A stretch of 64,000 nt of DNA from Mesobacillus sp. AQ2 (lineage in GTDB: Bacteria > Bacillota > Bacilli > Bacillales > Cytobacillaceae): contig NZ_CP126080.1 of assembly GCF_030122805.1 (NCBI RefSeq), forward strand, positions 4,739,960-4,803,959, read 5' to 3'. Position 1 is the first letter of the stretch. The number at the start of each line of letters is the position of its first letter. This document shows positions 1 to 64,000 of the stretch, one piece after another. Below the pieces are notes generated by a model. It saw only the letters and a list, made by a program, of their open reading frames with translations, had not been told where the DNA came from and searched no databases. Position numbers and translations under genes: made by a program.

Positions 1-1027
1 GTATTTCATGTGCTACTCCTGCTGCCAGTTCTCCTACAATCGATAGCTTTTCAGATTGCAAAAGAATCTCCTCCGCTTTTTTCCGTTCAGAAATATCCCG
101 GCTTATTATTACAATGTGCTCAATCACCCGCTCATCACTCATTACCGGCATCCAGCGGGACTCAAAATCCATCCATTTTCCTCTTTTATCTTGAAAGCGA
201 AACTCTAATGGCATCGATTCTTTATTTTTCATAATCTTTGTGATTGTTTCTCTGAAAGTCACAACGTCATCTGGATGAATTAACTTACATATCTCAATCT
301 TTTCAAGCTCTGCTGCCTTGTATCCCAACACCATCTCATGAGAGGGTGAAAAATAAGTTATGACATGCTCTTTGTCCATTACCATGATGAGGTCTGATGT
401 ATTCTCCGCTATGAGGCGGTATTTTGATTCACTTTCCTCCAGCGTCTGCTCCATCCTCTTTCGTTCCTTAATAATCCTGTATAACTTTTCATATGACTCG
501 ATCAAGATTCCTCCAATAAGAACTCCTATTGACACAAACAATAAGTATTGGAAGTGAAATATTGGATTGTCTCTTATTATGTTGAAAACAATCGGTACAG
601 TAATTATATAAGTGACAATGTAAGAAAACAGTAAAATCATAACTCTCTTGACTGGTTTAAAATGGGTAGTTGCTTTGTGAATAACGACCAGAATGGCCAT
701 CACCACTAACCAGCCAACTATTGCCGGAAACCAGTTTACAGAGACCATTAACCTTGATGCCAACGCCATGCTGCCGGTAATAATTCCTGCAGCAGGCCCA
801 AGATACGCGAAGACCAAAATGATGACGGCATACCGAATATCATATGAGTAACCTTCATCCTGGAAAGATAACATTACAAGTACAGAGGAAACAATACCCC
901 CGTATAATCCTACCCAGAGCCACAGTTGTTTTAATGGCTTATGATTCAGGTAAGAGCGAATGACTAAAGGAGTACTGACCATTAAAGAAAGCATTGAGAG
1001 ATTAATTATGTAGTCTATTAAAATCAA
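1..1027 (-). CDS. Membrane sensor histidine kinase, 5TM-PAS-HisKA (partial, runs off left edge)
   Basis: Reading the minus strand from a TTG at 1027 gives an open frame of 342 codons to the window edge. A GGTGGG ribosome site lies six bases before this TTG. The N-terminal ~190 residues are hydrophobic, with about five or six membrane spans (5TM receptor type). A PAS domain follows (SKYRLIAENTSDLIMVMD, then a PAS-associated segment ending near DISERKKAEE). The frame reaches the edge in the H-box of a HisKA domain (LSIVGELAAGVAHEI), so the ATPase domain lies outside the window. The layout resembles KinB-like or general PAS sensor kinases that feed sporulation or stress relays. The ligand cannot be told. 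The product call is firm; the TTG start is likely but not certain. Confidence 0.85.
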   Translation of the reverse strand, partial: MILIDYIINLSMLSLMVSTPLVIRSYLNHKPLKQLWLWVGLYGGIVSSVLVMLSFQDEGYSYDIRYAVIILVFAYLGPAAGIITGSMALASRLMVSVNWFPAIVGWLVVMAILVVIHKATTHFKPVKRVMILLFSYIVTYIITVPIVFNIIRDNPIFHFQYLLFVSIGVLIGGILIESYEKLYRIIKERKRMEQTLEESESKYRLIAENTSDLIMVMDKEHVITYFSPSHEMVLGYKAAELEKIEICKLIHPDDVVTFRETITKIMKNKESMPLEFRFQDKRGKWMDFESRWMPVMSDERVIEHIVIISRDISERKKAEEILLQSEKLSIVGELAAGVAHEI

Positions 1028-1209
1028 CTGGCTCCCACCTATTGTAAATTTCCGAATTTACTAATTATCATAAACCAGAGATTCAACCTTTTCCATAACA
1101 TTTTAATACTAGCAGTTCAGTATTATTTTTAAATTTTTAAAATAGTTAAATTATAATTTAATTATTTCGGTTTTCGTAGTAATATGAAAGGATAAAGGAG
1201 GAGATATCC

Positions 1210-3027
1210 ATGAATAAAACTGTTGAAAAACGTCTTGCCCGCTCAGAAGTTCATGAATCACTGACCTGGAATCTTAATGATTTATATCCATCTGACAAAG
1301 AGTGGGAGGATGCACTGAAAGAGATCGAGGCTGATGTTAAAAAATTCGATAGCTTCAGAGGAACCTTACATACAGGGCCGAAAGCTTTACTGGAATGCCT
1401 TACTGCCCAGGAAGAGTTAACAAAGAAATTGGTAAAGGTTCGAACATACGCAAGCCTGAAGCAATCCGCTGACGGCACTGACCCGGTGAACCAGGCAAAT
1501 TCAGCAAAGGTTGGGGCCGTTGGCACAAAGGCGATGGCTGCACTATCCTTTATTTCATCTGAAATCCTTGAGTTTGATGAAGGCAAAGCAGAAGAGTTCA
1601 TCGAGGCTGAGGAAGGACTCCAGCCTTTCAAAAAGACGCTTCTTGAGCTTCTGGAAACGAAAAAGCATAAACTATCGCCTGAAACAGAAGAAGTCCTTGC
1701 TGCTTTAGGAGAAGTCCATTCAGCACCTTACAACATATACAATATGGCCAAACTAGCGGATATGGAATTTTCGTCTATTAGGGACGAACAAGATAACGAT
1801 TTGCCAGTTTCATTTGCGCTGTTCGAGAGCCGGTATGAATTTTCGCCGGATACTTATGTCCGCAGAAAAGCCTATGATTCATTTGTTTCAACCCTCAAAC
1901 AATATAAAAATACCATCGCCGCCACCTATGCCACCGAGGTAAAAAAACAGGTGACCCTTGCAAAGCTGAGGAAATATGAATCCGTTACCGATATGCTTTT
2001 GGAGCCACAGCAGGTAACAAAGGAAATGTATAATAACCAAATTGATATCATCTACAAGGAACTGGCCCCGCATATGCGCCGTTTTGCTCAGTTAAAGAAG
2101 AAGGTGCTGGGCCTGGATAAAATGATGTTCTGTGACTTGAAGGCTCCATTTGATCCGGATTTTGATCCTCAAATCACTTATGATGAGGCACGACAGCTGA
2201 TTACCGATTCATTGAAGGTAATGGGAGCGGATTATACAGCAATGGTTGAAAAGGGCTTTGAAGACAGATGGGTAGACCTTGCTGATAATGTTGGAAAATC
2301 AACAGGTGCATTTTGCTCAAGTCCTTATGGATCACACCCATATATCCTGATCACATGGGCGGACAATATGCGCGGCTGCTTCACGCTGGCACATGAATTC
2401 GGCCATGCGGGCCATTTTTACCTGGCCAATAAAAATCAGCGCATCATGAATGTGCGTCCATCCATGTATTTCATTGAAGCACCATCGACAATGAATGAAA
2501 TGCTTTTAGCCCAATATCTTCTTGATAAAAATAAGGAAAACCCGCAGATGATTCGCTGGGTGGTCTTGCAGCTGCTGGGAACTTATTATCATAATTTCGT
2601 GACCCACCTGCTGGAGGCTGAGTTCCAGCGCCGTGTTTACGCGCATGCTGAAGCTGGGAATGCACTTACGGCAAAAACACTTACTGAAATGAAAACAGAT
2701 GTCCTGACTGGCTTCTGGGGCGATACAGTCGAAATCGACGAAGGGGCGGGTCTCACCTGGATGCGCCAGCCACATTACTATATGGGCTTTTATCCATACA
2801 CCTACTCTGCCGGCCTGACTGCATCGACCGCCGTTTCCCAGTTGATCCAGGAGGAAGGGCAGCCGGCTGTTGACCGCTGGCTTGAGGTGCTCCGTGCAGG
2901 CGGAACCATGAAGCCGCTGGAATTGCTGAAGCATGCCGGCATCGATATGTCGACTCCGGAACCTGTACGCAAGGCTGTCGGTTATGTTGGATCACTGATC
3001 GACCAATTGGAAGCATCCTATCAGTAA
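1210..3027 (+). CDS. pepF: Oligoendopeptidase F, M3 family metallopeptidase
   Basis: The 605-residue product has the usual PepF length. It is a cytoplasmic zinc peptidase that cleaves short oligopeptides. The zinc site is visible as HEFGH (H395, H399) with the third ligand in FIEAPS (E423), the spacing used by the M3 family. The N-terminal third is the helical PepF domain that closes over the substrate channel. The ATG has a strong AAAGGAGGAG ribosome site. A palindromic terminator follows directly, shared with the convergent gene at 3069. The gene appears monocistronic. In Bacillus the enzyme degrades internalised or processed peptides, and overexpression is reported to affect sporulation signalling. 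Confidence 0.95.
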   Translation: MNKTVEKRLARSEVHESLTWNLNDLYPSDKEWEDALKEIEADVKKFDSFRGTLHTGPKALLECLTAQEELTKKLVKVRTYASLKQSADGTDPVNQANSAKVGAVGTKAMAALSFISSEILEFDEGKAEEFIEAEEGLQPFKKTLLELLETKKHKLSPETEEVLAALGEVHSAPYNIYNMAKLADMEFSSIRDEQDNDLPVSFALFESRYEFSPDTYVRRKAYDSFVSTLKQYKNTIAATYATEVKKQVTLAKLRKYESVTDMLLEPQQVTKEMYNNQIDIIYKELAPHMRRFAQLKKKVLGLDKMMFCDLKAPFDPDFDPQITYDEARQLITDSLKVMGADYTAMVEKGFEDRWVDLADNVGKSTGAFCSSPYGSHPYILITWADNMRGCFTLAHEFGHAGHFYLANKNQRIMNVRPSMYFIEAPSTMNEMLLAQYLLDKNKENPQMIRWVVLQLLGTYYHNFVTHLLEAEFQRRVYAHAEAGNALTAKTLTEMKTDVLTGFWGDTVEIDEGAGLTWMRQPHYYMGFYPYTYSAGLTASTAVSQLIQEEGQPAVDRWLEVLRAGGTMKPLELLKHAGIDMSTPEPVRKAVGYVGSLIDQLEASYQ

Positions 3028-3031
3028 AACT

Positions 3032-3063
3032 AAGAAACCCCATGGAGGTCCATGGGGTTTCTT
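3032..3063. terminator. Bidirectional terminator between pepF and the parR-like gene
   Basis: A near-perfect palindrome (AGAAACCCCATGG / CCATGGGGTTTCT) sits between two convergent genes, with T runs on both strands. Confidence 0.85.
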
Positions 3064-3068
3064 CATGC

Positions 3069-3656
3069 TCACTTATTCATTTTGGCAAGGAAATCTCCTA
3101 ACAGGTCATCCAGATCTTCTTCTGTCTCTTCCTGGTCCGGTGTTTCAGTTTGTTGGGCTGATTCCCATTCAAATGAATCCAAATCATCGTCCAAGTCGTC
3201 GATTTCAGCACCAGAGGCCGTTTCCTGTGTTACCGGTGATTCCTCTTCTAATGCTGTCGGGTGCATGTTCATATCCTTTTCCTGCAGGTAAAGAGCCTCA
3301 TCTATTTCAGTAGACTTGCTGTTCAATGAGGCCAGCAGTGCGGTTGCCCTCAAGGGATCCGTCAACAGATGATAGACGATATTGCCCAGCAAAGCTTCTG
3401 AATGCTCATGCTTGATCCAATCCCGCTGCGATTTGCTGAGACTCCGAGGGAGAGGGATTGTAATCGTTTCGCGTTCCCTTGAATAAGAATTCCCCACACC
3501 TTTGACGACAAATTCGGCAATCTTGCTCGAAAAGTTCCTTCGCTCTGTTTCCTTTAAGTTCTGGAGATGCCTTAAGATATGGTCTGGTGTATCAGAGGGA
3601 ACACGAAATGACAATGCTTGTCCTCTCTTAATCTCATTTGGGTTGGTTTTTTTCAT
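3069..3656 (-). CDS. ParR-like DNA-binding adaptor of an actin-type partition operon
   Basis: This 195-residue protein is encoded 14 bp downstream of the ParM-like gene on the same strand. Residues about 11-55 (RGQALSFRVPSDTPDHILRH onward) read as a beta strand followed by two helices, compatible with a ribbon-helix-helix DNA-binding fold. The last ~60 residues are very acidic (DDLDDDLDSFEWE). Plasmid ParR proteins have the same plan: an N-terminal RHH that binds iterons and a C-terminal tail that contacts ParM filaments. No sequence family was recognised outright. The assignment rests on operon position, predicted fold and the iteron cluster upstream. It could instead be an unrelated ParM regulator. 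Confidence 0.5.
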   Translation of the reverse strand: MKKTNPNEIKRGQALSFRVPSDTPDHILRHLQNLKETERRNFSSKIAEFVVKGVGNSYSRERETITIPLPRSLSKSQRDWIKHEHSEALLGNIVYHLLTDPLRATALLASLNSKSTEIDEALYLQEKDMNMHPTALEEESPVTQETASGAEIDDLDDDLDSFEWESAQQTETPDQEETEEDLDDLLGDFLAKMNK

Positions 3657-3670
3657 AGGATCACCTTATT

Positions 3671-4846
3671 TTAGCTTTTAACAGGTTCAGAAGCGGCTTT
3701 GCTGCTCTTCTCTGATTTTTTCACAAAGTCCATGATGAGCTTATAATAAGCGTTCGCCATCATCCAGATGCTTTCTTTTTCATCCTCGAAAAATTCAATG
3801 TTATAGCCATCAAGATTATTGTTCAATGTTTTGATATATTCTTTTAAAACTGTTGCTCCTCCGCCAACAAAATAGCAGATTTCAGTCTGGGAATTCTTTG
3901 CCCACACATTGCGAAGCAGGCGGTATTGCTTTTTAGCCAGTTCAAGCAGGATACGGTCTGTGATGTCATGAACGCTTGTACGGCTTCCTTTGACCATGAT
4001 ATGGTTCCGGTCATTCTTGCGCGTGATGATCTCTACAACGTCCGTACGGCTGTCTAACTCGACGCCATGCTTGCTGCGGATTTCTTCCCTGATTTGTTCG
4101 AGTGCTTCAGACACACCAAGGTTGAAGCCCTGTGCCTTGTCATCATCGACATTGCGATTCTTGATGACAGCGATATCTGTTGATAATCCGCCGATATCCT
4201 GGATCAGGATTCTTCTATCAATCAAGTCCTTATTGATGATTTTCAGGCTATTATCCATTACTAGATTGATATATGCTGCGAAGCCTTCAGGATAAACCTT
4301 CACTTCATCGAATTTGATATTTACTTTCAGTCCCTGGTATTTCGGGGTAACAAGGAATTCAACCTGGTGAACGGATCCTACCAGCTTGGAACGGTAGCCA
4401 GCATCTTTTCCTTCCTTGACCTCGCGAAGCGGAAGGCCGGTACCAAGCGTATAATTCGCATCAATGACATTCTTGCTTTTCGGGAAAAGCTTGGCATTGT
4501 CTTCATTGACAGCATCCAATGCTAGAGTAGCGAAAAGCATAATCAAGGTCTGATCTTCCTCCGACTTGCTGCTGCCAGGATCAAGTTCGGTAGCATTGTC
4601 ACTTTTAGTAGCCAGGTTTCCGACACGATAGATTGCGTTATTTTCTTTCAGGGCAGGGGAGTGGACACGAATATGGATTCCATCAAGCGGATCCTTCGCA
4701 TCAAGCTCCTCGATGCCGATTACAGGACGGTCTTCAGTGTCCCTTGCCACGATGTTAGGGATATTCAGTTCGTTATCAAATTCTCCAAAAATAGCTTTAA
4801 TAGAATCGTTACCAACATCAACTGCTGCAATTCTGGATTTCGTCAT
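3671..4846 (-). CDS. ParM/StbA-family actin-like ATPase (chromosomal)
   Basis: The 391-residue protein has the actin-fold ATPase motifs in order: phosphate-1 VDVGNDSIKA (D10), phosphate-2 DIGGLSTDIAV (D217) and the adenosine motif VGGGATVLKEYI (G328-G330). ParM homologues polymerise with ATP into filaments that push plasmid or chromosomal loci apart. Of two in-frame ATGs, the second (4846) is properly spaced from AAAGGA; the first (4855) almost touches it. The gene lies directly downstream of a cluster of about fifteen TGTAHAC repeats, the position of parC in parMRC operons. A ParR candidate follows. The operon sits about 60 kb from oriC with no plasmid replication gene nearby. Confidence 0.82.
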   Translation of the reverse strand: MTKSRIAAVDVGNDSIKAIFGEFDNELNIPNIVARDTEDRPVIGIEELDAKDPLDGIHIRVHSPALKENNAIYRVGNLATKSDNATELDPGSSKSEEDQTLIMLFATLALDAVNEDNAKLFPKSKNVIDANYTLGTGLPLREVKEGKDAGYRSKLVGSVHQVEFLVTPKYQGLKVNIKFDEVKVYPEGFAAYINLVMDNSLKIINKDLIDRRILIQDIGGLSTDIAVIKNRNVDDDKAQGFNLGVSEALEQIREEIRSKHGVELDSRTDVVEIITRKNDRNHIMVKGSRTSVHDITDRILLELAKKQYRLLRNVWAKNSQTEICYFVGGGATVLKEYIKTLNNNLDGYNIEFFEDEKESIWMMANAYYKLIMDFVKKSEKSSKAASEPVKS

Positions 4847-4868
4847 TCTTATCATTCCTTTTCATTTA

Positions 4869-5120
4869 TGTATACTTACCTACTATTCTAAAGGTAAAGG
4901 GAAATAATAGATACTGCAAGATATACGGGTAAAAAGAAATGTAATTGTAAACATGTAAACGAGATGTAAACCTGACGAGTATTGTATACATAATTGTACA
5001 CAACGAATACAAATCTGTATACATGCCTATATATCAGTATGTATACGAGTTTGTATACGTGTAAACATAATTGTACACCCATTGTTTACAAAACGTATAC
5101 ATGTATACATATTTGTACAC
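4869..5120. repeat. Iteron cluster (TGTAHAC), candidate parC-like centromere and operator
   Basis: Heptamers TGTATAC, TGTAAAC or TGTACAC occur at 4869, 4946, 4954, 4965, 4983, 4995, 5016, 5040, 5052, 5060, 5072, 5102 and 5114, all on the plus strand. A CGTATAC lies at 5094 and an inverted copy at 5084. Spacing is mostly 8, 11 or 12 bp, so successive copies fall on roughly one helical face. The cluster lies between the ParM-like start codon and the gene upstream, where its promoter must be. By analogy with R1 parC it could bind the ParR-like product both for segregation and for autoregulation. An open frame read through it on the minus strand is an artefact of the repeats. Confidence 0.6.
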
Positions 5121-5125
5121 ATTAA

Positions 5126-5559
5126 AATATTTACCTTATTTTACCTTTTAACAGACCTATCAGAGCCCCCTCCCCTCCCCTGCCGTTGAAAAGATTTTAA
5201 AAGATTTGAATTTTAATGAATGAATTTGATTGGTAAGAGTTGAAGATGAAAGAGTCATTGGAGGCAAATAACACAACGGACATGGAAAAGGTTCCAGGAA
5301 GTAAATAACCGCACCATAAAAGTATGCATGTATAACAGTGCCAATTTTTAAAAAGGCTTCAATATGCAGATGAGTAATATGAATCCACCACACCTACCCA
5401 AGAGACTTGAAAAAGGAAGTTGAAAAAAGCAGGGAATTGTCGGAACATGGAGAAAGAGGAAGGAAGAAAGAAAGAAATAACAGGTGTATTTCCGCATTTT
5501 TCCATAAAAAGAAGTAATGGTTACCTTCTGATCACCCACTATCAATGATAAAAGGTAAA
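5126..5559. other. Intergenic stretch, no gene seen
   Basis: About 430 bases between the iterons and the swrC terminator. There is a C-rich tract at 5165-5180 and short AT-rich sequence. I see no codon-like reading frame with a ribosome site and no RNA gene. Confidence 0.4.
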
Positions 5560-5561
5560 AA

Positions 5562-5595
5562 AGTCCCCTGTGGACGACTGGTCATCCGCAGGGGC
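5562..5595 (-). terminator. Terminator of swrC
   Basis: CCCCTG(T/C)GGA... hairpin with stem CCCCTGYGGA and a T run on the minus strand, 8 bases past the stop codon. Confidence 0.8.
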
Positions 5596-5602
5596 TATTG
5601 TA

Positions 5603-8600
5603 TTAATCCTCTTGTATTTCTCGTCGATTTTTCTTAAAAATTTTCGACAGAACTTCATAAACAATTGGCACAACAATCAGTGTTAACAGTGTCGAGCTTG
5701 TTAAACCGCCTATTACAGTAATGGCAAGGCCTTTTGAAATCAAGCCTCCGCCTCCTGAGCCCATGGCCAATGGAATCAGGGCACCAACAGTGGCTATTGC
5801 TGTCATAAGGATTGGACGTAAACGCGTTGCTCCTGCCTCAAGAACGGCTTCACGCATCGTCATTCCATCACGTTCCATGTGGATGATCCGGTCTACGAGT
5901 ACGATTGCATTCGTTACAACAATACCAATCAGCATCAAGAGACCCATCATGACTGAAACAGAAATCGTTTCATCTGCAATCAACAATCCAACAAACGATC
6001 CGACAACCGCAAATGGGAGCGAGAACAGAATGGCGAATGGTGCTACACCTTCACGGAAGGTTACAACCAGGATGAAGTAAACAATCGCGATAGCAGCAAG
6101 CATTGCAGCACCTAGCTGTGTAAATGTTTCGGTCATGTCCGCCTGTACGCCTGCAACACCAACTTCTACACCCTTTGGCATATCTAAAGCATCGATTGCC
6201 TCTTGGGTTTCAGCAGATGCTTTTGAAATATCATCATCTGTAACCGTTCCTGAAACGGATGCATAGTACTGCCCTTTACTGCGGGCGAGTGTATTCATCG
6301 TTGTACCTTTTTCAACGGTTACCAGTTCTGATAATGGCATCGTTGTTCCCATGGCTGTTGGGACTTCTGTATCCAGGATATCATCAACTGACTCAGGCTG
6401 CTTTTCCTGCTCCTGCTGGACGATGACATCTAGTGATTCACCATCTTTTTCAATCGTCGTCAATGTATCTTTAGTTTTGTTTGGGTTTAACATCATGACA
6501 ATTTGTCCGGCTGTTAAACCATATTGCAGCAATTCGTCCTGTTCGACTTTAAATGTGTATTCCACGTATGCTTCCTCTGCACTGGAACTTACATCTTCCA
6601 AGCCTTTAATACCTTTCATCTCACCCTCAGCCATTTTCACAGCATCAGTAAGTTTGTTTAGATCTTCACTGTAGAATGTGTAGCTGATTTCGTTCTCCGG
6701 CATCGACATGCCGCCGAAATTCTGGCTCTTCCACTCGCCGCTTTGTCCAATTTTGAATACATACTCTTCAATTTCTTTCTTGACGTCTGGGAAATTTTCC
6801 ATATCAGGATCAAAAATCAGGTACATCAAGCCTCCGCCTGATCCCCCGCCCATCATTGCCGACATCTGGTCAGCTTCATCGCTAATCGATACTTGAACGA
6901 TGTCAATATCATCACGTTTGAGCATCTTTTCTTCGACTTCAGCGATACTCTCGATTGTTTCTTCTTTAAGTTCGCCTGCTGCAGGAGTATAAGTAAGGTA
7001 CATAACCTTATCTTCCTCGCTGCCCATGAAGCTAAAGCCAATAATCGGTGTGAGGGCAAGGCTTCCAGCTAAAAGTACAACAGCAATAAGGGAAGTGATG
7101 ATTTTATGGTTAAGCGACTTGTTCAAGACGCCTTTATACCAGCTTGCCAGTTTGCCAACTTCTTTGTGGCTGCTTTCTGTTTTTTCACCATAAAGTTTCT
7201 TTTTGAACAAGAAGTGTGACAAGGCCGGAACGATTGTAATGGCAACAATCAATGAAGCACCAAGGGCAAAAGTCATTGTCAATGCAAATGGCGCGAATAA
7301 TTCGCCTACCATGCCGCCTACAAAAATCAGCGGTGCAAAAACAGCAACCGTTACAAGTGTAGATGATAAAATTGGCTTGAACATTTCAATGGTTGCTTCA
7401 CGTACTAATGCACGGCCTGTTAATTTTTCTTCCTTCAAGTGGAGGCGTCGGTATATATTTTCCACAACGACGATCGAGTCATCTATTACACGCCCAATGG
7501 CAACCGTAATCGCGCCAAGTGTCATGATATTAAGCGTGATTTCCATCCAATTCAACAGCAGCAATGCCATAAAAATCGAAACTGGAATTGACACAATTGA
7601 TATAATCGTAGACTTGAAGTCTCGTAAAAACAGCAGAATAACCAGGACCGCAATCAATCCGCCAAATAAAGCTTTTTCAATCATTGTTGTTACAGATTCT
7701 TCAATTGGCTTACCCTGGTCCAGTGATACATCAATGGATAGGCCATCAATTTTATCCTGTTCTTCTTTTATTAAATCCTTTATCTCATTCACAACATCAA
7801 CTGTGTTTGCTTGCTGTTCCTTGACAATCTGGATGGCAATCGCATCATTGCCGTTTGTACGGGAAATGGACTGCACCTTGCCTACCAGCTCAATCTCAGC
7901 AATATCACTAAGCTTTACAAAAGGTGATGGATTTGATTCTGATGGAGTTACCGGAATCAGCATGTTCTTCAGTTGTTCAGTTGTGGTGAACTTGCCATCA
8001 ACAGCAACTGCCTGCTCGCCTTCCTTAAATTCAAAAAGCCCCAGCGATACGCCTAAATTGCTGGCCTGAATCATTTCCTTCACTTTGTCTTCCGTCAAAC
8101 CGAACTGAGCCATTTTCGCTTCATTATACGCAAGATTCACTTCTTCGATATGCTGTCCTGTTATCGTTTCGGAAGCCACACCATCGATTTTATCGATCTT
8201 CGGAAGCAGGATATCCTCGACTGTTGATGTAAGCTCAACAATATCCTCTTTCGTGCTGCTGACACTCAGTGCAGCGATCGGCATCATGTTCATGCTGATG
8301 GCCGTAATGGTTGGCTCCTGTGCACCTTCCGGAAGCTGAACCGTATCCAATGCCGACTGTAAAGCCCGCTTGGCTTCATCCATATCAATGCCATATTCAT
8401 ACTCAACCTGGATACTGGACATATTGGAATATGAATTGGAATAGACGTACTTTACATCTTCCAGTCCTTCCACCGCTTTTTCAATCGGGATGGACACATC
8501 ATCCATTACCTTCTCAGGAGTGGCTCCGGGATAAACATCCATGACCATTAAATACGGGATGGAGATATTCGGAATCGTCTCCATGTTCATCCGCGTACCT

Positions 8601-8686
8601 GAATAAATTCCTGAGACTGTAATGATGATCGTAAGCAGCCAAACCGCCAGTTTATTTCCAAGCACAAAATTGACCAGATTTTTCAC
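5603..8686 (-). CDS. swrC: RND-family efflux pump, SwrC/YerP type
   Basis: This 1027-residue protein is a full-length RND transporter with twelve membrane spans in two halves, each with a large extracytoplasmic loop. The TM4 proton-relay acidic pair is present (GRVIDDSIVVVENIYRRL). The start is NLVNFVLGNKLAVWLL and the porter segment includes YPGATPEKVMDDVSIPIEK, both typical of Gram-positive SwrC, which exports surfactin and other amphiphiles using the proton gradient. The GTG start follows AGGTAGGTG. It is transcribed alone from a promoter whose spacer carries a palindrome typical of TetR operators. In B. subtilis the TetR regulator YerO adjoins this gene; here no regulator is adjacent. Confidence 0.88.
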   Translation of the reverse strand: MKNLVNFVLGNKLAVWLLTIIITVSGIYSGTRMNMETIPNISIPYLMVMDVYPGATPEKVMDDVSIPIEKAVEGLEDVKYVYSNSYSNMSSIQVEYEYGIDMDEAKRALQSALDTVQLPEGAQEPTITAISMNMMPIAALSVSSTKEDIVELTSTVEDILLPKIDKIDGVASETITGQHIEEVNLAYNEAKMAQFGLTEDKVKEMIQASNLGVSLGLFEFKEGEQAVAVDGKFTTTEQLKNMLIPVTPSESNPSPFVKLSDIAEIELVGKVQSISRTNGNDAIAIQIVKEQQANTVDVVNEIKDLIKEEQDKIDGLSIDVSLDQGKPIEESVTTMIEKALFGGLIAVLVILLFLRDFKSTIISIVSIPVSIFMALLLLNWMEITLNIMTLGAITVAIGRVIDDSIVVVENIYRRLHLKEEKLTGRALVREATIEMFKPILSSTLVTVAVFAPLIFVGGMVGELFAPFALTMTFALGASLIVAITIVPALSHFLFKKKLYGEKTESSHKEVGKLASWYKGVLNKSLNHKIITSLIAVVLLAGSLALTPIIGFSFMGSEEDKVMYLTYTPAAGELKEETIESIAEVEEKMLKRDDIDIVQVSISDEADQMSAMMGGGSGGGLMYLIFDPDMENFPDVKKEIEEYVFKIGQSGEWKSQNFGGMSMPENEISYTFYSEDLNKLTDAVKMAEGEMKGIKGLEDVSSSAEEAYVEYTFKVEQDELLQYGLTAGQIVMMLNPNKTKDTLTTIEKDGESLDVIVQQEQEKQPESVDDILDTEVPTAMGTTMPLSELVTVEKGTTMNTLARSKGQYYASVSGTVTDDDISKASAETQEAIDALDMPKGVEVGVAGVQADMTETFTQLGAAMLAAIAIVYFILVVTFREGVAPFAILFSLPFAVVGSFVGLLIADETISVSVMMGLLMLIGIVVTNAIVLVDRIIHMERDGMTMREAVLEAGATRLRPILMTAIATVGALIPLAMGSGGGGLISKGLAITVIGGLTSSTLLTLIVVPIVYEVLSKIFKKNRREIQED

Positions 8687-8725
8687 TATTGCACCTACCT
8701 TAATTAATCATTTACACACATTATA

Positions 8726-8754
8726 ATGTTAATGACTGACCGGTCATTTGTCAA
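8726..8754 (-). promoter_or_regulatory. swrC promoter with TetR-type operator
   Basis: On the minus strand TTGACA (8754-8749) and TAACAT (8731-8726) are separated by 17 bases. The perfect palindrome TGACCGGTCA (8737-8746) fills the spacer and extends partly to ATGAC...GTCAT. Such palindromes are common TetR-family operators, and this placement would block RNA polymerase. Confidence 0.6.
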
Positions 8755-8770
8755 TTCTGTATGCACATTA

Positions 8771-8802
8771 AAAGACCCACTCAACATGGAAAGTGGGTCT
8801 TT
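8771..8802 (-). terminator. Terminator downstream of the disrupted lipoprotein gene
   Basis: AAAGACCCACT / AGTGGGTCTTT stem with a nine-base loop, located just after the lipoprotein stop codon. It also separates that gene from the swrC promoter. Confidence 0.75.
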
Positions 8803-8806
8803 GGTA

Positions 8807-9147
8807 TTATTCATCATCTATTTCGCCATCACCAATCTCATCTTCTTCTTCCACATCTTCCAGCTGTTCATCATCTTCAGGAGGAGCATCGTTGCCACAC
8901 CCTGTAATAGAGAACATTGAAATCGCTAATAATAGCAGGCTCTTTTCTCAAACTTTGTTGCTATCGACTACTAAATTGGATTGAATGACCTAGTTTTCTT
9001 TATAAAATTCAGGCTTATTATGAGAAAAGAGCTTGCACACTTAAAAACGAACTGCAAAATTGCTTATAGCACGTTAAAATCGGCTTTAAGATTTTAACAA
9101 CAATCTTTACGAAAACAGCCTAATAGCATAACCAGATACTTTCTCAT
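8807..9147 (-). pseudogene. Small lipoprotein gene split by a miniature transposon
   Basis: A strong GGAGG site precedes ATG at 9147, and nine codons (MRKYLVMLL) are read before the frame enters foreign DNA and stops. The frame resumes after 8930 as LAISMFSITGCGND plus a highly acidic tail, ending at 8807. Removing the 183-bp element and one copy of its 8-bp duplication restores exactly 49 codons plus stop. This encodes a lipoprotein with lipobox SITGC and an anionic mature peptide rich in Asp and Glu. The present allele cannot make the lipoprotein. The function of the intact form is unknown. Confidence 0.85.
8938..9120. mobile_element. 183-bp MITE-like element with ISL3-type ends and 8-bp target duplication
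   Basis: The element has imperfect terminal inverted repeats of about 26 bp: GGCTCTTTTCTCAAACTTTG at the left and, reversed, GGCTGTTTTCGTAAAGATTG at the right. It is flanked by perfect direct repeats TAATAGCA at 8930-8937 and 9121-9128. It contains no gene. GGCTCTTT ends plus 8-bp duplications are hallmarks of the ISL3 family, so it is probably mobilised in trans by an ISL3 transposase. An internal TGAGAAAAGAGC (9020-9031) is inverted relative to the left end. Confidence 0.85.
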
Positions 9148-9275
9148 GAAAAAAACCTCCTTTTGAAAAAGTATGTCCTGGAATACGGGGATTCTCTTTA
9201 ACGGGGATAAAAATTACTGATAATTTGTAATAAATATCTAAAAAAGACAAACAATATCGGGAAAGGAGTGTATCA

Positions 9276-10271
9276 TTGATGCGAGAAATAAGTGTGGGTT
9301 TAACCTCAACAGAAATATCGAATATATGGTCATCTTACTTAAAAAGCAGTATGGAACTTCGTTTTTTTCAATATTTTTATAGGACAGCTGATGATTTGGA
9401 ACTGAAAAAGATTTTAGAAAAAATGGTCGTTTTCTCTGAGAAAAGCCTGAACGACCTGAAAAACATTTTTCTAAAAGAGAATCTCACTATACCGCTAGGA
9501 TTTACGGAAAAAGACGTCAGACTCGACGTTGAAAAGTTTTTTTCTGATACTTTTATATTATATATTTGCCATGATATTACCATGCTTTCACTGACTACCT
9601 ATCCGAGCGCTTTTCCGGATTGCACACGCAATGATACAAGGGATTATTTTCAAGGGGCCATAGAATTCACCATCAGTATTCAAAATGAAATTACAGACCT
9701 GATGCTGCAGCAGGGGATTTTTCTGAAATCTCCCCAGGTAGCGATGGACCATACCATTGATCTGGTGGATGAAATGAAATATCTGAACGGCCTATTTGGG
9801 CATTCCAGGCCTTTAAATGCACCTGAAATTGCAAACCTCTCAAGAATTCTCCATCGGGCGCACTTTTCAAAAATGGTTCTATTATCCTTTAGTAAGCTCG
9901 CCAGCCATAAGGAAGTAAAACAACATTTAAGCAAAGGAGTTGATGCGCTCAATAAAGTGCTGGATACGCTTGAGGATACATTTAATAAAGAAAATATTCC
10001 TTATTCAGCTTCTGGTGATTTCAACTTTTTTGAAGTGAATCATTCACCCTTTTCAGATAAACTGATGCTGTTTTTCGTTAATACATGCCTCGGAATGTTC
10101 TGCTTCATTATGATCAATCAGGCTTTAACCTCAAGTTTACGGTCAGATATTGTAACCAAATTCACTCTGATCTCAGCTCAAATGAAAAAATTTTACGGAA
10201 AAGGCCTGTTGCTCATGATTACCGAAAAATGGCTCGAACAGCCTCCTCAGGTTTTCAACCGAAAGTCATAA
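9276..10271 (+). CDS. DUF3231 family protein (two ferritin-like/CotF-like repeats)
   Basis: The 331-residue protein is made of two related ~165-residue helical halves. Each begins with a segment like EISNIWSSYLKSSMELRFFQYF (first) or EIANLSRILHRAHFSKMVLL (second). This tandem arrangement is typical of Bacillus DUF3231 proteins, related to the spore coat CotF-like four-helix fold. No function is established for the family; many members are expressed in sporulating cells. GGAG is followed by TTG (9276) and ATG (9279); either could be the start. A terminator follows immediately. The gene stands alone. Confidence 0.78.
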   Translation: MMREISVGLTSTEISNIWSSYLKSSMELRFFQYFYRTADDLELKKILEKMVVFSEKSLNDLKNIFLKENLTIPLGFTEKDVRLDVEKFFSDTFILYICHDITMLSLTTYPSAFPDCTRNDTRDYFQGAIEFTISIQNEITDLMLQQGIFLKSPQVAMDHTIDLVDEMKYLNGLFGHSRPLNAPEIANLSRILHRAHFSKMVLLSFSKLASHKEVKQHLSKGVDALNKVLDTLEDTFNKENIPYSASGDFNFFEVNHSPFSDKLMLFFVNTCLGMFCFIMINQALTSSLRSDIVTKFTLISAQMKKFYGKGLLLMITEKWLEQPPQVFNRKS

Positions 10272-10308
10272 AAAGGATTCCTACTGAGTAATCCAGTAGG
10301 AATCCTTT
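10272..10308. terminator. Bidirectional terminator
   Basis: AAAGGATTCCTACTG / CAGTAGGAATCCTTT stem with a short loop between two convergent genes. Confidence 0.85.
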
Positions 10309-10314
10309 ATTTAA

Positions 10315-10926
10315 TTATTCCTTTGTTACCAGGTAGGCTTTGTACTCTGCTTTGCCTGCTTCTTCTACGTATACTGCCAGTACCCAGTCTCCGTTAGGAA
10401 GAGTGCTACCATTTAGTACAGTGCCATCCCATAGGTATTCGTGGTATGGAACCGGGGCATTCGTGAAAGAGCCAATTGTGTCTACAAAGTCACCAATGGT
10501 GCCATTTGGATTGAACACATAAAGATCATATTCTAATACTTCTGCCCCGCCCGGAAGATAGGCACCTACATAATACCCGTCTTCAGCTTTATCCATGTAT
10601 GCACCTGTTACACGAGGGTAATCCGGCTCTCCGATGAAAAGGATCGTTGGCACGTCAAATGTCTCAGACCCATCAGAGACTTTAATGGTTCCTTCATAAT
10701 ATCCTGGGTCCAGTTTTGAAGTATCAACCTGGACATTGAAGTTCACTTGCTGAGACTTGCCTGCATTCACTTTCAGGTTGTTGCTTGTCATTACCTTAAT
10801 GCCAGCTGGATTTCCGGCAAACTCTACATCAAAGCTATAGGTCTTGCTTTTTCCTGAAAGGTTTTTGATTTCAAAGCTATTCTTTTCAACTTGCTTGCCG
10901 CTTCTGGACACTCTTTCCAATTTCAC
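10315..10926 (-). pseudogene. C-terminal remnant of a Vpr-like subtilisin protease
   Basis: This 203-codon frame resembles the last quarter of Bacillus Vpr. It has a Fn3-like domain (residues ~10-95), then EPDYPRVT, an AYLPGGAEVLEYDLYVF segment and a terminal YLWDG/LPNGDW segment, as in the Vpr C terminus. The signal peptide, propeptide and S8 catalytic domain are missing. An in-frame TAA lies 18 bases before the GTG, and no ribosome site is evident. The upstream 100 bases already belong to the symporter promoter region, so the 5' ~600 codons have been deleted. Expression as a standalone secreted domain is unlikely without a signal peptide. Confidence 0.7.
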
Positions 10927-11032
10927 TATTGTCTGTTTCAGTTAACAGGTGTAGTTTATAATTAAGTGCATTTTCTTCATTCTTATAGGGGTTATAAGAA
11001 AAACAATTTCACAAAAAGAGGCGGTACATAAA

Positions 11033-12259
11033 GTGAATCTATGGAATTCATACAAAAATTCATCATTTATTTTAAAAATGACCATCGGCTTTGTTCTGGG
11101 GATATTAGCTGGTGTTCTGCTGGGGGCTGATGCGGAGTTCTTGAAGCCATTTGGCACGCTGTTGATCAAGCTTCTTAGTCTTATTGCTACTCCAGTAGTG
11201 TTCTTGACGGTTGTGCTGGCAGTCAATCAAATGAACCCTGCACAGCTTGGCAGGACCGGAGGTAAATTGATCCTGTATTATGGGGCAACAACTGCTGCGG
11301 CTGTGTTGATTGGTCTGGGTCTTGCGTTATGGATCAATCCCGGGGAATCCTTGACACTCCCGAATACGACCGTAGAGAAACCTGCGACACCATCCATTTC
11401 TGATGTCATTTTCAGCATCGTCCCTGATAATTTCTTTTCAGCTTTCACAACCGGGAACTTGATGGCGATTCTGTTTCTGGGGATCATCATCGGCTTCACG
11501 ATTTCAGGAATGAGGTTTTCCGGTGAGGAGAAAACCCAGCAATACGGGGTACAGCTGCAAACTTTCCTTGAGGCAGCCAATGAGCTGTTCTTCAGGATTT
11601 TGAAGGGAATCCTTCTTTACGCACCGATCGGTATTTTTGCCATCAGCGCATCCACTTTTGGCACACAAGGGTGGGATACATTAACGTCACTACTGGAATT
11701 TACAGCGGTTTTTTATATTGGAATCATCATCCTCTGGGTTTTCGTGTACAGCGGGACTCTTAAACTGTTCAAGATCCCGGTCAGGAGCTTTTTCGCGAAT
11801 ACGAAGGATGCATACACAACGGCTTTCTTCACTTCGAGCAGCATCGCTTCCCTTCCAGTAGCCATCGAAAGTGCGAAAAAGGCTGGAATTTCCGAGAAGA
11901 TGGTGAACTTCAGTTTGCCGCTTGGCGCTGTGTTCAACTCTGATGGCGGAGCACTAAGAATGGGTGCATCGATTGTTTTTGCCGCCAATGTCACTGGTGC
12001 CAATTTCTCGCTGATTGATTTCGTTACCATCATTCTTGTTGGTACATTGCTTTCCATCGGAACAGCAGGCATTCCTGCCGCAGGGCTTGTCACCCTGTCA
12101 GTGGTACTGACGATGTTCGACCTGCCGCTTGAAGTCGTCGCACTGATCGCTGGCGTCGATGCGATCATCGGCATGGCCGGGACGGCTTCCAATGTCGTCG
12201 GGGACGTCGTAGGAGCCGCTGTAGTTGACCAATCTGAAAAGAAAGCAGAATTAGCTTGA
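11033..12259 (+). CDS. Dicarboxylate/amino acid:cation symporter (DAACS family)
   Basis: The 408-residue membrane protein has the GltPh/GltT/DctA fold: six N-terminal helices, hairpin HP1 with a serine-rich tip (TSSSIASLPV), TM7 with NSDGGALRMG in place of the usual NMDGT motif, HP2 (GTAGIPAAGLV) and TM8 (DAIIGMAGTASNVVGD). It couples uptake of an anionic amino acid or dicarboxylate to Na+ or H+. The TM7 motif is altered, and the TM8 arginine that selects acidic side chains in glutamate carriers is absent. The substrate may therefore differ from glutamate, for example a neutral amino acid. The GTG start is preceded by AGAGGCGG. A terminator follows. Confidence 0.85.
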   Translation: MNLWNSYKNSSFILKMTIGFVLGILAGVLLGADAEFLKPFGTLLIKLLSLIATPVVFLTVVLAVNQMNPAQLGRTGGKLILYYGATTAAAVLIGLGLALWINPGESLTLPNTTVEKPATPSISDVIFSIVPDNFFSAFTTGNLMAILFLGIIIGFTISGMRFSGEEKTQQYGVQLQTFLEAANELFFRILKGILLYAPIGIFAISASTFGTQGWDTLTSLLEFTAVFYIGIIILWVFVYSGTLKLFKIPVRSFFANTKDAYTTAFFTSSSIASLPVAIESAKKAGISEKMVNFSLPLGAVFNSDGGALRMGASIVFAANVTGANFSLIDFVTIILVGTLLSIGTAGIPAAGLVTLSVVLTMFDLPLEVVALIAGVDAIIGMAGTASNVVGDVVGAAVVDQSEKKAELA

Positions 12260-12283
12260 TACTAGCAAGAATCATAACAAGTA

Positions 12284-12315
12284 GAAAACCGCATCTGGAA
12301 TAAGGTGCGGTTTTC
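12284..12315. terminator. Terminator between symporter and reductase gene
   Basis: GAAAACCGCA / TGCGGTTTTC stem between convergent genes, with T runs both ways. Confidence 0.85.
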
Positions 12316-12321
12316 TAGTTT

Positions 12322-13281
12322 CTATAAATCTAATACTAAATGCCCTTCCCCCCGGGAAACACAGCATAGCATCGACTGATTTGTACGTTGTTGTTCTTCA
12401 GTGAGGAAGGAATCGAAATGGGCGACTTCCCCCTCCGCTACTTTCACTTCGCATGTCCCACAGCCGCCAACCTTGCAGGAAAAAGGCAGATTGATTCCAT
12501 TTTCACGGATCACATCCAGCAATGAACGATCCTTTGGAATTTCCAGCTGCATTCCGCTATTTTGCAGAGTCACGGTAAATGGCCTGGCTTCTCTATTCTC
12601 GGGTGGAGCAAATCGCTCGAAATGAATATTGAAAGAAGGATATCCATAGCTTTTTGCCGTTTCGGTGAATTCTTCAATCATGTTTTCAGGCCCGCAAAAA
12701 TATACATGGGTCCCAATCCGGTGATCTTGAAGAGAAGCTGGAGATAATCTATTAGAATTCTCATCCTCTGAAAAATAAAAATAGCATTCCTCTGGATAAC
12801 GTTCCCTTAACGTATTGTAAAAAGCGCATTGTTCCTTTGTTTTCGCTCCATAATGCAGCTCGAAAGATTGGTTCTTTTCGGCGAGTTCAGCCATCATTGA
12901 TAAAAAAGGCGTGATCCCAATGCCGGCTGCATAAAAAACATGGTGTTTAGCTTGAAAACTCATTGGAAAATGGTTTTTCAGATAACTGATCTTAACAATA
13001 TCCCCTTCAATGACACTATGATGCCAGTAAGCGGAGCCGCCATTTGAAGGCTCGGCCAGACGTACGGCGATCTCCATGACACCTGGCTCTGAAAGGTTAA
13101 AAACTGAATAATGTCTTTCCATTATGCCTGAAGGCTGCGGCAAATAAGTGATTATATGGGAGCCGCCGCCAAAGAGCGGGAGCTTGACGCCGTTCACTGC
13201 TTCCAGGGTGAACCTTTTAATGGTTTCCGTTTCCATTTTTATAGATTTCACTCGTACTTGTATTGTATTGCCCTGCTGCAA
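12322..13281 (-). CDS. Flavin/2Fe-2S oxidoreductase of the phthalate dioxygenase reductase type
   Basis: The 319-residue protein has an FMN-binding ferredoxin reductase domain (RHYSVFNL, the flavin-contact motif), an NAD(P)H domain (VFYAAGIGITPFLSMM) and a C-terminal plant-type 2Fe-2S ferredoxin domain (CKVGGCGTCEVKVAEGEV with the fourth cysteine in MLCCVSR). It would carry electrons from NAD(P)H to an oxygenase. It is the last gene of a three-gene operon with a DmmA-like protein and a DUF3445 heme protein, so it most likely reduces that heme enzyme. TTG at 13281 follows AGGGGGA with good spacing. Confidence 0.85.
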   Translation of the reverse strand: MQQGNTIQVRVKSIKMETETIKRFTLEAVNGVKLPLFGGGSHIITYLPQPSGIMERHYSVFNLSEPGVMEIAVRLAEPSNGGSAYWHHSVIEGDIVKISYLKNHFPMSFQAKHHVFYAAGIGITPFLSMMAELAEKNQSFELHYGAKTKEQCAFYNTLRERYPEECYFYFSEDENSNRLSPASLQDHRIGTHVYFCGPENMIEEFTETAKSYGYPSFNIHFERFAPPENREARPFTVTLQNSGMQLEIPKDRSLLDVIRENGINLPFSCKVGGCGTCEVKVAEGEVAHFDSFLTEEQQRTNQSMLCCVSRGEGHLVLDL

Positions 13282-13297
13282 TCTCAGTCCCCCTGTC

Positions 13298-13753
13298 TCA
13301 TTTGATCGTTACATATCCCAAGTAAGCATCCAAACGGCGGGAATAATGATCCGAAACCTCGAGTTCCTGCCCACAGAGCCTGCATATGACAATCTGGTTT
13401 TCCCAGGCTTCATTCTCGCCATGACAAGTACAGCATATTAATTTTTTCGGTAAAAAAACCTTTGTTGCAGTCTGTATTTTCTGTTCGGAAAAACCTGTTT
13501 CAAATGCCAGCTCCTTTACCATTTTCACAAATTCCGCCGAACCGGATATGTATAGGTAGGTCCCCATTTTTTGCGTGCAGAACCAGGTTTTCAGCATGGG
13601 TTCCTGTCCCTCAGCGAAAATATGAAAATCAAAAGGGATTTTTTCAGACAATGCCTGTTGTAAAAGGTCGTAAAAATCCCCGGCACCCCCCGAATCCGTA
13701 CAAAACAAGAATTTTCTTTTCCCACTCACTATTTTAAAGCTGCTTTCACTCAT
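13298..13753 (-). CDS. Dimethylamine monooxygenase subunit DmmA-like protein
   Basis: This 151-residue protein starts within the last codons of the DUF3445 gene (4-base overlap) and is followed 16 bp later by the reductase gene. The N-terminal two thirds form an alpha/beta domain with no obvious catalytic motif. The C terminus carries four cysteines as CCTCHG...CRLCG, compatible with a zinc- or iron-binding knuckle. Size, position and the cysteine tail match DmmA-type subunits that accompany DUF3445 heme subunits. Its precise role in electron transfer or assembly is not known to me. Confidence 0.65.
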   Translation of the reverse strand: MSESSFKIVSGKRKFLFCTDSGGAGDFYDLLQQALSEKIPFDFHIFAEGQEPMLKTWFCTQKMGTYLYISGSAEFVKMVKELAFETGFSEQKIQTATKVFLPKKLICCTCHGENEAWENQIVICRLCGQELEVSDHYSRRLDAYLGYVTIK

Positions 13754-14700
13754 CTCTTTTTCAGTTCCACCTCCAGATATTCAAGGACCGAGTTCCGGTA
13801 CAAGGAAATACCTTTATATTCTGCGATGAATTCAGGAAGTTCCTTCAAGATTGCCGAAAATTGCTTTAGCCATGGGGTATGCTGGATGAGTGATTCAAGG
13901 GGCAGCATATGTGTATGGATGGTAAATAAAATCCCATTGCTTTTTGGCAGCCGGAAAAGTTTCTGTACTTCTACCCGCAAGTGGACCAGTTCACCTGCAT
14001 TTTCTTTTGTCACATTTTTTCGGGCCTTGCCCCATTCAGCGAATGTTTCAAGCGAGGTATCCAGCCGGTCCCCTGCCATAAGTGACCAATTTTTCCTCCA
14101 CCATGGACTGCCTGCCTCGATTCTCATTAAAAACTGGAGAATGCGCTCATCAAGTGATCCATACTTGAACCCGGGAATTGGCGTATGGATTTCTTTGAAC
14201 GACATTCCAGCATCAAAATACAACGACCAATTGGCTGGAAAGCAGAGCTGACCTGCATCCAGAAATAAATCCCCGTCCCGCTGCATCATCAGGATCAAAT
14301 CTTCCTGCACATGCCGGCCGACAAAATCCAGCGGTTCAACGTCCAGTGTTGCCTGATTTCCAAATATGAAGGAATGATTCTCACCTGTTAACTGGTTAGT
14401 GAAAATCCAATGGTCATTGTTTGCAACAAGCTGGTAGTTCTCAGGATAGAAACTGGCCAGCTGGTGCAGGATTAAATCCAACACTTCCCACTGGGCATCC
14501 AATGTATGTGGCATGGAGTGGTAACAGCGTTTGGGGTGATTTATCAGCAATTCTCTCTTCAGCTTGATGTCCTCTAAATAAGATTTTGTCACTTCGATGG
14601 CAATTGGTGGATTTAATGGTACCGCATTGTTAGAATATCTATATACATCCTGTTCACCAAAAGGATAAGGAAAAGGGTGCTTATTCTCAATAGAGACCAT
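13750..14700 (-). CDS. Heme-dependent oxidative N-demethylase family protein (DUF3445)
   Basis: The 316-residue protein contains the family's characteristic blocks: HPKRCYHSMPHTLDAQWEVL near residue 60, DLILMMQRDGDLFLDAGQLCFPANW near 135, and HIRVEVQKLFRLPKSN-like sequence (HLRVEVQKLFRLPKSN) near 245. DUF3445 members bind heme and demethylate secondary amines; the best known is dimethylamine monooxygenase. It is the first gene of the operon with the small DmmA-like subunit and a PDR-type reductase, so all parts of an N-demethylase are present. The ATG has a strong AAAGGAGGA site. The natural amine substrate cannot be read from the sequence. Confidence 0.75.
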   Translation of the reverse strand: MVSIENKHPFPYPFGEQDVYRYSNNAVPLNPPIAIEVTKSYLEDIKLKRELLINHPKRCYHSMPHTLDAQWEVLDLILHQLASFYPENYQLVANNDHWIFTNQLTGENHSFIFGNQATLDVEPLDFVGRHVQEDLILMMQRDGDLFLDAGQLCFPANWSLYFDAGMSFKEIHTPIPGFKYGSLDERILQFLMRIEAGSPWWRKNWSLMAGDRLDTSLETFAEWGKARKNVTKENAGELVHLRVEVQKLFRLPKSNGILFTIHTHMLPLESLIQHTPWLKQFSAILKELPEFIAEYKGISLYRNSVLEYLEVELKKR

Positions 14701-14866
14701 CTAATTCCTCCTTTTCAGAATTTTTCATCTACTTATTACTATACAGAAGTTCAATGAGGAATTCATTACACAAGGAAAAGTTGGACAAGCTAATCTAGTG
14801 CAATGCTGTATAAATCTATCTTTTTTTTGAAATAATTATTAAGAACTAAAAACCGGTGTTTATCAC

Positions 14867-14920
14867 TTGACACTTAATAAGTTTTATATAATAATCGTTA
14901 CTGTATTAGAATTATTCTAG
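14867..14920 (+). promoter_or_regulatory. ahpCF promoter with PerR box
   Basis: TTGACA at 14867-14872 is followed by an AT-rich -10 (TATAAT at 14887 or TAATAA at 14889). TTAGAATTATTCTAG at 14906-14920 matches the PerR/Fur-type inverted repeat TTATAATNATTATAA at 12 of 15 positions. It lies just past the probable start of transcription, where PerR-Fe/Mn would repress until peroxide oxidises it. Confidence 0.7.
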
Positions 14921-14998
14921 TTTACCGAATAGTTAACTGAATTCATTCAGGAAAACTATTTCAAAAATAATTCAACCATTTTAAGGAGGAAATTAATC

Positions 14999-15562
14999 AT
15001 GGCATTAATCGGTACTCAAGTTTTACCATTCACAGCAAACGCATTCCACAACGGAGAATTCATCACTGTTTCTGAAGAAAACTTCAAAGGCAAGTGGAGC
15101 GTAGTTGTATTCTACCCAGCAGACTTCACTTTCGTATGCCCTACAGAGCTTGAAGACATGCAAAACGAATATGCTACATTAAAAGAAATGGGAGCAGAAG
15201 TATATTCTGTATCAACTGATACACACTTCACTCACAAAGCATGGCACGACCACTCTGAAGCAATCAGCAAAATCGAGTACATCATGATTGGCGATCCATC
15301 TCAAAGACTTACTCGCAACTTCGATGTATTGAATGAAGAAGATGGTCTTGCAGAGCGCGGAACTTTCATCATCGATCCAGACGGCGTTATCCAGACTGTT
15401 GAAATCAACGCAGGCGGAATCGGCCGTGACGCTAGCCAGGTAGTAAACAAGCTGAAAGCAGCTCAATATGTACGCAACAACCCAGGCGAAGTTTGCCCTG
15501 CTAAATGGAAAGAAGGCGGCGAAACTCTTAAGCCAAGCCTTGATCTTGTAGGAAAGATTTAA
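14999..15562 (+). CDS. ahpC: Alkyl hydroperoxide reductase subunit C (2-Cys peroxiredoxin)
   Basis: The 187-residue cytoplasmic peroxidase reduces H2O2, alkyl peroxides and peroxynitrite. The peroxidatic cysteine is in [16 protein letters not shown] and the resolving cysteine in [10 protein letters not shown] near the C terminus. The length equals that of Bacillus AhpC. An AAGGAGG site precedes ATG. The gene is the first of ahpC-ahpF, with a PerR-like box upstream. Codon choice is strongly biased to common codons, as for an abundant protein. Confidence 0.97.
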
Positions 15563-15575
15563 GGGGAACACTCCC

Positions 15576-17105
15576 ATGTTATTAGATGCAGAAATTAAGG
15601 CACAATTAGCCCAATATCTTCAAATGATGGAGGGCGATGTGCTGCTTAAAGTTAGCGCAGGATCGGATGATGTATCACGAGACATGCTGGCTTTAGTCGA
15701 TGAATTGGCAACAATGTCATCCCATATTAAAGTGGAGCATGCCGAATTAAATAGAACACCTAGCTTTAGTGTCAACCGTGTCGGTGAAGACACTGGAGTG
15801 ACTTTTGCGGGCATTCCTTTAGGACATGAATTCACTTCATTAGTCCTTGCCCTGCTCCAGGTCAGCGGCAGAGCGCCAAAAGTTGATCAGAAAGTCATTG
15901 ACCAAATTAAAGCGATCAAGGACGAATATCGTTTTGAGACATATGTCAGCCTTAGCTGCCACAATTGCCCTGATGTAGTACAAGCCTTGAACGTGATGAG
16001 CACTTTGAATCCTGGCATTTCACATACCATGATTGATGGTGCAGCGTACAAGGAAGAAGTTGAAAGCAAGGATATCATGGCCGTACCAACGGTATTCCTG
16101 AATGGCGAGCCATTCGGAAGCGGACGTATGTCCCTTGAGGAGATTCTTGCAAAATTGGGTTCTGGTCCAGATGCTTCCGAATTGGCGGACAAAGATCCTT
16201 ATGATGTCCTTGTTGTTGGCGGCGGACCAGCTGGTTCAAGTGCAGCCATCTATGCAGCGCGAAAAGGCATCCGTACAGGGATCGTTGCTGAGCGCTTCGG
16301 TGGCCAGGTAATGGATACTTTAGGCATCGAGAACTTCATCAGTGTCAAGCACACTGAAGGCCCTAAGCTTGTTGCCAGCCTTGAAGAGCATGTGAAAGAG
16401 TATGGCGTCGATATCATGAACCTTCAGCGTGCCACACGCCTGGAGAAAAAAGACCTTATCGAGCTGGAACTTGAAAATGGTGCAGTCCTGAAGAGTAAAA
16501 CTGTCATCATTTCGACTGGTGCCCGCTGGCGCAATGTCAACGTACCAGGAGAAGCTGAATTCAAGAACAAAGGCGTTGCCTACTGCCCTCACTGTGATGG
16601 ACCATTGTTCGAAGGAAAAGATGTAGCTGTCATCGGCGGAGGAAACTCTGGCGTTGAAGCAGCAATCGACCTTGCAGGTATCGTAAAGCATGTAACAGTG
16701 ATCGAGTTCAATCCTGAACTCAAAGCTGATGCTGTTCTACAAGATCGCGTGCACAGCCTTCCAAACGTCACAGTAGTGACAAACGCACAAACAAGCGAAA
16801 TTACCGGAACTGACAAAGTGAACGGTATTACGTACATTGACCGTGCATCAGGCGAAGAACACCATGTTGAATTACAAGGGGTATTCGTACAAATCGGTCT
16901 CGTACCAAACACAGAATGGCTCGGTGACACGCTTGAACGCACTCGCTTCGGTGAGATTGTCGTAGACAAGCAAGGTGCCACAGACCTGCCTGGCGTTTTC
17001 GCTGCTGGCGATTGCACGGACAGTGCATACAAACAAATCATCATTTCAATGGGATCAGGTGCAACCGCAGCATTAGGTGCGTTTGATTACTTGATTCGTA
17101 ACTAA
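15576..17105 (+). CDS. ahpF: Alkyl hydroperoxide reductase subunit F (NADH:peroxiredoxin reductase)
   Basis: The 509-residue flavoprotein passes electrons from NADH to AhpC. The N-terminal ~200 residues are a double thioredoxin fold with the CHNCPD disulfide (residues ~128-131). FAD binding is at [18 protein letters not shown], the thioredoxin-reductase disulfide is CPHCDGP, NADH binding is at [12 protein letters not shown], and the C-terminal FAD motif is [10 protein letters not shown]. It starts 13 bp after ahpC and is cotranscribed. A strong terminator follows the stop. Confidence 0.97.
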
Positions 17106-17109
17106 TAGG

Positions 17110-17154
17110 AAGCCGCTTTACTGCCTGGATTGATGGCAGTGGAGCGGTTTTTTT
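17110..17154 (+). terminator. Terminator of ahpCF
   Basis: A long stem (AAGCCGCT..ACTGCC / GGCAGT..AGCGGTTT) ends in seven T residues. Confidence 0.9.
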
Positions 17155-17169
17155 GTGGGCTGACAGGTT

Positions 17170-17637
17170 TTCTTGACAGCTTTACGCTCGCCACCCGCAA
17201 ACCTGTCAAGATAACGACGGATTCTTGACAACTTTACGCTCGCCACCCGCAAACCTGTCTAAATAACGAGGGTTTCTTGACAGCTTTACGCTCTCCATCT
17301 CCGAACCTGTCAAAATAACGAGGGTTTCTTGACAACTTTACGATCTTCACCCGCAAACCTGTCAAAATAACGAGGGTTTCTTGACAACTTTACGATCTTC
17401 ACCCGCAAACCTGTCAAAATAACGACCGTTTCTTGACAGCTTTACTCTCTTCACCCGCAAACCTGTCAAGATTACGACGGATTCTTGACAGCTTTACTCT
17501 CTTCACCCGCAAACCTGTCAAGATAACGACGGATTCTTGACAGCTTTCCGCTCATCAACTGCAAACCTGTCAAAATAACGACGCTTTCTTGACAACTTTC
17601 CGCCCATCACCCACAAACCTGTCAAAATAACGAACGC
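17170..17637. repeat. Nine tandem 52-bp units with an internal inverted repeat
   Basis: Units begin TTCTTGACA at 17170, 17222, 17274, 17326, 17378, 17430, 17482, 17534 and 17586, exactly 52 bp apart. Each has arms TTGACAR and CTGTCAA about 20 bases apart, so each can form a hairpin or present a paired binding site. A variable core (CTTTACGCTCGCCACCCGC or similar) lies between the arms, and AATAACGA-like sequence links units. No reading frame spans the array usefully. It fills the space between ahpF and mqo. Confidence 0.95.
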
Positions 17638-17694
17638 ATATCCCAATTATCCCCCCTCCCAGGCAAATGCCTGATTAATCTCTAACCAACAAAA

Positions 17695-17728
17695 AAACCT
17701 CCAATCCCACCCTGGATTGAAGGTTTTG
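17695..17728 (-). terminator. Terminator of mqo
   Basis: AAAACCTCCAATCC / GGATTGAAGGTTTT hairpin directly downstream of the mqo stop codon, with T-rich sequence on the minus strand. Confidence 0.85.
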
Positions 17729-17751
17729 ATTTATTATCCATTTAAAATAAA

Positions 17752-19251
17752 TCAGCTGTAAACTCGCTCTTTATCGCTCAATCCCAGCGTTTGTGCTGTG
17801 GATTCATGGATTTCATGGAATAGTTCGGGATTGGCCGCTAAAGATACTCCATACGAAGGGACCATTTCCTTAATTTTATCTTTCCATTCGAACATTTTTT
17901 CTGGGAAGCATTTTTCCAGCACTTCAAGCATGACGTTTACAGCAGTTGATGCTCCAGGGGATGCTCCCAGTAATGCAGCAACAGAGCCATCCGAAGCACT
18001 TACGACCTCTGTGCCGAATTGTAGTGTGCCTTTGCCGGAATCTGTGTCTTTGATGACTTGTACACGTTGTCCCGCGACTACGACTCCCCAGTCCTCGTTC
18101 TTGGCATTCGGAATGAATTCGCGCAGTTCTTCCATGCGCTTTTCATGGGAAAGCATCACTTGTTCAATCAGGTATTTCGTCAAAGCCATCTCCTTCATTC
18201 CTGCAGCAAGCATAGTCATGACGTTATTCGGTTTTACAGAAGCAATCAAATCCAAATTAGATCCTGTCTTAAGGAATTTAGGCGAGAAGCCTGCAAAAGG
18301 TCCAAACAGCAAGGACTTTTTGTTATCGATGAATCTTGTGTCCAGGTGCGGCACAGACATCGGTGGTGCTCCCACCTTCGCTTTTCCGTAAACCTTTGCG
18401 TGGTGCCGCTGGACAACTTCAGGGTTGTTGCAAACCAAGAATAAGCCGCTCACAGGGAATCCGCCAATCTGCTTTGATTCAGGAATGCCTGTTTTTTGCA
18501 GCAATGGCAGGCTTCCTCCACCGCCTCCGATGAAGACGAACTTGGTTTTATGGAGTTCCTCTTTGCCGCTATCAAGGTTTTTCACCTTGACTTCCCATGT
18601 CCCATCGCTGGCACGTTTGATATCTTTCACACTATGCTTATAGTTAATCTCGACATTCTGGCTCTCCAAATGCTCAAATAACATCCGCGTCAAGGCGCCA
18701 AAGTTAACATCTGTTCCCGAGTCAATTTTGGTTGCTGCAATCGGGTCATTAGATGTGCGGCCATCCATGACTAAAGGAATCCACTCCTTGAGCTTCTCTG
18801 GGTCCTCTGAGTACTCCATTCCCTCAAACATCGGAATAGCTGAAAGCGCTTTAAATCGATTTTTCAAGAAGGTAACATTTTTCTCGCCTTCTACCAGACT
18901 CATATGTGGCAGCGGCCTGATGAAATCCTGGGGATTGCGAATTAAATTGCTCTTTACAAGATAAGACCAAAATTGTCTTGAAAGCTGAAATTGTTCATTT
19001 ACATTGATGGCCTTAGTTATATCGATCGATCCATCAGGTTTTTCAGGTGTATAGTTCAACTCACAAAGGGCTGCATGTCCAGTACCCGCGTTATTCCACT
19101 CATTGGAGCTCTCTTCACCTGCTGAAGGAAGTTTTTCGAAAACTTTGATTTCCCACTCTGGTGCTAACTCTTTCAGTAATGACCCCAACGTCGCACTCAT
19201 GACTCCGGCACCAATTAAGATAACGTCTGTAGCTTTCTGTACGTTGCTCAT
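17752..19251 (-). CDS. mqo: Malate:quinone oxidoreductase
   Basis: The 499-residue FAD enzyme oxidises malate to oxaloacetate and reduces menaquinone at the membrane surface. The N terminus has the Rossmann FAD motif ([20 protein letters not shown]), followed by [23 protein letters not shown] and [20 protein letters not shown], all diagnostic of Mqo. The frame extends upstream to a GTG at 19302, but ATG at 19251 is preceded by AAGGAAGGA with good spacing and gives the family's normal N terminus. It is monocistronic. It offers an NAD-independent bypass of malate dehydrogenase. Confidence 0.95.
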
Positions 19252-19802
19252 TTTATCCTTCCTTGTCCCATATATTTGAGTAGGCGCGTCGGATTGGGAC
19301 ACACCTTCTGCCTTTGTTAAAACCGTAACATAATCTATTATAATGATTTGAGGATTAAAATTTCTACTATTTACTGATAATTATAAACTATTTTGCCACT
19401 GTAAAAAAGTGTGAAGTCTTCCCAACGGTTTTATTGGCAGCTAAAGCCCGATAAATCCCCGATTACACAAAGGGAATTTTAAGAGCCTATATTGAAATAA
19501 CAGAACTATAGTTAGAGCTCCAAAAAGCATAAGGGTATAGATTACAGCGATTACTTGGTCAGGAAAAACATTTTGGTTTTATACAAAGAAAAGGCCGAAC
19601 TTATATAAAATAGTTCAGCTAGTTTAATTTATCCTGTTTGAAAACAGAAATCATAAAATTGAATTGGTTTATTAAAACGGGTTTATGTATTCCATTATCT
19701 GCTCCCACTGCCCTTCCGTGAATTTCCCAGGAGATTGTCCGATTATATTAAAAGGACGGATTCGTAAGAGAACCGGCCTTTCTGCTATAGGTTGTAGTAA
19801 GA
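19252..19802. other. Intergenic region, 550 bases; possible short coding remnant at its left-facing end
   Basis: Mostly AT-rich and without a usable reading frame. On the minus strand about 19676-19810 an open stretch without a start codon reads ...RPFNIIGQSPGKFTEGQWEQ followed by IMEYINPF and a stop. It looks protein-like but overlaps the stop of the gene at 19803. It may be a decayed gene tail; I cannot name it. An mqo promoter should lie near 19310-19360, where TATAAT-like sequence occurs on the minus strand. Confidence 0.3.
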
Positions 19803-20519
19803 TTAACTCCTCGTTCCTTTATCCCTGAATTTCAACATTAACTTAGTAAACCAATAAGCGGTGTACACAATCCCAATATCAATCAGAAAAATATAAAATT
19901 GATGCATGCCTCTCTCGATTTTCACCAAACCCATATACTTTTCGAAAGAAGCAAAGACAAAGGCAAAAACAGCGCTTAGCAACGCGGAATAAACATAAAA
20001 ATTCTTATTATGATTCGTACAATATTGATATACAAGCAAAAAGCCCACTGGCAATGCAGAGGCTGTCATACTAAGGGCTGGAGGGAACCAGGGCGAGAGA
20101 AAATATGTATGTATAAAGTAACTGTAATTTGCAAGGACCTGTTCGACATAGGTCCACATGATATGAACCGTATAACCAAAGAAAAAAATCTCAAATAATC
20201 TTTTTCGATCGATTAAAAAATACAATAAAATCAATGGCAGCAGCAAAAAAGCCAAAACCATCCAGAACTGCCAGTTCCCCATATCGGAGTATTGATGCCA
20301 ATATGAGGAGATTAACTTTGTCATCTCATCATTTTTTTCAGTTATTTGATTCCAATAATCCTGGTAACTCAATGAAATAACCCCCAAACCATACAGGCAA
20401 TAGTCCTCTTTTAGTAAGTTTCCGCTAAAGATGGAGGTTATATACCAAGCGCTGACATAATTCGACGTAATCATAACGGACCCGGCAGGTATGATGATTA
20501 TAAAAGCAATTGTCTCCAT
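19803..20519 (-). CDS. Integral membrane protein, about six spans, unknown function
   Basis: The 238-residue protein has hydrophobic segments near residues 2-20, 83-103, 110-130, 143-165, 177-195 and 212-230, separated by short loops, with a short polar region (residues ~40-75) outside or inside. It resembles small CBO0543-like membrane proteins of spore formers in size and in residues such as W/F-rich span ends, but I do not recognise a firm family. Its neighbours (a prolyl-4-hydroxylase-like oxygenase and an MBL hydrolase) are separate units with their own terminators, so context gives no role. Confidence 0.55.
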   Translation of the reverse strand: METIAFIIIIPAGSVMITSNYVSAWYITSIFSGNLLKEDYCLYGLGVISLSYQDYWNQITEKNDEMTKLISSYWHQYSDMGNWQFWMVLAFLLLPLILLYFLIDRKRLFEIFFFGYTVHIMWTYVEQVLANYSYFIHTYFLSPWFPPALSMTASALPVGFLLVYQYCTNHNKNFYVYSALLSAVFAFVFASFEKYMGLVKIERGMHQFYIFLIDIGIVYTAYWFTKLMLKFRDKGTRS

Positions 20520-20563
20520 ATAGCCTACTCCTTCTTCGCCTTAAAAATGGCAAAAAAAATTAA

Positions 20564-20589
20564 AGATACTGTTTTGACACAGTATCTCT
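20564..20589 (-). terminator. Terminator of the 2OG oxygenase gene
   Basis: GATACTGT / ACAGTATC hairpin followed on the minus strand by TTTAATTTTTTTT. Confidence 0.85.
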
Positions 20590-20603
20590 TCTATAGTTTA
20601 TAT

Positions 20604-21209
20604 TCAATACTGTGGTTTTTCTCGAAACCATAGGGTCGCAATCCATTTCTCTCCAGCTATTAAAGGACGGGATCCATGCTTTGAGAGTAAATGGACTTGA
20701 TTTGTTTCTTTACTAAAATTTTCAAAAACCAATAAGTTTCCCTGGATTGGGGTAATATCGAGAGAAAGAGCAGGAAAGAACGTTTCTCCTCCAGCATCCA
20801 CACTATTTAAGTAAAGAAGTGCTGTATAGGTTCGTTGCCCACCTTTAAGTAAGTACTCTCTCCCAAGTTTGCCAGAGGATTTAAAAGTATCCAAATGCGT
20901 ATTGAACTTACCACCAGGTTGATATCTGACAATTTGCAGCTTCTCCGCATAATTAAGTGGCTGCCCTACAATGGAAGCAATCCGCTCAGATATGTGCAGA
21001 ACATTTTCGTTGATATTGTGATGTAACCAGGCATGTTCTGACTTCCGTGCACTTGAAAATGACTTTTTCGAGTCTCCGACAACAGCTGACGGTTTTAGTT
21101 TTCCTTTGGCTAAGTCTATCAGTTCTTTACAATCTTCCTCGTTTACCACATTTTCATAATAAGCTATAAAGGGGCTTTTATCATGGTACATAATAGTCGG
21201 CTCCTTCAT
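20604..21209 (-). CDS. 2-oxoglutarate/Fe(II) oxygenase, prolyl 4-hydroxylase-like
   Basis: The 201-residue enzyme has the double-stranded beta-helix iron site: HLD (H105, D107) and the distal H178, with K188 (GEKW) placed to bind 2-oxoglutarate. RYQPGGKFNTHLDTF and YLNSVDAGGETFFP are typical of the P4Hc family, similar to the collagen-type prolyl hydroxylase of Bacillus anthracis. It would hydroxylate proline in a peptide or protein; the target is unknown. The frame extends to 21224, but GGAGGTGA correctly positions ATG at 21209. Monocistronic, with its own terminator. Confidence 0.85.
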   Translation of the reverse strand: MKEPTIMYHDKSPFIAYYENVVNEEDCKELIDLAKGKLKPSAVVGDSKKSFSSARKSEHAWLHHNINENVLHISERIASIVGQPLNYAEKLQIVRYQPGGKFNTHLDTFKSSGKLGREYLLKGGQRTYTALLYLNSVDAGGETFFPALSLDITPIQGNLLVFENFSKETNQVHLLSKHGSRPLIAGEKWIATLWFREKPQY

Positions 21210-21306
21210 TAAATTCACCTCCATTGTAATTAATCTATTCTTTAAATTATGTAGTGGAAGTGTTTAATGTGAATAACTTAATGAACCATCCCTATAACTC
21301 AATAAA

Positions 21307-21334
21307 AAGAGAGCAGTACAATTACTACTCTCTT
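21307..21334 (-). terminator. Terminator of the MBL hydrolase gene
   Basis: AAGAGAG.AGTA / TACT.CTCTCTT stem, T run on the minus strand. Confidence 0.75.
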
Positions 21335-21379
21335 GTCCAGTAACGATATTCATACCCACATTGCTGACCGAATCAATAT

Positions 21380-22228
21380 CTAATATCCATTTACAAAGTC
21401 GGTGATTGTTTCTATTTCATCTTCTGTAAGTTCCCTTTTCACATGCTTTTTGTATTCTTCAATGATTTTTTGCTGATCACCAAGGCAATTATCTGTATAT
21501 TGGGCAATGGTTCTTAGCTTAGCTGCTTCCTTATTAAATTCATCTTTCGAAATCGCCCTTTGATGTGAAAGTATATATGTTTCTGCATCAAAAGCTTCTA
21601 ATTCATTCAACAGCCGCAGCGTTTCATTGATTGTGTAGTTTTGTTTTTCGGAAAAAATATCTGGATAAATACAATCACCAAGAAAGAGAATTTTTTCTTC
21701 TTTAACATACACGATCACAGAATCTGAAGCGTGATCTCCTCCAACGTGCTGCACGACGCAAGTTACACCGCCAAGGTCGATTTCAACGCGTTTTTCAAAC
21801 GTTAAATCCGGCAAGACAATGGTGATATCCCTGTGATCTGGGAATTCCTCCTTGATTGCTTTCGCACAAAATTCAATTTCCGATCCTTCCCTAACTCGTG
21901 CATCTAATGCTTCATCTGACCATGAAAGCGGGATTAGCTTCTCCATTTCTTGTTTCGTTTCTTTGGAAGCAATAGAAACTATTTTAGGGAATGCTGAAAG
22001 CCCAAAAATATGATCCCAATGCCAGTGAGTAAGAACGACCATATCAGGATCAGGGATTCCCCTTTTTAAAAGTTCTTCCAGAAAATAATTTGCATGGTCC
22101 TCCGAGTTGCCTGCATCAATCATTAAGGTCTTTTTCTTGCCCACAACCATCCCTAAAATTGGCCGGTCGGTCAGCGAAACTGGAGTGATATACCAAAAAC
22201 TATTGCCTATCTTGTTTATTGAATGCAT
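21380..22228 (-). CDS. Metallo-beta-lactamase-fold hydrolase
   Basis: The 282-residue protein has the dinuclear zinc signature HWHWDH (H68, H70, D72, H73), followed by HVGGDHASDS and LFLGDCIYPD for the remaining ligands. The C-terminal ~70 residues are a helical extension. Many such stand-alone enzymes hydrolyse lactones, thioesters or other small substrates. Nothing here singles one out, and the motif is also compatible with AHL lactonase-like proteins. It is flanked by terminators and so is expressed alone. Confidence 0.8.
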   Translation of the reverse strand: MHSINKIGNSFWYITPVSLTDRPILGMVVGKKKTLMIDAGNSEDHANYFLEELLKRGIPDPDMVVLTHWHWDHIFGLSAFPKIVSIASKETKQEMEKLIPLSWSDEALDARVREGSEIEFCAKAIKEEFPDHRDITIVLPDLTFEKRVEIDLGGVTCVVQHVGGDHASDSVIVYVKEEKILFLGDCIYPDIFSEKQNYTINETLRLLNELEAFDAETYILSHQRAISKDEFNKEAAKLRTIAQYTDNCLGDQQKIIEEYKKHVKRELTEDEIETITDFVNGY

Positions 22229-22453
22229 ATAGGATTCCTACCTTCTTTATTTTATATTTAGTGAATTTTCCCTAGCCCATTTGTGACATTCAGCAACTAC
22301 ACTTTTTTTTAAAATAAAACTCCAATCCTTTATGGTATAGTTCACTGCAATCTACTACATGAGGTTATATAATTTAAAACTCATCCCATTTTCTATAATA
22401 CATAAATGTTAAGCAAATACTAAATGCAACTTGTTTTTCATGGAGTGATTTGA

Positions 22454-23077
22454 ATGTCACATAAAATGAATAGTTCTTCGATTCATTTTTTCTTGTTATT
22501 GGTTGTTTTACTTGTACTTATTTGGTCCCTGATTAAACCGGAAGAAGGATATATGGTTTTGTTGGTGGAGGTTTTACCTTCAATATTGGCAATACTGTTT
22601 TTAGTATTAACATATAATCAGTTTCGCCTCACCACTGTTTCCTATGTCATCATTACCTTTCTTGTCATTTTGACGTTTGTAGGGGGGCATTATTCTTATT
22701 CAAAAGTTCCACTCTTTACATGGATCAAAGATTATTTTGATTTACAGAGAAACCACTACGATCGGTTTGGTCATTTTCTTAAGGGGTCTATTGTGATAGT
22801 GATAATAGAGATATTATTAAGGAAAACGGCTTTATCGAAAAGTAAAACCACAAATTTTATTGCTTTATGTATAACCCTAGCAATCGGGGCTTTCTACGAA
22901 ATCATTGAGTGGGCAAGTGCAAAAATAGGGAAAGAAGGGAAAGTCACAAAAGATTTTTTAGGGATGCAGGGAGACATATGGGATGCCCAGTGGGATATGG
23001 CACTTTTACTTGTAGGTTCCATTCTTTCGCTATTTATTATAAAAATCCTTTATAAAGAATTAGAAAGATCCAGATAA
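22454..23077 (+). CDS. DUF2238 membrane protein (YjdF-like)
   Basis: The 207-residue protein has six membrane spans. It carries family-specific conserved segments in loops: GGHYSYSKVPLF, RNHYDRFGHFLKG, FYEIIEWASA and MQGDIWDAQWDMAL, matching DUF2238/YjdF. The conserved His, Tyr, Asp and Glu residues near the membrane suggest a catalytic or metal-binding role, but none is established. ATG follows GGAGTGA. A strong terminator follows, after which the rlmH-linked islets begin. Confidence 0.8.
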   Translation: MSHKMNSSSIHFFLLLVVLLVLIWSLIKPEEGYMVLLVEVLPSILAILFLVLTYNQFRLTTVSYVIITFLVILTFVGGHYSYSKVPLFTWIKDYFDLQRNHYDRFGHFLKGSIVIVIIEILLRKTALSKSKTTNFIALCITLAIGAFYEIIEWASAKIGKEGKVTKDFLGMQGDIWDAQWDMALLLVGSILSLFIIKILYKELERSR

Positions 23078-23134
23078 TGGGTTGATATCTATTTAAAATA
23101 ACCCAGGTACAACATTTGAGCAACAAGATAGATG

Positions 23135-23177
23135 GCCAAATAAGCCGAGTTATTATTCATAACTTGGCTTATTTGGC
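23135..23177 (+). terminator. Terminator of the DUF2238 gene
   Basis: Perfect 12-bp stem GCCAAATAAGCC / GGCTTATTTGGC with a 19-base loop. It marks the end of core sequence before the rlmH-like repeat at 23192. Confidence 0.8.
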
Positions 23178-23191
23178 ATTGTTATCTAAAA

Positions 23192-23217
23192 CCCCAACTA
23201 CTTATGGTACGTTCACC
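23192..23217. repeat. Distal rlmH 3'-end-like repeat (att3), degenerate
   Basis: Aligned with the rlmH end at 26869-26895 it matches 22 of 27 columns with one missing base. The core TTATGGTAC.GTTCACC is kept. It is followed by AAATGAGGTTT (23227-23237), inverted relative to the AACCTCATTT at the other end of the islet. It is read as the outer attachment site of the rlmH-linked islets. Confidence 0.65.
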
Positions 23218-23269
23218 GTAACGTATCTAAATGAGGTTTCACCGGAAAATAACACTGACGTATAAATTA

Positions 23270-23557
23270 CTAGTAAAGATCAAAATCCACTGCCTTTTCG
23301 CTCTTAATAAAGTTGACTTCTAACTCCTCTTCTAGAGATAACAATAACAAATCCACCTGAATAGGGGAAATACCGTTAAGATAATTTACAATTTCATTTT
23401 TTAAATTTAATACACTTTTTATACTTATCAAATGCTGGTTATATACCATTAATAAATCAATATCTCGAGGATTCTCTTTATGTAAAATAGAACCAAATAA
23501 ATAAAAATTAATTTCATATTCTTTGATACAAGCAATTAGCTGTTTATTTTCATTCAT
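23270..23557 (-). CDS. Minimal nucleotidyltransferase (Pol beta superfamily, MNT-like)
   Basis: The 95-residue protein has the nucleotidyltransferase signature G22-S23, D32-x-D34 and a third acidic residue D69 (PIQVDLLLLS), enough for metal-dependent NMP transfer. MNT proteins modify RNAs, toxins or partner proteins by AMPylation, often in toxin-antitoxin or phage-defence pairs. The ATG at 23557 overlaps the stop of the upstream gene by 8 bases, which implies translational coupling. An upstream in-frame start at 23623 would bury it inside that gene. It is the last gene of the three-gene islet B. The partner target is unknown. Confidence 0.65.
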   Translation of the reverse strand: MNENKQLIACIKEYEINFYLFGSILHKENPRDIDLLMVYNQHLISIKSVLNLKNEIVNYLNGISPIQVDLLLLSLEEELEVNFIKSEKAVDFDLY

Positions 23558-23948
23558 CCTTTGCTGAAGGCAGGTAATTAATATAGGATTCCCCATTGTA
23601 GAATACAGCCCCCATAAGTTCATTAAATGTAAAGATAGCTACACCGTAATCTTTTGCTAACTCCTTTGCTTTAGAAGCATACTGATTCCACAAACTTATT
23701 ACTAAAATTGTATTAATTTTAGGGTTATTTTCTATTATTTCTAATGCCGCGCCTTCTCCCAATACATAGGCATCAATTAAGTAGATATTGAGATTACTAA
23801 AAGTACCCGTTCTTTCAACCTCTAAAATATGGTAATCTAATCTTGTTACTTTTGTTACAGTAGGTTTTGACTCCAGTCGCTTAACTAAAAAATCTACGCC
23901 GTTTGCTAACGGTTTCTTTAATCCCTCACCATAGTACAGTTCTCCCAT
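23550..23948 (-). CDS. Small uncharacterised alpha/beta protein, islet B
   Basis: This 132-residue protein has alternating strands and helices: IYLIDAYVLGEGAALEIIEN, then PKINTILVISLWNQYASKAK and YGVAIFTFNELMGAVFY. The pattern of a strand ending in D or E, followed by a hydrophobic strand and a helix with YASKAKELAK, recalls small restriction-endonuclease-like or Toprim-like domains, but I see no firm D...ExK motif. It lies between a helical NNYY-linker protein and an MNT-like nucleotidyltransferase, 13 bp and -8 bp from them, in a single operon. It is very AT-rich and is probably accessory defence cargo. Confidence 0.55.
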   Translation of the reverse strand: MGELYYGEGLKKPLANGVDFLVKRLESKPTVTKVTRLDYHILEVERTGTFSNLNIYLIDAYVLGEGAALEIIENNPKINTILVISLWNQYASKAKELAKDYGVAIFTFNELMGAVFYNGESYINYLPSAKDE

Positions 23949-23961
23949 TTCTATACATCTC

Positions 23962-24675
23962 CTAACTTAGGATATCATTCATTTTAATTGGAAATTGTGG
24001 ATAATCTGCAATTCTTTCCTCTCTAACTTGATTATCCTTAAATCCTTTAGCATGAATTTTAAACTGGATTAAAGTTTCTCTTTCTTCTTCATTTAATATA
24101 TTAATATTTTCCTCTAATAACTTAATTATCTGGTCATTATTAGGAACAATCATCTCTTGAGCCAATTTTCTCCAAGCTTCATGTTTTTGCGTTGTCATGT
24201 CAGACTTGTTTGCCTCTGTTGGTCCATACATTTTAAATACGGTAGCATTTTCAAATAATATATCTTTGATTTCCTTTCTTAACTCAGCTCTAGTCTTTGG
24301 CATATTTTCATTTTGTGGCAGTTGATAATAATTGTTTGTAGTAGTTGTAAAGGTAGAGCGGCTTCCTCCACTATTTACAGTACTTTTTTCAAAGTGAGAA
24401 TCTTGCATATTAATTTGGATATCTTGTCTTTGTTGAATCCTATTTAATATTTCAAGTAATTGAGAATCATCATCTATAGCAGCTTCTAAAAACTTTGAGC
24501 TTTTTTTGTAGCTTTCAGGAATTTCGTTCACCTTATCAACAATTATTTCTAAATCATTATCATTAATTAGCCATCCTCTTAGTTTTTCCTTTAAAAATTC
24601 AACTGTTATCTTTCCCGTAGATTTAATCCCATCCCAAGCTAATCCAGACAAAATAGTTGATGTCAAAAAGTCCAT
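23962..24675 (-). CDS. Uncharacterised helical protein with central low-complexity linker, islet B
   Basis: The 237-residue protein begins with a helical domain (residues 1-75; SGLAWDGIKSTGKITVEFL, WLINDNDLEIIVDKVNEIPE). A Ser/Thr/Asn-rich linker follows near residues 95-120 (SRSTFTTTTNNYYQLP). The C-terminal half is helical with a WRKLAQEMIVPNNDQIIKLL segment. Linkers ending in NNYY occur in many predicted phage-defence proteins, where they join a sensing and an effector region, but no domain is recognised here. It is the first gene of a three-gene operon with a small alpha/beta protein and an MNT-like nucleotidyltransferase. Confidence 0.55.
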   Translation of the reverse strand: MDFLTSTILSGLAWDGIKSTGKITVEFLKEKLRGWLINDNDLEIIVDKVNEIPESYKKSSKFLEAAIDDDSQLLEILNRIQQRQDIQINMQDSHFEKSTVNSGGSRSTFTTTTNNYYQLPQNENMPKTRAELRKEIKDILFENATVFKMYGPTEANKSDMTTQKHEAWRKLAQEMIVPNNDQIIKLLEENINILNEEERETLIQFKIHAKGFKDNQVREERIADYPQFPIKMNDILS

Positions 24676-24823
24676 AAATTATCACCTCAAAATTATAAAA
24701 TTTTATATATTTATAATGGAAATTATCCATAAAAAACCTTACTTAATTAATCTATCAAAATATTCCATAAAAAAACAGTCTAACTGAAATGAAAGTTAGA
24801 CTGTTTCATTTGATAATAAAAAA

Positions 24824-24850
24824 CCTCATTTATTTATGATAAGGTTCTCC
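24824..24850. repeat. Internal rlmH 3'-end repeat (att2)
   Basis: Matches the rlmH 3' end (26869-26895) at 24 of 27 positions without gaps. On the minus strand it still encodes the last residues EPYHK and stop of RlmH. On its left the sequence AAACCTCATTT continues outward. On its right an inverted AAAATGAGGT lies at 24873-24882. It separates islet A from islet B. Confidence 0.8.
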
Positions 24851-24923
24851 GTTATTCTCCGTTACTAATCAAAATGAGGTATTTATAAAAAAAATCCTCC
24901 CAAGCAATACTATTTATTTTTAA

Positions 24924-25079
24924 GAGTTAGGTGTTAGACATATGTCACAACTCCCAACTGTTCGAATTATAAGATAAGGTGATAAACTTCCTTTTGTTGT
25001 TTCACACGGTCGAACAATTGTTATTGACACCTCAGATGTTTATATTTTAATAGATCGAATAGGATCTGAAAAAAAATAA
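24924..25079 (+). pseudogene. Possible excisionase/HTH-like gene remnant
   Basis: One frame reads LGVRHMSQLPTVRIIR, a TAA at 24975, then GDKLPFVVSHGRTIVIDTSD and VYILIDRIGSEKK ending at a stop at 25077. The end resembles the wing and last helix of small excisionase-type DNA-binding proteins (pattern ..LPxVRI..-G.. I D..DV..LI...K). It has an internal stop and no start codon, so it would be dead. Similarity is from memory only. Confidence 0.3.
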
Positions 25080-25390
25080 TAAACCGAATATCTTCGTTCC
25101 ATTACTGGAATTCTTTTTTTCTGAAGTAAGTGACGATAATCCTATAAAATTCTACATTTCAGGGATAAAGGTAAATTTCCGGTTTTGATATTATCTAAAT
25201 TACTGACTTCCGTATTAAGACTTATTATTATGCAAAAAAACTCCAATACCTATTAAATAATAAGTTTCTTTTAATAAACTAGCTTTTTATGTGAATGATT
25301 GCTATAAAACATGTTACAAACATTGCATTATCTTCACATAAACTCACCTACTTGTGATATAGTTTCACGGTACCAATTATAACTATTGTT

Positions 25391-26524
25391 TTAATTAAGT
25401 GGAGAAAAATCACTAGTAAGTTTAGAAGCTGAAGGTTTGTTATTCGTTGCATCCACACTAACAATCATTATATTAAGATTATACTTTTGATTGATTATAT
25501 CAACCTCTCTTTCCAAACCCTTCAATTTTTTAAATTCTGTTTTTTCAAATACAATTACCATAAATACTGCATCTTTTATTTCCTCAGCCAGTAAATATTT
25601 TACCAGTTGCAAGGTTAACCCTTGTCTTAATTTAGGATTAGATGCCAACTTTACCTCGATTAAGATTCTTTCATTTACTCCTCTTGAAAGTTTAAAATCT
25701 ATTGGACCTCTCCCAATATTCGCTTCTGGTGAAACGTCTACGTTATTTGTTTGGAAATATAAGTAACTAGTTGCCATAAAAAGTAGCTGCACTGCTTTTT
25801 CATCTCTTGGCTCATAATTTTTATACCAAAGAAGTTTATAAATACCGTGATTTACAATTGAATGGACAAAATTATCAATTCCTTTTTTAACGACGTTCAA
25901 AAAGTCATCCTTTATAGTTACCTCATAAATTTCATCTTTTAATTCTTTTAAGCTTAAAAGAGATTTATATTCTTCTTCAATATCAGGTGGCATTAAATCC
26001 ACGTAATCTGCTAATACAATACCAAACTGAGATTCAAATTTTTTTGTTGGCATATTTTTAAAAATTGATAAATAAAGGGGGACATCTAAAAAGTCATGAT
26101 CTTGAAAGCAATTCTCGAAATAAAAATAAAACTCATTCAAATCCCCCATCACCCAATCAGGATTCTCCTCGTCTATATCTGGATTCTCCTCTCTTATCTT
26201 AGGTTCAATGTCATAGAAAAATAGACTTTCCCCATTATTATGGGCACGATAATCATCATCAATCTCACTAGCTATATTGATAATTGAATATAAAGCGTAT
26301 TCATGTAAAGGAGTAAGTGTATGAACGAAATAATCTTTACTCCATAAATATAAATCTTTTGTAGCTTGTCTACACTGTTTTTCTTTGGTCCTATAGATTA
26401 CCTCAGGGAAAATATCAGAAAAATCATCGTCATTAAATTCAAAATAATTCTCAATAAAATCATTTAGCTTTTCATTAGCATAACGTAATAAATCTTCAGT
26501 TAAATTAGCATAAATTTTTATCAC
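25391..26524 (-). CDS. Putative PD-(D/E)xK nuclease, islet A
   Basis: The 377-residue protein has a C-terminal nuclease signature: GRGPIDF (D276), then ILIEVKLASN (E290-x-K292) and GLTLQLVKYL, the order expected of a PD-(D/E)xK core with its trailing helix. The N-terminal ~220 residues are acidic and helical (FIENYFEFNDDDFSDIFPE) and match nothing I know. It is the only intact gene of islet A. The GTG start follows AAGGGGAG. A single large nuclease of this kind next to rlmH fits a one-gene restriction or abortive-infection system, which is inference. Confidence 0.65.
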   Translation of the reverse strand: MIKIYANLTEDLLRYANEKLNDFIENYFEFNDDDFSDIFPEVIYRTKEKQCRQATKDLYLWSKDYFVHTLTPLHEYALYSIINIASEIDDDYRAHNNGESLFFYDIEPKIREENPDIDEENPDWVMGDLNEFYFYFENCFQDHDFLDVPLYLSIFKNMPTKKFESQFGIVLADYVDLMPPDIEEEYKSLLSLKELKDEIYEVTIKDDFLNVVKKGIDNFVHSIVNHGIYKLLWYKNYEPRDEKAVQLLFMATSYLYFQTNNVDVSPEANIGRGPIDFKLSRGVNERILIEVKLASNPKLRQGLTLQLVKYLLAEEIKDAVFMVIVFEKTEFKKLKGLEREVDIINQKYNLNIMIVSVDATNNKPSASKLTSDFSPLN

Positions 26525-26815
26525 AATTTGCTCCCCTTTGAAGACTACAAAGCACTAATAGTCATAATTCATCTTTTATCTTATCTCTAATAAAATAGGT
26601 AAACAACTATTATAAGTATTAATTTCATCTATACTTTCTTCATGAATTAAAAAGATTGTTAAATATTGATTTACTTATGAAATGATTGTTCATGACTCCG
26701 TGACTCGTATAAGGGCGATTTTAATCAAAACACTATTTTTAATTTAAACGCGAGTATAATATTAAGGGAAAATTTTTATAAGCCATTCTATATATTATTT
26801 GCTTCCTAAAAGGAA
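26525..26815. other. Intergenic AT-rich segment inside islet A
   Basis: About 290 bases of AT-rich sequence between the islet A gene and the rlmH-side terminator; no gene or repeat is seen. Confidence 0.35.
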
Positions 26816-26849
26816 AGCCTATTCAAGAATATCTAGTCTTGAATAGGCT
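26816..26849 (-). terminator. Terminator downstream of rlmH
   Basis: AGCCTATTCAAGA / TCTTGAATAGGCT stem followed by TTTCCTTTT on the minus strand. It lies on the islet side of the rlmH repeat, so the element may have brought it. Confidence 0.7.
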
Positions 26850-26868
26850 CGTTATATCTTTTCAAAAA

Positions 26869-26895
26869 CCTCATTTATTTATGGTACGGTTCACC
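26869..26895. repeat. rlmH 3' end attachment-site sequence (att1)
   Basis: The last seven codons of rlmH (GEPYHK and stop) plus ATGAGG form this 27-bp sequence, repeated at 24824 (24/27) and, degenerate, at 23192. SCC elements of staphylococci integrate at the same rlmH codons. Confidence 0.75.
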
Positions 26896-27354
26896 CCGAT
26901 TAATCCGAAATGCCCGATAAATCTGTTCCACTAATATCAGCCTCATCAGCTGGTGTGGAAAGGTCATTTTTGAAAAAGATAACTGTTCATCCGCCCTTTT
27001 CAACACTTCATCGCTCAGTCCCAGAGACCCGCCGATAACAAAGGCGATTTTACTTTTCCCATAGGTGGCGAGTTTGTCCAGGCTGTCTGCAAGTTCTTCG
27101 GAGGATTTCAGCTTGCCGTTAATGGCCAGGGCGATGACATAGGTATCCTGGCCAATTTTAGAGAGGATTCGCTCTCCTTCTTTTTGTTTGACCTGGACCA
27201 TTTCGTTATCACTTAATTCCTCCGGTGCTTTTTCATCTGGTACTTCGAAAACTTCTACTTTTGCGTAGCTTCCGAGTCGTTTAAGATATTCTTCTATTCC
27301 CTGTTTGAAGTATTTTTCTTTCAATTTGCCAACCGTCACGATTGAGATATTCAC
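26875..27354 (-). CDS. rlmH: 23S rRNA (pseudouridine1915-N3)-methyltransferase RlmH
   Basis: The 159-residue SPOUT methyltransferase acts on the assembled 70S ribosome at pseudouridine 1915 of helix 69. [16 protein letters not shown] is the usual N terminus. [18 protein letters not shown] holds the SAM-binding knot, and [20 protein letters not shown] with the terminal RGEPYHK completes the fold. The frame reaches a GTG at 27366, but GTG at 27354 follows GTGGGG with good spacing and gives the standard length. The 3' end is the attachment site for the islets to its left. Confidence 0.96.
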
Positions 27355-27400
27355 AGGCATCCCCACTTTACAAACAGATTACAAACAGTTCACAAACAAT

Positions 27401-27686
27401 CTATCCACAATAGTTATCCACATATTCACATCGATATCCACATTTAGTAGGCGATCATTCGTTCGCCACAATATATACAGCAGGTTGTCCACAGTATCCA
27501 CAGACAAACCCTGACTTATCAACAGCCTCTATCTTCGTTAATTGAGGCGCAACTTCAAACTCATCAACTGCCTCATCCAGTGCCAACTCTACATGTTCAG
27601 CGCAGCAATACTTCATTTTTCTCTTCCTTTCAGCTTCTTTTAATAAGATTATCATTTGCTTAAATTCATTATTAAATTTATCCACA
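27401..27686. promoter_or_regulatory. DnaA-box cluster between htrC and rlmH
   Basis: Perfect TTATCCACA boxes lie at 27414-27422 and 27678-27686. One- or two-mismatch boxes lie at 27401 (CTATCCACA), 27434 (ATATCCACA), 27485 (TTGTCCACA) and 27494 (GTATCCACA). All have the same orientation. In B. subtilis a DnaA-box cluster is known near yyxA, one of a few that titrate DnaA outside oriC; this is the equivalent place. Confidence 0.7.
27455..27616 (-). CDS. yyzF: CxxH/CxxC zinc-ribbon small protein (YyzF-like)
   Basis: The 53-residue protein is MKYCCAEHVELALDEAVDEF plus a tail with GFVCGYCGQPAVYIVANE. The CxxH and CxxC pairs should bind one zinc. It belongs to the small CxxH/CxxC family found between htrC and rlmH in Bacillus, of unknown function. 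A longer frame to 27742 exists, but GAAAGGAAGAG positions ATG at 27616 and the upstream residues are not conserved-looking. DnaA boxes overlap the gene. Confidence 0.85.
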   Translation of the reverse strand: MKYCCAEHVELALDEAVDEFEVAPQLTKIEAVDKSGFVCGYCGQPAVYIVANE

Positions 27687-27704
27687 AGGACCATTTTAAC
27701 ACAA

Positions 27705-27734
27705 AAAACAGGAAGCTTTCTGCCTCCTGTTTTT
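27705..27734 (-). terminator. Terminator of htrC
   Basis: AAAACAGGAAGC / GCCTCCTGTTTT hairpin with T run, between htrC and yyzF. Confidence 0.8.
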
Positions 27735-27745
27735 ATTGACAACGA

Positions 27746-28984
27746 CTATAAAGTTTCTCCACCCAGCTTCATTGTTGTTTCTTGCAGCTGGCCATTTCGG
27801 TAGTACTTGACCTGCATATCGTCGCCGACCTTCTTTTTGTTATACAGATGCTTTCGCAAATCGACGACATCACGAATATCTTCGCCGTCCATTTCGACAA
27901 TGACATCATATTCCTTCAGGCCAGCCTTGTCTGCCGGGAAATTCGGCTCAACGCCTCTGATTGCAACACCATAATTCACTTCCTTAGGAAGCTTCAATGT
28001 ATTCTGTTGATGATAGGACGAAATCTCATTAACAGAAGCCAATTCGACGCCCATGAATGGTCTTTTCACTTCACCGGTCTTCTCAAGGTCATCAATGATG
28101 GGAGCTGCGTAATTGATAGGAATCGATAATCCGATTCCTTCTACGGCACTCTGGGCAATTTTCATCGAGTTGATGCCAATGACCTGTCCCTCGATATTGA
28201 TCAAGGCTCCTCCACTATTGCCAGGATTTATGGCTGCATCTGTCTGAAGCACTTCAGCCTGCCAGTCAGGTGTCCCGTCCTGGTTGACGTCGACCGGAAT
28301 GGCCCGCTCCAGGCCTGAGATAATTCCCTGAGTAACGGATCCTGAAAAAGTAAGGCCCAGCGGATTTCCGATGGCGATGACGGGTTCACCAGGCTTCAGC
28401 TTCTCAGAATTCCCAAACTCAGCTACGACCTTTATTTGTTCCGCAGGCACTTCCAACACCGCCAGATCCGTCCAGATATCGCTTCCTAAAAGTTTGGCTG
28501 GGATTTTTGTCCCGTCGCTAAGGCTGACCTCAAGCTCAGAAGCCTCTGCTACTACATGGTGATTCGTGACAATATAGGCTTTGTCTCCTGCCTTTTTATA
28601 AACCACGCCGGACCCTGTTCCGCCTGCTTCCTGGGTTTGTCCCCAGAAGTTTGTGCTTTCCTGGATATTCGTGATGCCTACAACCGCATCTCCGGCCTTG
28701 TCGACAGCATCGGTAATCTGGGAATAAACATCAATCGAAACATTCTTTTTCGCAGTAATATCTTCTTTATCGTCTTCAGACTTCTGTTCATCTGTTACGG
28801 CTGATTGATTATTTAGTTGAATCTTATATGGCAGCACATCCAAGTTCGATAACAGGGGAATCGAGAAAATCACCAATAACGCCCCAATGACTGCGCCTGC
28901 CAGGCTGGCCCAGAAAAAGCCGCCTTTCCTGCCGTTTTGCGGTTTATACCTGCCTTGATAATCCTGATCATCGTAATAACCCAA
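27746..28984 (-). CDS. htrC: HtrA-type membrane serine protease HtrC
   Basis: The 412-residue protein has a cytoplasmic N terminus, one membrane span (residues ~23-46), an acidic linker, a trypsin-like domain with catalytic triad H143 (TNHHVV), D173 (IWTDLAVL) and S257 (INPGNSGGAL), and a C-terminal PDZ domain (~310-405; VEPNFPADKAGLKEYDVIVEM). It degrades misfolded proteins on the outer face of the membrane. It follows walJ after a terminator, the order seen in B. subtilis (yyxA), where it can also be read with the wal operon. Confidence 0.95.
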   Translation of the reverse strand: MGYYDDQDYQGRYKPQNGRKGGFFWASLAGAVIGALLVIFSIPLLSNLDVLPYKIQLNNQSAVTDEQKSEDDKEDITAKKNVSIDVYSQITDAVDKAGDAVVGITNIQESTNFWGQTQEAGGTGSGVVYKKAGDKAYIVTNHHVVAEASELEVSLSDGTKIPAKLLGSDIWTDLAVLEVPAEQIKVVAEFGNSEKLKPGEPVIAIGNPLGLTFSGSVTQGIISGLERAIPVDVNQDGTPDWQAEVLQTDAAINPGNSGGALINIEGQVIGINSMKIAQSAVEGIGLSIPINYAAPIIDDLEKTGEVKRPFMGVELASVNEISSYHQQNTLKLPKEVNYGVAIRGVEPNFPADKAGLKEYDVIVEMDGEDIRDVVDLRKHLYNKKKVGDDMQVKYYRNGQLQETTMKLGGETL

Positions 28985-29090
28985 TGTCCACCAACCCTTT
29001 CATTGACCAATAGATACAATCATTTTTATACAAAATATTATACTACCTGTCATGATAATTTCTAAATCATAAGCCCTTTCAAGAATTGAA

Positions 29091-29127
29091 AAAGGAGTAA
29101 AGACGTTGTTCATGCCTTTACTCCTTT
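29091..29127 (-). terminator. Terminator of the wal operon
   Basis: AAAGGAGTAAAG / CTTTACTCCTTT perfect 12-bp stem after walJ. Confidence 0.85.
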
Positions 29128-29154
29128 ACCTATAAATCTATTTCCATAAACGCT

Positions 29155-29949
29155 TTAAATGGCTGTTAGAGGCGTCGGAGTCTTTGGATCCGTGTCAATC
29201 AAATCGAACTGTTCGCCTACAATGATTCCCTTGCCCTCCAACGTTTGCGCGACTGACATCCTTGCAAGGTCCTTCATATTGTTATCCTTGCTCAAATGGG
29301 CAAGATAAATCCGTTTGGTTTGATCTCCTGCGACTTCGCTCATTGCGACTGCAGCATCCTCATTGGAAACATGGCCATAATCGCTCAGGATCCGGCGCTT
29401 GACGCTCCATGGATACCTTCCCATCCGCAGCATCTGGACATCATGGTTGCTCTCGAACACGTAAGCATCAGCATTCGTGATGATTCCCTTCATCCTGTCA
29501 CTGACATAGCCTGTATCGGTAATCAGCACCAATTTTTTTCCGTCATTATGGAACACATAGAACATCGGCTCTGCTGCGTCGTGTGAAACACCAAAAGATT
29601 CGATGTCCAATCCGCCGAATGATTTGACACTTTCCATGTCAAAAGAAAACTTCTGGTCCAGCGGGACTTCCCCAATCAATCCGTCCATCGCTTTCCACGT
29701 TTTTTCATTCGCATAGATTGGCAGTTTATACTTACGGGCAACGATTCCTATGCCTTTTATATGATCGCTATGTTCATGCGTCACTAATATTCCAGAGAGG
29801 TCTTTCATATCGCGGCCGATTTGCTTGAATAAAGCCTCCATCTGTTTGCCGCTCAATCCGGCATCTACTAAAAAGGATTGGCCCTCCGTCTCCACATAGA
29901 TCGCATTTCCCGTACTCCCGCTGGCGAGAACACTAAAATGCAAACTCAT
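29155..29949 (-). CDS. walJ: MBL-fold exonuclease WalJ (YycJ)
   Basis: The 264-residue metallo-beta-lactamase-fold protein carries [11 protein letters not shown] (HxHxDH), [10 protein letters not shown], and [12 protein letters not shown] for the zinc ligands. YycJ/WalJ is a 5'-3' exonuclease linked to mismatch repair and to coordination of replication with wall metabolism. It begins 7 bp before walI ends upstream and is the last gene of walRKHIJ. Confidence 0.95.
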
Positions 29950-29955
29950 ATCTCT

Positions 29956-30747
29956 TCACTCCGTTTTATTTTCTCCGTCTGTCAACGGGATGACCCGACC
30001 TTCGAATGCATGTACAAACAGGTTTTCCTTGCCGTTGACTTCAATTCTCCACGTAGGTGTCACCACATGGGAAGCTGTCAGGGATACCAGCGTGGAATAT
30101 CCCAGTTCAAAATCGGTAATTTTGCTTTTGGGCTTAAGCAAACCTTTTTTATAAAGGGTTTCCAGCGCTCTGAGCGGCGGCAGCAATTCCTCTGCATCCG
30201 ACAGTTCATCAATGATTTCCAAATAGGTCTGCTTGTACGAAGTCACTTCAAGATCTTCATTAAAATAGAAAGTCAATTTGGCGTTGCTGTTATAATAAAA
30301 CGTTTTTTGGTCATGCTCCTGATAATACGTAATCGTTCCGGCCTCATCATTTTTGCTCCAGAACTTATACTGCTCTCCGGCAAAAATATTCGCTTTTATA
30401 AAGGCAGACAGTTCAGCAGGCTGGAATTTGCTTGTCAATTTCAACGGCTTTTCGAGCTTGGCTTCAATTGATGTACCATCCCCGAGAGTGATGGACTGTC
30501 CCTTGACCTTCTCCGTTTCCACGGTAGTGAATACCTTTGCCCTTACACTAAGATATTGTTCTTTATTTTTCGCCTCAGGAAGTTCACCATAGCTGATATC
30601 ATCATTCTTCAGTTTTTCCTCAAGCGGCGCTTCCCTCGGGATTTCATACTGTGCTGCATCTCTCGTATTCATGAACTGATATACAAGGTAAATATCGAGG
30701 ACGAGGAACGTCAGAATAAAGATTGTCTTGATCCTACTCCAATCCAT
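29956..30747 (-). CDS. walI: WalI (YycI), regulatory membrane protein of WalK
   Basis: The 263-residue protein has one N-terminal membrane span (residues ~5-25; IKTIFILTFLVLDIYLVYQF) and a YycI extracellular domain rich in beta strands. With WalH it contacts WalK in the membrane and, in B. subtilis, inhibits it. Its ATG overlaps the end of walH by 14 bases. Confidence 0.93.
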   Translation of the reverse strand: MDWSRIKTIFILTFLVLDIYLVYQFMNTRDAAQYEIPREAPLEEKLKNDDISYGELPEAKNKEQYLSVRAKVFTTVETEKVKGQSITLGDGTSIEAKLEKPLKLTSKFQPAELSAFIKANIFAGEQYKFWSKNDEAGTITYYQEHDQKTFYYNSNAKLTFYFNEDLEVTSYKQTYLEIIDELSDAEELLPPLRALETLYKKGLLKPKSKITDFELGYSTLVSLTASHVVTPTWRIEVNGKENLFVHAFEGRVIPLTDGENKTE

Positions 30748-32047
30748 TATTCAATTCCTCCTCCCATATAAGCTGACGCCATTCCTGGTCGTACAGATAG
30801 AACCAGCCTGGCTCAAGCAGAATCACTGAATTCTCCGGCCCCTGCGTCATATAGTAACCCGGCATCATATTCTGCAGCAAAGAAGGTTTAAAATCTTTTT
30901 TTCGCTGAAGATAATCAAGTGCCTGATAACCGGATGGCAGTGTTTTCGTTACGACTTCCGGGTTTAAAGGGAGCTCCAGATGGAATCCAGGGCGTACATA
31001 TCGGCTGATTTCCGATTGCCTCCACTGCTGGTAAATCTCCGACATGCCGATCTGATTGAACACAGGATATCCTTCCTTGCTGTACAGACGGAAAAGGACA
31101 TTCTGGCTAAAATCGTCCTTATACACGTAACGGTACGATTCCGTCCAGCCGCCATGCTCGTTAACAAACTCAATGCTTTTCTGTAAAACATTGTTCGTAC
31201 CGATGACCGAATCCCCACTCCGGACAGGATTCACATAGTTAATCATATTTGTTTGCGTATCCACAATCATTTTGCTGGCATCATCGGTATATTCCTCAAT
31301 GCCATCCACCACGCTTCGCTGTACAAAGCTTGGATCCGTGAAAAGAGCTTCTTTGAACAGGTCTGAATCCAGAGGATTTTGATAATAAGTGTGCATGACC
31401 ATCTCAACTTTTTCAGTTGGTAAATAGATCTTCTTGATATCAGATACCGTATAAAGGAAATACGGAGTCAGCCTTCTGGCAGACTCATAGAATTTGTCAG
31501 TAAAATCATTTATATAGGTCGGACTGACATTGCTGACATAGACTTCCTGGTTTTTTTGCGAATAAAAGTAGACAATTCCTTCCTGCTTTTGCTGTGTCTC
31601 GGAATTGATGATAATGCGGTCGAAATCAAATTTCGGGATATCCTTTTCGTTAATATTCAATACCCTTTTATAGAGTTCGATAGGCACCTCATCTGGAAAA
31701 ATTATTTCGGTGTTGTCCCCCTGGACGATTTTCTCATTAAATTCAGTGACCCGTCCAGGATACTTTTCGACATCAAAATACTTCCACTTTGCAATAACAC
31801 CAATAACCCCATCAATATAAGCATTATCCACAGAACCAAACTGCTTGCCTCCCACATGATAAATAACCTGATGTGGCTTGACTATTTTCTTCAGTTCCTT
31901 CTGAGTGGCTATATTCACTTCTTCTACCGTCCTTTGATTATTGACTAGCTCATAGGCCGGCTGATAAGTCCAGATATTCCATGTTAAAAAACCACTTAAT
32001 GCTACGAGAAATGTTAAAATAACAGTTTTTATATTTTCATATGTCAT
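30734..32047 (-). CDS. walH: WalH (YycH), regulatory membrane protein of WalK
   Basis: The 437-residue protein has a single N-terminal membrane anchor (VILTFLVALSGFLTWNIW) and a large extracellular YycH domain. The frame extends to a TTG at 32053, but ATG at 32047 is better spaced from GAGGATG and overlaps the walK stop by four bases. WalH and WalI form a complex with WalK that tunes its activity. Confidence 0.93.
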   Translation of the reverse strand: MTYENIKTVILTFLVALSGFLTWNIWTYQPAYELVNNQRTVEEVNIATQKELKKIVKPHQVIYHVGGKQFGSVDNAYIDGVIGVIAKWKYFDVEKYPGRVTEFNEKIVQGDNTEIIFPDEVPIELYKRVLNINEKDIPKFDFDRIIINSETQQKQEGIVYFYSQKNQEVYVSNVSPTYINDFTDKFYESARRLTPYFLYTVSDIKKIYLPTEKVEMVMHTYYQNPLDSDLFKEALFTDPSFVQRSVVDGIEEYTDDASKMIVDTQTNMINYVNPVRSGDSVIGTNNVLQKSIEFVNEHGGWTESYRYVYKDDFSQNVLFRLYSKEGYPVFNQIGMSEIYQQWRQSEISRYVRPGFHLELPLNPEVVTKTLPSGYQALDYLQRKKDFKPSLLQNMMPGYYMTQGPENSVILLEPGWFYLYDQEWRQLIWEEELNNGLE

Positions 32048-33873
32048 GACCAATCATCCTCTGCACTCCGGTCATAAGGAAGAGTGAACTGAACGGTTGT
32101 TCCTTTCCCTTCCACACTGTCCGCCCATATCTTTCCTCCGTGGGCATTGACCATTTCCTTGGCAATCGCCAGTCCAAGACCGGTTCCGCCAAGTTTTCGT
32201 GTCCTGGCCTTATCGACTCGGTAGAAACGATCAAAAATCTTATCAAGATTATCCTTAGGAATGCCGACACCTTCATCTGAGATACTTGCGACAATCTGAT
32301 CATCCAGTTCTTTTACCTTGAATGTAATCGTCCCGCCCTCTGGTGAGTATTTCATTGCATTGGAAATGATATTGTCCAGTACCTGGGTGATTTTGTCTTC
32401 GTCTATTTCTACGAAAATGGCTTCACTGGGTAATTCCCTTACAAAGGCTACATTTTGTTCCTTTGTCATTTCAAACCGATCAATGATTCGGTTAAAGAAC
32501 ACCGGAAAGTCCACCCACTCTTTTGAAAGACGGTAATCCACACTGTCCAGCTTGGAAAGCTGCAGCAAATCGTTAACCAGACGGATCATCCGCTCTGTTT
32601 CTCCTCTGGTGGTCTCCAGGAAGTTCGGGGCAATCTCCTCATCACGCCATGCACCATCAGCCAATGCCTCCAAATAACTGCGCATAGTTGTCAGCGGAGT
32701 CCGCAATTCATGGGATACATTCGCAACGAATTCCCGTCTTTCCATATCGATTTTTTCTTGTTCAGTAACATCATAAAGAACCGCAATCAATCCATTTACA
32801 AAGCCGCTTTCCTTCTGGATAACCGAAAAATTCGCACGAAGGATAAATGGTTTACGTTTCGTACTGTAATCAAGGATGATAGAGTCTTTTTCCTGAAGCA
32901 AATCTTCAAAGCTATAATTTTCATCCAATCCAAGTACGGAAACCAAAGGCTGTGAAAGCACTGTTTCACGTGAAACACCCAGCATTTGCTCAGCAGGATC
33001 ATTGATCAGGATGATCCGCCCTTTGCGGTCCGTTGAAATGACGCCATCCGTCATATAGGAAATAACGGAGCTGAGCTTTCTTTTCTCGCCTTCCGTAGTG
33101 GCCTGAGCCTCCTGCAGCTTCTTCGTCAGATTGTTAAAAGTAATCGCGAGTTGACCAATTTCATCGTAGCCATAAACTTTAACCTTCCTGGAAAAATTAC
33201 CGCGTGTCATCGCCAGTGCCTGCTTGCGCATATCGGATATCGGCCTGGTGATTGTTTGTGCCAGTAAGATTCCCAGAATAGCTGTGAAAATCAGAGCAAT
33301 CGCCGTTCCGGTAGCAAGGATTTTATTGATATCATTCATCTGTTTAAAAATATTATCAATCCTCGCCACAAGGTAGACCGCACCAATTGCTTCACTGTTA
33401 TGCATGATAGGTGTGGATAGTACCCAAACTCTCTTATTCGATTTTGGGTCCCACTGGATGACATCTTCATCTTCTTCAAAGATGATCGAACGCTTAATCT
33501 TGACATCAGGTGTTCTTTGGCCAACCAGCCCCTGATTGCTAGTGCTTGATGTTCCAAGTATTTTGAAACTGCTGCCGTCAATTACCCGGATTTCAGAAAT
33601 ATCATTGGTCTTATTATAATCACTTAATATTTGCCTAATTGCTTCCTCTTTCGTGGGATCTTCCTTCCCGCGTTCCTTGACCATTTCCTCCTGGAGATCA
33701 TAGACCAGCAGGTCCACTCGGGATTTTACAGATTCCTGGTAATTGGTCATTAAGGTCGTCTCGAGCTTGCGGACAAAATAAACTCCGATGATCTGCATCG
33801 CCACGAGAATAAGCAGGACATATATAAGCACAAATTTAAGGTGTATGGAGCGAAAAAAACCGACTTTTTTCAT
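32044..33873 (-). CDS. walK: Essential sensor histidine kinase WalK (YycG)
   Basis: The 609-residue kinase has TM1 (~13-33), an extracellular Cache/PAS-like domain (~35-180), TM2 (~185-205), HAMP (~207-258), a cytoplasmic PAS (~265-370), HisKA with H388 (ANVSHELRTPL) and a HATPase domain (NAMKYSPEGG, DEGVGIP, GGTGLGLAI). It phosphorylates WalR to set expression of peptidoglycan hydrolases. A perfect 16-bp parS site lies in codons encoding GVSRETV (32962-32977). It is 8 bp downstream of walR. Confidence 0.97.
   Translation of the reverse strand: MKKVGFFRSIHLKFVLIYVLLILVAMQIIGVYFVRKLETTLMTNYQESVKSRVDLLVYDLQEEMVKERGKEDPTKEEAIRQILSDYNKTNDISEIRVIDGSSFKILGTSSTSNQGLVGQRTPDVKIKRSIIFEEDEDVIQWDPKSNKRVWVLSTPIMHNSEAIGAVYLVARIDNIFKQMNDINKILATGTAIALIFTAILGILLAQTITRPISDMRKQALAMTRGNFSRKVKVYGYDEIGQLAITFNNLTKKLQEAQATTEGEKRKLSSVISYMTDGVISTDRKGRIILINDPAEQMLGVSRETVLSQPLVSVLGLDENYSFEDLLQEKDSIILDYSTKRKPFILRANFSVIQKESGFVNGLIAVLYDVTEQEKIDMERREFVANVSHELRTPLTTMRSYLEALADGAWRDEEIAPNFLETTRGETERMIRLVNDLLQLSKLDSVDYRLSKEWVDFPVFFNRIIDRFEMTKEQNVAFVRELPSEAIFVEIDEDKITQVLDNIISNAMKYSPEGGTITFKVKELDDQIVASISDEGVGIPKDNLDKIFDRFYRVDKARTRKLGGTGLGLAIAKEMVNAHGGKIWADSVEGKGTTVQFTLPYDRSAEDDWS
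32962..32977. promoter_or_regulatory. Perfect parS site inside walK
   Basis: TGTTTCACGTGAAACA is the exact 16-bp consensus bound by Spo0J/ParB. It lies in the coding region for GVSRETV of WalK, about 31 kb from oriC. Confidence 0.92.
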
Positions 33874-33881
33874 CCCTGTTC

Positions 33882-34592
33882 TTACTCCTGCTCAGAGTTT
33901 CTTAAATAGTAGCCTACTCCTCGTCTTGTCACGATCCACGTTGGATGACTAGGATTATCTTCGATTTTTTCACGAAGACGTCTTACAGTAACGTCAACGG
34001 TACGAACGTCGCCATAATAATCATAACCCCAAACCGTTTGAAGAAGATGCTCCCTCGTCATGACTTGTCCAATATGCTTGGCAAGATAATGGAGCAGTTC
34101 GAATTCACGATGCGTCAATTCAATTGTTTCTCCTCGTTTGGAAACAACGTAAGCATCAGGATGGATCGTCAAAGAACCGACACTAATTTCATTTGATTCC
34201 TCTTGCTCATCCTCTTTGACTGCATTCGCCTGGTGGCGGCGAAGATTCGCTTTTACCCTTGCAATCAATTCTCTCGTGCTGAACGGCTTCGTGACATAAT
34301 CATCCGCTCCAAGCTCAAGGCCGAGAACCTTATCGATCTCTGAATCCTTGGCCGTCAACATGATAATTGGCATCTCATACTTCTTGCGGACTTCGCGGCA
34401 GACTTCCATGCCATCGCGCAAAGGCAGCATGATATCAAGCAGGATCAAATCAGGCTGTACTTCCTCGACCATTTCAACTGCCTGATTTCCATCATATGCA
34501 CAGTAAACATCGTAACCTTCCTTTTTTAAATTGAACTGCAGGATATCTGCAATTGGTTTCTCATCATCTACAACCAGAATTTTCTTCTCCAT
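33882..34592 (-). CDS. walR: Essential response regulator WalR (YycF)
   Basis: The 236-residue OmpR-family regulator has a receiver domain with phospho-acceptor D53 (LILLDIMLP) and K in MLTAKDSE, and a winged-helix DNA-binding domain ([37 protein letters not shown]). It binds TGTWAH-N5-TGTWAH sites to control autolysins and wall genes. First gene of walRKHIJ; upstream 34593-34800 must contain the promoter but I could not pick one with confidence. Confidence 0.97.
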
Positions 34593-34806
34593 ACCAATTC
34601 TCCTTTTAAAAACATATTATCATTCGTATATGAAAAATCTTCTCTTTTTTAAAAATGCTATCTTATCTATTTTACTGTAAAACAGAGAAAAACTGAATTT
34701 TTCTGTTATACAACTTCTATTCTTCTCTTCCCAATTGTACCAATCCTGCCCATAACATTAAAATAACTGGCTTATATCCGTACTATACCAAAGAGGGACC
34801 TGTAAT

Positions 34807-34840
34807 AAAAAAAGTCTCTAGTTTGGCTAGAGACTTTTTT
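34807..34840 (-). terminator. Terminator of the M23 peptidase gene
   Basis: AAGTCTCTAG / CTAGAGACTT stem with A/T flanks. Confidence 0.85.
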
Positions 34841-34851
34841 ATGTTTCAATT

Positions 34852-36339
34852 TTATCTGCTTAATTTAGACAACGGGTCAATAATCCTGCCGTTTTGATAA
34901 ACTTCAAAATGAAGATGGATACCAGTGGAGTTTCCGGTTCTTCCCATAACACCGATTTGTGAACCGCGAGCAACTGTCTGACCTACGTTTACAGAGATGG
35001 ATGCAAGGTGAGCATACATAGTACGGTAGCCGTTATTGTGATCGACAATGATTTTATTGCCATATCCATCGCCCTTGTTACCAGCATATACTACGGTTCC
35101 GTTATCCGCTGCCTTGATTGTGTAATTACTCGGCCTAGCGATATCGATACCTTTGTGCATCCTGCTCCAGCGGTAACCCTGACGGCTTGAGATGTAACCG
35201 CCATTCGTGGGCCATGCAAATGTACCGTCTCCACGGGAAGGCATAACCTTGGTTCCTTTGACGATAACTTCCTTCACAGGCTCCTCAAGTACAGATTCTT
35301 TGATGACTTCCTTCTTGATTACCCTGCCATTTTGTTCAGTCAGTGAGTAGGTGATGCCCTTCATACCAACTTTGCCTTCCTGCTTCTTCTTAGTATCACC
35401 CTTAGGCATTGCAGGATCTTCAATGACTTCTTTTTCGAAAGCCACTTCTTCCTTAGCATATACTTGACGGTCGACAACCACTTCAACGAAAGGCTTTAAA
35501 ACAGTTACATTCAGCTCTTGACCAGGCTTAAGGACGGAATTTTCATCCAACCCTTTATTTAATGAAAGCAACTGGGCAAGCTCCAGATTGTGGTCACTTG
35601 CAATGCTTCCCAATACATCTCCTTCTTTAACCCGATACTTCTGTTCTTCAAGAGTACCTTTTTTAAGTAGCTCTACAGCTTCCTTAACAGAAAGTATCTT
35701 CTCAGGAGCAACTTTTTCTTTTGATTGTGAAACTTCCTGGGTAAAACTAGCGTCTAATAAACGAGTTTCATTTTCTTTTACTTCGGGTAATGGTAGATTA
35801 GGAGAATTTTTTTTACTCTCCACTTCAGCCAACTCTTCTTTGGTAATGTATTCAAGCATTAAGGTTTTGAGTACTTCATCAGCTGCTTCCTGGTCTTTTA
35901 GATAAGCAACAGGTTTGTCACCAATCACTAAAGCTGAAGCATCTGCCTGGACATTAATCTGGCTCTTAAGTTCAGCCAATACTTCACTTGTATTGGAGTC
36001 TTTTGCAGAACTGAACACTTGCTCAGGAATATAAGATACATCTACCCCTAGATCGACATCCAGGTCCGCATAATCCTTCTTGGCAGCTGCTAACTCAGCT
36101 TCAACCAGTTTCTCCACTTGCGTTTTGTCTGCTACAGTTCCTGCAAATTTATCATTTACATATACGTAAAATACGGTCGTTGTTGTTAATTTAGATTCTG
36201 CCGCATGTGCCGCATTTCCCGCACCAAAAGACAATGCAGCTACAGTAACCGCAGCCATGATTGACTTTTTTATTGCTGGCTTCATCTCTTTAGATGTTTT
36301 GCCGGCAAGATTGGACAGCCTATGTTTTAAATTATTCAT
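34852..36339 (-). CDS. Secreted LysM-G5-M23 peptidoglycan endopeptidase
   Basis: The 495-residue protein has a signal peptide (~25-50; IMAAVTVAALSFGAGNAAHA), an N-terminal helical region, LysM (YRVKEGDVLGSIASDHNLEL, ~235-278), a G5 domain (~280-355) and a C-terminal M23 domain with HKGIDIA, MYAHL and HLHFEV zinc and catalytic residues. It would cleave peptidoglycan cross-bridges. The frame runs to 36366, but GGAGGATCAGG positions ATG at 36339. It precedes walR and has a perfect WalR box about 330 bases upstream, so it is a likely WalR-controlled hydrolase. Confidence 0.9.
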   Translation of the reverse strand: MNNLKHRLSNLAGKTSKEMKPAIKKSIMAAVTVAALSFGAGNAAHAAESKLTTTTVFYVYVNDKFAGTVADKTQVEKLVEAELAAAKKDYADLDVDLGVDVSYIPEQVFSSAKDSNTSEVLAELKSQINVQADASALVIGDKPVAYLKDQEAADEVLKTLMLEYITKEELAEVESKKNSPNLPLPEVKENETRLLDASFTQEVSQSKEKVAPEKILSVKEAVELLKKGTLEEQKYRVKEGDVLGSIASDHNLELAQLLSLNKGLDENSVLKPGQELNVTVLKPFVEVVVDRQVYAKEEVAFEKEVIEDPAMPKGDTKKKQEGKVGMKGITYSLTEQNGRVIKKEVIKESVLEEPVKEVIVKGTKVMPSRGDGTFAWPTNGGYISSRQGYRWSRMHKGIDIARPSNYTIKAADNGTVVYAGNKGDGYGNKIIVDHNNGYRTMYAHLASISVNVGQTVARGSQIGVMGRTGNSTGIHLHFEVYQNGRIIDPLSKLSR

Positions 36340-36666
36340 CCTGATCCTCCTACAACGGTCAAACACTATTAGTCTAGTTCTATATAACTATTATCTGATA
36401 ATTGTACCTTTATACTTTACCATATAATGTCTCGCAGGGAAGATTAGTCTTCATTATGTAACAAAAATGTATAATAGCTGACATTTTATTACGTTTTTTG
36501 TCAGATAAATGCCATTTTGTATCGATCTATTTTCCTATCTTCCACGCGCAAAATAAGCCAAAAACCTAGTAATATCAGGGTATTCCCCTACTTTTGAATG
36601 AAAGTTTTTGAACCTTCTTGTTAAATCCAATACAAACATGTTAATAATAGGAAGATTACCGACTTT
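36340..36666. other. Long leader/intergenic region of the M23 gene
   Basis: About 330 bases without a gene. TGTAACAAAAATGTATAA at 36455-36472 is a near WalR-like direct repeat on the plus strand. If the WalR box at 36667 drives the gene, most of this is a long untranslated leader. Confidence 0.4.
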
Positions 36667-36683
36667 ATTACAAAAGTATTACA
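36667..36683 (-). promoter_or_regulatory. WalR box
   Basis: On the minus strand TGTAAT-ACTTT-TGTAAT fits TGTWAH-N5-TGTWAH exactly. A TATTAT -10-like sequence lies about 17 bases downstream. It faces the M23 peptidase gene. Confidence 0.6.
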
Positions 36684-36687
36684 AAAA

Positions 36688-36722
36688 AAAGAGAGCATGT
36701 CTTTAGACACGCTCCCTTTTTT
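36688..36722 (-). terminator. Terminator of the tRNA cluster
   Basis: GGGAGCGTGTCTAAAGACATGCTCTC hairpin followed by T8 on the minus strand, directly after tRNA-Phe. Confidence 0.85.
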
Positions 36723-36724
36723 AA

Positions 36725-36797
36725 TGGCTCAGGACGGAATCGAACCGCCGACACAAGGATTTTCAGTCCTTTGCTCTACCGACTGAGCTACTGAGCC
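36725..36797 (-). tRNA. tRNA-Phe(GAA)
   Basis: The 73-nt cloverleaf begins GGCTCAG and ends CTGAGCC plus discriminator A. The D-arm is AGCTCAGTCGGTAGAGC, the anticodon loop CTGAAAA gives GAA, and the T-arm is GGCGGTTCGATTCCGTC-like. CCA is not encoded. Confidence 0.95.
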
Positions 36798-36834
36798 AAG
36801 ATGATATTATGTTCCCTAAACTATGTGTTGATTA

Positions 36835-36934
36835 AGTCCTTTGCTCGAATGACCTTCCGGTCTTTCTCGCAGGTTGCCGCTGGAGCTTAGTCGAGGATGT
36901 GAGCAACCTGCTCTACCGACTGAGCTACTGAGCC
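36835..36934 (-). repeat. 5'-half tRNA-Phe fragment joined to a hairpin element
   Basis: The first 27 bases copy tRNA-Phe (GGCTCAGTAGCTCAGTCGGT then AGAGCA). A hairpin GGTTGC...GCAACC follows, then TGCGAGAAA, a GACC/GGTC mini-hairpin, and GAGCAAAGGACT, which re-enters tRNA-Phe sequence before it breaks off. The middle is shared with the element at 37201. Confidence 0.8.
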
Positions 36935-36965
36935 ATAATAATATTCAATTAAATATGTAATAAGG

Positions 36966-37037
36966 TGACCCCTACGGGATTCGAACCCGTGTTACCGCCG
37001 TGAAAGGGCGGTGTCTTAACCGCTTGACCAAGGGGCC
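36966..37037 (-). tRNA. tRNA-Glu(TTC)
   Basis: The 72-nt cloverleaf begins GGCCCCT and ends AGGGGTC plus A. The anticodon loop CTTTCAC gives TTC, and the T-arm contains GGGTTCGAATCCC. CCA is not encoded. Confidence 0.95.
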
Positions 37038-37081
37038 ATATAAAAATAGCAACCAAAATGATTGACCTGAAAAAGCAATGG

Positions 37082-37154
37082 TGAGCCATGAAGGACTCGA
37101 ACCTTCGACCCTCTGATTAAAAGTCAGATGCTCTACCGACTGAGCTAATGGCTC
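37082..37154 (-). tRNA. tRNA-Lys(TTT)
   Basis: The 73-nt cloverleaf begins GAGCCAT and ends ATGGCTC plus A. The anticodon loop CTTTTAA gives TTT. Unlike its two neighbours, CCA is encoded directly after the discriminator. Confidence 0.95.
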
Positions 37155-37200
37155 GCTATATAATCATCTTACTCCCATAACTGGGTTGGAGGTGGAACCT

Positions 37201-37291
37201 GTGCTCAAAAGACCTTCGGTATTTCTCGCAGGTTGCCGCTGAAGCATTTTCAGTGAAGTTAGCAACCCTCTACCGACTGAGCTAATGGCTC
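37201..37291 (-). repeat. 5'-half tRNA-Lys fragment joined to a hairpin element
   Basis: The first 24 bases copy tRNA-Lys exactly (GAGCCATTAGCTCAGTCGGT plus AGAG). GGTTGC...GCAACC, TGCGAGAAA and an ACCGAAGGT mini-hairpin follow, ending in GAGCA. Twenty contiguous bases (CAGCGGCAACCTGCGAGAAA) are identical to the tRNA-Phe fragment element. It lies upstream of the intact tRNA-Lys. Confidence 0.8.
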
Positions 37292-37484
37292 CTATAAATG
37301 TTTATCATTTTTTGTCGAATTAGTGACAACGTTGTTTATATTACCATAGCAATTTGTCTTTTGTATATATTTTTTATAAACTTTTTTTACTTTTTTCTTT
37401 TATCCTGCAATTCCCCTTCGAATTCAGTAGTAATTCTTCTGAATTTGAATATTTCTTGCTCGAAAATTACATAGTTACTGGCTA

Positions 37485-37580
37485 ATTCCGCGAACATATG
37501 GACTATTCCCGCGAGTCAGACTGGCATTCCCGCGGAATCACACATTAATTCCGTGAATTCAACCCATAATTCCGCGACTT
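37485..37580. repeat. Degenerate 20-22-bp tandem repeat (ATTCCGCG)
   Basis: ATTCCGCG, ATTCCCGCG or ATTCCGTG recur at 37485, 37505, 37526, 37548 and 37569. The array lies between the tRNA cluster and purA; no gene is present in 37292-37612. Confidence 0.8.
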
Positions 37581-37612
37581 GGAAAACGGCTGGAAAACCG
37601 GCCGCAACAATA

Positions 37613-37651
37613 AAATAAGCCCCCGATCTCCATGATCAGGGGCTTATTTTT
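37613..37651 (-). terminator. Terminator of purA
   Basis: AAATAAGCCCC / GGGGCTTATTT stem just after the purA stop. Confidence 0.85.
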
Positions 37652-37658
37652 AGCTAAA

Positions 37659-38948
37659 TTATGATCTCCAAGGGCTGCGCACGACGTTTGTCTGGGTGCG
37701 GTCTGGACCGACTGAGAAAATAGATAATGGAATACCTGTCAGCTGTGAAATGCGTTCGAGATAGTGTCTTGCATTTTCCGGCAGTTCATCGAGTGACTTC
37801 ACGCCTGTGATGTCTTCGGTCCAGCCTGGCAGTTCTTCGTAGACTGGTTCGCATTCAGCGAGTGCCTTCAGGCTTGCAGGGAACTCTTCGATCAATTCAC
37901 CTTTATAGCGATAGGCCACACAAATTTTAAGCGTTTCAATCCCAGTCAGAACATCGATGGAATTCAAGGATAGGTCCGTGATTCCGCTGACTCGGCGGGC
38001 ATGGCGGACGACGACGCTGTCGAACCAGCCAACGCGGCGCGGGCGGCCTGTCGTTGTCCCGTACTCGCGGCCTACTTCACGAATCTGGTTTCCAATTTCA
38101 TTGTCCAGTTCAGTTGGGAACGGACCATCACCTACGCGAGTCGTATAGGCTTTGGAAACACCTACAATATGAGTGATTTTCGTTGGCCCTACTCCAGACC
38201 CGATTGTCACTCCGCCAGCAACTGGATTGGAAGAGGTAACAAAGGGATATGTACCCTGGTCGATATCAAGCATTACTCCCTGTGCGCCTTCAAACAGCAC
38301 TCGGCGGCCTTCGTCCAATGCATCATTTAAAACGACGGAAGTGTCAACAACATAATGCTTAATTTGCTGGCCATATTCATAATACTCATCCAGAATGTCC
38401 TCAATCTTGAATCCTTCTGTCTCATAAATGCGTTCAAGGAGGCGATTTTTTTCTTCAAGGTTGCGGGTAAGCTTTTCTTCAAATACTTCACGATCCAGCA
38501 AGTCAGCAATCCTGATTCCTATACGGGCAGCCTTGTCCATGTACGCTGGGCCGATCCCCTTTTTTGTCGTGCCAATCTTATTGGCACCCTTGCTTGCTTC
38601 TTCCACTTCATCAAGCTTCAGATGATATGGCAGGATAACATGGGCGCGGTTGCTGATTCGAAGATTGTCAGTGGAGACGTCCTTATCGTGAAGATAGGCA
38701 AGTTCCTTTACAAGTGCTTTTGGATCGACAACCATTCCGTTTCCGATGACGCTGATTTTCTCTTTATAAAAAATTCCTGATGGAATCAAATGCAGTTTAT
38801 ATGTTTCACCATTGAACTTGATTGTATGGCCTGCGTTGTTTCCCCCCTGATAACGGGCAATCACTTCGGCATTTTCTGAAAGGAAATCTGTGATTTTTCC
38901 CTTTCCTTCGTCTCCCCATTGTGTTCCAACTACTACTACGGATGACAT
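37659..38948 (-). CDS. purA: Adenylosuccinate synthetase
   Basis: The 429-residue enzyme condenses IMP and aspartate with GTP to adenylosuccinate, the first step from IMP to [19 protein letters not shown] is the GTP loop with catalytic Asp, and [10 protein letters not shown] holds the catalytic His. [23 protein letters not shown] and [10 protein letters not shown] near the C terminus are also diagnostic. It is transcribed alone with PurR-like boxes upstream. Confidence 0.97.
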
Positions 38949-39001
38949 ATAAAAAGCACCTCCAAAGGTAATACGGTTATTTTTCCGTTTGAAACATATA
39001 A

Positions 39002-39076
39002 AGTTTACCAGTAATCATGGGGGTAAGTCAATAAAACACGAACATTAAATTTATATAACAATTCTTTCGTTCGTAA
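39002..39076 (-). promoter_or_regulatory. purA promoter with PurR-like box pair
   Basis: On the minus strand TTGACT (39031-39026) and TAAACT (39007-39002) form a promoter with an 18-base spacer. Just upstream, CGAAC-type half sites in AACACGAACATT (39036-39047) and inverted in TTTCGTTCGTAAAA (39065-39078) resemble a pair of PurR boxes with central CGAA. Confidence 0.5.
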
Positions 39077-39110
39077 AATTAACTTGAATAATTGATTAAA
39101 GATAAAAAAA

Positions 39111-39139
39111 AGAGAATTAACCAAACTGGTCAATTCTCA
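39111..39139 (-). terminator. Terminator of dnaC
   Basis: GAGAATT.ACC / GGT.AATTCTC hairpin with T8 on the minus strand. Confidence 0.85.
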
Positions 39140-40504
39140 TTATGCCCCGGGTGGAGCGTACGATTCGTCATATCGGTTTTCAATGTTGACGAATTTATTG
39201 TATTCTTTTACAAAGGCTAGCTTCACGGTTCCTGTCGGGCCGTTACGCTGCTTGGCAATGATGATTTCGATGATATTCTTGTCTTCGGATTCCTTATCAT
39301 AGTAATCATCACGATACAGGAACGCAACGATATCGGCATCCTGCTCGATTGATCCGGATTCACGGATATCGGACATCATCGGACGCTTGTCCTGACGTTG
39401 TTCCACGCCACGGGACAGCTGCGACAAGGCGATGACTGGAACCTGCAGTTCACGTGCCAGCTGCTTGAGGGAACGTGAGATTTCCGATACTTCCTGCTGG
39501 CGGTTTTCGCCAGCACGGCCGCTTCCAAGGATCAGCTGCAAGTAGTCGATCATGATCATGCCAAGACCTTGTTCCTGCTTTAGACGGCGGCATTTGGAAC
39601 GGATATCAGTAATCCTGACACCCGGGGTATCATCAATGAAAATCCCTGCATTGGACAGGCTGCCCATTGCCATCGTCAGCTTGCCCCAGTCTTCATCATT
39701 TAGGGATCCAGTACGCAGTCTCTGGGCATCAATATTTCCCTCAGCACAGAGTACACGCATGACAAGCTGTTCCGCACCCATCTCCAAACTGAAAATCGCG
39801 ACATTCTCCCCTGTCTTTTTCGCAACATTCTGGGCGATGTTCAGGGCGAACGCTGTTTTACCAACAGAAGGACGGGCACCCACGATGATCAGGTCATTCC
39901 GCTGGAAACCGGCGGTCATACGGTCAAGCTCAGCAAAACCAGTTTCCAGCCCGGTGATATCCCCTTTACGGTTATGCATTTCCTCGATATTATCATAAGT
40001 CCGGACAAGGACATCTTTTATATTGTGGAACGCCCCGCCGCCTTTGCGCTGGGCAACCTCCATGATGTTCTTTTCTGCCTCGGCCAGCAATGCTTCAACT
40101 TCATCTTCACGCATATAGCCATCTTCAGCAATGCCTGAAGCAGTGCGGATCAGCCTTCTCAGCAGCGATTTTTCTTCTACGATTCTAGCATAATACTCTA
40201 TGTTTGCTGCAGTCGGCACGGACGCAGCCAATTCACTTAGATAGCTGACCCCTCCAACATCCTCAATCAGCTTGGAAGATGCCAGGTTCTCCGTGACAGT
40301 CACGAGGTCAATTGCTTTCCCTTTATCATTCAAATCCAGCATGACGCTGAATATTTTCTGGTGTGCCACACGATAAAAATCATCTGGTAACAGGATTTCT
40401 GAAGCAAGAGTTAAAGCTGATGGCTCTAAAAAAATTGCACCAAGTACGGCTTGTTCCGCTTCCATATTTTGCGGCGGAAGTCGATCCGCGAATAATTCAC
40501 TCAT
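39140..40504 (-). CDS. dnaC: Replicative DNA helicase (DnaB-type; DnaC in Bacillus)
   Basis: The 454-residue hexameric helicase has the N-terminal DnaB domain (PPQNMEAEQAVLGAIFLEP), a linker and a RecA-like motor with Walker A (GARPSVGKTAFALN), Walker B (MIMIDYLQL) and the DIRESGSIEQDADIV arginine-finger region. It unwinds DNA at the fork. The order yybS-gdpP-rplI-dnaC is typical of Bacillus. A terminator separates it from rplI. Confidence 0.97.
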   Translation of the reverse strand: MSELFADRLPPQNMEAEQAVLGAIFLEPSALTLASEILLPDDFYRVAHQKIFSVMLDLNDKGKAIDLVTVTENLASSKLIEDVGGVSYLSELAASVPTAANIEYYARIVEEKSLLRRLIRTASGIAEDGYMREDEVEALLAEAEKNIMEVAQRKGGGAFHNIKDVLVRTYDNIEEMHNRKGDITGLETGFAELDRMTAGFQRNDLIIVGARPSVGKTAFALNIAQNVAKKTGENVAIFSLEMGAEQLVMRVLCAEGNIDAQRLRTGSLNDEDWGKLTMAMGSLSNAGIFIDDTPGVRITDIRSKCRRLKQEQGLGMIMIDYLQLILGSGRAGENRQQEVSEISRSLKQLARELQVPVIALSQLSRGVEQRQDKRPMMSDIRESGSIEQDADIVAFLYRDDYYDKESEDKNIIEIIIAKQRNGPTGTVKLAFVKEYNKFVNIENRYDESYAPPGA

Positions 40505-40536
40505 CTGCCAGCCCCCTTACACAATTACTGTAATTG

Positions 40537-40570
40537 AAAAAAAGTGATCAGCTGAACCGATCACCTATTT
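40537..40570 (-). terminator. Terminator downstream of rplI
   Basis: GTGATC-nine-base loop-GATCAC with T7 on the minus strand. Confidence 0.75.
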
Positions 40571-40618
40571 CTGTAACTATATTATTTTATCATGTTTAAG
40601 ACTATATGGAACTGTAAA

Positions 40619-41068
40619 TTATTTTCCTTCTTTTACATGGACATTCAATGTTGCCTGAACTTCTTTATGAAGCTTTACAGGAACTTTTGTGTATCCTAGT
40701 GTGCGGATAGCATCCTGCATTTCGATTTTGCGCTTATCAAGCTTGATTTTATGCGCTTTTTGCAGTTCATCAGCAATCTGCTTGCTTGTGATTGAACCGA
40801 AAAGACGGCCGTCCTCACCGGACTTTGCAGATAATTCAACTGTTACTTTTTCCAGCTTTTCCTTCAATGCCTTCGCATCCTCAAGCTCCTGCTGGGCCAT
40901 TTTCTCTTCTTTCTTCTGCTGTGCGCTCAGGGAACTCATTGCGGCCTGATTGGCTTCTACAGCAAGCCCCTGCTTGATCAGGAAGTTATGAGCATAGCCG
41001 TCTGCCACATTTTTGATTTCGCCTTTTTTGCCTTTTCCTTTAACGTCCTTCAAAAAGATTACTTTCAT
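40619..41068 (-). CDS. rplI: 50S ribosomal protein L9
   Basis: The 149-residue protein has the L9 N-terminal domain ([36 protein letters not shown]), a long central helix and a C-terminal rRNA-binding domain ([20 protein letters not shown]). Its ATG overlaps the gdpP stop by four bases, so the two are translationally coupled. Confidence 0.97.
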
Positions 41069-43038
41069 TCTTTTTGTCCCCCTTCTAAATAATCATCTAT
41101 CGCATTTTGTAAAAGTGTTTCTGCCTCGTCCGTTGAAAGATCATACATTTGTGTTGCTGCATTGGTCAAATGCCCGCCGCCCTCGAGATTTTCCATGATG
41201 ACCTGGACATTGACTTCACCTAATGATCTTGCGCTGATGCCAATCGTGGCTTCGGCTCTGCGGGATATAACAAATGACGCCTGTACACCATCCATCGTCA
41301 AAAGGGTGTCTGCTGCCTGTGCAATCAGGACATGGTCACAATAAATATCATCCGATCCTTTTGCAATGACAATGCCGTCACGGTAAAAATAAACATTTTC
41401 AATGATTCTTGCTCTTTTAATATAGGTATTAATATCTTCTTTTAAGAACTTCTGGACCAGAACAGTATCCGCCCCATGGCTTCGGAGGTAGGAAGCAGCA
41501 TCGAATGTCCGTGCACCAGTCCTTAAAGTAAAGCTTTTTGTATCGACGATAATCCCTGCCAGTAAAGCAGTGGCCTCAAGCATCTGGATTCTTCCATTTT
41601 TCGGCTGGTATTCAAGCAATTCCGTAACGAGCTCTGCCGTCGAGGAAGCATAGGGCTCCATGTAGACAAGCAGCGGATTTTTGATAAACTCCTCGCCCCT
41701 GCGATGGTGGTCGATGACGATGACATTCTCAATCTTGTTCAATAGCTTTTCATCGATCACCAGTGACGGCTTATGCGTATCGACGACGACCAGCAAAGTG
41801 TCATCTGAGGCGATTTCATACGCCTGTTCCGGTGTGATGAAACGGGAGTAGAGATCTTCGTTTTGTTTAATCTCATCCATCAGGCGCTGTACACCTGTAT
41901 CAATCTCGTTTTTATTATAGATAATGAACCCTTCACGCTTGTTCAGTTGGGCAACTTTAAGGATTCCGATTGCCGAACCGATCGCGTCCATATCCGGGTT
42001 CTTATGGCCCATGATCAAGACCTTGTCACTCTCGATGACGAGTTCCTTCAGTGCGTGGGAAATGACTCGTGCCCTTACCCTTGTACGCTTTTCAACAGGA
42101 TTGGTCTTGCCTCCATAAAACTTCACTTTTCCATTAGGCTGCTTGATTGCCACCTGGTCACCGCCACGCCCCAAAGCAAGGTCCAAACTGGATTGTGCCT
42201 GTGTACCTAGCTCAGGAAGAGAAGAATATCCAGTGCCAACCCCAATACTTAAAGTTAAAGGAACGTTTTGCTTTGATGTCGTCTCCCTTACCTCATCAAG
42301 GATGGTGAATTTGCCTTTTTCCAGCAGCCGGAGGATATGCTCATTGAATACCGCGATAAAGCGCTCTGATGATACCCTTTTTAGGAAAACCCCATTATTG
42401 GTCGCCCATTTATTCAAAATCGAGGTCACCAAACTGTTCAGACTGCTTTTTGTCTGATCATCCATCCCCTGGGTCACTTCTTCATAATTATCAAGATAAA
42501 TGATCGAGATGACTGTCCGTTCATCATGATACATTTTTTCAATTTCGGTCTGCTCGGTCACATCGAAAAAGTAGAGCAACCGCTCCTCAGGTTTATGGAT
42601 GATCCTGAATTTGCGATCGTGAAGAGTGATGATTTCCGTTTCGACCTCTTGCTTGATCAATGGAATGACGGCATCGGCTACATCATACAGTGACTTTCCG
42701 ACAAGCGAGTCTTCATTGAAACAGGAGGCAATGAAAGGGTTCGTCCACTCAATATAATAGTCATCATTGATTAGCATGATCCCGATCGGCATTTCCATCA
42801 AAGCCTCTTCGCCGACCTTTTTCACGCGGTAAGAAAGGGTGGAAATATACTCTTCCGTTTCTTCCTTTATTTTATGATTCACTTGAAAAATCAAATATAC
42901 CAACAGGCCAGTGAGAATGAACCCTGCAGCCCCTATAATCCAGTTATAGAAAGACAGAAATCCAATTAGCACCAGTGTTACGGCCATCAATCCATACAAT
43001 GGATAACGTATTTGCCGCCTCTCTAAATAAGAAGGCAT
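41065..43038 (-). CDS. gdpP: Cyclic-di-AMP phosphodiesterase GdpP (YybT)
   Basis: The 657-residue membrane enzyme has two N-terminal spans (~12-55), a PAS-like domain that can bind heme (~80-160), a degenerate GGDEF domain (~170-300) and a DHH-DHHA1 module. The DHH metal motifs are [23 protein letters not shown] and [11 protein letters not shown], and the DHHA1 motif is [10 protein letters not shown]. It hydrolyses c-di-AMP to pApA and so affects wall stress, potassium balance and beta-lactam tolerance. It lies between yybS and rplI. Confidence 0.96.
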
Positions 43039-43068
43039 GTGCTCAGCTCCTAAAGCGTTAGTTTCTGA

Positions 43069-44010
43069 TTACTTCTTCTCTCCTAGACGTTTTCTTAAAT
43101 CAAATCCTAAATCAATTATACCTAATATCCTCACAATATAAAGAACAAATGGCAGGAGGAACATCAGGACTATCACGATAATGGGGACAGCTTTCGTGTA
43201 CCCTTTTATATGCGTGAAATAAAAAACGAACGCGATACCTTGAAGAACCATCAGCATTTGCAGGATGAACGAAAGATTGGATATCACCCAGAACCAATAC
43301 GTCCCTTGTTCAGGCTGCATGACCAATGCAACGATCATCGTGATCAGATAGTACCATAGAATGCTTTTTGGAAGATTCAATTCCCTGAACGGACGCCATA
43401 CAGGCACCTTGATGCCAAACCGTTTCATGAACGGAAATGAAGCAAGCTGAAGCAGGAACACAATTAAAAAGGAAGACATCACGAACATGCTTGGCACAAG
43501 TACTTCAATCATATCGACCATTGTTTCAAATTGTTTGATAAGCTTCTCATCAGGTGTCTGGCCCATTTGTTCAAGCATATTGATTGCCTGATCAACAGAG
43601 GAACGGAATACCGTCACCATTTCATCAATGAAATTGATGTTAAATAAAACGATCGACAAAGCATATTGTGCCACTAAATTCACTAGAAACACGACGGAAC
43701 CGGCGATATAAACAGCAAACCTGCTTTTCCCTTCCCTCACCATATACCCCATGACTGCTCCTGTCGTTCCAAAAGCTAGAGCCAGTGGCATCGCCAGGAA
43801 CGAACCAAGAATCATCGATAGCAAAACAGCCGCGAGTGTAAAGACAGCGGTGCTTTTCCAGTCATGCTTAGCCCCGAACATCAGGAACGGCAAGGAAAGA
43901 AAGAAATTCACGACCATTCCCAATCCGGGAATATACAAAGTAATTAACAACAAAACAGCAAAAATCGCCAACAGGATGGCACCCTCTGTCAGCTTGTATG
44001 TATTTTTCAT
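43069..44010 (-). CDS. yybS: YybS family membrane protein (DUF2232)
   Basis: The 313-residue protein has about eight membrane spans, beginning KLTEGAILLAIFAVLLLITL. YybS proteins are conserved upstream of gdpP. Their fold resembles S-components of vitamin transporters, but no substrate is known. It starts the yybS-gdpP-rplI operon, 30 bp before gdpP. Confidence 0.88.
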   Translation of the reverse strand: MKNTYKLTEGAILLAIFAVLLLITLYIPGLGMVVNFFLSLPFLMFGAKHDWKSTAVFTLAAVLLSMILGSFLAMPLALAFGTTGAVMGYMVREGKSRFAVYIAGSVVFLVNLVAQYALSIVLFNINFIDEMVTVFRSSVDQAINMLEQMGQTPDEKLIKQFETMVDMIEVLVPSMFVMSSFLIVFLLQLASFPFMKRFGIKVPVWRPFRELNLPKSILWYYLITMIVALVMQPEQGTYWFWVISNLSFILQMLMVLQGIAFVFYFTHIKGYTKAVPIIVIVLMFLLPFVLYIVRILGIIDLGFDLRKRLGEKK

Positions 44011-44025
44011 ATTTCACCTCATCTA

Positions 44026-44115
44026 AAAGCGTAAGCGCCTTGGATAGCCCTGACAAGCGTTCAAAGCGTATGCATCCTGATTATGCCCGACATCATTTCC
44101 AGATTGAAGACTTCC
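44026..44115. repeat. Dispersed Bacillus-type intergenic repeat (AAAGCGTAAGCGCCTTGG type)
   Basis: The region starts AAAGCGTAAGCGCCTTGGAT and continues AGCCCTGACAAGCG, then a CCCGACATC...GGGCATGG section. It resembles a repeat family common in Bacillus intergenic regions and is related to the one at 55913. Confidence 0.55.
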
Positions 44116-44220
44116 GGGCATGGCCACATCTAAAATAACCGATAAGAACTATTTTATCCTGTAAATTACGGACAAGCAACCAAAGCGGTATTATAGCTGG
44201 AAGAAAGGCAAAAGTAATAT

Positions 44221-44250
44221 AAAAGGCAGCGGGAAGCCCCGCTGCCTTTT
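44221..44250 (-). terminator. Terminator of rpsF-ssb-rpsR
   Basis: AAAAGGCAGCGGG / CCCGCTGCCTTTT perfect 13-bp stem after rpsR. Confidence 0.9.
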
Positions 44251-44261
44251 AAAACCGATCA

Positions 44262-44525
<264 letters not shown>

Positions 44526-44548
44526 TTATATTTCATGTCCGAGTTATA

Positions 44549-45034
44549 TTAGAATGGAAGATCATCATCTGAAATGTCGATCTGGCCGCCACCTGCAAAT
44601 GGATCTTCATCTACTTTTGTATAACCTTGGTTCTGGCGTTGATTCTGATTCCCAAACGGGGAACCTTGATCATTTTGACGGGAATAACCGCTATCCCCTC
44701 TGTCTGAAGACTGTCCTTTTGGCTCAAGGAACTGAACACTCTCAGCAAGAACTTCTGTAACGTATACACGCTTACCATCTTGTCCTTCATAGCTGCGAGT
44801 CTGGACACGTCCGTCTACACCTGCAAGGCTGCCTTTCTTCAAGAAATTAGCAACGTTTTCAGCTGGACGGCGCCATACCACACAGTTAATGAAGTCTGCT
44901 TCTCTTTCCCCCTGCTGGTTGGTAAATGAACGATTTACCGCAAGCGTGAAAGTAGCAACTGCAACTCCATTAGGTGTGAAACGTAATTCAGGATCCTTGG
45001 TCAAACGGCCGACAAGAACGACACGATTCATCAT
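44549..45034 (-). CDS. ssbA: Single-stranded DNA-binding protein SsbA
   Basis: The 161-residue protein has an OB fold ([40 protein letters not shown]), a Gly/Gln/Asn-rich linker and the conserved acidic tip DISDDDLPF that recruits replication and repair partners. ATG at 45034 is correctly spaced from AAGGAG; the frame also begins at TTG 45043, too close to it. It lies between rpsF and rpsR. Confidence 0.97.
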
Positions 45035-45063
45035 CAGAATCAACTCCTTCCCCCCAGCATGGA

Positions 45064-45079
45064 TGTTCCATGTGAAACA
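45064..45079. promoter_or_regulatory. parS-like site in the rpsF-ssb spacer
   Basis: TGTTCCATGTGAAACA matches the parS consensus at 14 of 16 positions and keeps both outer half sites. Confidence 0.55.
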
Positions 45080-45112
45080 CCTTCCGCTGAAAGTTTCTAT
45101 TTATATCATTTA

Positions 45113-45400
45113 TTATTCTTCTTCTTTAATTACGATGTGGCGAAGGATATCTTCGTTGATCTTAGCAAGACGAGAGAATTCCTCAACTGCTGCCGGAGTA
45201 GCGTTTACCTTAACAAGCTGGTAGTAGCCATCACGGAAATCATTGATTTCATAAGCTAGGCGGCGTTTGCCCCATTCCTTAGCTTCTGCAACTTCCGCAC
45301 CGTTGTCTGTAAGGATTGTGCTGAAACGCTCAGTAAGAGCCTTTTTAGCTTCCTCTTCAATGTTTGGGCGGATGATGTACATAATTTCGTACTTTCTCAT
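45113..45400 (-). CDS. rpsF: 30S ribosomal protein S6
   Basis: The 95-residue protein begins [20 protein letters not shown] and ends with a short acidic tail. It has the S6 beta-alpha-beta-beta-alpha-beta fold and pairs with S18. ATG at 45400 is placed nine bases after AAAGGAG; the frame's GTG at 45409 overlaps that site. First gene of the operon. Excess S6:S18 represses the operon by binding its leader in many bacteria. Confidence 0.96.
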
Positions 45401-45414
45401 CACTGTCACCTCCT

Positions 45415-45470
45415 TTTGGTCTAAACGGCCCCATTACAGGGCAAGGAGTAATTGTTTAATTACTCACAAG
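45415..45470 (-). promoter_or_regulatory. Structured rpsF leader, candidate S6:S18 autoregulatory RNA
   Basis: On the minus strand GAGTAATTAAACAATTACTC (45465-45446) forms a perfect hairpin, followed by CCTTGCCC...GGGGCCG before the ribosome site. Position and a CCG-containing region fit the S6:S18 leader, but I did not fold it against a model. Confidence 0.35.
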
Positions 45471-45610
45471 ATGAAATTATATCACAGAACCTATTCAAAA
45501 GCAACGCAATATGAAATGAAACTGCTTTTGCTGTTTCTGTGTCATAGAATTCTATAAGAAAATACTAACATATGTTCGCATTTTTGTCCAAGCTAATTTT
45601 AGCTAATTTT

Positions 45611-45646
45611 AAAAAATCAGCCCTGCATCTAGGCAGGACTGACTTT
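45611..45646 (-). terminator. Terminator of ychF
   Basis: AAATCAGCCCTGC / GCAGGACTGACTT stem with T6 on the minus strand. Confidence 0.85.
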
Positions 45647-45648
45647 GA

Positions 45649-46749
45649 TTATACATTAAAGCGGAAGTGGATGATGTCTCCGTCTTTCACTTCATACTCT
45701 TTACCCTCAAGGCGGACCTTTCCGGCTTCCTTGGCAGCTGTCATTGACCCCGCTGCAAGAAGGTCATCGTAGTGAACTGTTTCTGCGCGGATGAATCCTC
45801 GCTCGAAGTCAGAGTGGATGACGCCGGCACATTGAGGTGCCTTCATGCCGCGGCGGAATGTCCATGCGCGTACTTCCTGGACGCCGGCTGTGAAGTAGGT
45901 AGCCAGTCCAAGCAGGCTGTATGCTGCACGGATCAACTGGTCCAAACCTGATTCTTCAATTCCCAGCTCTTCAAGGAACATTTCCTTTTCTTCGCCTTCA
46001 AGCTCAGCAATCTCTTCCTCGATTTTCGCACTGATGACAATCACTTCCGCATTGTCCTTTTCTGCAAATTCGCGGACTTTCTGCACATACTCATTGTCGC
46101 TAGGGTCTGCGACATCTTCCTCGCCAACGTTGGCAACGTAAAGCATTGGCTTGATTGTCAATAAGTGAAGCTGCTTGACGATTTTCATTTCTTCTTCAGT
46201 GAATTCCACTGCGCGAGCTGGCTGTTCAGCTTCAAATGCTTCACGCAAACGTGCCAGAATCGGAAACTCAATAGAAGCTTCCTTATCTTTTTGTTTAGCC
46301 AATTTCTCAACACGGCTGATTCTTTTTTCAACAGATTCCATGTCAGCCAGAATCAATTCCAGGTTAATAACCTCAATATCAGATATTGGGTCTACTTTAC
46401 CTGCAACGTGAGTAATATTGTCATCCGCAAAGCAGCGAACAACCTGACAGATTGCATCTACCTGGCGGATATGTGAAAGAAACTTGTTACCCAGTCCTTC
46501 ACCCTTGCTCGCACCTTTAACGATGCCGGCAATGTCAGTGAATTCAAAAGCAGTCGGCACCGTCTTTTTCGGCTGGACCAGCTCAGTCAATTTAGTTAAA
46601 CGATGATCAGGAACCTCGACGATTCCGACATTCGGGTCAATCGTACAGAACGGATAGTTGGCTGATTCAGCACCAGCCTGTGTGATCGCATTAAACAATG
46701 TTGACTTCCCGACGTTAGGAAGCCCAACAATACCTGCTGTTAAAGCCAT
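45649..46749 (-). CDS. ychF: Redox-regulated ribosome-binding ATPase YchF (OLA1 type)
   Basis: The 366-residue P-loop protein has GLPNVGKSTLFNAIT (Walker A), DIAGIVKGASKGEGLGNKFL (switch region) and a C-terminal TGS domain (TAGVQEVRAWTFRRGMKAPQ, EYEVKDGDIIHFRF). It prefers ATP and binds ribosomes. ATG at 46749 follows GAGGAG; an earlier in-frame ATG at 46758 lies too close. It matches yyaF in B. subtilis, upstream of rpsF. Confidence 0.96.
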   Translation of the reverse strand: MALTAGIVGLPNVGKSTLFNAITQAGAESANYPFCTIDPNVGIVEVPDHRLTKLTELVQPKKTVPTAFEFTDIAGIVKGASKGEGLGNKFLSHIRQVDAICQVVRCFADDNITHVAGKVDPISDIEVINLELILADMESVEKRISRVEKLAKQKDKEASIEFPILARLREAFEAEQPARAVEFTEEEMKIVKQLHLLTIKPMLYVANVGEEDVADPSDNEYVQKVREFAEKDNAEVIVISAKIEEEIAELEGEEKEMFLEELGIEESGLDQLIRAAYSLLGLATYFTAGVQEVRAWTFRRGMKAPQCAGVIHSDFERGFIRAETVHYDDLLAAGSMTAAKEAGKVRLEGKEYEVKDGDIIHFRFNV

Positions 46750-46892
46750 CCATGTCACTCCTCTATTTAAAAATGTATCTATTCAAGCAAGAATCACCTA
46801 AACGATTTTTTCCTCTCACAATTATAGAGATTACAGGGGGAAAAGACAAGCTTGTAAAAAAGAGCAAGCCTCTTGGTGCCCTATTGAAGGGG

Positions 46893-47422
46893 AAATGTAT
46901 GTCCTTTCCGCCTGAATGGTGACCTTATAGTGCTGAATTCGTCTGCATAAGGGTATCTTTTCGCTTGAATGATACCCTTATAGAGATGGATTCGCCCACA
47001 TAAGGGTATCTTTCCGCTTGAATGGTACCCTTATAGAGATGGATTCGCCCACATAAGGGTATCTTTCCGCTTGAATGGTACCCTTATAGAGATGGATTTG
47101 CCCACATAAGGGTTTCTTTCCGCTTGAATGGTACCCTTATAGAGATGAAATTGACTGCATAAGGGTATCTTTCTGATTGAATGGTGACCTTATGGAGGTG
47201 GAATTGACTGCATAAGGGTATCTTTTCGCTTGAATGGTGACCTTATGGAGGTGGAATTGACTGCATAAGGGTATCTTTTCGCTTGAATGGTGACCTTTTA
47301 GAGCTGAAATTGACTGCATAAGGGTATCTTCTTGCCTGAATGGTACACTTATAGAGATAGATTTGCCCACATAAGGGTATCTTTCCACTCGAATGGTGTC
47401 CTCATGAAATTGGGATTGCTAT
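46893..47422. repeat. Ten tandem 53-bp units with internal inverted repeat
   Basis: CATAAGGGTATC recurs at 46946, 46999, 47052, 47105, 47158, 47211, 47264, 47317 and 47370, exactly 53 bp apart. A degenerate unit lies before them at 46893. In most units ATAAGGGTA pairs with TACCCTTAT about 17 bases on. The last units diverge. An 83-codon minus-strand frame here is a product of the periodicity, not a gene. The array fills the ychF-yyaE gap. Confidence 0.95.
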
Positions 47423-47437
47423 CCTCTCCACCCAAAT

Positions 47438-47468
47438 TAAAAAAACCGCACTCTCTATTAAAGTGCGG
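47438..47468 (-). terminator. Terminator of yyaE
   Basis: CCGCACT / AGTGCGG stem with T7 on the minus strand. Confidence 0.85.
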
Positions 47469-47479
47469 CAACCAATCCA

Positions 47480-49480
47480 TCATCCTTTTTCCACTTTTTC
47501 AATATTGACCAGGCAATCATAAAGGGTGCTGCCGAGGCCGTTGTCTGATTCTCGGCTGGATGTCAGCTGGTTGACTGAGCCGCCGAAACGGGCGCTCAAG
47601 CCTTCATCGATATTAACCGTTCCCGGATGGGCCATTTTAAAAATGGAAACCGTCCCTTTCACTTCTCCTCTGTCGTTCCATACCCGCACATAATCCTGAT
47701 CTTTCAAGCCTTTTTCGGCAGCGACGCTTTCGGCGATTTCCACTTTCAAATATGGTTCTGGCTGGAACAGGTGGAAATGTTGCGAATGGTTTGAACGCAG
47801 CGGATGAATCGTCAGCAATGTATAAGGGTATTTTTCAGCTAGCTCGGAATTGGTCCATTTTGTTTCGGTTGGCAGCGACAGCTTGATTTTTCCGTCCGCA
47901 ACGGCGGATGAAGTGAATTCATACTTGCCGCTTGGCGTTTTGAAACTCCTGTCTGCCCAGGGAATTTTATCAACGGGAAGCTCAGCGAACTTTTCCACAC
48001 GGATTTTATCAAGACTGATGCCCTTTTCAGTCAAAGCTGCAAGCCCCATGCCGATGAATTCTTCTCTGGTAAAATTAAATTCGTCCCCAAACCCTAATCT
48101 TGTTGCTAGTTCTTCCCAGATCCATGCGTCTGGCTTGGCCTCACCCGGCGGTTCTACAAGTTTTGGGCCATGGTTCACATAATGATGGTACATCGACGAA
48201 TAATATACATCCTCCACTTCAAAAGCGGTCGCGGCTGGTAGAACATAATCAGCAAGTTCGGCTGTATCTGTCATGAACTGGTCAATCACGACGAGAGTTT
48301 CGAGCGATTCAAATGCCTTCCGAACCCGATTTGTGTCAGGAACCTGCGTCAGCGGGTTGCCGCAGGTGACGATCCCCATTTTGATTTCTGGATCCACAGC
48401 GCTAAGAATCCCCTCGGCCTGCCTCATCATCGTGAACGTGCGTGAAGCCTTCTTTTGTTCAGGCATCGCCATGTTCTGATAATCAAAGCTCTGCCCTACC
48501 TGTTTGTTGGCATAATTGGCTCCGCCGCCCGCAATTCCAATATTGCCGCTGACAGCGACCAGTGCGTCAAGAAGTCTAATCGTGTTGCCTCCATTTTCAT
48601 AGCGCTGCATTCCAAGGCCCATGATCGTGGAAACCGGGCGGTCAGCATAAACCCCTGCAAGAAGGGTAATGATTTCGGCCGGAACCTCTGTCACTTGACT
48701 GATATATTCTAACGTCACGCTATCCAGCAGAGTCTTCAAGTCCTCGAACCCTACCGTCTGATTTGCCAAAAACTCAACGTCCTGCAGCTCCATCCGGAGC
48801 AACTCTTTCATGATGCCCGCCGCTAACAGCCCATCGAAGCCAGGCTTAATGGAGATATATTCATTCGCCAGCTTGGCAGTTGCATTATAAATAGGGTCAA
48901 TTACATATATCTTCGTGCCATTTTTTTTCACAGCCTGGAGGTTCTGAAAAAGGTGCATATTCGTCCGGGCGACATTCCTGCCCCAGATGACGACATGTTT
49001 GCTATTTTCCAAATCCTCAGGTGCATGGCTGTACGCGTCACCGAAATCCCAGTTCTGTGCCTCAATACCAGAGCCCCAGCAGATTGAACCTGTCAATTCA
49101 GTCACTCCGCCATAAAGATTGAAAAAGCGGCTGTCTAAATTGGAAAGCAAACCACTGTTGGAGTAATCATGGCTGTGTAAAACGGAAATGGTACCAAAAT
49201 TATCTTTATAATAGGCCAGTTTTTCAGCAATTTCACCTAACGCCTGCTCCCAGGAAATCTGCTGGAATCTGCCCTCGATTTTTTTCAGTGGATAGAGCAA
49301 GCGATCTTCTGAGTTCGCCCTGTTCTCAAGCATCCTGCCGCGGCCGCAAATTTTGCCCTGGGTAATAGGGTGCTCGGGGTTGCCTTCTACCTTTGTTACT
49401 TTTCCGTCCTCCACGGTAACAAGGAACCCGCAGCTGTCCCAGCAATTCAACGGACAGGCTGAATGATGTACTGTTGCCAT
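47480..49480 (-). CDS. yyaE: Molybdopterin-dependent oxidoreductase (YyaE-like)
   Basis: The 666-residue protein has the DMSO reductase family order: an N-terminal 4Fe-4S site (CPLNCWDSC...GKICGRG), the pterin-binding domains (HSHDYSNSG, NVARTNMH, YVIDPIYNATAK) and the C-terminal molybdopterin dinucleotide domain (LLTIHPLRSNHSQHF, VRVWNDRGEVKG). Substrate is unknown; it is annotated as a formate dehydrogenase-like oxidase in relatives. No partner subunit is adjacent. ATG at 49480 is spaced correctly from GGGGAG; an ATG at 49516 has no ribosome site. Confidence 0.88.
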   Translation of the reverse strand: MATVHHSACPLNCWDSCGFLVTVEDGKVTKVEGNPEHPITQGKICGRGRMLENRANSEDRLLYPLKKIEGRFQQISWEQALGEIAEKLAYYKDNFGTISVLHSHDYSNSGLLSNLDSRFFNLYGGVTELTGSICWGSGIEAQNWDFGDAYSHAPEDLENSKHVVIWGRNVARTNMHLFQNLQAVKKNGTKIYVIDPIYNATAKLANEYISIKPGFDGLLAAGIMKELLRMELQDVEFLANQTVGFEDLKTLLDSVTLEYISQVTEVPAEIITLLAGVYADRPVSTIMGLGMQRYENGGNTIRLLDALVAVSGNIGIAGGGANYANKQVGQSFDYQNMAMPEQKKASRTFTMMRQAEGILSAVDPEIKMGIVTCGNPLTQVPDTNRVRKAFESLETLVVIDQFMTDTAELADYVLPAATAFEVEDVYYSSMYHHYVNHGPKLVEPPGEAKPDAWIWEELATRLGFGDEFNFTREEFIGMGLAALTEKGISLDKIRVEKFAELPVDKIPWADRSFKTPSGKYEFTSSAVADGKIKLSLPTETKWTNSELAEKYPYTLLTIHPLRSNHSQHFHLFQPEPYLKVEIAESVAAEKGLKDQDYVRVWNDRGEVKGTVSIFKMAHPGTVNIDEGLSARFGGSVNQLTSSRESDNGLGSTLYDCLVNIEKVEKG

Positions 49481-49565
49481 TTCCTCATCTCCCCACTTCT
49501 TCTCTATATCGTTCATTAATTTTAATACTAAGGATAATACAATATTGATAAAAAAAGAAGCAGGA

Positions 49566-49766
49566 TTATTCTCCCTGCTTCGATAAAACCTTCTTCACTT
49601 TTCGTGTGAACTCTTTTCTTGGAATTAAGACACTGTGCTCGCAGCCTTCACATTTGATTCGGATATCCATGCCAAGACGGATGATTTTCCACTTGTTGGT
49701 GCCGCAAGGATGTGGTTTTTTCATTTCAACAACATCATTCAGTTGAAACTCGTGCTCCAATTTCAA
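49566..49766 (-). CDS. DUF951 family small protein
   Basis: The 66-residue protein has two cysteine pairs or singles (KPHPCGTNKW, IKCEGCEHSVLIPR), a pattern of DUF951, which may bind zinc and nucleic acid. It lies 11 bp after the mechanosensitive channel gene in the same operon. Function unknown. Confidence 0.88.
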   Translation of the reverse strand: MKLEHEFQLNDVVEMKKPHPCGTNKWKIIRLGMDIRIKCEGCEHSVLIPRKEFTRKVKKVLSKQGE

Positions 49767-49777
49767 AACCTCCTTGT

Positions 49778-50686
49778 TTATTTACCGAATTCTTTCTGCT
49801 CTCCGCCTTCCTGGCGTGAGTACATGACCATACGAGGAAATGGAATTTCAATTCCATTTTCATCAAGAACTAGTTTGATGTCCTTGCGCATCTTTCTTCC
49901 AATATACCAATGCTTCATCGGAAGAGTTTCCGCAACAATCCGCAGGATGACTTCAGACGCTGCGAATTGCTGAACCCCTAAAAGCTCTGGCGTCTTGACG
50001 AGTTCAGGATATTTCTCAGTCGTTGTCTCGAGGTACTCCTGGATGACTTTTTCTGCGTGATCTATATCCCCTTCATAAGCAATGCCGATATCCAGGACAG
50101 CGACACTGTTATAAAGCGAAAAATTGGTGACTTCCACGATACTTCCGTTGGGCAAAATATTCATTTCCCCTGTAAAGTTTTTAATCTTCGTCGTCCGCAG
50201 CCCGATTTCCTCCACAGTTCCTTCAAATTGGCCAATTCTTACATAATCTCCTACCGAGAATTGGTCTTCGAAAATAATGAAGAAGCCGGTGATGATGTCT
50301 TTCACGAGACTTTGTGCACCGAAGCCGACTGCCAAACCGACAATCCCGGCACCGGCAAGCATCGCCTTTACATCAATTGTCAGCGCTGCAAGAATGGACA
50401 TAATCGCAATAAAATAGACAACATATGATAGCACATTTTCCAGCAATTTCATTAAGGTAGCTTCACGCCGTTCCGTAATCCGGAGAGGTCCTCTCGTCCT
50501 GACCTTAAAGAAGTTGCGGATTGCAATCTTTCCGACTCGGATAAACAAGCCAGTTATGATCAGGATTGCAATGATTTTCAAAACACCTTCCCCAATTGCA
50601 AACCAAAGCTTATCGTCCGTGAGTTGATTGCTTATATTATTTAAAACTTTCTGCGTCCTTGTCAGACTCTCTTCTGCTTTCGTCAT
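49778..50686 (-). CDS. Small-conductance mechanosensitive channel, MscS family
   Basis: The 302-residue protein has an N-terminal anchor and three spans. The pore-lining TM3 is Gly/Ala-rich (MLAGAGIVGLAVGFGAQSLV), followed by the beta domain (FSVGDYVRIGQFEGTVEEIG) and the C-terminal alpha/beta vestibule. It releases solutes on hypo-osmotic shock. The frame extends to ATG 50716 with no ribosome site; ATG at 50686 follows GCAGGTGA and is preferred. In operon with the DUF951 gene. Confidence 0.9.
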   Translation of the reverse strand: MTKAEESLTRTQKVLNNISNQLTDDKLWFAIGEGVLKIIAILIITGLFIRVGKIAIRNFFKVRTRGPLRITERREATLMKLLENVLSYVVYFIAIMSILAALTIDVKAMLAGAGIVGLAVGFGAQSLVKDIITGFFIIFEDQFSVGDYVRIGQFEGTVEEIGLRTTKIKNFTGEMNILPNGSIVEVTNFSLYNSVAVLDIGIAYEGDIDHAEKVIQEYLETTTEKYPELVKTPELLGVQQFAASEVILRIVAETLPMKHWYIGRKMRKDIKLVLDENGIEIPFPRMVMYSRQEGGEQKEFGK

Positions 50687-50885
50687 TTTTTTCACCTGCC
50701 CGTAAAATTCATCCATCTATCAAACGTTATGTAACAAAGTAGAAGATTTCATACAAACACATCCATTTTAACAAGTTTTATAATGTAGTTAAAGAAGAGT
50801 GTTTGCCTGATGGCATAACAACATTTAAAAAGGTTGATTCCTCTCCTTTTATTGGAGTTGATGACGCAAAATATTGTTTTTACTC

Positions 50886-51175
50886 CTGTTGATTGTAGTG
50901 GAAGGTGCGTAGACTCCTCCAAAAATGCTAACGCATTTCCATCGTGCGTGGGCTAATTCGAGGAAGCTATTCAGTGTCCTGCGGGCTTGCTTAGCTGGTC
51001 AGGTGAGACCTAGGTGAAATGATTCACGTGAGGAATCATTTGCACCCCGCAGGAGCATAGCGACGATGAGGCTCAGCGCCAGCCCCAAGGAAGAATTGCT
51101 TATGAAAAAGACGGCAGTTGGTCTTTTTCATATTCTTCCAGCGGAAAGCGAAGCTCCTGGAACGAAAATCAACAG
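50886..51175. repeat. Long structured Bacillus-type intergenic repeat
   Basis: It opens CTGTTGATTGTAGTGGAAGG and closes GGAACGAAAATCAACAG, so its ends pair. Internal palindromes include CCTGCGGG...CCCGCAGG and TGATTC...GAATCA. The opening, TGCGTAGACTCCT, GTGAGACC and GCGGAAAGCGAAGC segments fit an abundant Bacillus repeat. A 47-bp deletion form is at 62888. The rest of 50687-51395 holds no gene. Confidence 0.75.
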
Positions 51176-51339
51176 CCTTGTTCAACAGAATCATTTCATT
51201 ATATTAATATAACATCAACACTTTTTAAAAGGGCCCATAACATCAAAAACCTTCGTTGGTAAAAATAAGACCTTATACCTCTATAAAAGATTCACTGCTC
51301 CAAAAGACCCTGTTTAAATCTTTCTGTTTACAGGTATGT

Positions 51340-51375
51340 ATAGATTACAAAAAAAGTCCGTATACTGATAGTACG
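51340..51375 (+). promoter_or_regulatory. Possible forespore sigma promoter of yyaC
   Basis: TGTATA at 51336-51341 and CGTATACTGA about 16 bases later resemble sigma-F/sigma-G elements. yyaC is a forespore gene in B. subtilis. The match is imperfect. Confidence 0.3.
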
Positions 51376-51395
51376 AATTTTAAGGAGTTGATCCA

Positions 51396-52028
51396 ATGAA
51401 TCTCAAAAACCATTTTTTCGAGCGGAAAAACAGTGTGGCGAAAATCAATCATGAGGATGAGCTGGCGGCCGAAAAGCTGGCTTCTGAAATCCTGGACCTT
51501 CTTCCTAACTTCAGTGCCAGGCCCATTGTTTTTGTCTGCATTGGAACTGACCGCTCCACCGGTGATTCATTGGGTCCGCTGATCGGAACACTGCTGGAAG
51601 AAAAGGATATCGCTCCATATCATGTGTATGGGACGCTCGATGATCCGATACATGCTGTCAATATGGATGCCAAGCTGACGGAAATCAAGCAAAAGCACTT
51701 TAATCCATTCATAATCGGCATAGACGCATGTCTTGGACGTTTGAAAAGCGTCGGCTCGATCCAGGTTGCCAATGGGCCTGTCAAGCCAGGTGCCGGTGTG
51801 AACAAGGAACTGCCGGAAGTCGGGGATATGCATATTACAGGAATTGTTAATGTCAGCGGTTTTATGGAGTTCTTCGTTTTACAGAACACAAGATTGAATC
51901 TCGTGCTAAAAATGGCCAAAACGATTGCGAACGGCATTTTCGAAAGCAGCCAGCAACGATCCAGGAAACAGGATTGGCCAAAGCTGAATTGGGACCTTGA
52001 AGCTGAACAGCCTACGGTTGTGGAATGA
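51396..52028 (+). CDS. yyaC: Spore protease YyaC (Gpr-like fold)
   Basis: The 210-residue protein has FVCIGTDRSTGDSLGPLIGT near residue 45, then IIGIDACLGRLKSVGSIQVA and VGDMHITGIVNVSGFMEFFV, all diagnostic of YyaC. It is made in the developing forespore and is structurally like the germination protease that degrades small acid-soluble spore proteins. It is the only plus-strand gene of this block and is followed by a strong terminator. Confidence 0.93.
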   Translation: MNLKNHFFERKNSVAKINHEDELAAEKLASEILDLLPNFSARPIVFVCIGTDRSTGDSLGPLIGTLLEEKDIAPYHVYGTLDDPIHAVNMDAKLTEIKQKHFNPFIIGIDACLGRLKSVGSIQVANGPVKPGAGVNKELPEVGDMHITGIVNVSGFMEFFVLQNTRLNLVLKMAKTIANGIFESSQQRSRKQDWPKLNWDLEAEQPTVVE

Positions 52029-52037
52029 CGATAGTGT

Positions 52038-52071
52038 AAAACGCCGGGAGATGATCTCCCGGCGTAATTTT
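52038..52071 (+). terminator. Terminator of yyaC
   Basis: ACGCCGGGAGAT / ATCTCCCGGCGT perfect stem, then TAATTTT. Confidence 0.9.
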
Positions 52072-52162
52072 ATGCCAAAATGGCAATCCACAACCTTTAA
52101 GAGCGTGACATTCAATAGAGCATCCAGAGTTTAGCGGCGAGAGCAAACTAGGATCTCGCGCT

Positions 52163-52873
52163 TCAAACTCCGATCATATAATGCGAAATCATGACAAGTA
52201 CAGCTGTAACCAGTATGCCGGGCAGGAGGTTCGCTACCCTGATTTTAGTCAGGCCAATCATGTTCAAACCGATGGCAAAAATCATCACCCCTCCTGTTGC
52301 GGTCAGCTCAAGGATGAAGCTGTCCATCAATGCCTGCGGAATCAGCTTATCGATTTGCGTTGCAAATAATGCGATACTTCCCTGATAGATCACGACTGGT
52401 ATCGCTGAAAAAAGCACCCCAATACCAAGTGTGGTAGTGAGGATTAGTGCCGTGAAGCCGTCAATGATCGCTTTGGTATATAAGACGTCATGGTCGCCTC
52501 GGATCCCGCTGTCAAGTGCCCCGATAATCGCCATTGCCCCAATGACAAAAATCAACGTCGCGGTGACAAACCCCTGGGAAATGCTGCCCTCTCCTTTTGA
52601 GCCTATCTTACTTTCAAGCCAGTCCCCGACTGCATTCAGCTTATCCTCAAGCTTCCATGCCTCCCCAAGCACTGCACCGATTACCAGACTTAAGATGACG
52701 ATCAGGAAATTGGCGCTCTTAAAGCCCATCTGCAGGCCCAGCACCATAACGGCAAGCCCGATGGCATGCATGACGGTGGCTTTCATATTTTCAGGTATTT
52801 TCGTCAGCAGCCTGCCCAATAAGGTTCCGATGATGATCAATAAACCATTCACCATGGTGCCAAGTAAAAACAT
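52163..52873 (-). CDS. DUF554 membrane protein (YdfK/YqgA-like)
   Basis: The 236-residue protein has seven membrane spans with glycine-rich segments (GTMVNGLLIIIGTLLGRLLT, GAMAIIGALDSGIRGDH, TATGGVMIFAIGLNMIGLTK) typical of DUF554. It is probably a transporter or channel; no substrate is known. ATG at 52873 follows AGGTG with six bases between; the frame's GTG at 52882 overlaps that site. Lies between yyaC and spo0J. Confidence 0.88.
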   Translation of the reverse strand: MFLLGTMVNGLLIIIGTLLGRLLTKIPENMKATVMHAIGLAVMVLGLQMGFKSANFLIVILSLVIGAVLGEAWKLEDKLNAVGDWLESKIGSKGEGSISQGFVTATLIFVIGAMAIIGALDSGIRGDHDVLYTKAIIDGFTALILTTTLGIGVLFSAIPVVIYQGSIALFATQIDKLIPQALMDSFILELTATGGVMIFAIGLNMIGLTKIRVANLLPGILVTAVLVMISHYMIGV

Positions 52874-53004
52874 ATTGTTCACCTATTTTCAGTTTTAGTT
52901 ATGTAAGGCTTTTTTCGCATTAAGTGTTGCTATGCAACTCCGTGATGAATAGTTGAAAGCAATAAGGGTGGGTGAAAGCAACAAAACGCACGAAAAGCCT
53001 ATGT

Positions 53005-53033
53005 AAAAAAAGAAGCCATCAAAATGATAGCTT
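53005..53033 (-). terminator. Terminator of soj-spo0J
   Basis: AAGC.ATCA / TGAT.GCTT hairpin with T7 on the minus strand, overlapping the parB stop. Confidence 0.75.
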
Positions 53034-53880
53034 AGGAATTTTGCTTGTCTAATAATTCAAGGATTCGCTCCAGATCATCTTTAGAGAAAAACTCAATTTC
53101 AATTTTCCCCTTGTTTTTTGATTGCTTGATGTTAACCGTGGTGCCAAAGCGTTCACGAAGCGAGGTTTCCCGCTCGCGGATGAATACGTCCTTGGTCACT
53201 TTTTCGGTTTTTGTTTCACGTGGAACGACCTCGTTCATTTCCTGGATAAGCTGTTCAAGCTGGCGTACATTCATGCCTTCTTTAAGGATTTTATCGACAA
53301 GGACAGAAAGCTTGTCTTTCTTTCTTAAACCAAGAAGCGCACGGCCGTGCCCCATTGAGATTTTTCCTTCTGAAATAAGCTGCTGGATTTTCGGCGGCAG
53401 CGACAGCAACCGGATATGGTTTGCCAGGTGCGGCCGGCTTTTGCCCAGTCTTTTCGCCAGCTCTTCCTGTGTGAGCTTCAGCTTCTCAATCAAAGTTTGG
53501 TAGGCAATTCCCTCTTCAATCGGATTCAAATCTTCGCGTTGAAGGTTTTCCAGCACCGCAAGCTCCATCATTTGCTGTTCATTCAGCTCACGGACGACTG
53601 CCGGTACGGTTTCCAGCTTGGCTTCTTTTGCGGCACGGTAACGCCTTTCCCCTACTACGATTTCATAGCCTTTAATCGTTTTCCTGAGAATGATTGGCTG
53701 GAGGATTCCATGCTCCTGAATGGAAAGCTTCAATTCCTCGATCGCTTCTGGTTCAAAAACTTTTCGTGGTTGATATGGATTTGGTCTGATTTCCTTAATG
53801 CTTATTTCCTGGACCTTTTCTTCCTTTTCCGCTTCCATATTGAAGAAAGCATTCAATCCCTTACCTAAGCCTTTAGCCAT
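53032..53880 (-). CDS. spo0J: Chromosome partition protein ParB/Spo0J
   Basis: The 282-residue CTPase-clamp protein has the ParB N-terminal domain with CTP motif GERRYRAA, box II (ENLQREDLNPIEEG), the HTH (LTQEELAKRLGKSRPHLANH) and a C-terminal dimer domain. It loads at parS, spreads, and recruits SMC. ATG at 53880 (MAKGLGKGLNAFF) overlaps the soj stop by eight bases. A parS-like site lies inside the gene at 53212-53227. Confidence 0.97.
   Translation of the reverse strand: MAKGLGKGLNAFFNMEAEKEEKVQEISIKEIRPNPYQPRKVFEPEAIEELKLSIQEHGILQPIILRKTIKGYEIVVGERRYRAAKEAKLETVPAVVRELNEQQMMELAVLENLQREDLNPIEEGIAYQTLIEKLKLTQEELAKRLGKSRPHLANHIRLLSLPPKIQQLISEGKISMGHGRALLGLRKKDKLSVLVDKILKEGMNVRQLEQLIQEMNEVVPRETKTEKVTKDVFIRERETSLRERFGTTVNIKQSKNKGKIEIEFFSKDDLERILELLDKQNS
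53212..53227. promoter_or_regulatory. parS-like site inside spo0J
   Basis: TGTTTCACGTGGAACG matches the parS consensus at 14 of 16 positions. B. subtilis also carries a parS within spo0J. Confidence 0.75.
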
Positions 53881-54634
53881 TTGCAACCACTTCCTTTGCA
53901 AGATCTAAATAAACCTCTGCTCCGCGGGATTTTGGATCATAAATGATAATGGGCTCTCCATGGCTGGGAGCTTCACTCAGACGGACGTTCCTGGGAATGA
54001 TCGTCTGGTAAACCTTGTCCTGGAAGTACTTCTTCACTTCCTCAATCACTTGCAGACCAAGATTCGTACGTGCATCCAGCATCGTCAGCAAGACACCTTC
54101 AATCTTCAAATCCTGGTTCAAATGCTTCTGCACCAGACGAACCGTATTCAGTAGCTGGCTCAGTCCTTCAAGCGCATAATACTCGCATTGTACAGGAATG
54201 ATGACCGCATCAGAAGCTGTCAAAGCATTCAGGGTCAATAGTCCAAGTGATGGCGGACAGTCTATGATAATATAATCAAATCGGTCTTTTACTTCCTCAA
54301 GAGCCCGCTTCAGGCGAACTTCCCTCGAAATGGTAGGTACAAGCTCAATTTCCGCCCCAGCCAGCTGGATAGTTGCGGGAATCGTATATAGATTCTCAAC
54401 CGCGGTAGGATGGATTACCTTGCCCGCTTCCACATCATCTACGAGCACATCATAAATGCATTGTTCAACATCCGCTTTTTCTATGCCTACACCGCTCGTC
54501 GCATTTCCCTGAGGATCTGTATCGACAAGCAGCACTTTTTTCCCTATGTATGCCAGGCATGCACCGAGATTCACCGATGTCGTCGTCTTGCCGACTCCAC
54601 CCTTTTGATTCGCAATCGCGATGATTTTTCCCAC
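53873..54634 (-). CDS. soj: Chromosome partition ATPase ParA/Soj
   Basis: The 253-residue Walker-type ATPase has the deviant Walker A KGGVGKTTTS, Walker A' DTDPQGNATSG and DCPPSLGLL. It binds DNA nonspecifically as an ATP dimer, is stimulated by Spo0J, and in B. subtilis also controls DnaA activity. GTG at 54634 (VGKIIAIANQK) follows AGAAGG and gives the normal length; an upstream ATG at 54688 is not conserved. Confidence 0.97.
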   Translation of the reverse strand: MGKIIAIANQKGGVGKTTTSVNLGACLAYIGKKVLLVDTDPQGNATSGVGIEKADVEQCIYDVLVDDVEAGKVIHPTAVENLYTIPATIQLAGAEIELVPTISREVRLKRALEEVKDRFDYIIIDCPPSLGLLTLNALTASDAVIIPVQCEYYALEGLSQLLNTVRLVQKHLNQDLKIEGVLLTMLDARTNLGLQVIEEVKKYFQDKVYQTIIPRNVRLSEAPSHGEPIIIYDPKSRGAEVYLDLAKEVVANG

Positions 54635-54874
54635 ATTGTCACCTTCTTTCAAACCCATAAAAATCCTATTCAGCTTTTCCAAGCACATACGTAAAATAAG
54701 GCTTTTTCCAGCACCACGCCGAAAAAAGCAATCATGTATTCTATTTTATCATGAATTCTGACAGTTGATAGAATTTTTATGAAAAAGTAATACCACTGTG
54801 AAAATAGTAAACTAGTATTGGTTTCCAGAGTGTTATCGTTATGTGAACGGGATAAGGGCTTTCTGCTAAAAAAC

Positions 54875-54901
54875 AAAAAAGCAGGAGACAGCTTGTCCCC
54901 C
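54875..54901 (-). terminator. Terminator of noc
   Basis: GGGGGACAAGCTGTCTCC hairpin followed by TGCTTTTTT on the minus strand. Confidence 0.7.
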
Positions 54902-54912
54902 ACTTTCAATAG

Positions 54913-55806
54913 TTATTTCTTCTTTGGAATACGGATTGTGAATTGGTAAAACTCTTCAAACTCTTCTTCTTCCGAGTCGAGATTGATGCCGCTGTCAGAA
55001 ACCATGCTCAGCGATTGGCGGATTGTATTGACGGCAATCCTCATGTCCTTGCTGAATGCTTTCCGCTTTGGTTTTGGTTTTTCTTCCCCTTGACTAAGGA
55101 GCTTGACGACACGTTCTTCCGTTTGCTTGACATTGAGGGATTTTTCGATGACCTCAGCCAGCACCTGTACCTGCAATTCAGGGTTTTTCAATGGAATGAG
55201 TGAACGTGCATGCCGCTCTGTGATCAATTTATTTAAAAGTGCATCCTGGACTTCCTGGGGAAGCTTCAGCAACCGCAGCTTATTTGCAACTGTCGATTGT
55301 CCTTTCCCAAGCCTTTGGGCCAATGCTTCCTGTGTGAGATTATGGATTTCCAGCAATTTCCCATAGGCCATCGCCTCTTCAATCGGTGACAGTTCCTCCC
55401 GCTGAAGATTCTCTATCAAAGCCACAGATGCCGTTTCGGAATCAGACAGGTTATTAACGATTGCCGGAACTTCTTCCCACTCAAGCTTTTTCATTGCCCG
55501 CCAGCGGCGTTCCCCGGCAATGATTTCAAATCGATCTTGGTCGTATTCCCGTACGACGATTGGCTGGATTACTCCATGTATGTGAATGGTACGGGCCAAT
55601 TCTTCAATCTTTTCATCATCAAAAACAGTTCTTGGCTGGTATCTGTTTGGAATAATATGGTCAATCGGAATTTTTTTGATTTCTTCGTTTTCTATGTTGT
55701 CAAAATCCTCAACCGTTTGTTCTTCCATTTGGTTCGGTTCTTCCACTTGGTTCCGTTCTTTTTCCTTTTCTCCAAGGCCAAAAAAGCGCGAAAAAGAAGG
55801 CTTCAT
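54913..55806 (-). CDS. noc: Nucleoid occlusion protein Noc
   Basis: The 297-residue ParB paralogue begins with an amphipathic helix ([17 protein letters not shown]) that binds membrane. CTP-binding [22 protein letters not shown], and an HTH ([20 protein letters not shown]) follow. It protects the nucleoid from FtsZ assembly. The N-terminal membrane helix and its place between rsmG and soj distinguish it from Spo0J. ATG at 55806 is preferred over the GTG at 55809. Confidence 0.95.
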
Positions 55807-55912
55807 CACCCTACACCACCTTTATGAACTCCCTATTACATATTCTCTATAAAAATGACAAGTTCCTGCTTATAGACTCTATTATAAACTAAAATCATTT
55901 TTCAAAATAGAC

Positions 55913-56230
55913 CAAAAAGCGTATGCGCATTGATCAGCCCCGACAGGCATAAGACGCCCTGCGAGGAGGCAGTTTCCCAGCCAGGCGACTGCGCTGAATA
56001 AACTGCCTTGCAAGCCTTGCGACGCGGCGGCAGCCGTGGGAGCAGCCTCTTCTTCGAAAAGTCCTCCCAAAATGACCCGAGCTGCTCAAAGAAGTATAAT
56101 CAAGGCTGTAAACTGGCTATGCGCAGAAGCTGGATTAGACAAAAAGCGCAAGCCAGCACGTTTGATATCTGTATTTCGATAAACTCTGCACTCCTGACGG
56201 GCGTCAGGGGTGCGCGATCAGGAGCAGCAT
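55913..56230. repeat. Dispersed GC-rich intergenic repeat between rsmG and noc
   Basis: AAAGCGTATGCGCATTGATC and AGCCCCGACAGGCATAAGACG match the start of a repeat common in Bacillus intergenic regions. Long pairings follow (GGAGGCAGTTT.../AAACTGCCT...). At 56188-56213 GCAC.CCTGACG / CGTCAGG.GTGC could serve as the rsmG terminator. No gene is seen. Confidence 0.55.
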
Positions 56231-56232
56231 CG

Positions 56233-56949
56233 TTATTCTATTGGCGTTTTATTCGGAGTCCCTGGTTTTCTCGGGTACTTCTTAGGTGTTGGCTTTTGTT
56301 TGTTTATGATTAAAATATTGCGTTCACTTTTTTCTACTGGCAAAGTGAAAGAATGCGAAGATTCAAGTTTTCCTCCAAGAACGGAGATCGCTTTTTCCCC
56401 GGCCTGGAGTTCTTCCCCAGCCTGATTGCCCTTCATGGCGATAAAGGTTCCGCCTACTTTCGCAAGAGGAAGGCAAAGTTCACTCAGTACGGACATTCTT
56501 GCGACGGCCCTCGCCATCACCACTTCATATTTTTCACGATATGCCGGGTTTTGCCCGAAAGTTTCTGCGCGGTCATGGATGAAGGTTGTTCCCTCGAGAC
56601 CCAGTTCCTTGGAAAGCTGTTCAAGAAACGTGATCCGCTTATTCAGGGAATCGACGATCGTGACCCTGATTTCTGGAAAAGCAATTTTTATCGGAATGCT
56701 CGGGAAGCCGGCACCGGCTCCAACATCGCACAAATCGAGCGGCTTATTGAAATCAAAATAGAAAGCGGCTGAAACGGAATCATAAAAATGCTTCAAGTAC
56801 ACATCCGGCTTTTCCGTAATCGCAGTTAAATTCATTTTTTCATTCCACTCGACGAGCATTTGGTAATATGTTTCATATTGCTCCATTTGCCTCTGGGAAA
56901 GCTCAATCCCCTTTTCAGCGAGCAACGATTTAAATTGATTTGTATTCAT
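56233..56949 (-). CDS. rsmG: 16S rRNA (guanine527-N7)-methyltransferase RsmG
   Basis: The 238-residue SAM-dependent methyltransferase has [20 protein letters not shown] (motif I), [11 protein letters not shown] and [18 protein letters not shown]. It methylates G527 of 16S rRNA; loss gives low-level streptomycin resistance. It starts 23 bp after mnmG in an operon mnmE-mnmG-rsmG. Confidence 0.97.
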
Positions 56950-56972
56950 AAGCCAACCCTTTCTGATGGTTA

Positions 56973-58856
56973 CTACTTGATCCGTGCAATGCGTCCCTGT
57001 TCGAGATACACGAGCAGGATGGAAATATCCGCAGGGTTTACACCTGAGATTCTCGATGCCTGTGCCAAAGTCAATGGCTGGACCTCTTTCAGTTTTTGTC
57101 GCGCTTCTGTCGCCAGTCCTGAAATCGCATCATAGTCGATATTTTCCGGGATTTTCTTATCTTCCATCTTCTTCAGCCTCTCAACCTGCTGAAGTGATTT
57201 TTCGATATATCCCTCATATTTAATTTGAATTTCTGTTTGTTCTTCTGTGTCGAAATCGAGCTCTCCATCGGCAGGAACGAGCTGCTTGATATGCTCATAT
57301 GAAACTTCCGGACGCTTCAGGAGGTCTGAAGCACGGATTCCATCTTTCAACTCACTGCCGCCCAGCGAACGGATTAATTCCTGGACCTCAGCTGAAGGTT
57401 TGATGATGATGGACTGAAGTCGTTTCTTCTCCGCATCGATTGCCTCTTTTTTCGCCAGGAACTTCTGGTATCGTTCTTCTGTGATCAGACCAATTTCGTA
57501 ACCCTTTTCGGTTAAGCGAAGATCGGCATTGTCGTGCCGCAGAAGCAGGCGGTACTCCGCTCTCGATGTCAGCAGACGGTACGGTTCATTCGTTCCTTTT
57601 GTCACGAGATCATCAATCAATACGCCAATATAGGCATCGGCACGGCTGAGGATGACTTCTTCCTTGTCCAGTGCCTTTCTGCCGGCATTGATTCCGGCCA
57701 TGATTCCCTGTCCGGCAGCCTCTTCATAACCTGAAGTACCATTGATTTGGCCAGCAGTATAAAGATTTTTGATCAATTTAGTTTCCAATGTCGGCCATAG
57801 CTGCGTCGGTACAACCGCATCATACTCAATTGCATAGCCGGCACGCATCATCTGGACTTTCTCAAGACCAGGGATTGTCTGTAGGATTTTGTGCTGGACC
57901 TCTTCTGGCAAGCTGGTTGATAGTCCCTGCACATACACTTCCTGAGTGTTCCTTCCTTCTGGCTCAAGGAAAATCTGGTGGCGCGGCTTGTCATTGAAGC
58001 GGACGACCTTATCCTCGATGGATGGGCAATAGCGCGGCCCAGTCCCCTTGATCATTCCGGAATACATCGGTGAGCGGTGTAAATTGTCATCAATCAGCTG
58101 ATGTGTATGCTCATTCGTATATGTCAGCCAGCAAGGAAGCTGATCAGTAATGTATTTCGTCGTTTCATAGGAAAAAGCACGGTGTACATCATCACCAGGC
58201 TGTATTTCTGTTTTAGAATAATCAATCGTGTCGCTGTGAACCCGCGGCGGCGTGCCTGTCTTGAAACGGACAAGGTCAAAGCCAAGCTCTTCAAGATGCT
58301 CCGAAAGCTTGATCGACGGTTGCTGGTTATTCGGGCCGCTTGAATACTTCAACTCACCAAGGATGATTTCCCCGCGCATATACGTCCCCGTCGTGATGAC
58401 GACTGTTTTCGCACGGTAAATGGCTCCAGTCTGAGTAATGACCCCTTTACATTCACCATCTTCGACAATCAGGCGCTCCACCATGCCCTGTATCAATGTG
58501 AGGTTTTTCTGATTTTCAAGCGTCTTCTTCATTTCATTCTGATAATCAAATTTATCGGCCTGGGCCCGCAATGCACGTACTGCAGGTCCCTTGCCGGTAT
58601 TAAGCATCCTCATCTGGATGTAGGTTTTATCAATATTGCGTCCCATTTCGCCGCCAAGAGCGTCAATTTCGCGCACAACAATTCCCTTTGCAGGTCCGCC
58701 GATTGACGGATTGCACGGCATGAACGCAATCATATCTAGATTGATGGTAATCATCGCTGTTTTTGCACCCATCCGCGCCGGCGCAAGAGCTGCCTCAACA
58801 CCCGCATGACCGGCACCCACTACAACCACATCAAAATTCCCGGCTTCATAACCCAT
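56973..58856 (-). CDS. mnmG: tRNA uridine-5-carboxymethylaminomethyl modification enzyme MnmG (GidA)
   Basis: The 627-residue FAD protein has [20 protein letters not shown] (FAD motif), [27 protein letters not shown] and [20 protein letters not shown]. It acts with MnmE to add the carboxymethylaminomethyl or aminomethyl group to wobble U34 of certain tRNAs. AAGGAGGC precedes ATG. It lies between mnmE (152 bp upstream) and rsmG. Confidence 0.97.
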
Positions 58857-59008
58857 CCTGCTGCCTCCTTTTATGCTGCTTATAAGCTAGCCACTGTAAA
58901 AATCCATAGTCATATTGTTCTATGAAAAATTTTACTGTTTTCCAGTAACGTACTATATAGAAAATTTTCGTGAAATAATTTATTTATTTATTTATTTGTT
59001 TTTTAAAA

Positions 59009-60403
59009 TTACTTTCCTAGACAGAACTGGGAAAATAACTGGTCAATCAAGCTTTCATGAACACTTTCACCAATGATTTCGCCAAGAAGCTCCCATGCAC
59101 GGGTCAAGTCAATCTGGACGATATCGATTGGCGTTCCCATTTCCACGCCGCTGATCGCTTCTTCAATCGAATGAGCAGCCTGGTTGAGCAATGCGATATG
59201 GCGGCTGTTGGATACATAAGTCAAATCCCCTGACTCAATCGCACCTGAAAAGAACAAAGTTGAAATCGCTTCTTCAAGCTGGTCCACACCCTGATCTTCC
59301 AGCAGCGAGGTCGTAACAAGCGAATATGGCTTCGCAAGCTCCCTCACTTCAACCATATTGATTTTCTGCGGGAGATCGGTTTTGTTGACGATGACAATGA
59401 CATCCATGCCTTCGACAGCTTTAAAGATGTTCTGATCCTCTTCCGAAAGCTCATCCGAATAGTTCAGAACGAGCAAGATCAAATCCGCTTCTTTCAGAAC
59501 CTGGCGGGACCGCTCGACACCAATTCGTTCGACGATATCCTCCGTCTCACGGATTCCTGCTGTATCAAGAAGCCTTAATGGAACACCGCGAACATTGACA
59601 TACTCTTCGATGACATCACGCGTCGTTCCTGGAATATCTGTAACAATCGCCTTATTTTCATGAACAAGGCTATTCAATAAAGAGGATTTACCTACATTAG
59701 GCCGGCCTACAATGACAGTGGAAAGCCCTTCCCTGAGGATTTTCCCTTGCTGCGAGGTTTGCAAAAGCTTTTCAAGCTCAGCTTTTACATAGTTCGCTTT
59801 TTCCAAAAGCATATGATGCGTCATTTCCTCGACATCGTCATACTCTGGATAGTCGATATTCACTTCGACATGCGCTAGAATTTCGAGAATTTCCTGGCGC
59901 AGCTTCTGGATCAGTCTTGAAAGGCGCCCCTCCATCTGGCCAAGTGCCATATTCATCGCCCGATCCGTTTTCGCCCTGATCAAGTCGATGACTGCCTCTG
60001 CCTGGGAAAGATCGATCCGTCCATTTAAAAAAGCCCGTTTTGTAAATTCTCCTGGCTCCGCCAGTCTCGCACCCTGATTCAGGACAAGCTGGAGCACACG
60101 GTTTACAGAAACAAGACCCCCATGGCAGTTGATTTCGACTACATCTTCTTTAGTGAACGTTTTCGGCCCCCTCATGACGGAGACCATTACTTCTTCAGCA
60201 ACTTGTCCAGTTTTCGGTTCAATCAGATGGCCATAATGAATCGTATGCGTAGCCGCCTCGCTAAGCCTCTTGCTTCCAACACCTCTGAACAATCGGTCTG
60301 CTATTTCGAATGCCTGATCCCCGCTCAAACGGACAATCGCGATCGCACCTTCACCCATCGGCGTAGAGATCGCCGCAATCGTATCAAATTCCACATGCTT
60401 CAC
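59009..60403 (-). CDS. mnmE: tRNA modification GTPase MnmE (TrmE/ThdF)
   Basis: The 464-residue protein has an N-terminal folate-binding dimer domain ([20 protein letters not shown]), a helical domain and an inserted GTPase with [28 protein letters not shown] and NKTD, ending in the catalytic CLGK. It pairs with MnmG. The GTG start lies close to AGTGGGG. Between it and jag are DnaA boxes and repeats. Confidence 0.97.
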
Positions 60404-60519
60404 CCCACTTTTTTTAAAAAAATAATATATATAAAAAGATTGAAGTTTGTTTTCTACAAATTACTAGAATAACACATCAGTTTAGCGAAAAAAAGAAAGG
60501 AATTTTCTCTATCGCCAAA

Positions 60520-60614
60520 TTATCCACAACAAATAAAATAAACTCTTTTAATTTTAACTTATCCACATGTGAATAACAATAAAACCAGGCGAGGAAATTT
60601 TGCATTGTGGAAAA
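60520..60614. promoter_or_regulatory. DnaA boxes between mnmE and jag
   Basis: Perfect TTATCCACA at 60520-60528 and 60559-60567, and a reverse variant TGTGGAAAA at 60606-60614. B. subtilis has a DnaA-box cluster in the same jag-thdF gap. Confidence 0.7.
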
Positions 60615-60639
60615 ACTCACGGGGAAATTCATAAGGATT

Positions 60640-60758
60640 TTCTGCCATTCGAAAAACTGGTAAAAACCGCGGCAAATTTCCAAGTCGCCAATAAAAACTG
60701 ATTTTCGCCAGAAAACAGCTCATAATCGCCAATATAATTAAATTTTCGCCAATAAACA
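60640..60758. repeat. Degenerate 20-21-bp repeat (TCGCCA)
   Basis: TCGCCA occurs at 60685, 60705, 60726 and 60746 at 20- or 21-bp steps, with weaker copies to the left and one at 60512. The rest of 60404-60844 has no gene; minus-strand frames here arise from the repeats. Confidence 0.65.
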
Positions 60759-60844
60759 TATTAGGCAGATCATAATCGTGATCTAAACATGATTATTCAA
60801 GTCAGATTAAGCTGCCAGGGTTCATTTTTTCATAAAATAACAAC

Positions 60845-60876
60845 AAAAAAACCCGAACCTGGACCAGGTTCGGGTT
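60845..60876 (-). terminator. Terminator of spoIIIJ-jag
   Basis: AACCCGAACCTGG / CCAGGTTCGGGTT perfect stem with T7 on the minus strand. Confidence 0.9.
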
Positions 60877-60884
60877 ACATTTCT

Positions 60885-61505
60885 TTATTTAGACGGTGCG
60901 ATCACAATATGCCTGTGCGGCTCTGTGCCGTCTGAAAAAGTTTTGATTTTCTTGTTTGACATCAATGCAGTATGAATCACTTTGCGTTCATACGAAGGCA
61001 TCGGTTCAAGCGCGACGTTTTGTCCGGTTCTTACTGCTTTTTGTGCCAGGCGTTCAGCCAGCTGGACGAGTGTATCGTTCCGGCGCTGACGGTAATCCTC
61101 CGCATCAAGTACCACAGTAGCGTACTGATCAGAATATCGGTTTACCACGAGCTGCGTTAAAAATTGCAGCGAATTCAGTGTTTGGCCTCTTTTTCCGATC
61201 AGCAAAGCGATTTTTTCACCTGACATCGTCAATAGGACTGTTTTTCCTTCTTTTTTCACATCCACGTCAATGGATGCACCCATTTTTTCGCCAACCGATT
61301 TCAAATAATTTACGGCTTCTTCAACAGCATCGATTTTGACTGTCACTTTGACAACAGCCGGGCGTGTGCCGAAAAGTCCGAAAATCCCCTTTTTGCCTTC
61401 ATCAATTACATCAATTTCTGTGCGGTCTTTGGTTGTCTTTAATTGAGCTAAAGCGGATTCTACTGCTTCGTCGACATTTTGTCCTGTAGCAGTTACCTGT
61501 TTCAC
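60885..61505 (-). CDS. jag: RNA-binding protein Jag/KhpB (EloR)
   Basis: The 206-residue protein has a Jag-N domain ([18 protein letters not shown], ~3-50), a KH domain ([16 protein letters not shown], ~95-145) and an R3H domain ([20 protein letters not shown]). It binds RNA with KhpA and influences cell elongation and sporulation. Its GTG start overlaps the spoIIIJ stop by four bases. Confidence 0.95.
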
Positions 61506-62278
61506 TTTTTTGCTCCTCCCGCATTGCCGGCAGCCTTTGCTTTTTTAAGATCCGGCCCTTTAATAAAGTACGTTTGACCAATCATGAATAAGTTACCTAC
61601 TACCCAGTACAGTGAAAGTGCTGCTGGGAAGTTGATCGCGAATACAACGATCATGATTGGCATCAGCCAAAGCATCATCGCCATTTGCGGATTGCCTTCC
61701 TGGCCAGCCATCATCATTTTTTGCTGAATGAAAGTAGTGATACCTGCAACAATCGGCAGAATATAAAACGGATCCGGTGCACCAAGATCGAACCATAAGA
61801 AGTTATGCTCGGCAATTTCCCTGGTTCTTGAAATCGCGTGGTAGAAACCAATCAAGATTGGCATCTGGACAATCAGCGGGAAACAGCCTGCAAGCGGATT
61901 GACACCATGCTGCTGGAAAAGTGCCATCGTTTCCTGCTGAAGCTTTTGCTGTGTCTTTTGATCCTTTGAGCTGTATTTTTCCTTCAGCTTCTGCATTTCC
62001 GGCTGCAATGCCTGCATCGCTTTCGAGCTTTTCGTTTGCTTGATCATAAGCGGCAGGATCGCAAAACGGATCAGCAAAGTAACAGCAATAATCGATAGTC
62101 CGAAGTTTCCACCGAGCCATTCGGCCATCTTGATGATTAACAGGGATAAGGGATAGACAATATATTCGTTCCAGAAACCCTTACTCTCTGGAGTGATCGG
62201 CTGGTTATACTCTGTACAGCCTGTCAGCAATGACACCACTAACACCAAGCCCAATATCAATAATATTCTTTTTTTCAA
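61502..62278 (-). CDS. spoIIIJ: Membrane protein insertase YidC/Oxa1, SpoIIIJ
   Basis: The 258-residue insertase has a lipoprotein signal ([11 protein letters not shown]), then five membrane spans with the YidC signatures [20 protein letters not shown] and [20 protein letters not shown]. It inserts small membrane proteins and, in sporulation, supports the SpoIIIA-SpoIIQ channel. TTG at 62278 follows GGAGGAAATG. Operon with jag. Confidence 0.95.
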
Positions 62279-62440
62279 GCTTCATTTCCTCCTAACTTCC
62301 CGATACGTTCATTTATTTTCAAAAGTTTGTCCCAAATTTTATGTACATTTCCCTTTGGCTGCATAATGCAATCAAAAGTATTTTAACATCTTTTATAGGG
62401 AAGCGCTTTTAAAAAATGCAATTCGGCAAATATTTTTGCC

Positions 62441-62803
62441 TCAATCATTATCTCCAGTTTTCGGCTTCTTCAAAACTTTTCCGACCTTCATAACATGCTC
62501 AAGGCTTTTCTTAACCTCATGCATGTCCATTTCGGCAGTCGGCTTCCGGGCAATAATGATATAATCGTTGCCGTTGTGAACCCGGTCCTGCAATTCATGG
62601 AAAGATTGCCGGATATAACGTTTTATCTGATTTCGCATGACGGCATTGCCGATTTTTTTGCTGACTGATAGTCCGATGCGGAAATTCTCCTGCTCCGGTT
62701 TTTTCAAAATATAGACGACAAATTGCCGGTTAGCGACAGATCTTCCTTTTTTAAAAGCCTCTTGGAATTCTTTATTTTTTTTCACTCTGTAATCTTTTTT
62801 CAT
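62441..62803 (-). CDS. rnpA: Ribonuclease P protein component
   Basis: The 120-residue basic protein has [20 protein letters not shown] and the RNR motif region [20 protein letters not shown]. It binds the catalytic RNA that trims tRNA 5' leaders. ATG follows GAAGGTG. It lies downstream of rpmH, about 270 bp away because an inverted-repeat element occupies the gap. Confidence 0.96.
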
Positions 62804-62872
62804 CTATAACACCTTCAATTCTCTATGGATCCTGTTATGTAAACTTCGCTGGAATGGCTATAAGGATTTAAA

Positions 62873-62969
62873 GGCTGTGTAAATCAGACTGTTGATTTTC
62901 GTTCCAGGCGCTTCGCTTTCCACTACAATCAACAGGATTTTAAAAAAGAAGTGGTACATTCACACAGCC
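62873..62969. mobile_element. 97-bp MITE-like element between rpmH and rnpA
   Basis: Ends GGCTGTGT(A)AAT and ATTCACACAGCC are inverted repeats. The core (62888-62934) is CTGTTGATTTTCGTTCCAGG continuing to ACTACAATCAACAG, a compact version of the repeat at 50886. No clear target duplication is visible. Confidence 0.6.
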
Positions 62970-63074
62970 TCTTAAAGTATGTCCAAAAATAAATCCCTAA
63001 AGCCCATTTCTCAGTAAGCCCAACCCAAAATAGTATTGCCCAAAGAGAAAAAAGACCACTGACATTTCAGTGGC

Positions 63075-63209
63075 CTAAGCTGATAATACTTTTCTTCCTT
63101 TTTGACGACGGCGAGCAAGAACCTTACGGCCATTTGCACTGCTCATGCGAGCACGGAATCCGTGAACTTTACTGTGTTTACGTTTATTTGGTTGATAAGT
63201 GCGTTTCAT
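63075..63209 (-). CDS. rpmH: 50S ribosomal protein L34
   Basis: The 44-residue protein [20 protein letters not shown] continues to [12 protein letters not shown], the complete L34. GGGAGGTG precedes ATG. It is the first gene left of dnaA in Bacillus and is transcribed leftward. Confidence 0.98.
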
Positions 63210-63256
63210 ATATGTTACACCTCCCTGAGGAATAGCTGTTACAGACAGTCTTTGTA

Positions 63257-63286
63257 ATTATAAAGAGGGGCAGCATAAATTGTCAA
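63257..63286 (-). promoter_or_regulatory. rpmH promoter
   Basis: On the minus strand TTGACA (63286-63281) and TATAAT (63262-63257) with an 18-base spacer, 48 bases before the rpmH ATG. Confidence 0.75.
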
Positions 63287-63552
63287 GTGCCTATTCGGAA
63301 AAGAACCTTATTACCATATAGTAATAATTTGAATTCCCCGCCAGCTCTTTTGAGATCCTCGATGGATTTTTTCACCTGGCTTACAGATTGAAAAAAAGTA
63401 TCAGGTTTCTGAAACAGTTGTTTTTCATTCCACTTAAATTTTTGAAGTGAAAGAATATTTTTTCCCCAAAAGAAAATCTTATTTTATATATTTTACTTTT
63501 TTAAATTTCACTGTTTCGGAAGACCTGTGGACAAAAATCGACACCATTTTTA

Positions 63553-63843
63553 TTATCCACACCCCTTTTTGACAGCTTTTACACAAGCCAGATGGCTGTG
63601 GACAATTATTCTCCACAGAGAGGGTGTATTGTGGATAATGTATGAAAAAGCGTTGCACCATGCTAGATTATCTGATATTATATTTGTGTTTTCACTCTTA
63701 ATAATTCGATGGCAGAAATATAATTATCCACAAAATGTGGATAAACTGTGGATAGGTTATTCAGGGCTGTTGTAAAAGTTTGTCCACAGAAAGTGGATAT
63801 TGTCGAAAAGCTTCTTTTCTTCCTTATTATATATTTTTCCACA
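63553..63843. other. oriC DnaA-box cluster upstream of dnaA
   Basis: Boxes in both directions: TTATCCACA at 63553 and 63724; TGTGGATAA at 63630 and 63736; near matches at 63597 (TGTGGACAA), 63609 (TTCTCCACA), 63747 (TGTGGATAG), 63780 (TTGTCCACA), 63791 (AGTGGATAT-like) and 63835 (TTTTCCACA). It occupies the rpmH-dnaA gap, as incA/incB do in B. subtilis. The DnaA-trio/unwinding region should lie past dnaA, outside the window. Confidence 0.9.
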
Positions 63844-63983
63844 TTAATAGTTTTGTATATTTATTAATCAGGGGTTGTACAACGTGTATAACCTTTCGTT
63901 TTATGCTTTTCGAACAGATCTAATGCATATGGCCAAACGGCTAAATGTGAAGATCAGCCAGACATAGAGATAAAACTTACGAG

Positions 63984-64000
63984 AAAAGGAGGGAAAATTG
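63984..64000 (+). other. dnaA: Ribosome binding site and probable start of dnaA
   Basis: AAAAGGAGGGAAAA leads to TTG at 63998-64000, the last bases of the window. Gene order and the DnaA-box cluster indicate dnaA begins here; only the start codon is visible. Confidence 0.7.

Follow-up and report, generated by a model that had tools for sequence, protein, structure and literature searches.

SCC elements are best known for carrying methicillin resistance, and the MRSA island inserts in staphylococci at the same rlmH spot as the array analysed here. Integron gene cassettes are small, recombinase-free and stacked at one site, and each carries a recombination site. The present array is not a member of that class, as it has no adjacent integrase and its inferred recombinase belongs to another class. 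The staphylococcal repeat is given the form GAAGC(A/G)TATCATAA(G/A)TGA (PMC10581047). SCC-like islands behind rlmH have already been published in Bacillus, Listeria, Planococcus and others (PMC10061031). As described there, these islands resemble our array in their site, in a second end located from the rlmH end, in tandem composites and in confirmed empty sites. However, they were traced via primase-helicase loci, and in most of them one or two large serine recombinases (LSRs) are present, whereas our cassettes lack both; the main text of that source does not mention Mesobacillus, Lederbergia or Neobacillus. The Enterococcus cassette chromosome (ECC), as presented in PMC6222049, shares the rlmH site, an attachment site of about 50 bp, dyad symmetry and the TATCATAA core, but it is ccrAB-defined, its transferred element measures 32 kb and its mobility was shown experimentally, whereas our array is known from sequence.

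The array lies behind rlmH of Mesobacillus sp. AQ2, within a window (the whole stretch of DNA that was analysed) of 64,000 nucleotides. Its features, from rlmH to the distal flank, are as follows.

26875..27366, minus strand: rlmH, the target gene, encoding a 23S rRNA methyltransferase of the SPOUT family (Pfam PF02590, E 2e-60)
26864..26895: putative rlmH-side attachment site, comprising the final rlmH codons and the inverted arm TAAATGAGGTTTTT
25397..26863, minus strand: cassette A1, with the nuclease gene
25391..26524, minus strand: gene for a 377-aa protein with a predicted PD-(D/E)xK nuclease fold (conserved D276, E290, K292 and Q306)
about 25341..25396: putative A1/A2 attachment site, decayed, core TATCACAA, placed by alignment to an intact site copy in genome G415
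24885..25340: unit A2, a remnant with no ORF of at least 60 aa (from ORF list and GC)
24872..24883, minus strand: inverted arm AATACCTCATTT, closing unit A2
24819..24850: putative second attachment site, 29/32 identical to the rlmH end
23241..24818, minus strand: cassette B, a three-gene operon (from ORF list, GC and operon comparison)
23962..24675, minus strand: gene for a 237-aa protein with a HetE-N domain (GapS6a-like; PF20701, 93.8 bits, cut-off 25)
23550..23948, minus strand: gene for a 132-aa protein with no family match, whose model weakly resembles restriction-endonuclease-type folds
23270..23623, minus strand: gene for a 117-aa nucleotidyltransferase-like protein (PF01909, PF18765)
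23229..23240, minus strand: inverted arm GAAACCTCATTT, closing cassette B
23190..23218: putative distal attachment site, decayed, its core lacking one base
23135..23177: hairpin of the chromosomal flank, common to genome G006 and the empty site of genome G012
22454..23077, plus strand: gene for a DUF2238 membrane protein (PF09997), the first gene of the distal chromosomal flank and the same neighbour in G006 and G012

Judged by its sites, ORFs and composition, the array is composed of two small foreign gene cassettes (A1 and B) and the wreck of a third (A2). The original prediction had counted two islets; its islet A is in fact two units, because a further decayed site lies at about 25341-25396. 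The predicted AT-rich interior was evident, with GC contents of 0.288 in A1 (over 25369-26863), 0.277 in A2 and 0.296 in B, compared with 0.447 on the rlmH/htrC side and 0.362 on the distal side. Like SCC, including pseudo-SCC and composite islands, the array sits in the last rlmH codons and has direct repeats with inverted arms (the distal copy being decayed), tandem composites and variable cargo. Unlike SCC, neither the array nor the genome holds ccr or helicase genes, and a unit holds one to three genes within about 1.5 kb. No PF07508 LSR was found in the genome, where the one PF00239 match falls in a 239-aa frame, and the ORFs of A1, A2 and B contained no recombinase and no remains of a helicase or LSR. 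Pseudo-SCC is recognised by SCC ends at rlmH in the absence of ccr, and the array matches it by sequence, with two ends decayed.

The repeats that define the units were supported to different degrees. The 32-nt rlmH end (26864-26895) recurred at 24819-24850 with three mismatches, and none of 100 dinucleotide shuffles gave such a match, confirming the repeat that had been placed near 24824. A degenerate 27-nt form of the site, allowing up to three mismatches, occurred nowhere else in the 4.80-Mb chromosome. The distal copy, claimed at 23192, is weak alone (23182-23211 against the rlmH copy, 80% identity over 30 nt) yet is supported because the corresponding position in G006 bears a version without the gap and the sole copy in G012 lies there. 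The array thus comprises four site copies, two of them decayed, and its site core, GAACC(G/T)TA(C/T)CATAA(A/G)TA(A/G), differs from the staphylococcal form. Of the inverted ends in the original prediction, the arms at 23229-23240 and 24872-24883 were recovered, both matching the reverse complement of AAAACCTCATTT at all but one position, but the 12-mer alone is common: 23 matches with up to two mismatches in the window against 14.7 expected, a number reached by 1 of 100 shuffles.

Comparison with relatives showed that the locus varies between the same ends. Specifically, the same-species genome G006 carries another cassette there, with flanks 98.3-98.7% identical, and in the related G012 the site is empty. 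The prediction was to fail if relatives always carried the same genes or if empty-site alleles were lacking; the genes differ, and both an alternative and an empty allele exist. In G415, which belongs to another family, a nuclease block at rlmH is 90% identical to A1 at the nucleotide level, while the rlmH region is 77% identical, and the homology stops at an intact site copy. The B operon immediately follows rlmH in G391 and G055, and in G435 it follows after 0.3 kb. However, in 16 of the 24 other genomes carrying a cargo homologue, none lay on the rlmH contig within the 12 kb that follow this gene.

Across 73 named rlmH loci, 47 further same-strand site copies were found downstream of rlmH in 35 loci, compared with 1, 0, 1 and 1 copies in the controls (other strand 1; upstream 0-1). 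Some site calls of the wider survey are false. Additionally, far-end arms fitted the other arm of their own interval better (mean 7.95/13) than shuffled partners (7.17/13; 0 of 2000 shuffles). Where the outer arms of an interval differed, the own partner fitted best in 18 cases and the neighbour in 10, with 8 ties.

The cargo consists of probable anti-phage or other conflict genes, as suggested by folds and families. The 377-aa protein shows both the fold and the D...ExK residues of a PD-(D/E)xK nuclease, although Foldseek alone returned no match at E <= 0.001. The 237-aa protein scored 84.3 bits over residues 1-90 with the GapS6a antiphage family model NF047935, below the cut-off of 90, and its C-terminal part also occurs in proteins with a different N-terminal domain. 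The 117-aa protein reached 21.3 bits with PF01909 (cut-off 21) and 26.1 bits with PF18765, below the cut-off of 26.9. Neither the 377-aa nor the 237-aa gene was found in a search of 20 further genomes of the genus (G009 among them only 66% complete), in line with the expected accessory-only content.

Taken together, the locus is probably an array of ccr-less, pseudo-SCC-like cassettes in the last rlmH codons, which would have been placed by a Ccr-type recombinase that acted in trans or has since been lost. The alleles of relatives and the Ccr-like LSRs near their rlmH support the non-autonomous, SCC-like reading first proposed. Anatomy and comparison show that each cassette brings an inverted arm along with its own copy of the rlmH end, so that rlmH stays whole after insertion and a site is offered for the next. 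Integration and excision would most likely be catalysed by a Ccr-type LSR of the kind found near relatives' rlmH, which may have been supplied by an autonomous element. With half of its four site copies decayed, the array has probably become immobile in part, and B can probably no longer leave alone.

The suggested search for ccrA/ccrB/ccrC-like genes gave none in the own genome, so the postulated recombinase encoded elsewhere would need another strain or element as its source, unless it has been lost. Four genus genomes have LSRs near rlmH that scored 383.6-393.2 bits with the CcrB model, whereas the 18 other genus serine recombinases scored at most 210 bits; the four nearest rlmH were thus the only Ccr-like ones among 22 scored. 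By these scores they are related to staphylococcal CcrB but are not CcrB proper, the NCBIfam equivalog threshold being at least 900 bits. Their loci have arms different from the window's type, so the genus yielded no LSR with arms like those of the window. In 36 of 38 hand-picked named genomes, no LSR exceeded 204 bits with the CcrB model.

An unlikely alternative is that the units are what remained when larger autonomous SCC-like elements shed their recombinase and helicase genes in situ, and that these remains now spread vertically or by homologous recombination via rlmH and the distal flank, with no movement in trans. The decayed sites, the empty A2, the LSR-free genome and the rarity of CcrB-like LSRs among the 38 genomes fit such fossils. 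However, the A1 nuclease block in G415 stops at a site copy and shows higher identity than rlmH does, the G006 identity of 98-99% on both sides does not extend between them, and the cassette ORFs hold no remnant of the lost genes. It is similarly improbable that some other enzyme, be it a tyrosine recombinase or a further large serine one, moves the TGAGGTTT-arm cassettes while the Ccr-like LSRs serve only their own carrier elements. This would account for the other arms at LSR-bearing genus loci, and most of the 38 genomes, chosen with such cassettes or arms, lack a CcrB-like LSR. However, in R. yapensis, whose rlmH bears the ATGAGGTTT arm, site copies of the window's arm type (TGA(G/A)GTTT-type) share a contig with a CcrB-like LSR, and the core TA(C/T)CATAA is that known for CcrAB, as given in PMC6222049. 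An origin of the repeats by chance, or mere indel variation downstream of rlmH, can practically be dismissed, since, for all the commonness of the 12-nt arm and the false survey calls, the 32-mer had zero expected matches, the strand and upstream controls were nearly blank and homology broke at sites in G415, G006 and G012.

Under the preferred reading of ccr-less cassettes moved by a Ccr-type enzyme, the rlmH spot appears to be where small packages of genes without their own recombinase dock, because relatives carry other cassettes or none there. What looks new is that the Bacillaceae cassettes are small, numerous and recombinase-free, and that the same cargo recurs at rlmH across genera. More tentatively, the rlmH 3' end of Bacillaceae might be a shared integron-like platform, where recombinase-free packages of one to a few genes, with an att copy and inverted arms, are stacked and pass between genera and families, and where Ccr-type recombinases would arrive only transiently with autonomous elements, leaving most carriers without one and conflict genes travelling as minimal SCC satellites. 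If such a pool of tiny cassettes exists, the site may in its older role have served the exchange of small accessory and conflict genes by an enzyme borrowed in trans, and SCC and pseudo-SCC would stand to each other as autonomous element and satellite. The DNA between copies of the rlmH end provides a simple search rule for candidate defence genes.

The window comprises the final 64 kb of a complete 4,803,959-bp chromosome. Its array downstream of rlmH was delimited by repeats of the rlmH 3' end (site copies) and by inverted arms beside them:

26875-27366, minus strand: rlmH
25341-25396: decayed site between cassette A1 (377-aa nuclease gene) and the gene-less remnant A2
24819-24850: second copy of the rlmH 3' end
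23270-24675: three-gene module of cassette B (237-aa, 132-aa and 117-aa genes)
near 23190: distal copy, with one core base missing

The second copy, which the original prediction had placed near 24824, was confirmed (29/32 identical; 0 expected), and the degenerate 27-nt form of the site was found at no further place in the whole chromosome at up to three mismatches. The degenerate repeat claimed at 23192 was upheld: its core is gapped, but its position is that of an ungapped copy in G006 (same species) and of the sole copy in G012 (same genus). According to excerpts of PMC6222049, which deals with ECC, the C of TATCATAA is essential; each of the four copies in the window retains this base (TACCATAA, TATCATAA, TATCACAA and TACCATAA).

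Among the 21 genus genomes, rlmH was present in 20, the window's own included, and the DNA downstream was examined in the 19 others (just ~1-3 kb in two of them). Alignment of these flanks revealed an empty allele in G012, where the hairpin closing the window array lies within 43 bp after rlmH and is followed by the DUF2238 gene that also bounds the array. Alternative cassettes occupied the slot in G006 (a 307-aa cation-efflux gene, site copies 1536 bp apart) and in G020 of the genus (4.0 kb, with ABC-transporter and regulator genes assigned by eye). Between the window genome and G006, identity was 98.3% in one flank and 98.7% in the other, as far as the sites. The 377-aa and 237-aa genes were detected in 5 and 4 of 193 family genomes, respectively (own genome counted), and the 20 other genus genomes gave no match for either; relatives do not always carry the same genes here, as a refutation of the prediction would have required.

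In G415, from another family, the nuclease gene begins 1 kb behind rlmH, and its block was 90% identical to that of the window over 1,343 alignment columns, against 77% for the rlmH region. The homology continues through an intact G415 site copy and ends there, at the place matching the decayed site 25341-25396. Thus, the interval predicted as islet A consists of A1 plus the remnant A2 and is not a single unit. Additionally, a hairpin at 26812-26855, just within the rlmH end of A1 (CCTATTCAAGA / TCTTGAATAGG), is also conserved in G415 and resembles a terminator common to the cassette end.

The B operon was located directly behind rlmH in G391 (65% nucleotide identity over 1,216 columns) and in G055, with an HNH domain replacing HetE-N. 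In G435 it follows rlmH at a distance of 0.3 kb, and in G510 it shares an interval with a Ccr-like large serine recombinase (LSR); a HetE-N fragment lies 100 bp behind rlmH in G041. Overall, 8 of 24 other homologue-bearing genomes had a cargo homologue on the rlmH contig, at most 12 kb behind the gene (377-aa, 3/15; 237-aa, 2/3; 132-aa, 3/6), and in the remaining 16 it was far off on the same contig (4) or on another contig (12). Distant 377-aa homologues (31-46%) were partial matches, mostly located elsewhere than rlmH. In locus L173 (G058), two RlmH-like genes face each other (1487-1960 and 2501-2094; 68% and 36% identical to the window RlmH), and a 377-aa homologue lies 11 kb beyond them (36% over the C-terminal half).

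The module at 23270-24675, which has no name, recurred in loci L221, L172, L200, L197, L199, L201, L174 and L222. One of its proteins combines a common C-terminal part with an N-terminal domain that can be exchanged (HetE-N, HNH or metallophosphatase among the scanned proteins); the others are a protein of 128-140 aa and a small nucleotidyltransferase. The module is a candidate conflict system.

In 36 of 80 named loci, the DNA examined contained a further copy of that locus's rlmH end, with up to 4 mismatches allowed in 19. After 7 duplicates of genus genomes were dropped, 35 of the 73 remaining loci had a total of 47 downstream copies on the rlmH strand. The controls gave 1 copy downstream on the other strand, 0 and 1 copies upstream, and 1 match to the reversed core. 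The 20 genus loci, a count omitting L043, gave 8 copies in 6 loci versus 1, 0, 0 and 1. Well-kept copies resembled AAACCTCATTTAGATnCGTTACGGTGAACCGTACCATAAGTAAATGAGGTTT, and other arm classes, such as GGCGGTTTT and GGTAAAC, were present. On L043 (G017:C3, 18,656 bases), which encodes a second RlmH diverged to 63% identity, there are also a RadC gene, a 563-aa gene of AlbA/Schlafen-like type and two more site copies (+13079 and +16891) whose arms read TTTACCC. The 563-aa protein shares 78% identity with its L108 counterpart, and the RlmH proteins share 62%.

By script, 58 intervals between successive copies were counted, 56 of them without an LSR frame, with a median of 3.5 kb; these numbers are rough, because sampling ~10-16 kb or less per locus is biased towards small cassettes and some of the boundaries are spurious. 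Far-end and rlmH-end arms in 57 intervals matched at 7.95 of 13 positions versus 7.17 for shuffled partners (sd 0.16; 0 of 2000 shuffles). The 36 intervals with a differing neighbour arm gave a mixed result: 18 favoured their own partner and 10 the neighbour, with 8 ties. For 92 cargo proteins from 29 stricter intervals, the PADLOC matches listed included SduA, LmuB, MkoC, Avs4 and type I specificity subunits, and the commonest Pfam families among those listed were transporters, kinases and regulators (both listings give the first 25 families); the cargo is therefore not solely defence. Among 99 between-locus cargo pairs with at least one member within a delimited interval, 17 were more alike than their two RlmH proteins, two of these having no RlmH value and several involving a gene that recurs outside cassettes.

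PF07508 matched 33 places in 13 of the 21 genus genomes, 4 of them within 15 kb behind rlmH, and gave no match in the window genome, G006 or G012. Ccr-like recombinases exist near rlmH in four genus genomes, but not in the window genome. CcrB-model (NCBIfam) scores, covering 22 of the 33 places, were 383.6-393.2 bits for these four LSRs and from no match to 210.4 bits for the 18 others; none reached the equivalog cut-off of 900 bits. The G004 LSR (L039) was accompanied by a P4-type primase/helicase and RadC, with similar neighbours for the G010 LSR (L028). The LSR-bearing genus loci had arms of other types than the window's, and in nine named loci the LSR lies hard against rlmH.

A set of 38 named genomes was hand-picked because they have site copies or arms resembling TGAGGTTT; of these, 2 had an LSR scoring above 380 bits and 3 had one at 191-204 bits. 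One of the two, R. yapensis, has ATGAGGTTT behind rlmH and TGA(G/A)GTTT-type site copies on its LSR contig. Its RadC gene is divided between the end of L089 (rlmH contig) and the start of L183 (LSR contig), which suggests a single element. By eye, the sequences bordering this break resemble group II intron ends, and such an intron may have broken the assembly at RadC. Also by eye, the LSR-bearing element ends with a SIR2-like gene (L183, 8806-10560), and the next interval starts with a dGTPase-like gene (10793-12193).

Excerpts of PMC10061031 describe islands behind rlmH in several Bacillota, with a second rlmH-end copy and tandem composites; empty sites were confirmed in three cases. Those of PMC10581047 give the staphylococcal repeat sequence and list rlmH islands in Bacillus cereus, Geobacillus vulcani and Enterococcus faecium, among others. 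No description of minimal ccr-less rlmH cassettes in Bacillaceae was recognised among open-access papers judged by title and abstract start, which is weak evidence of absence. Of the two tandem non-autonomous SCC-like cassettes originally predicted, the count of two gave way, as islet A is A1 plus A2; the window array itself is real, ccr-less and SCC-like. It works like a pseudo-SCC, whereas its lack of ccr separates it from SCC proper. How it moves is inferred. In work cited in the same PMC10581047 excerpts, ccrDE excises an SCC from rlmH without itself moving along, a precedent for action in trans.
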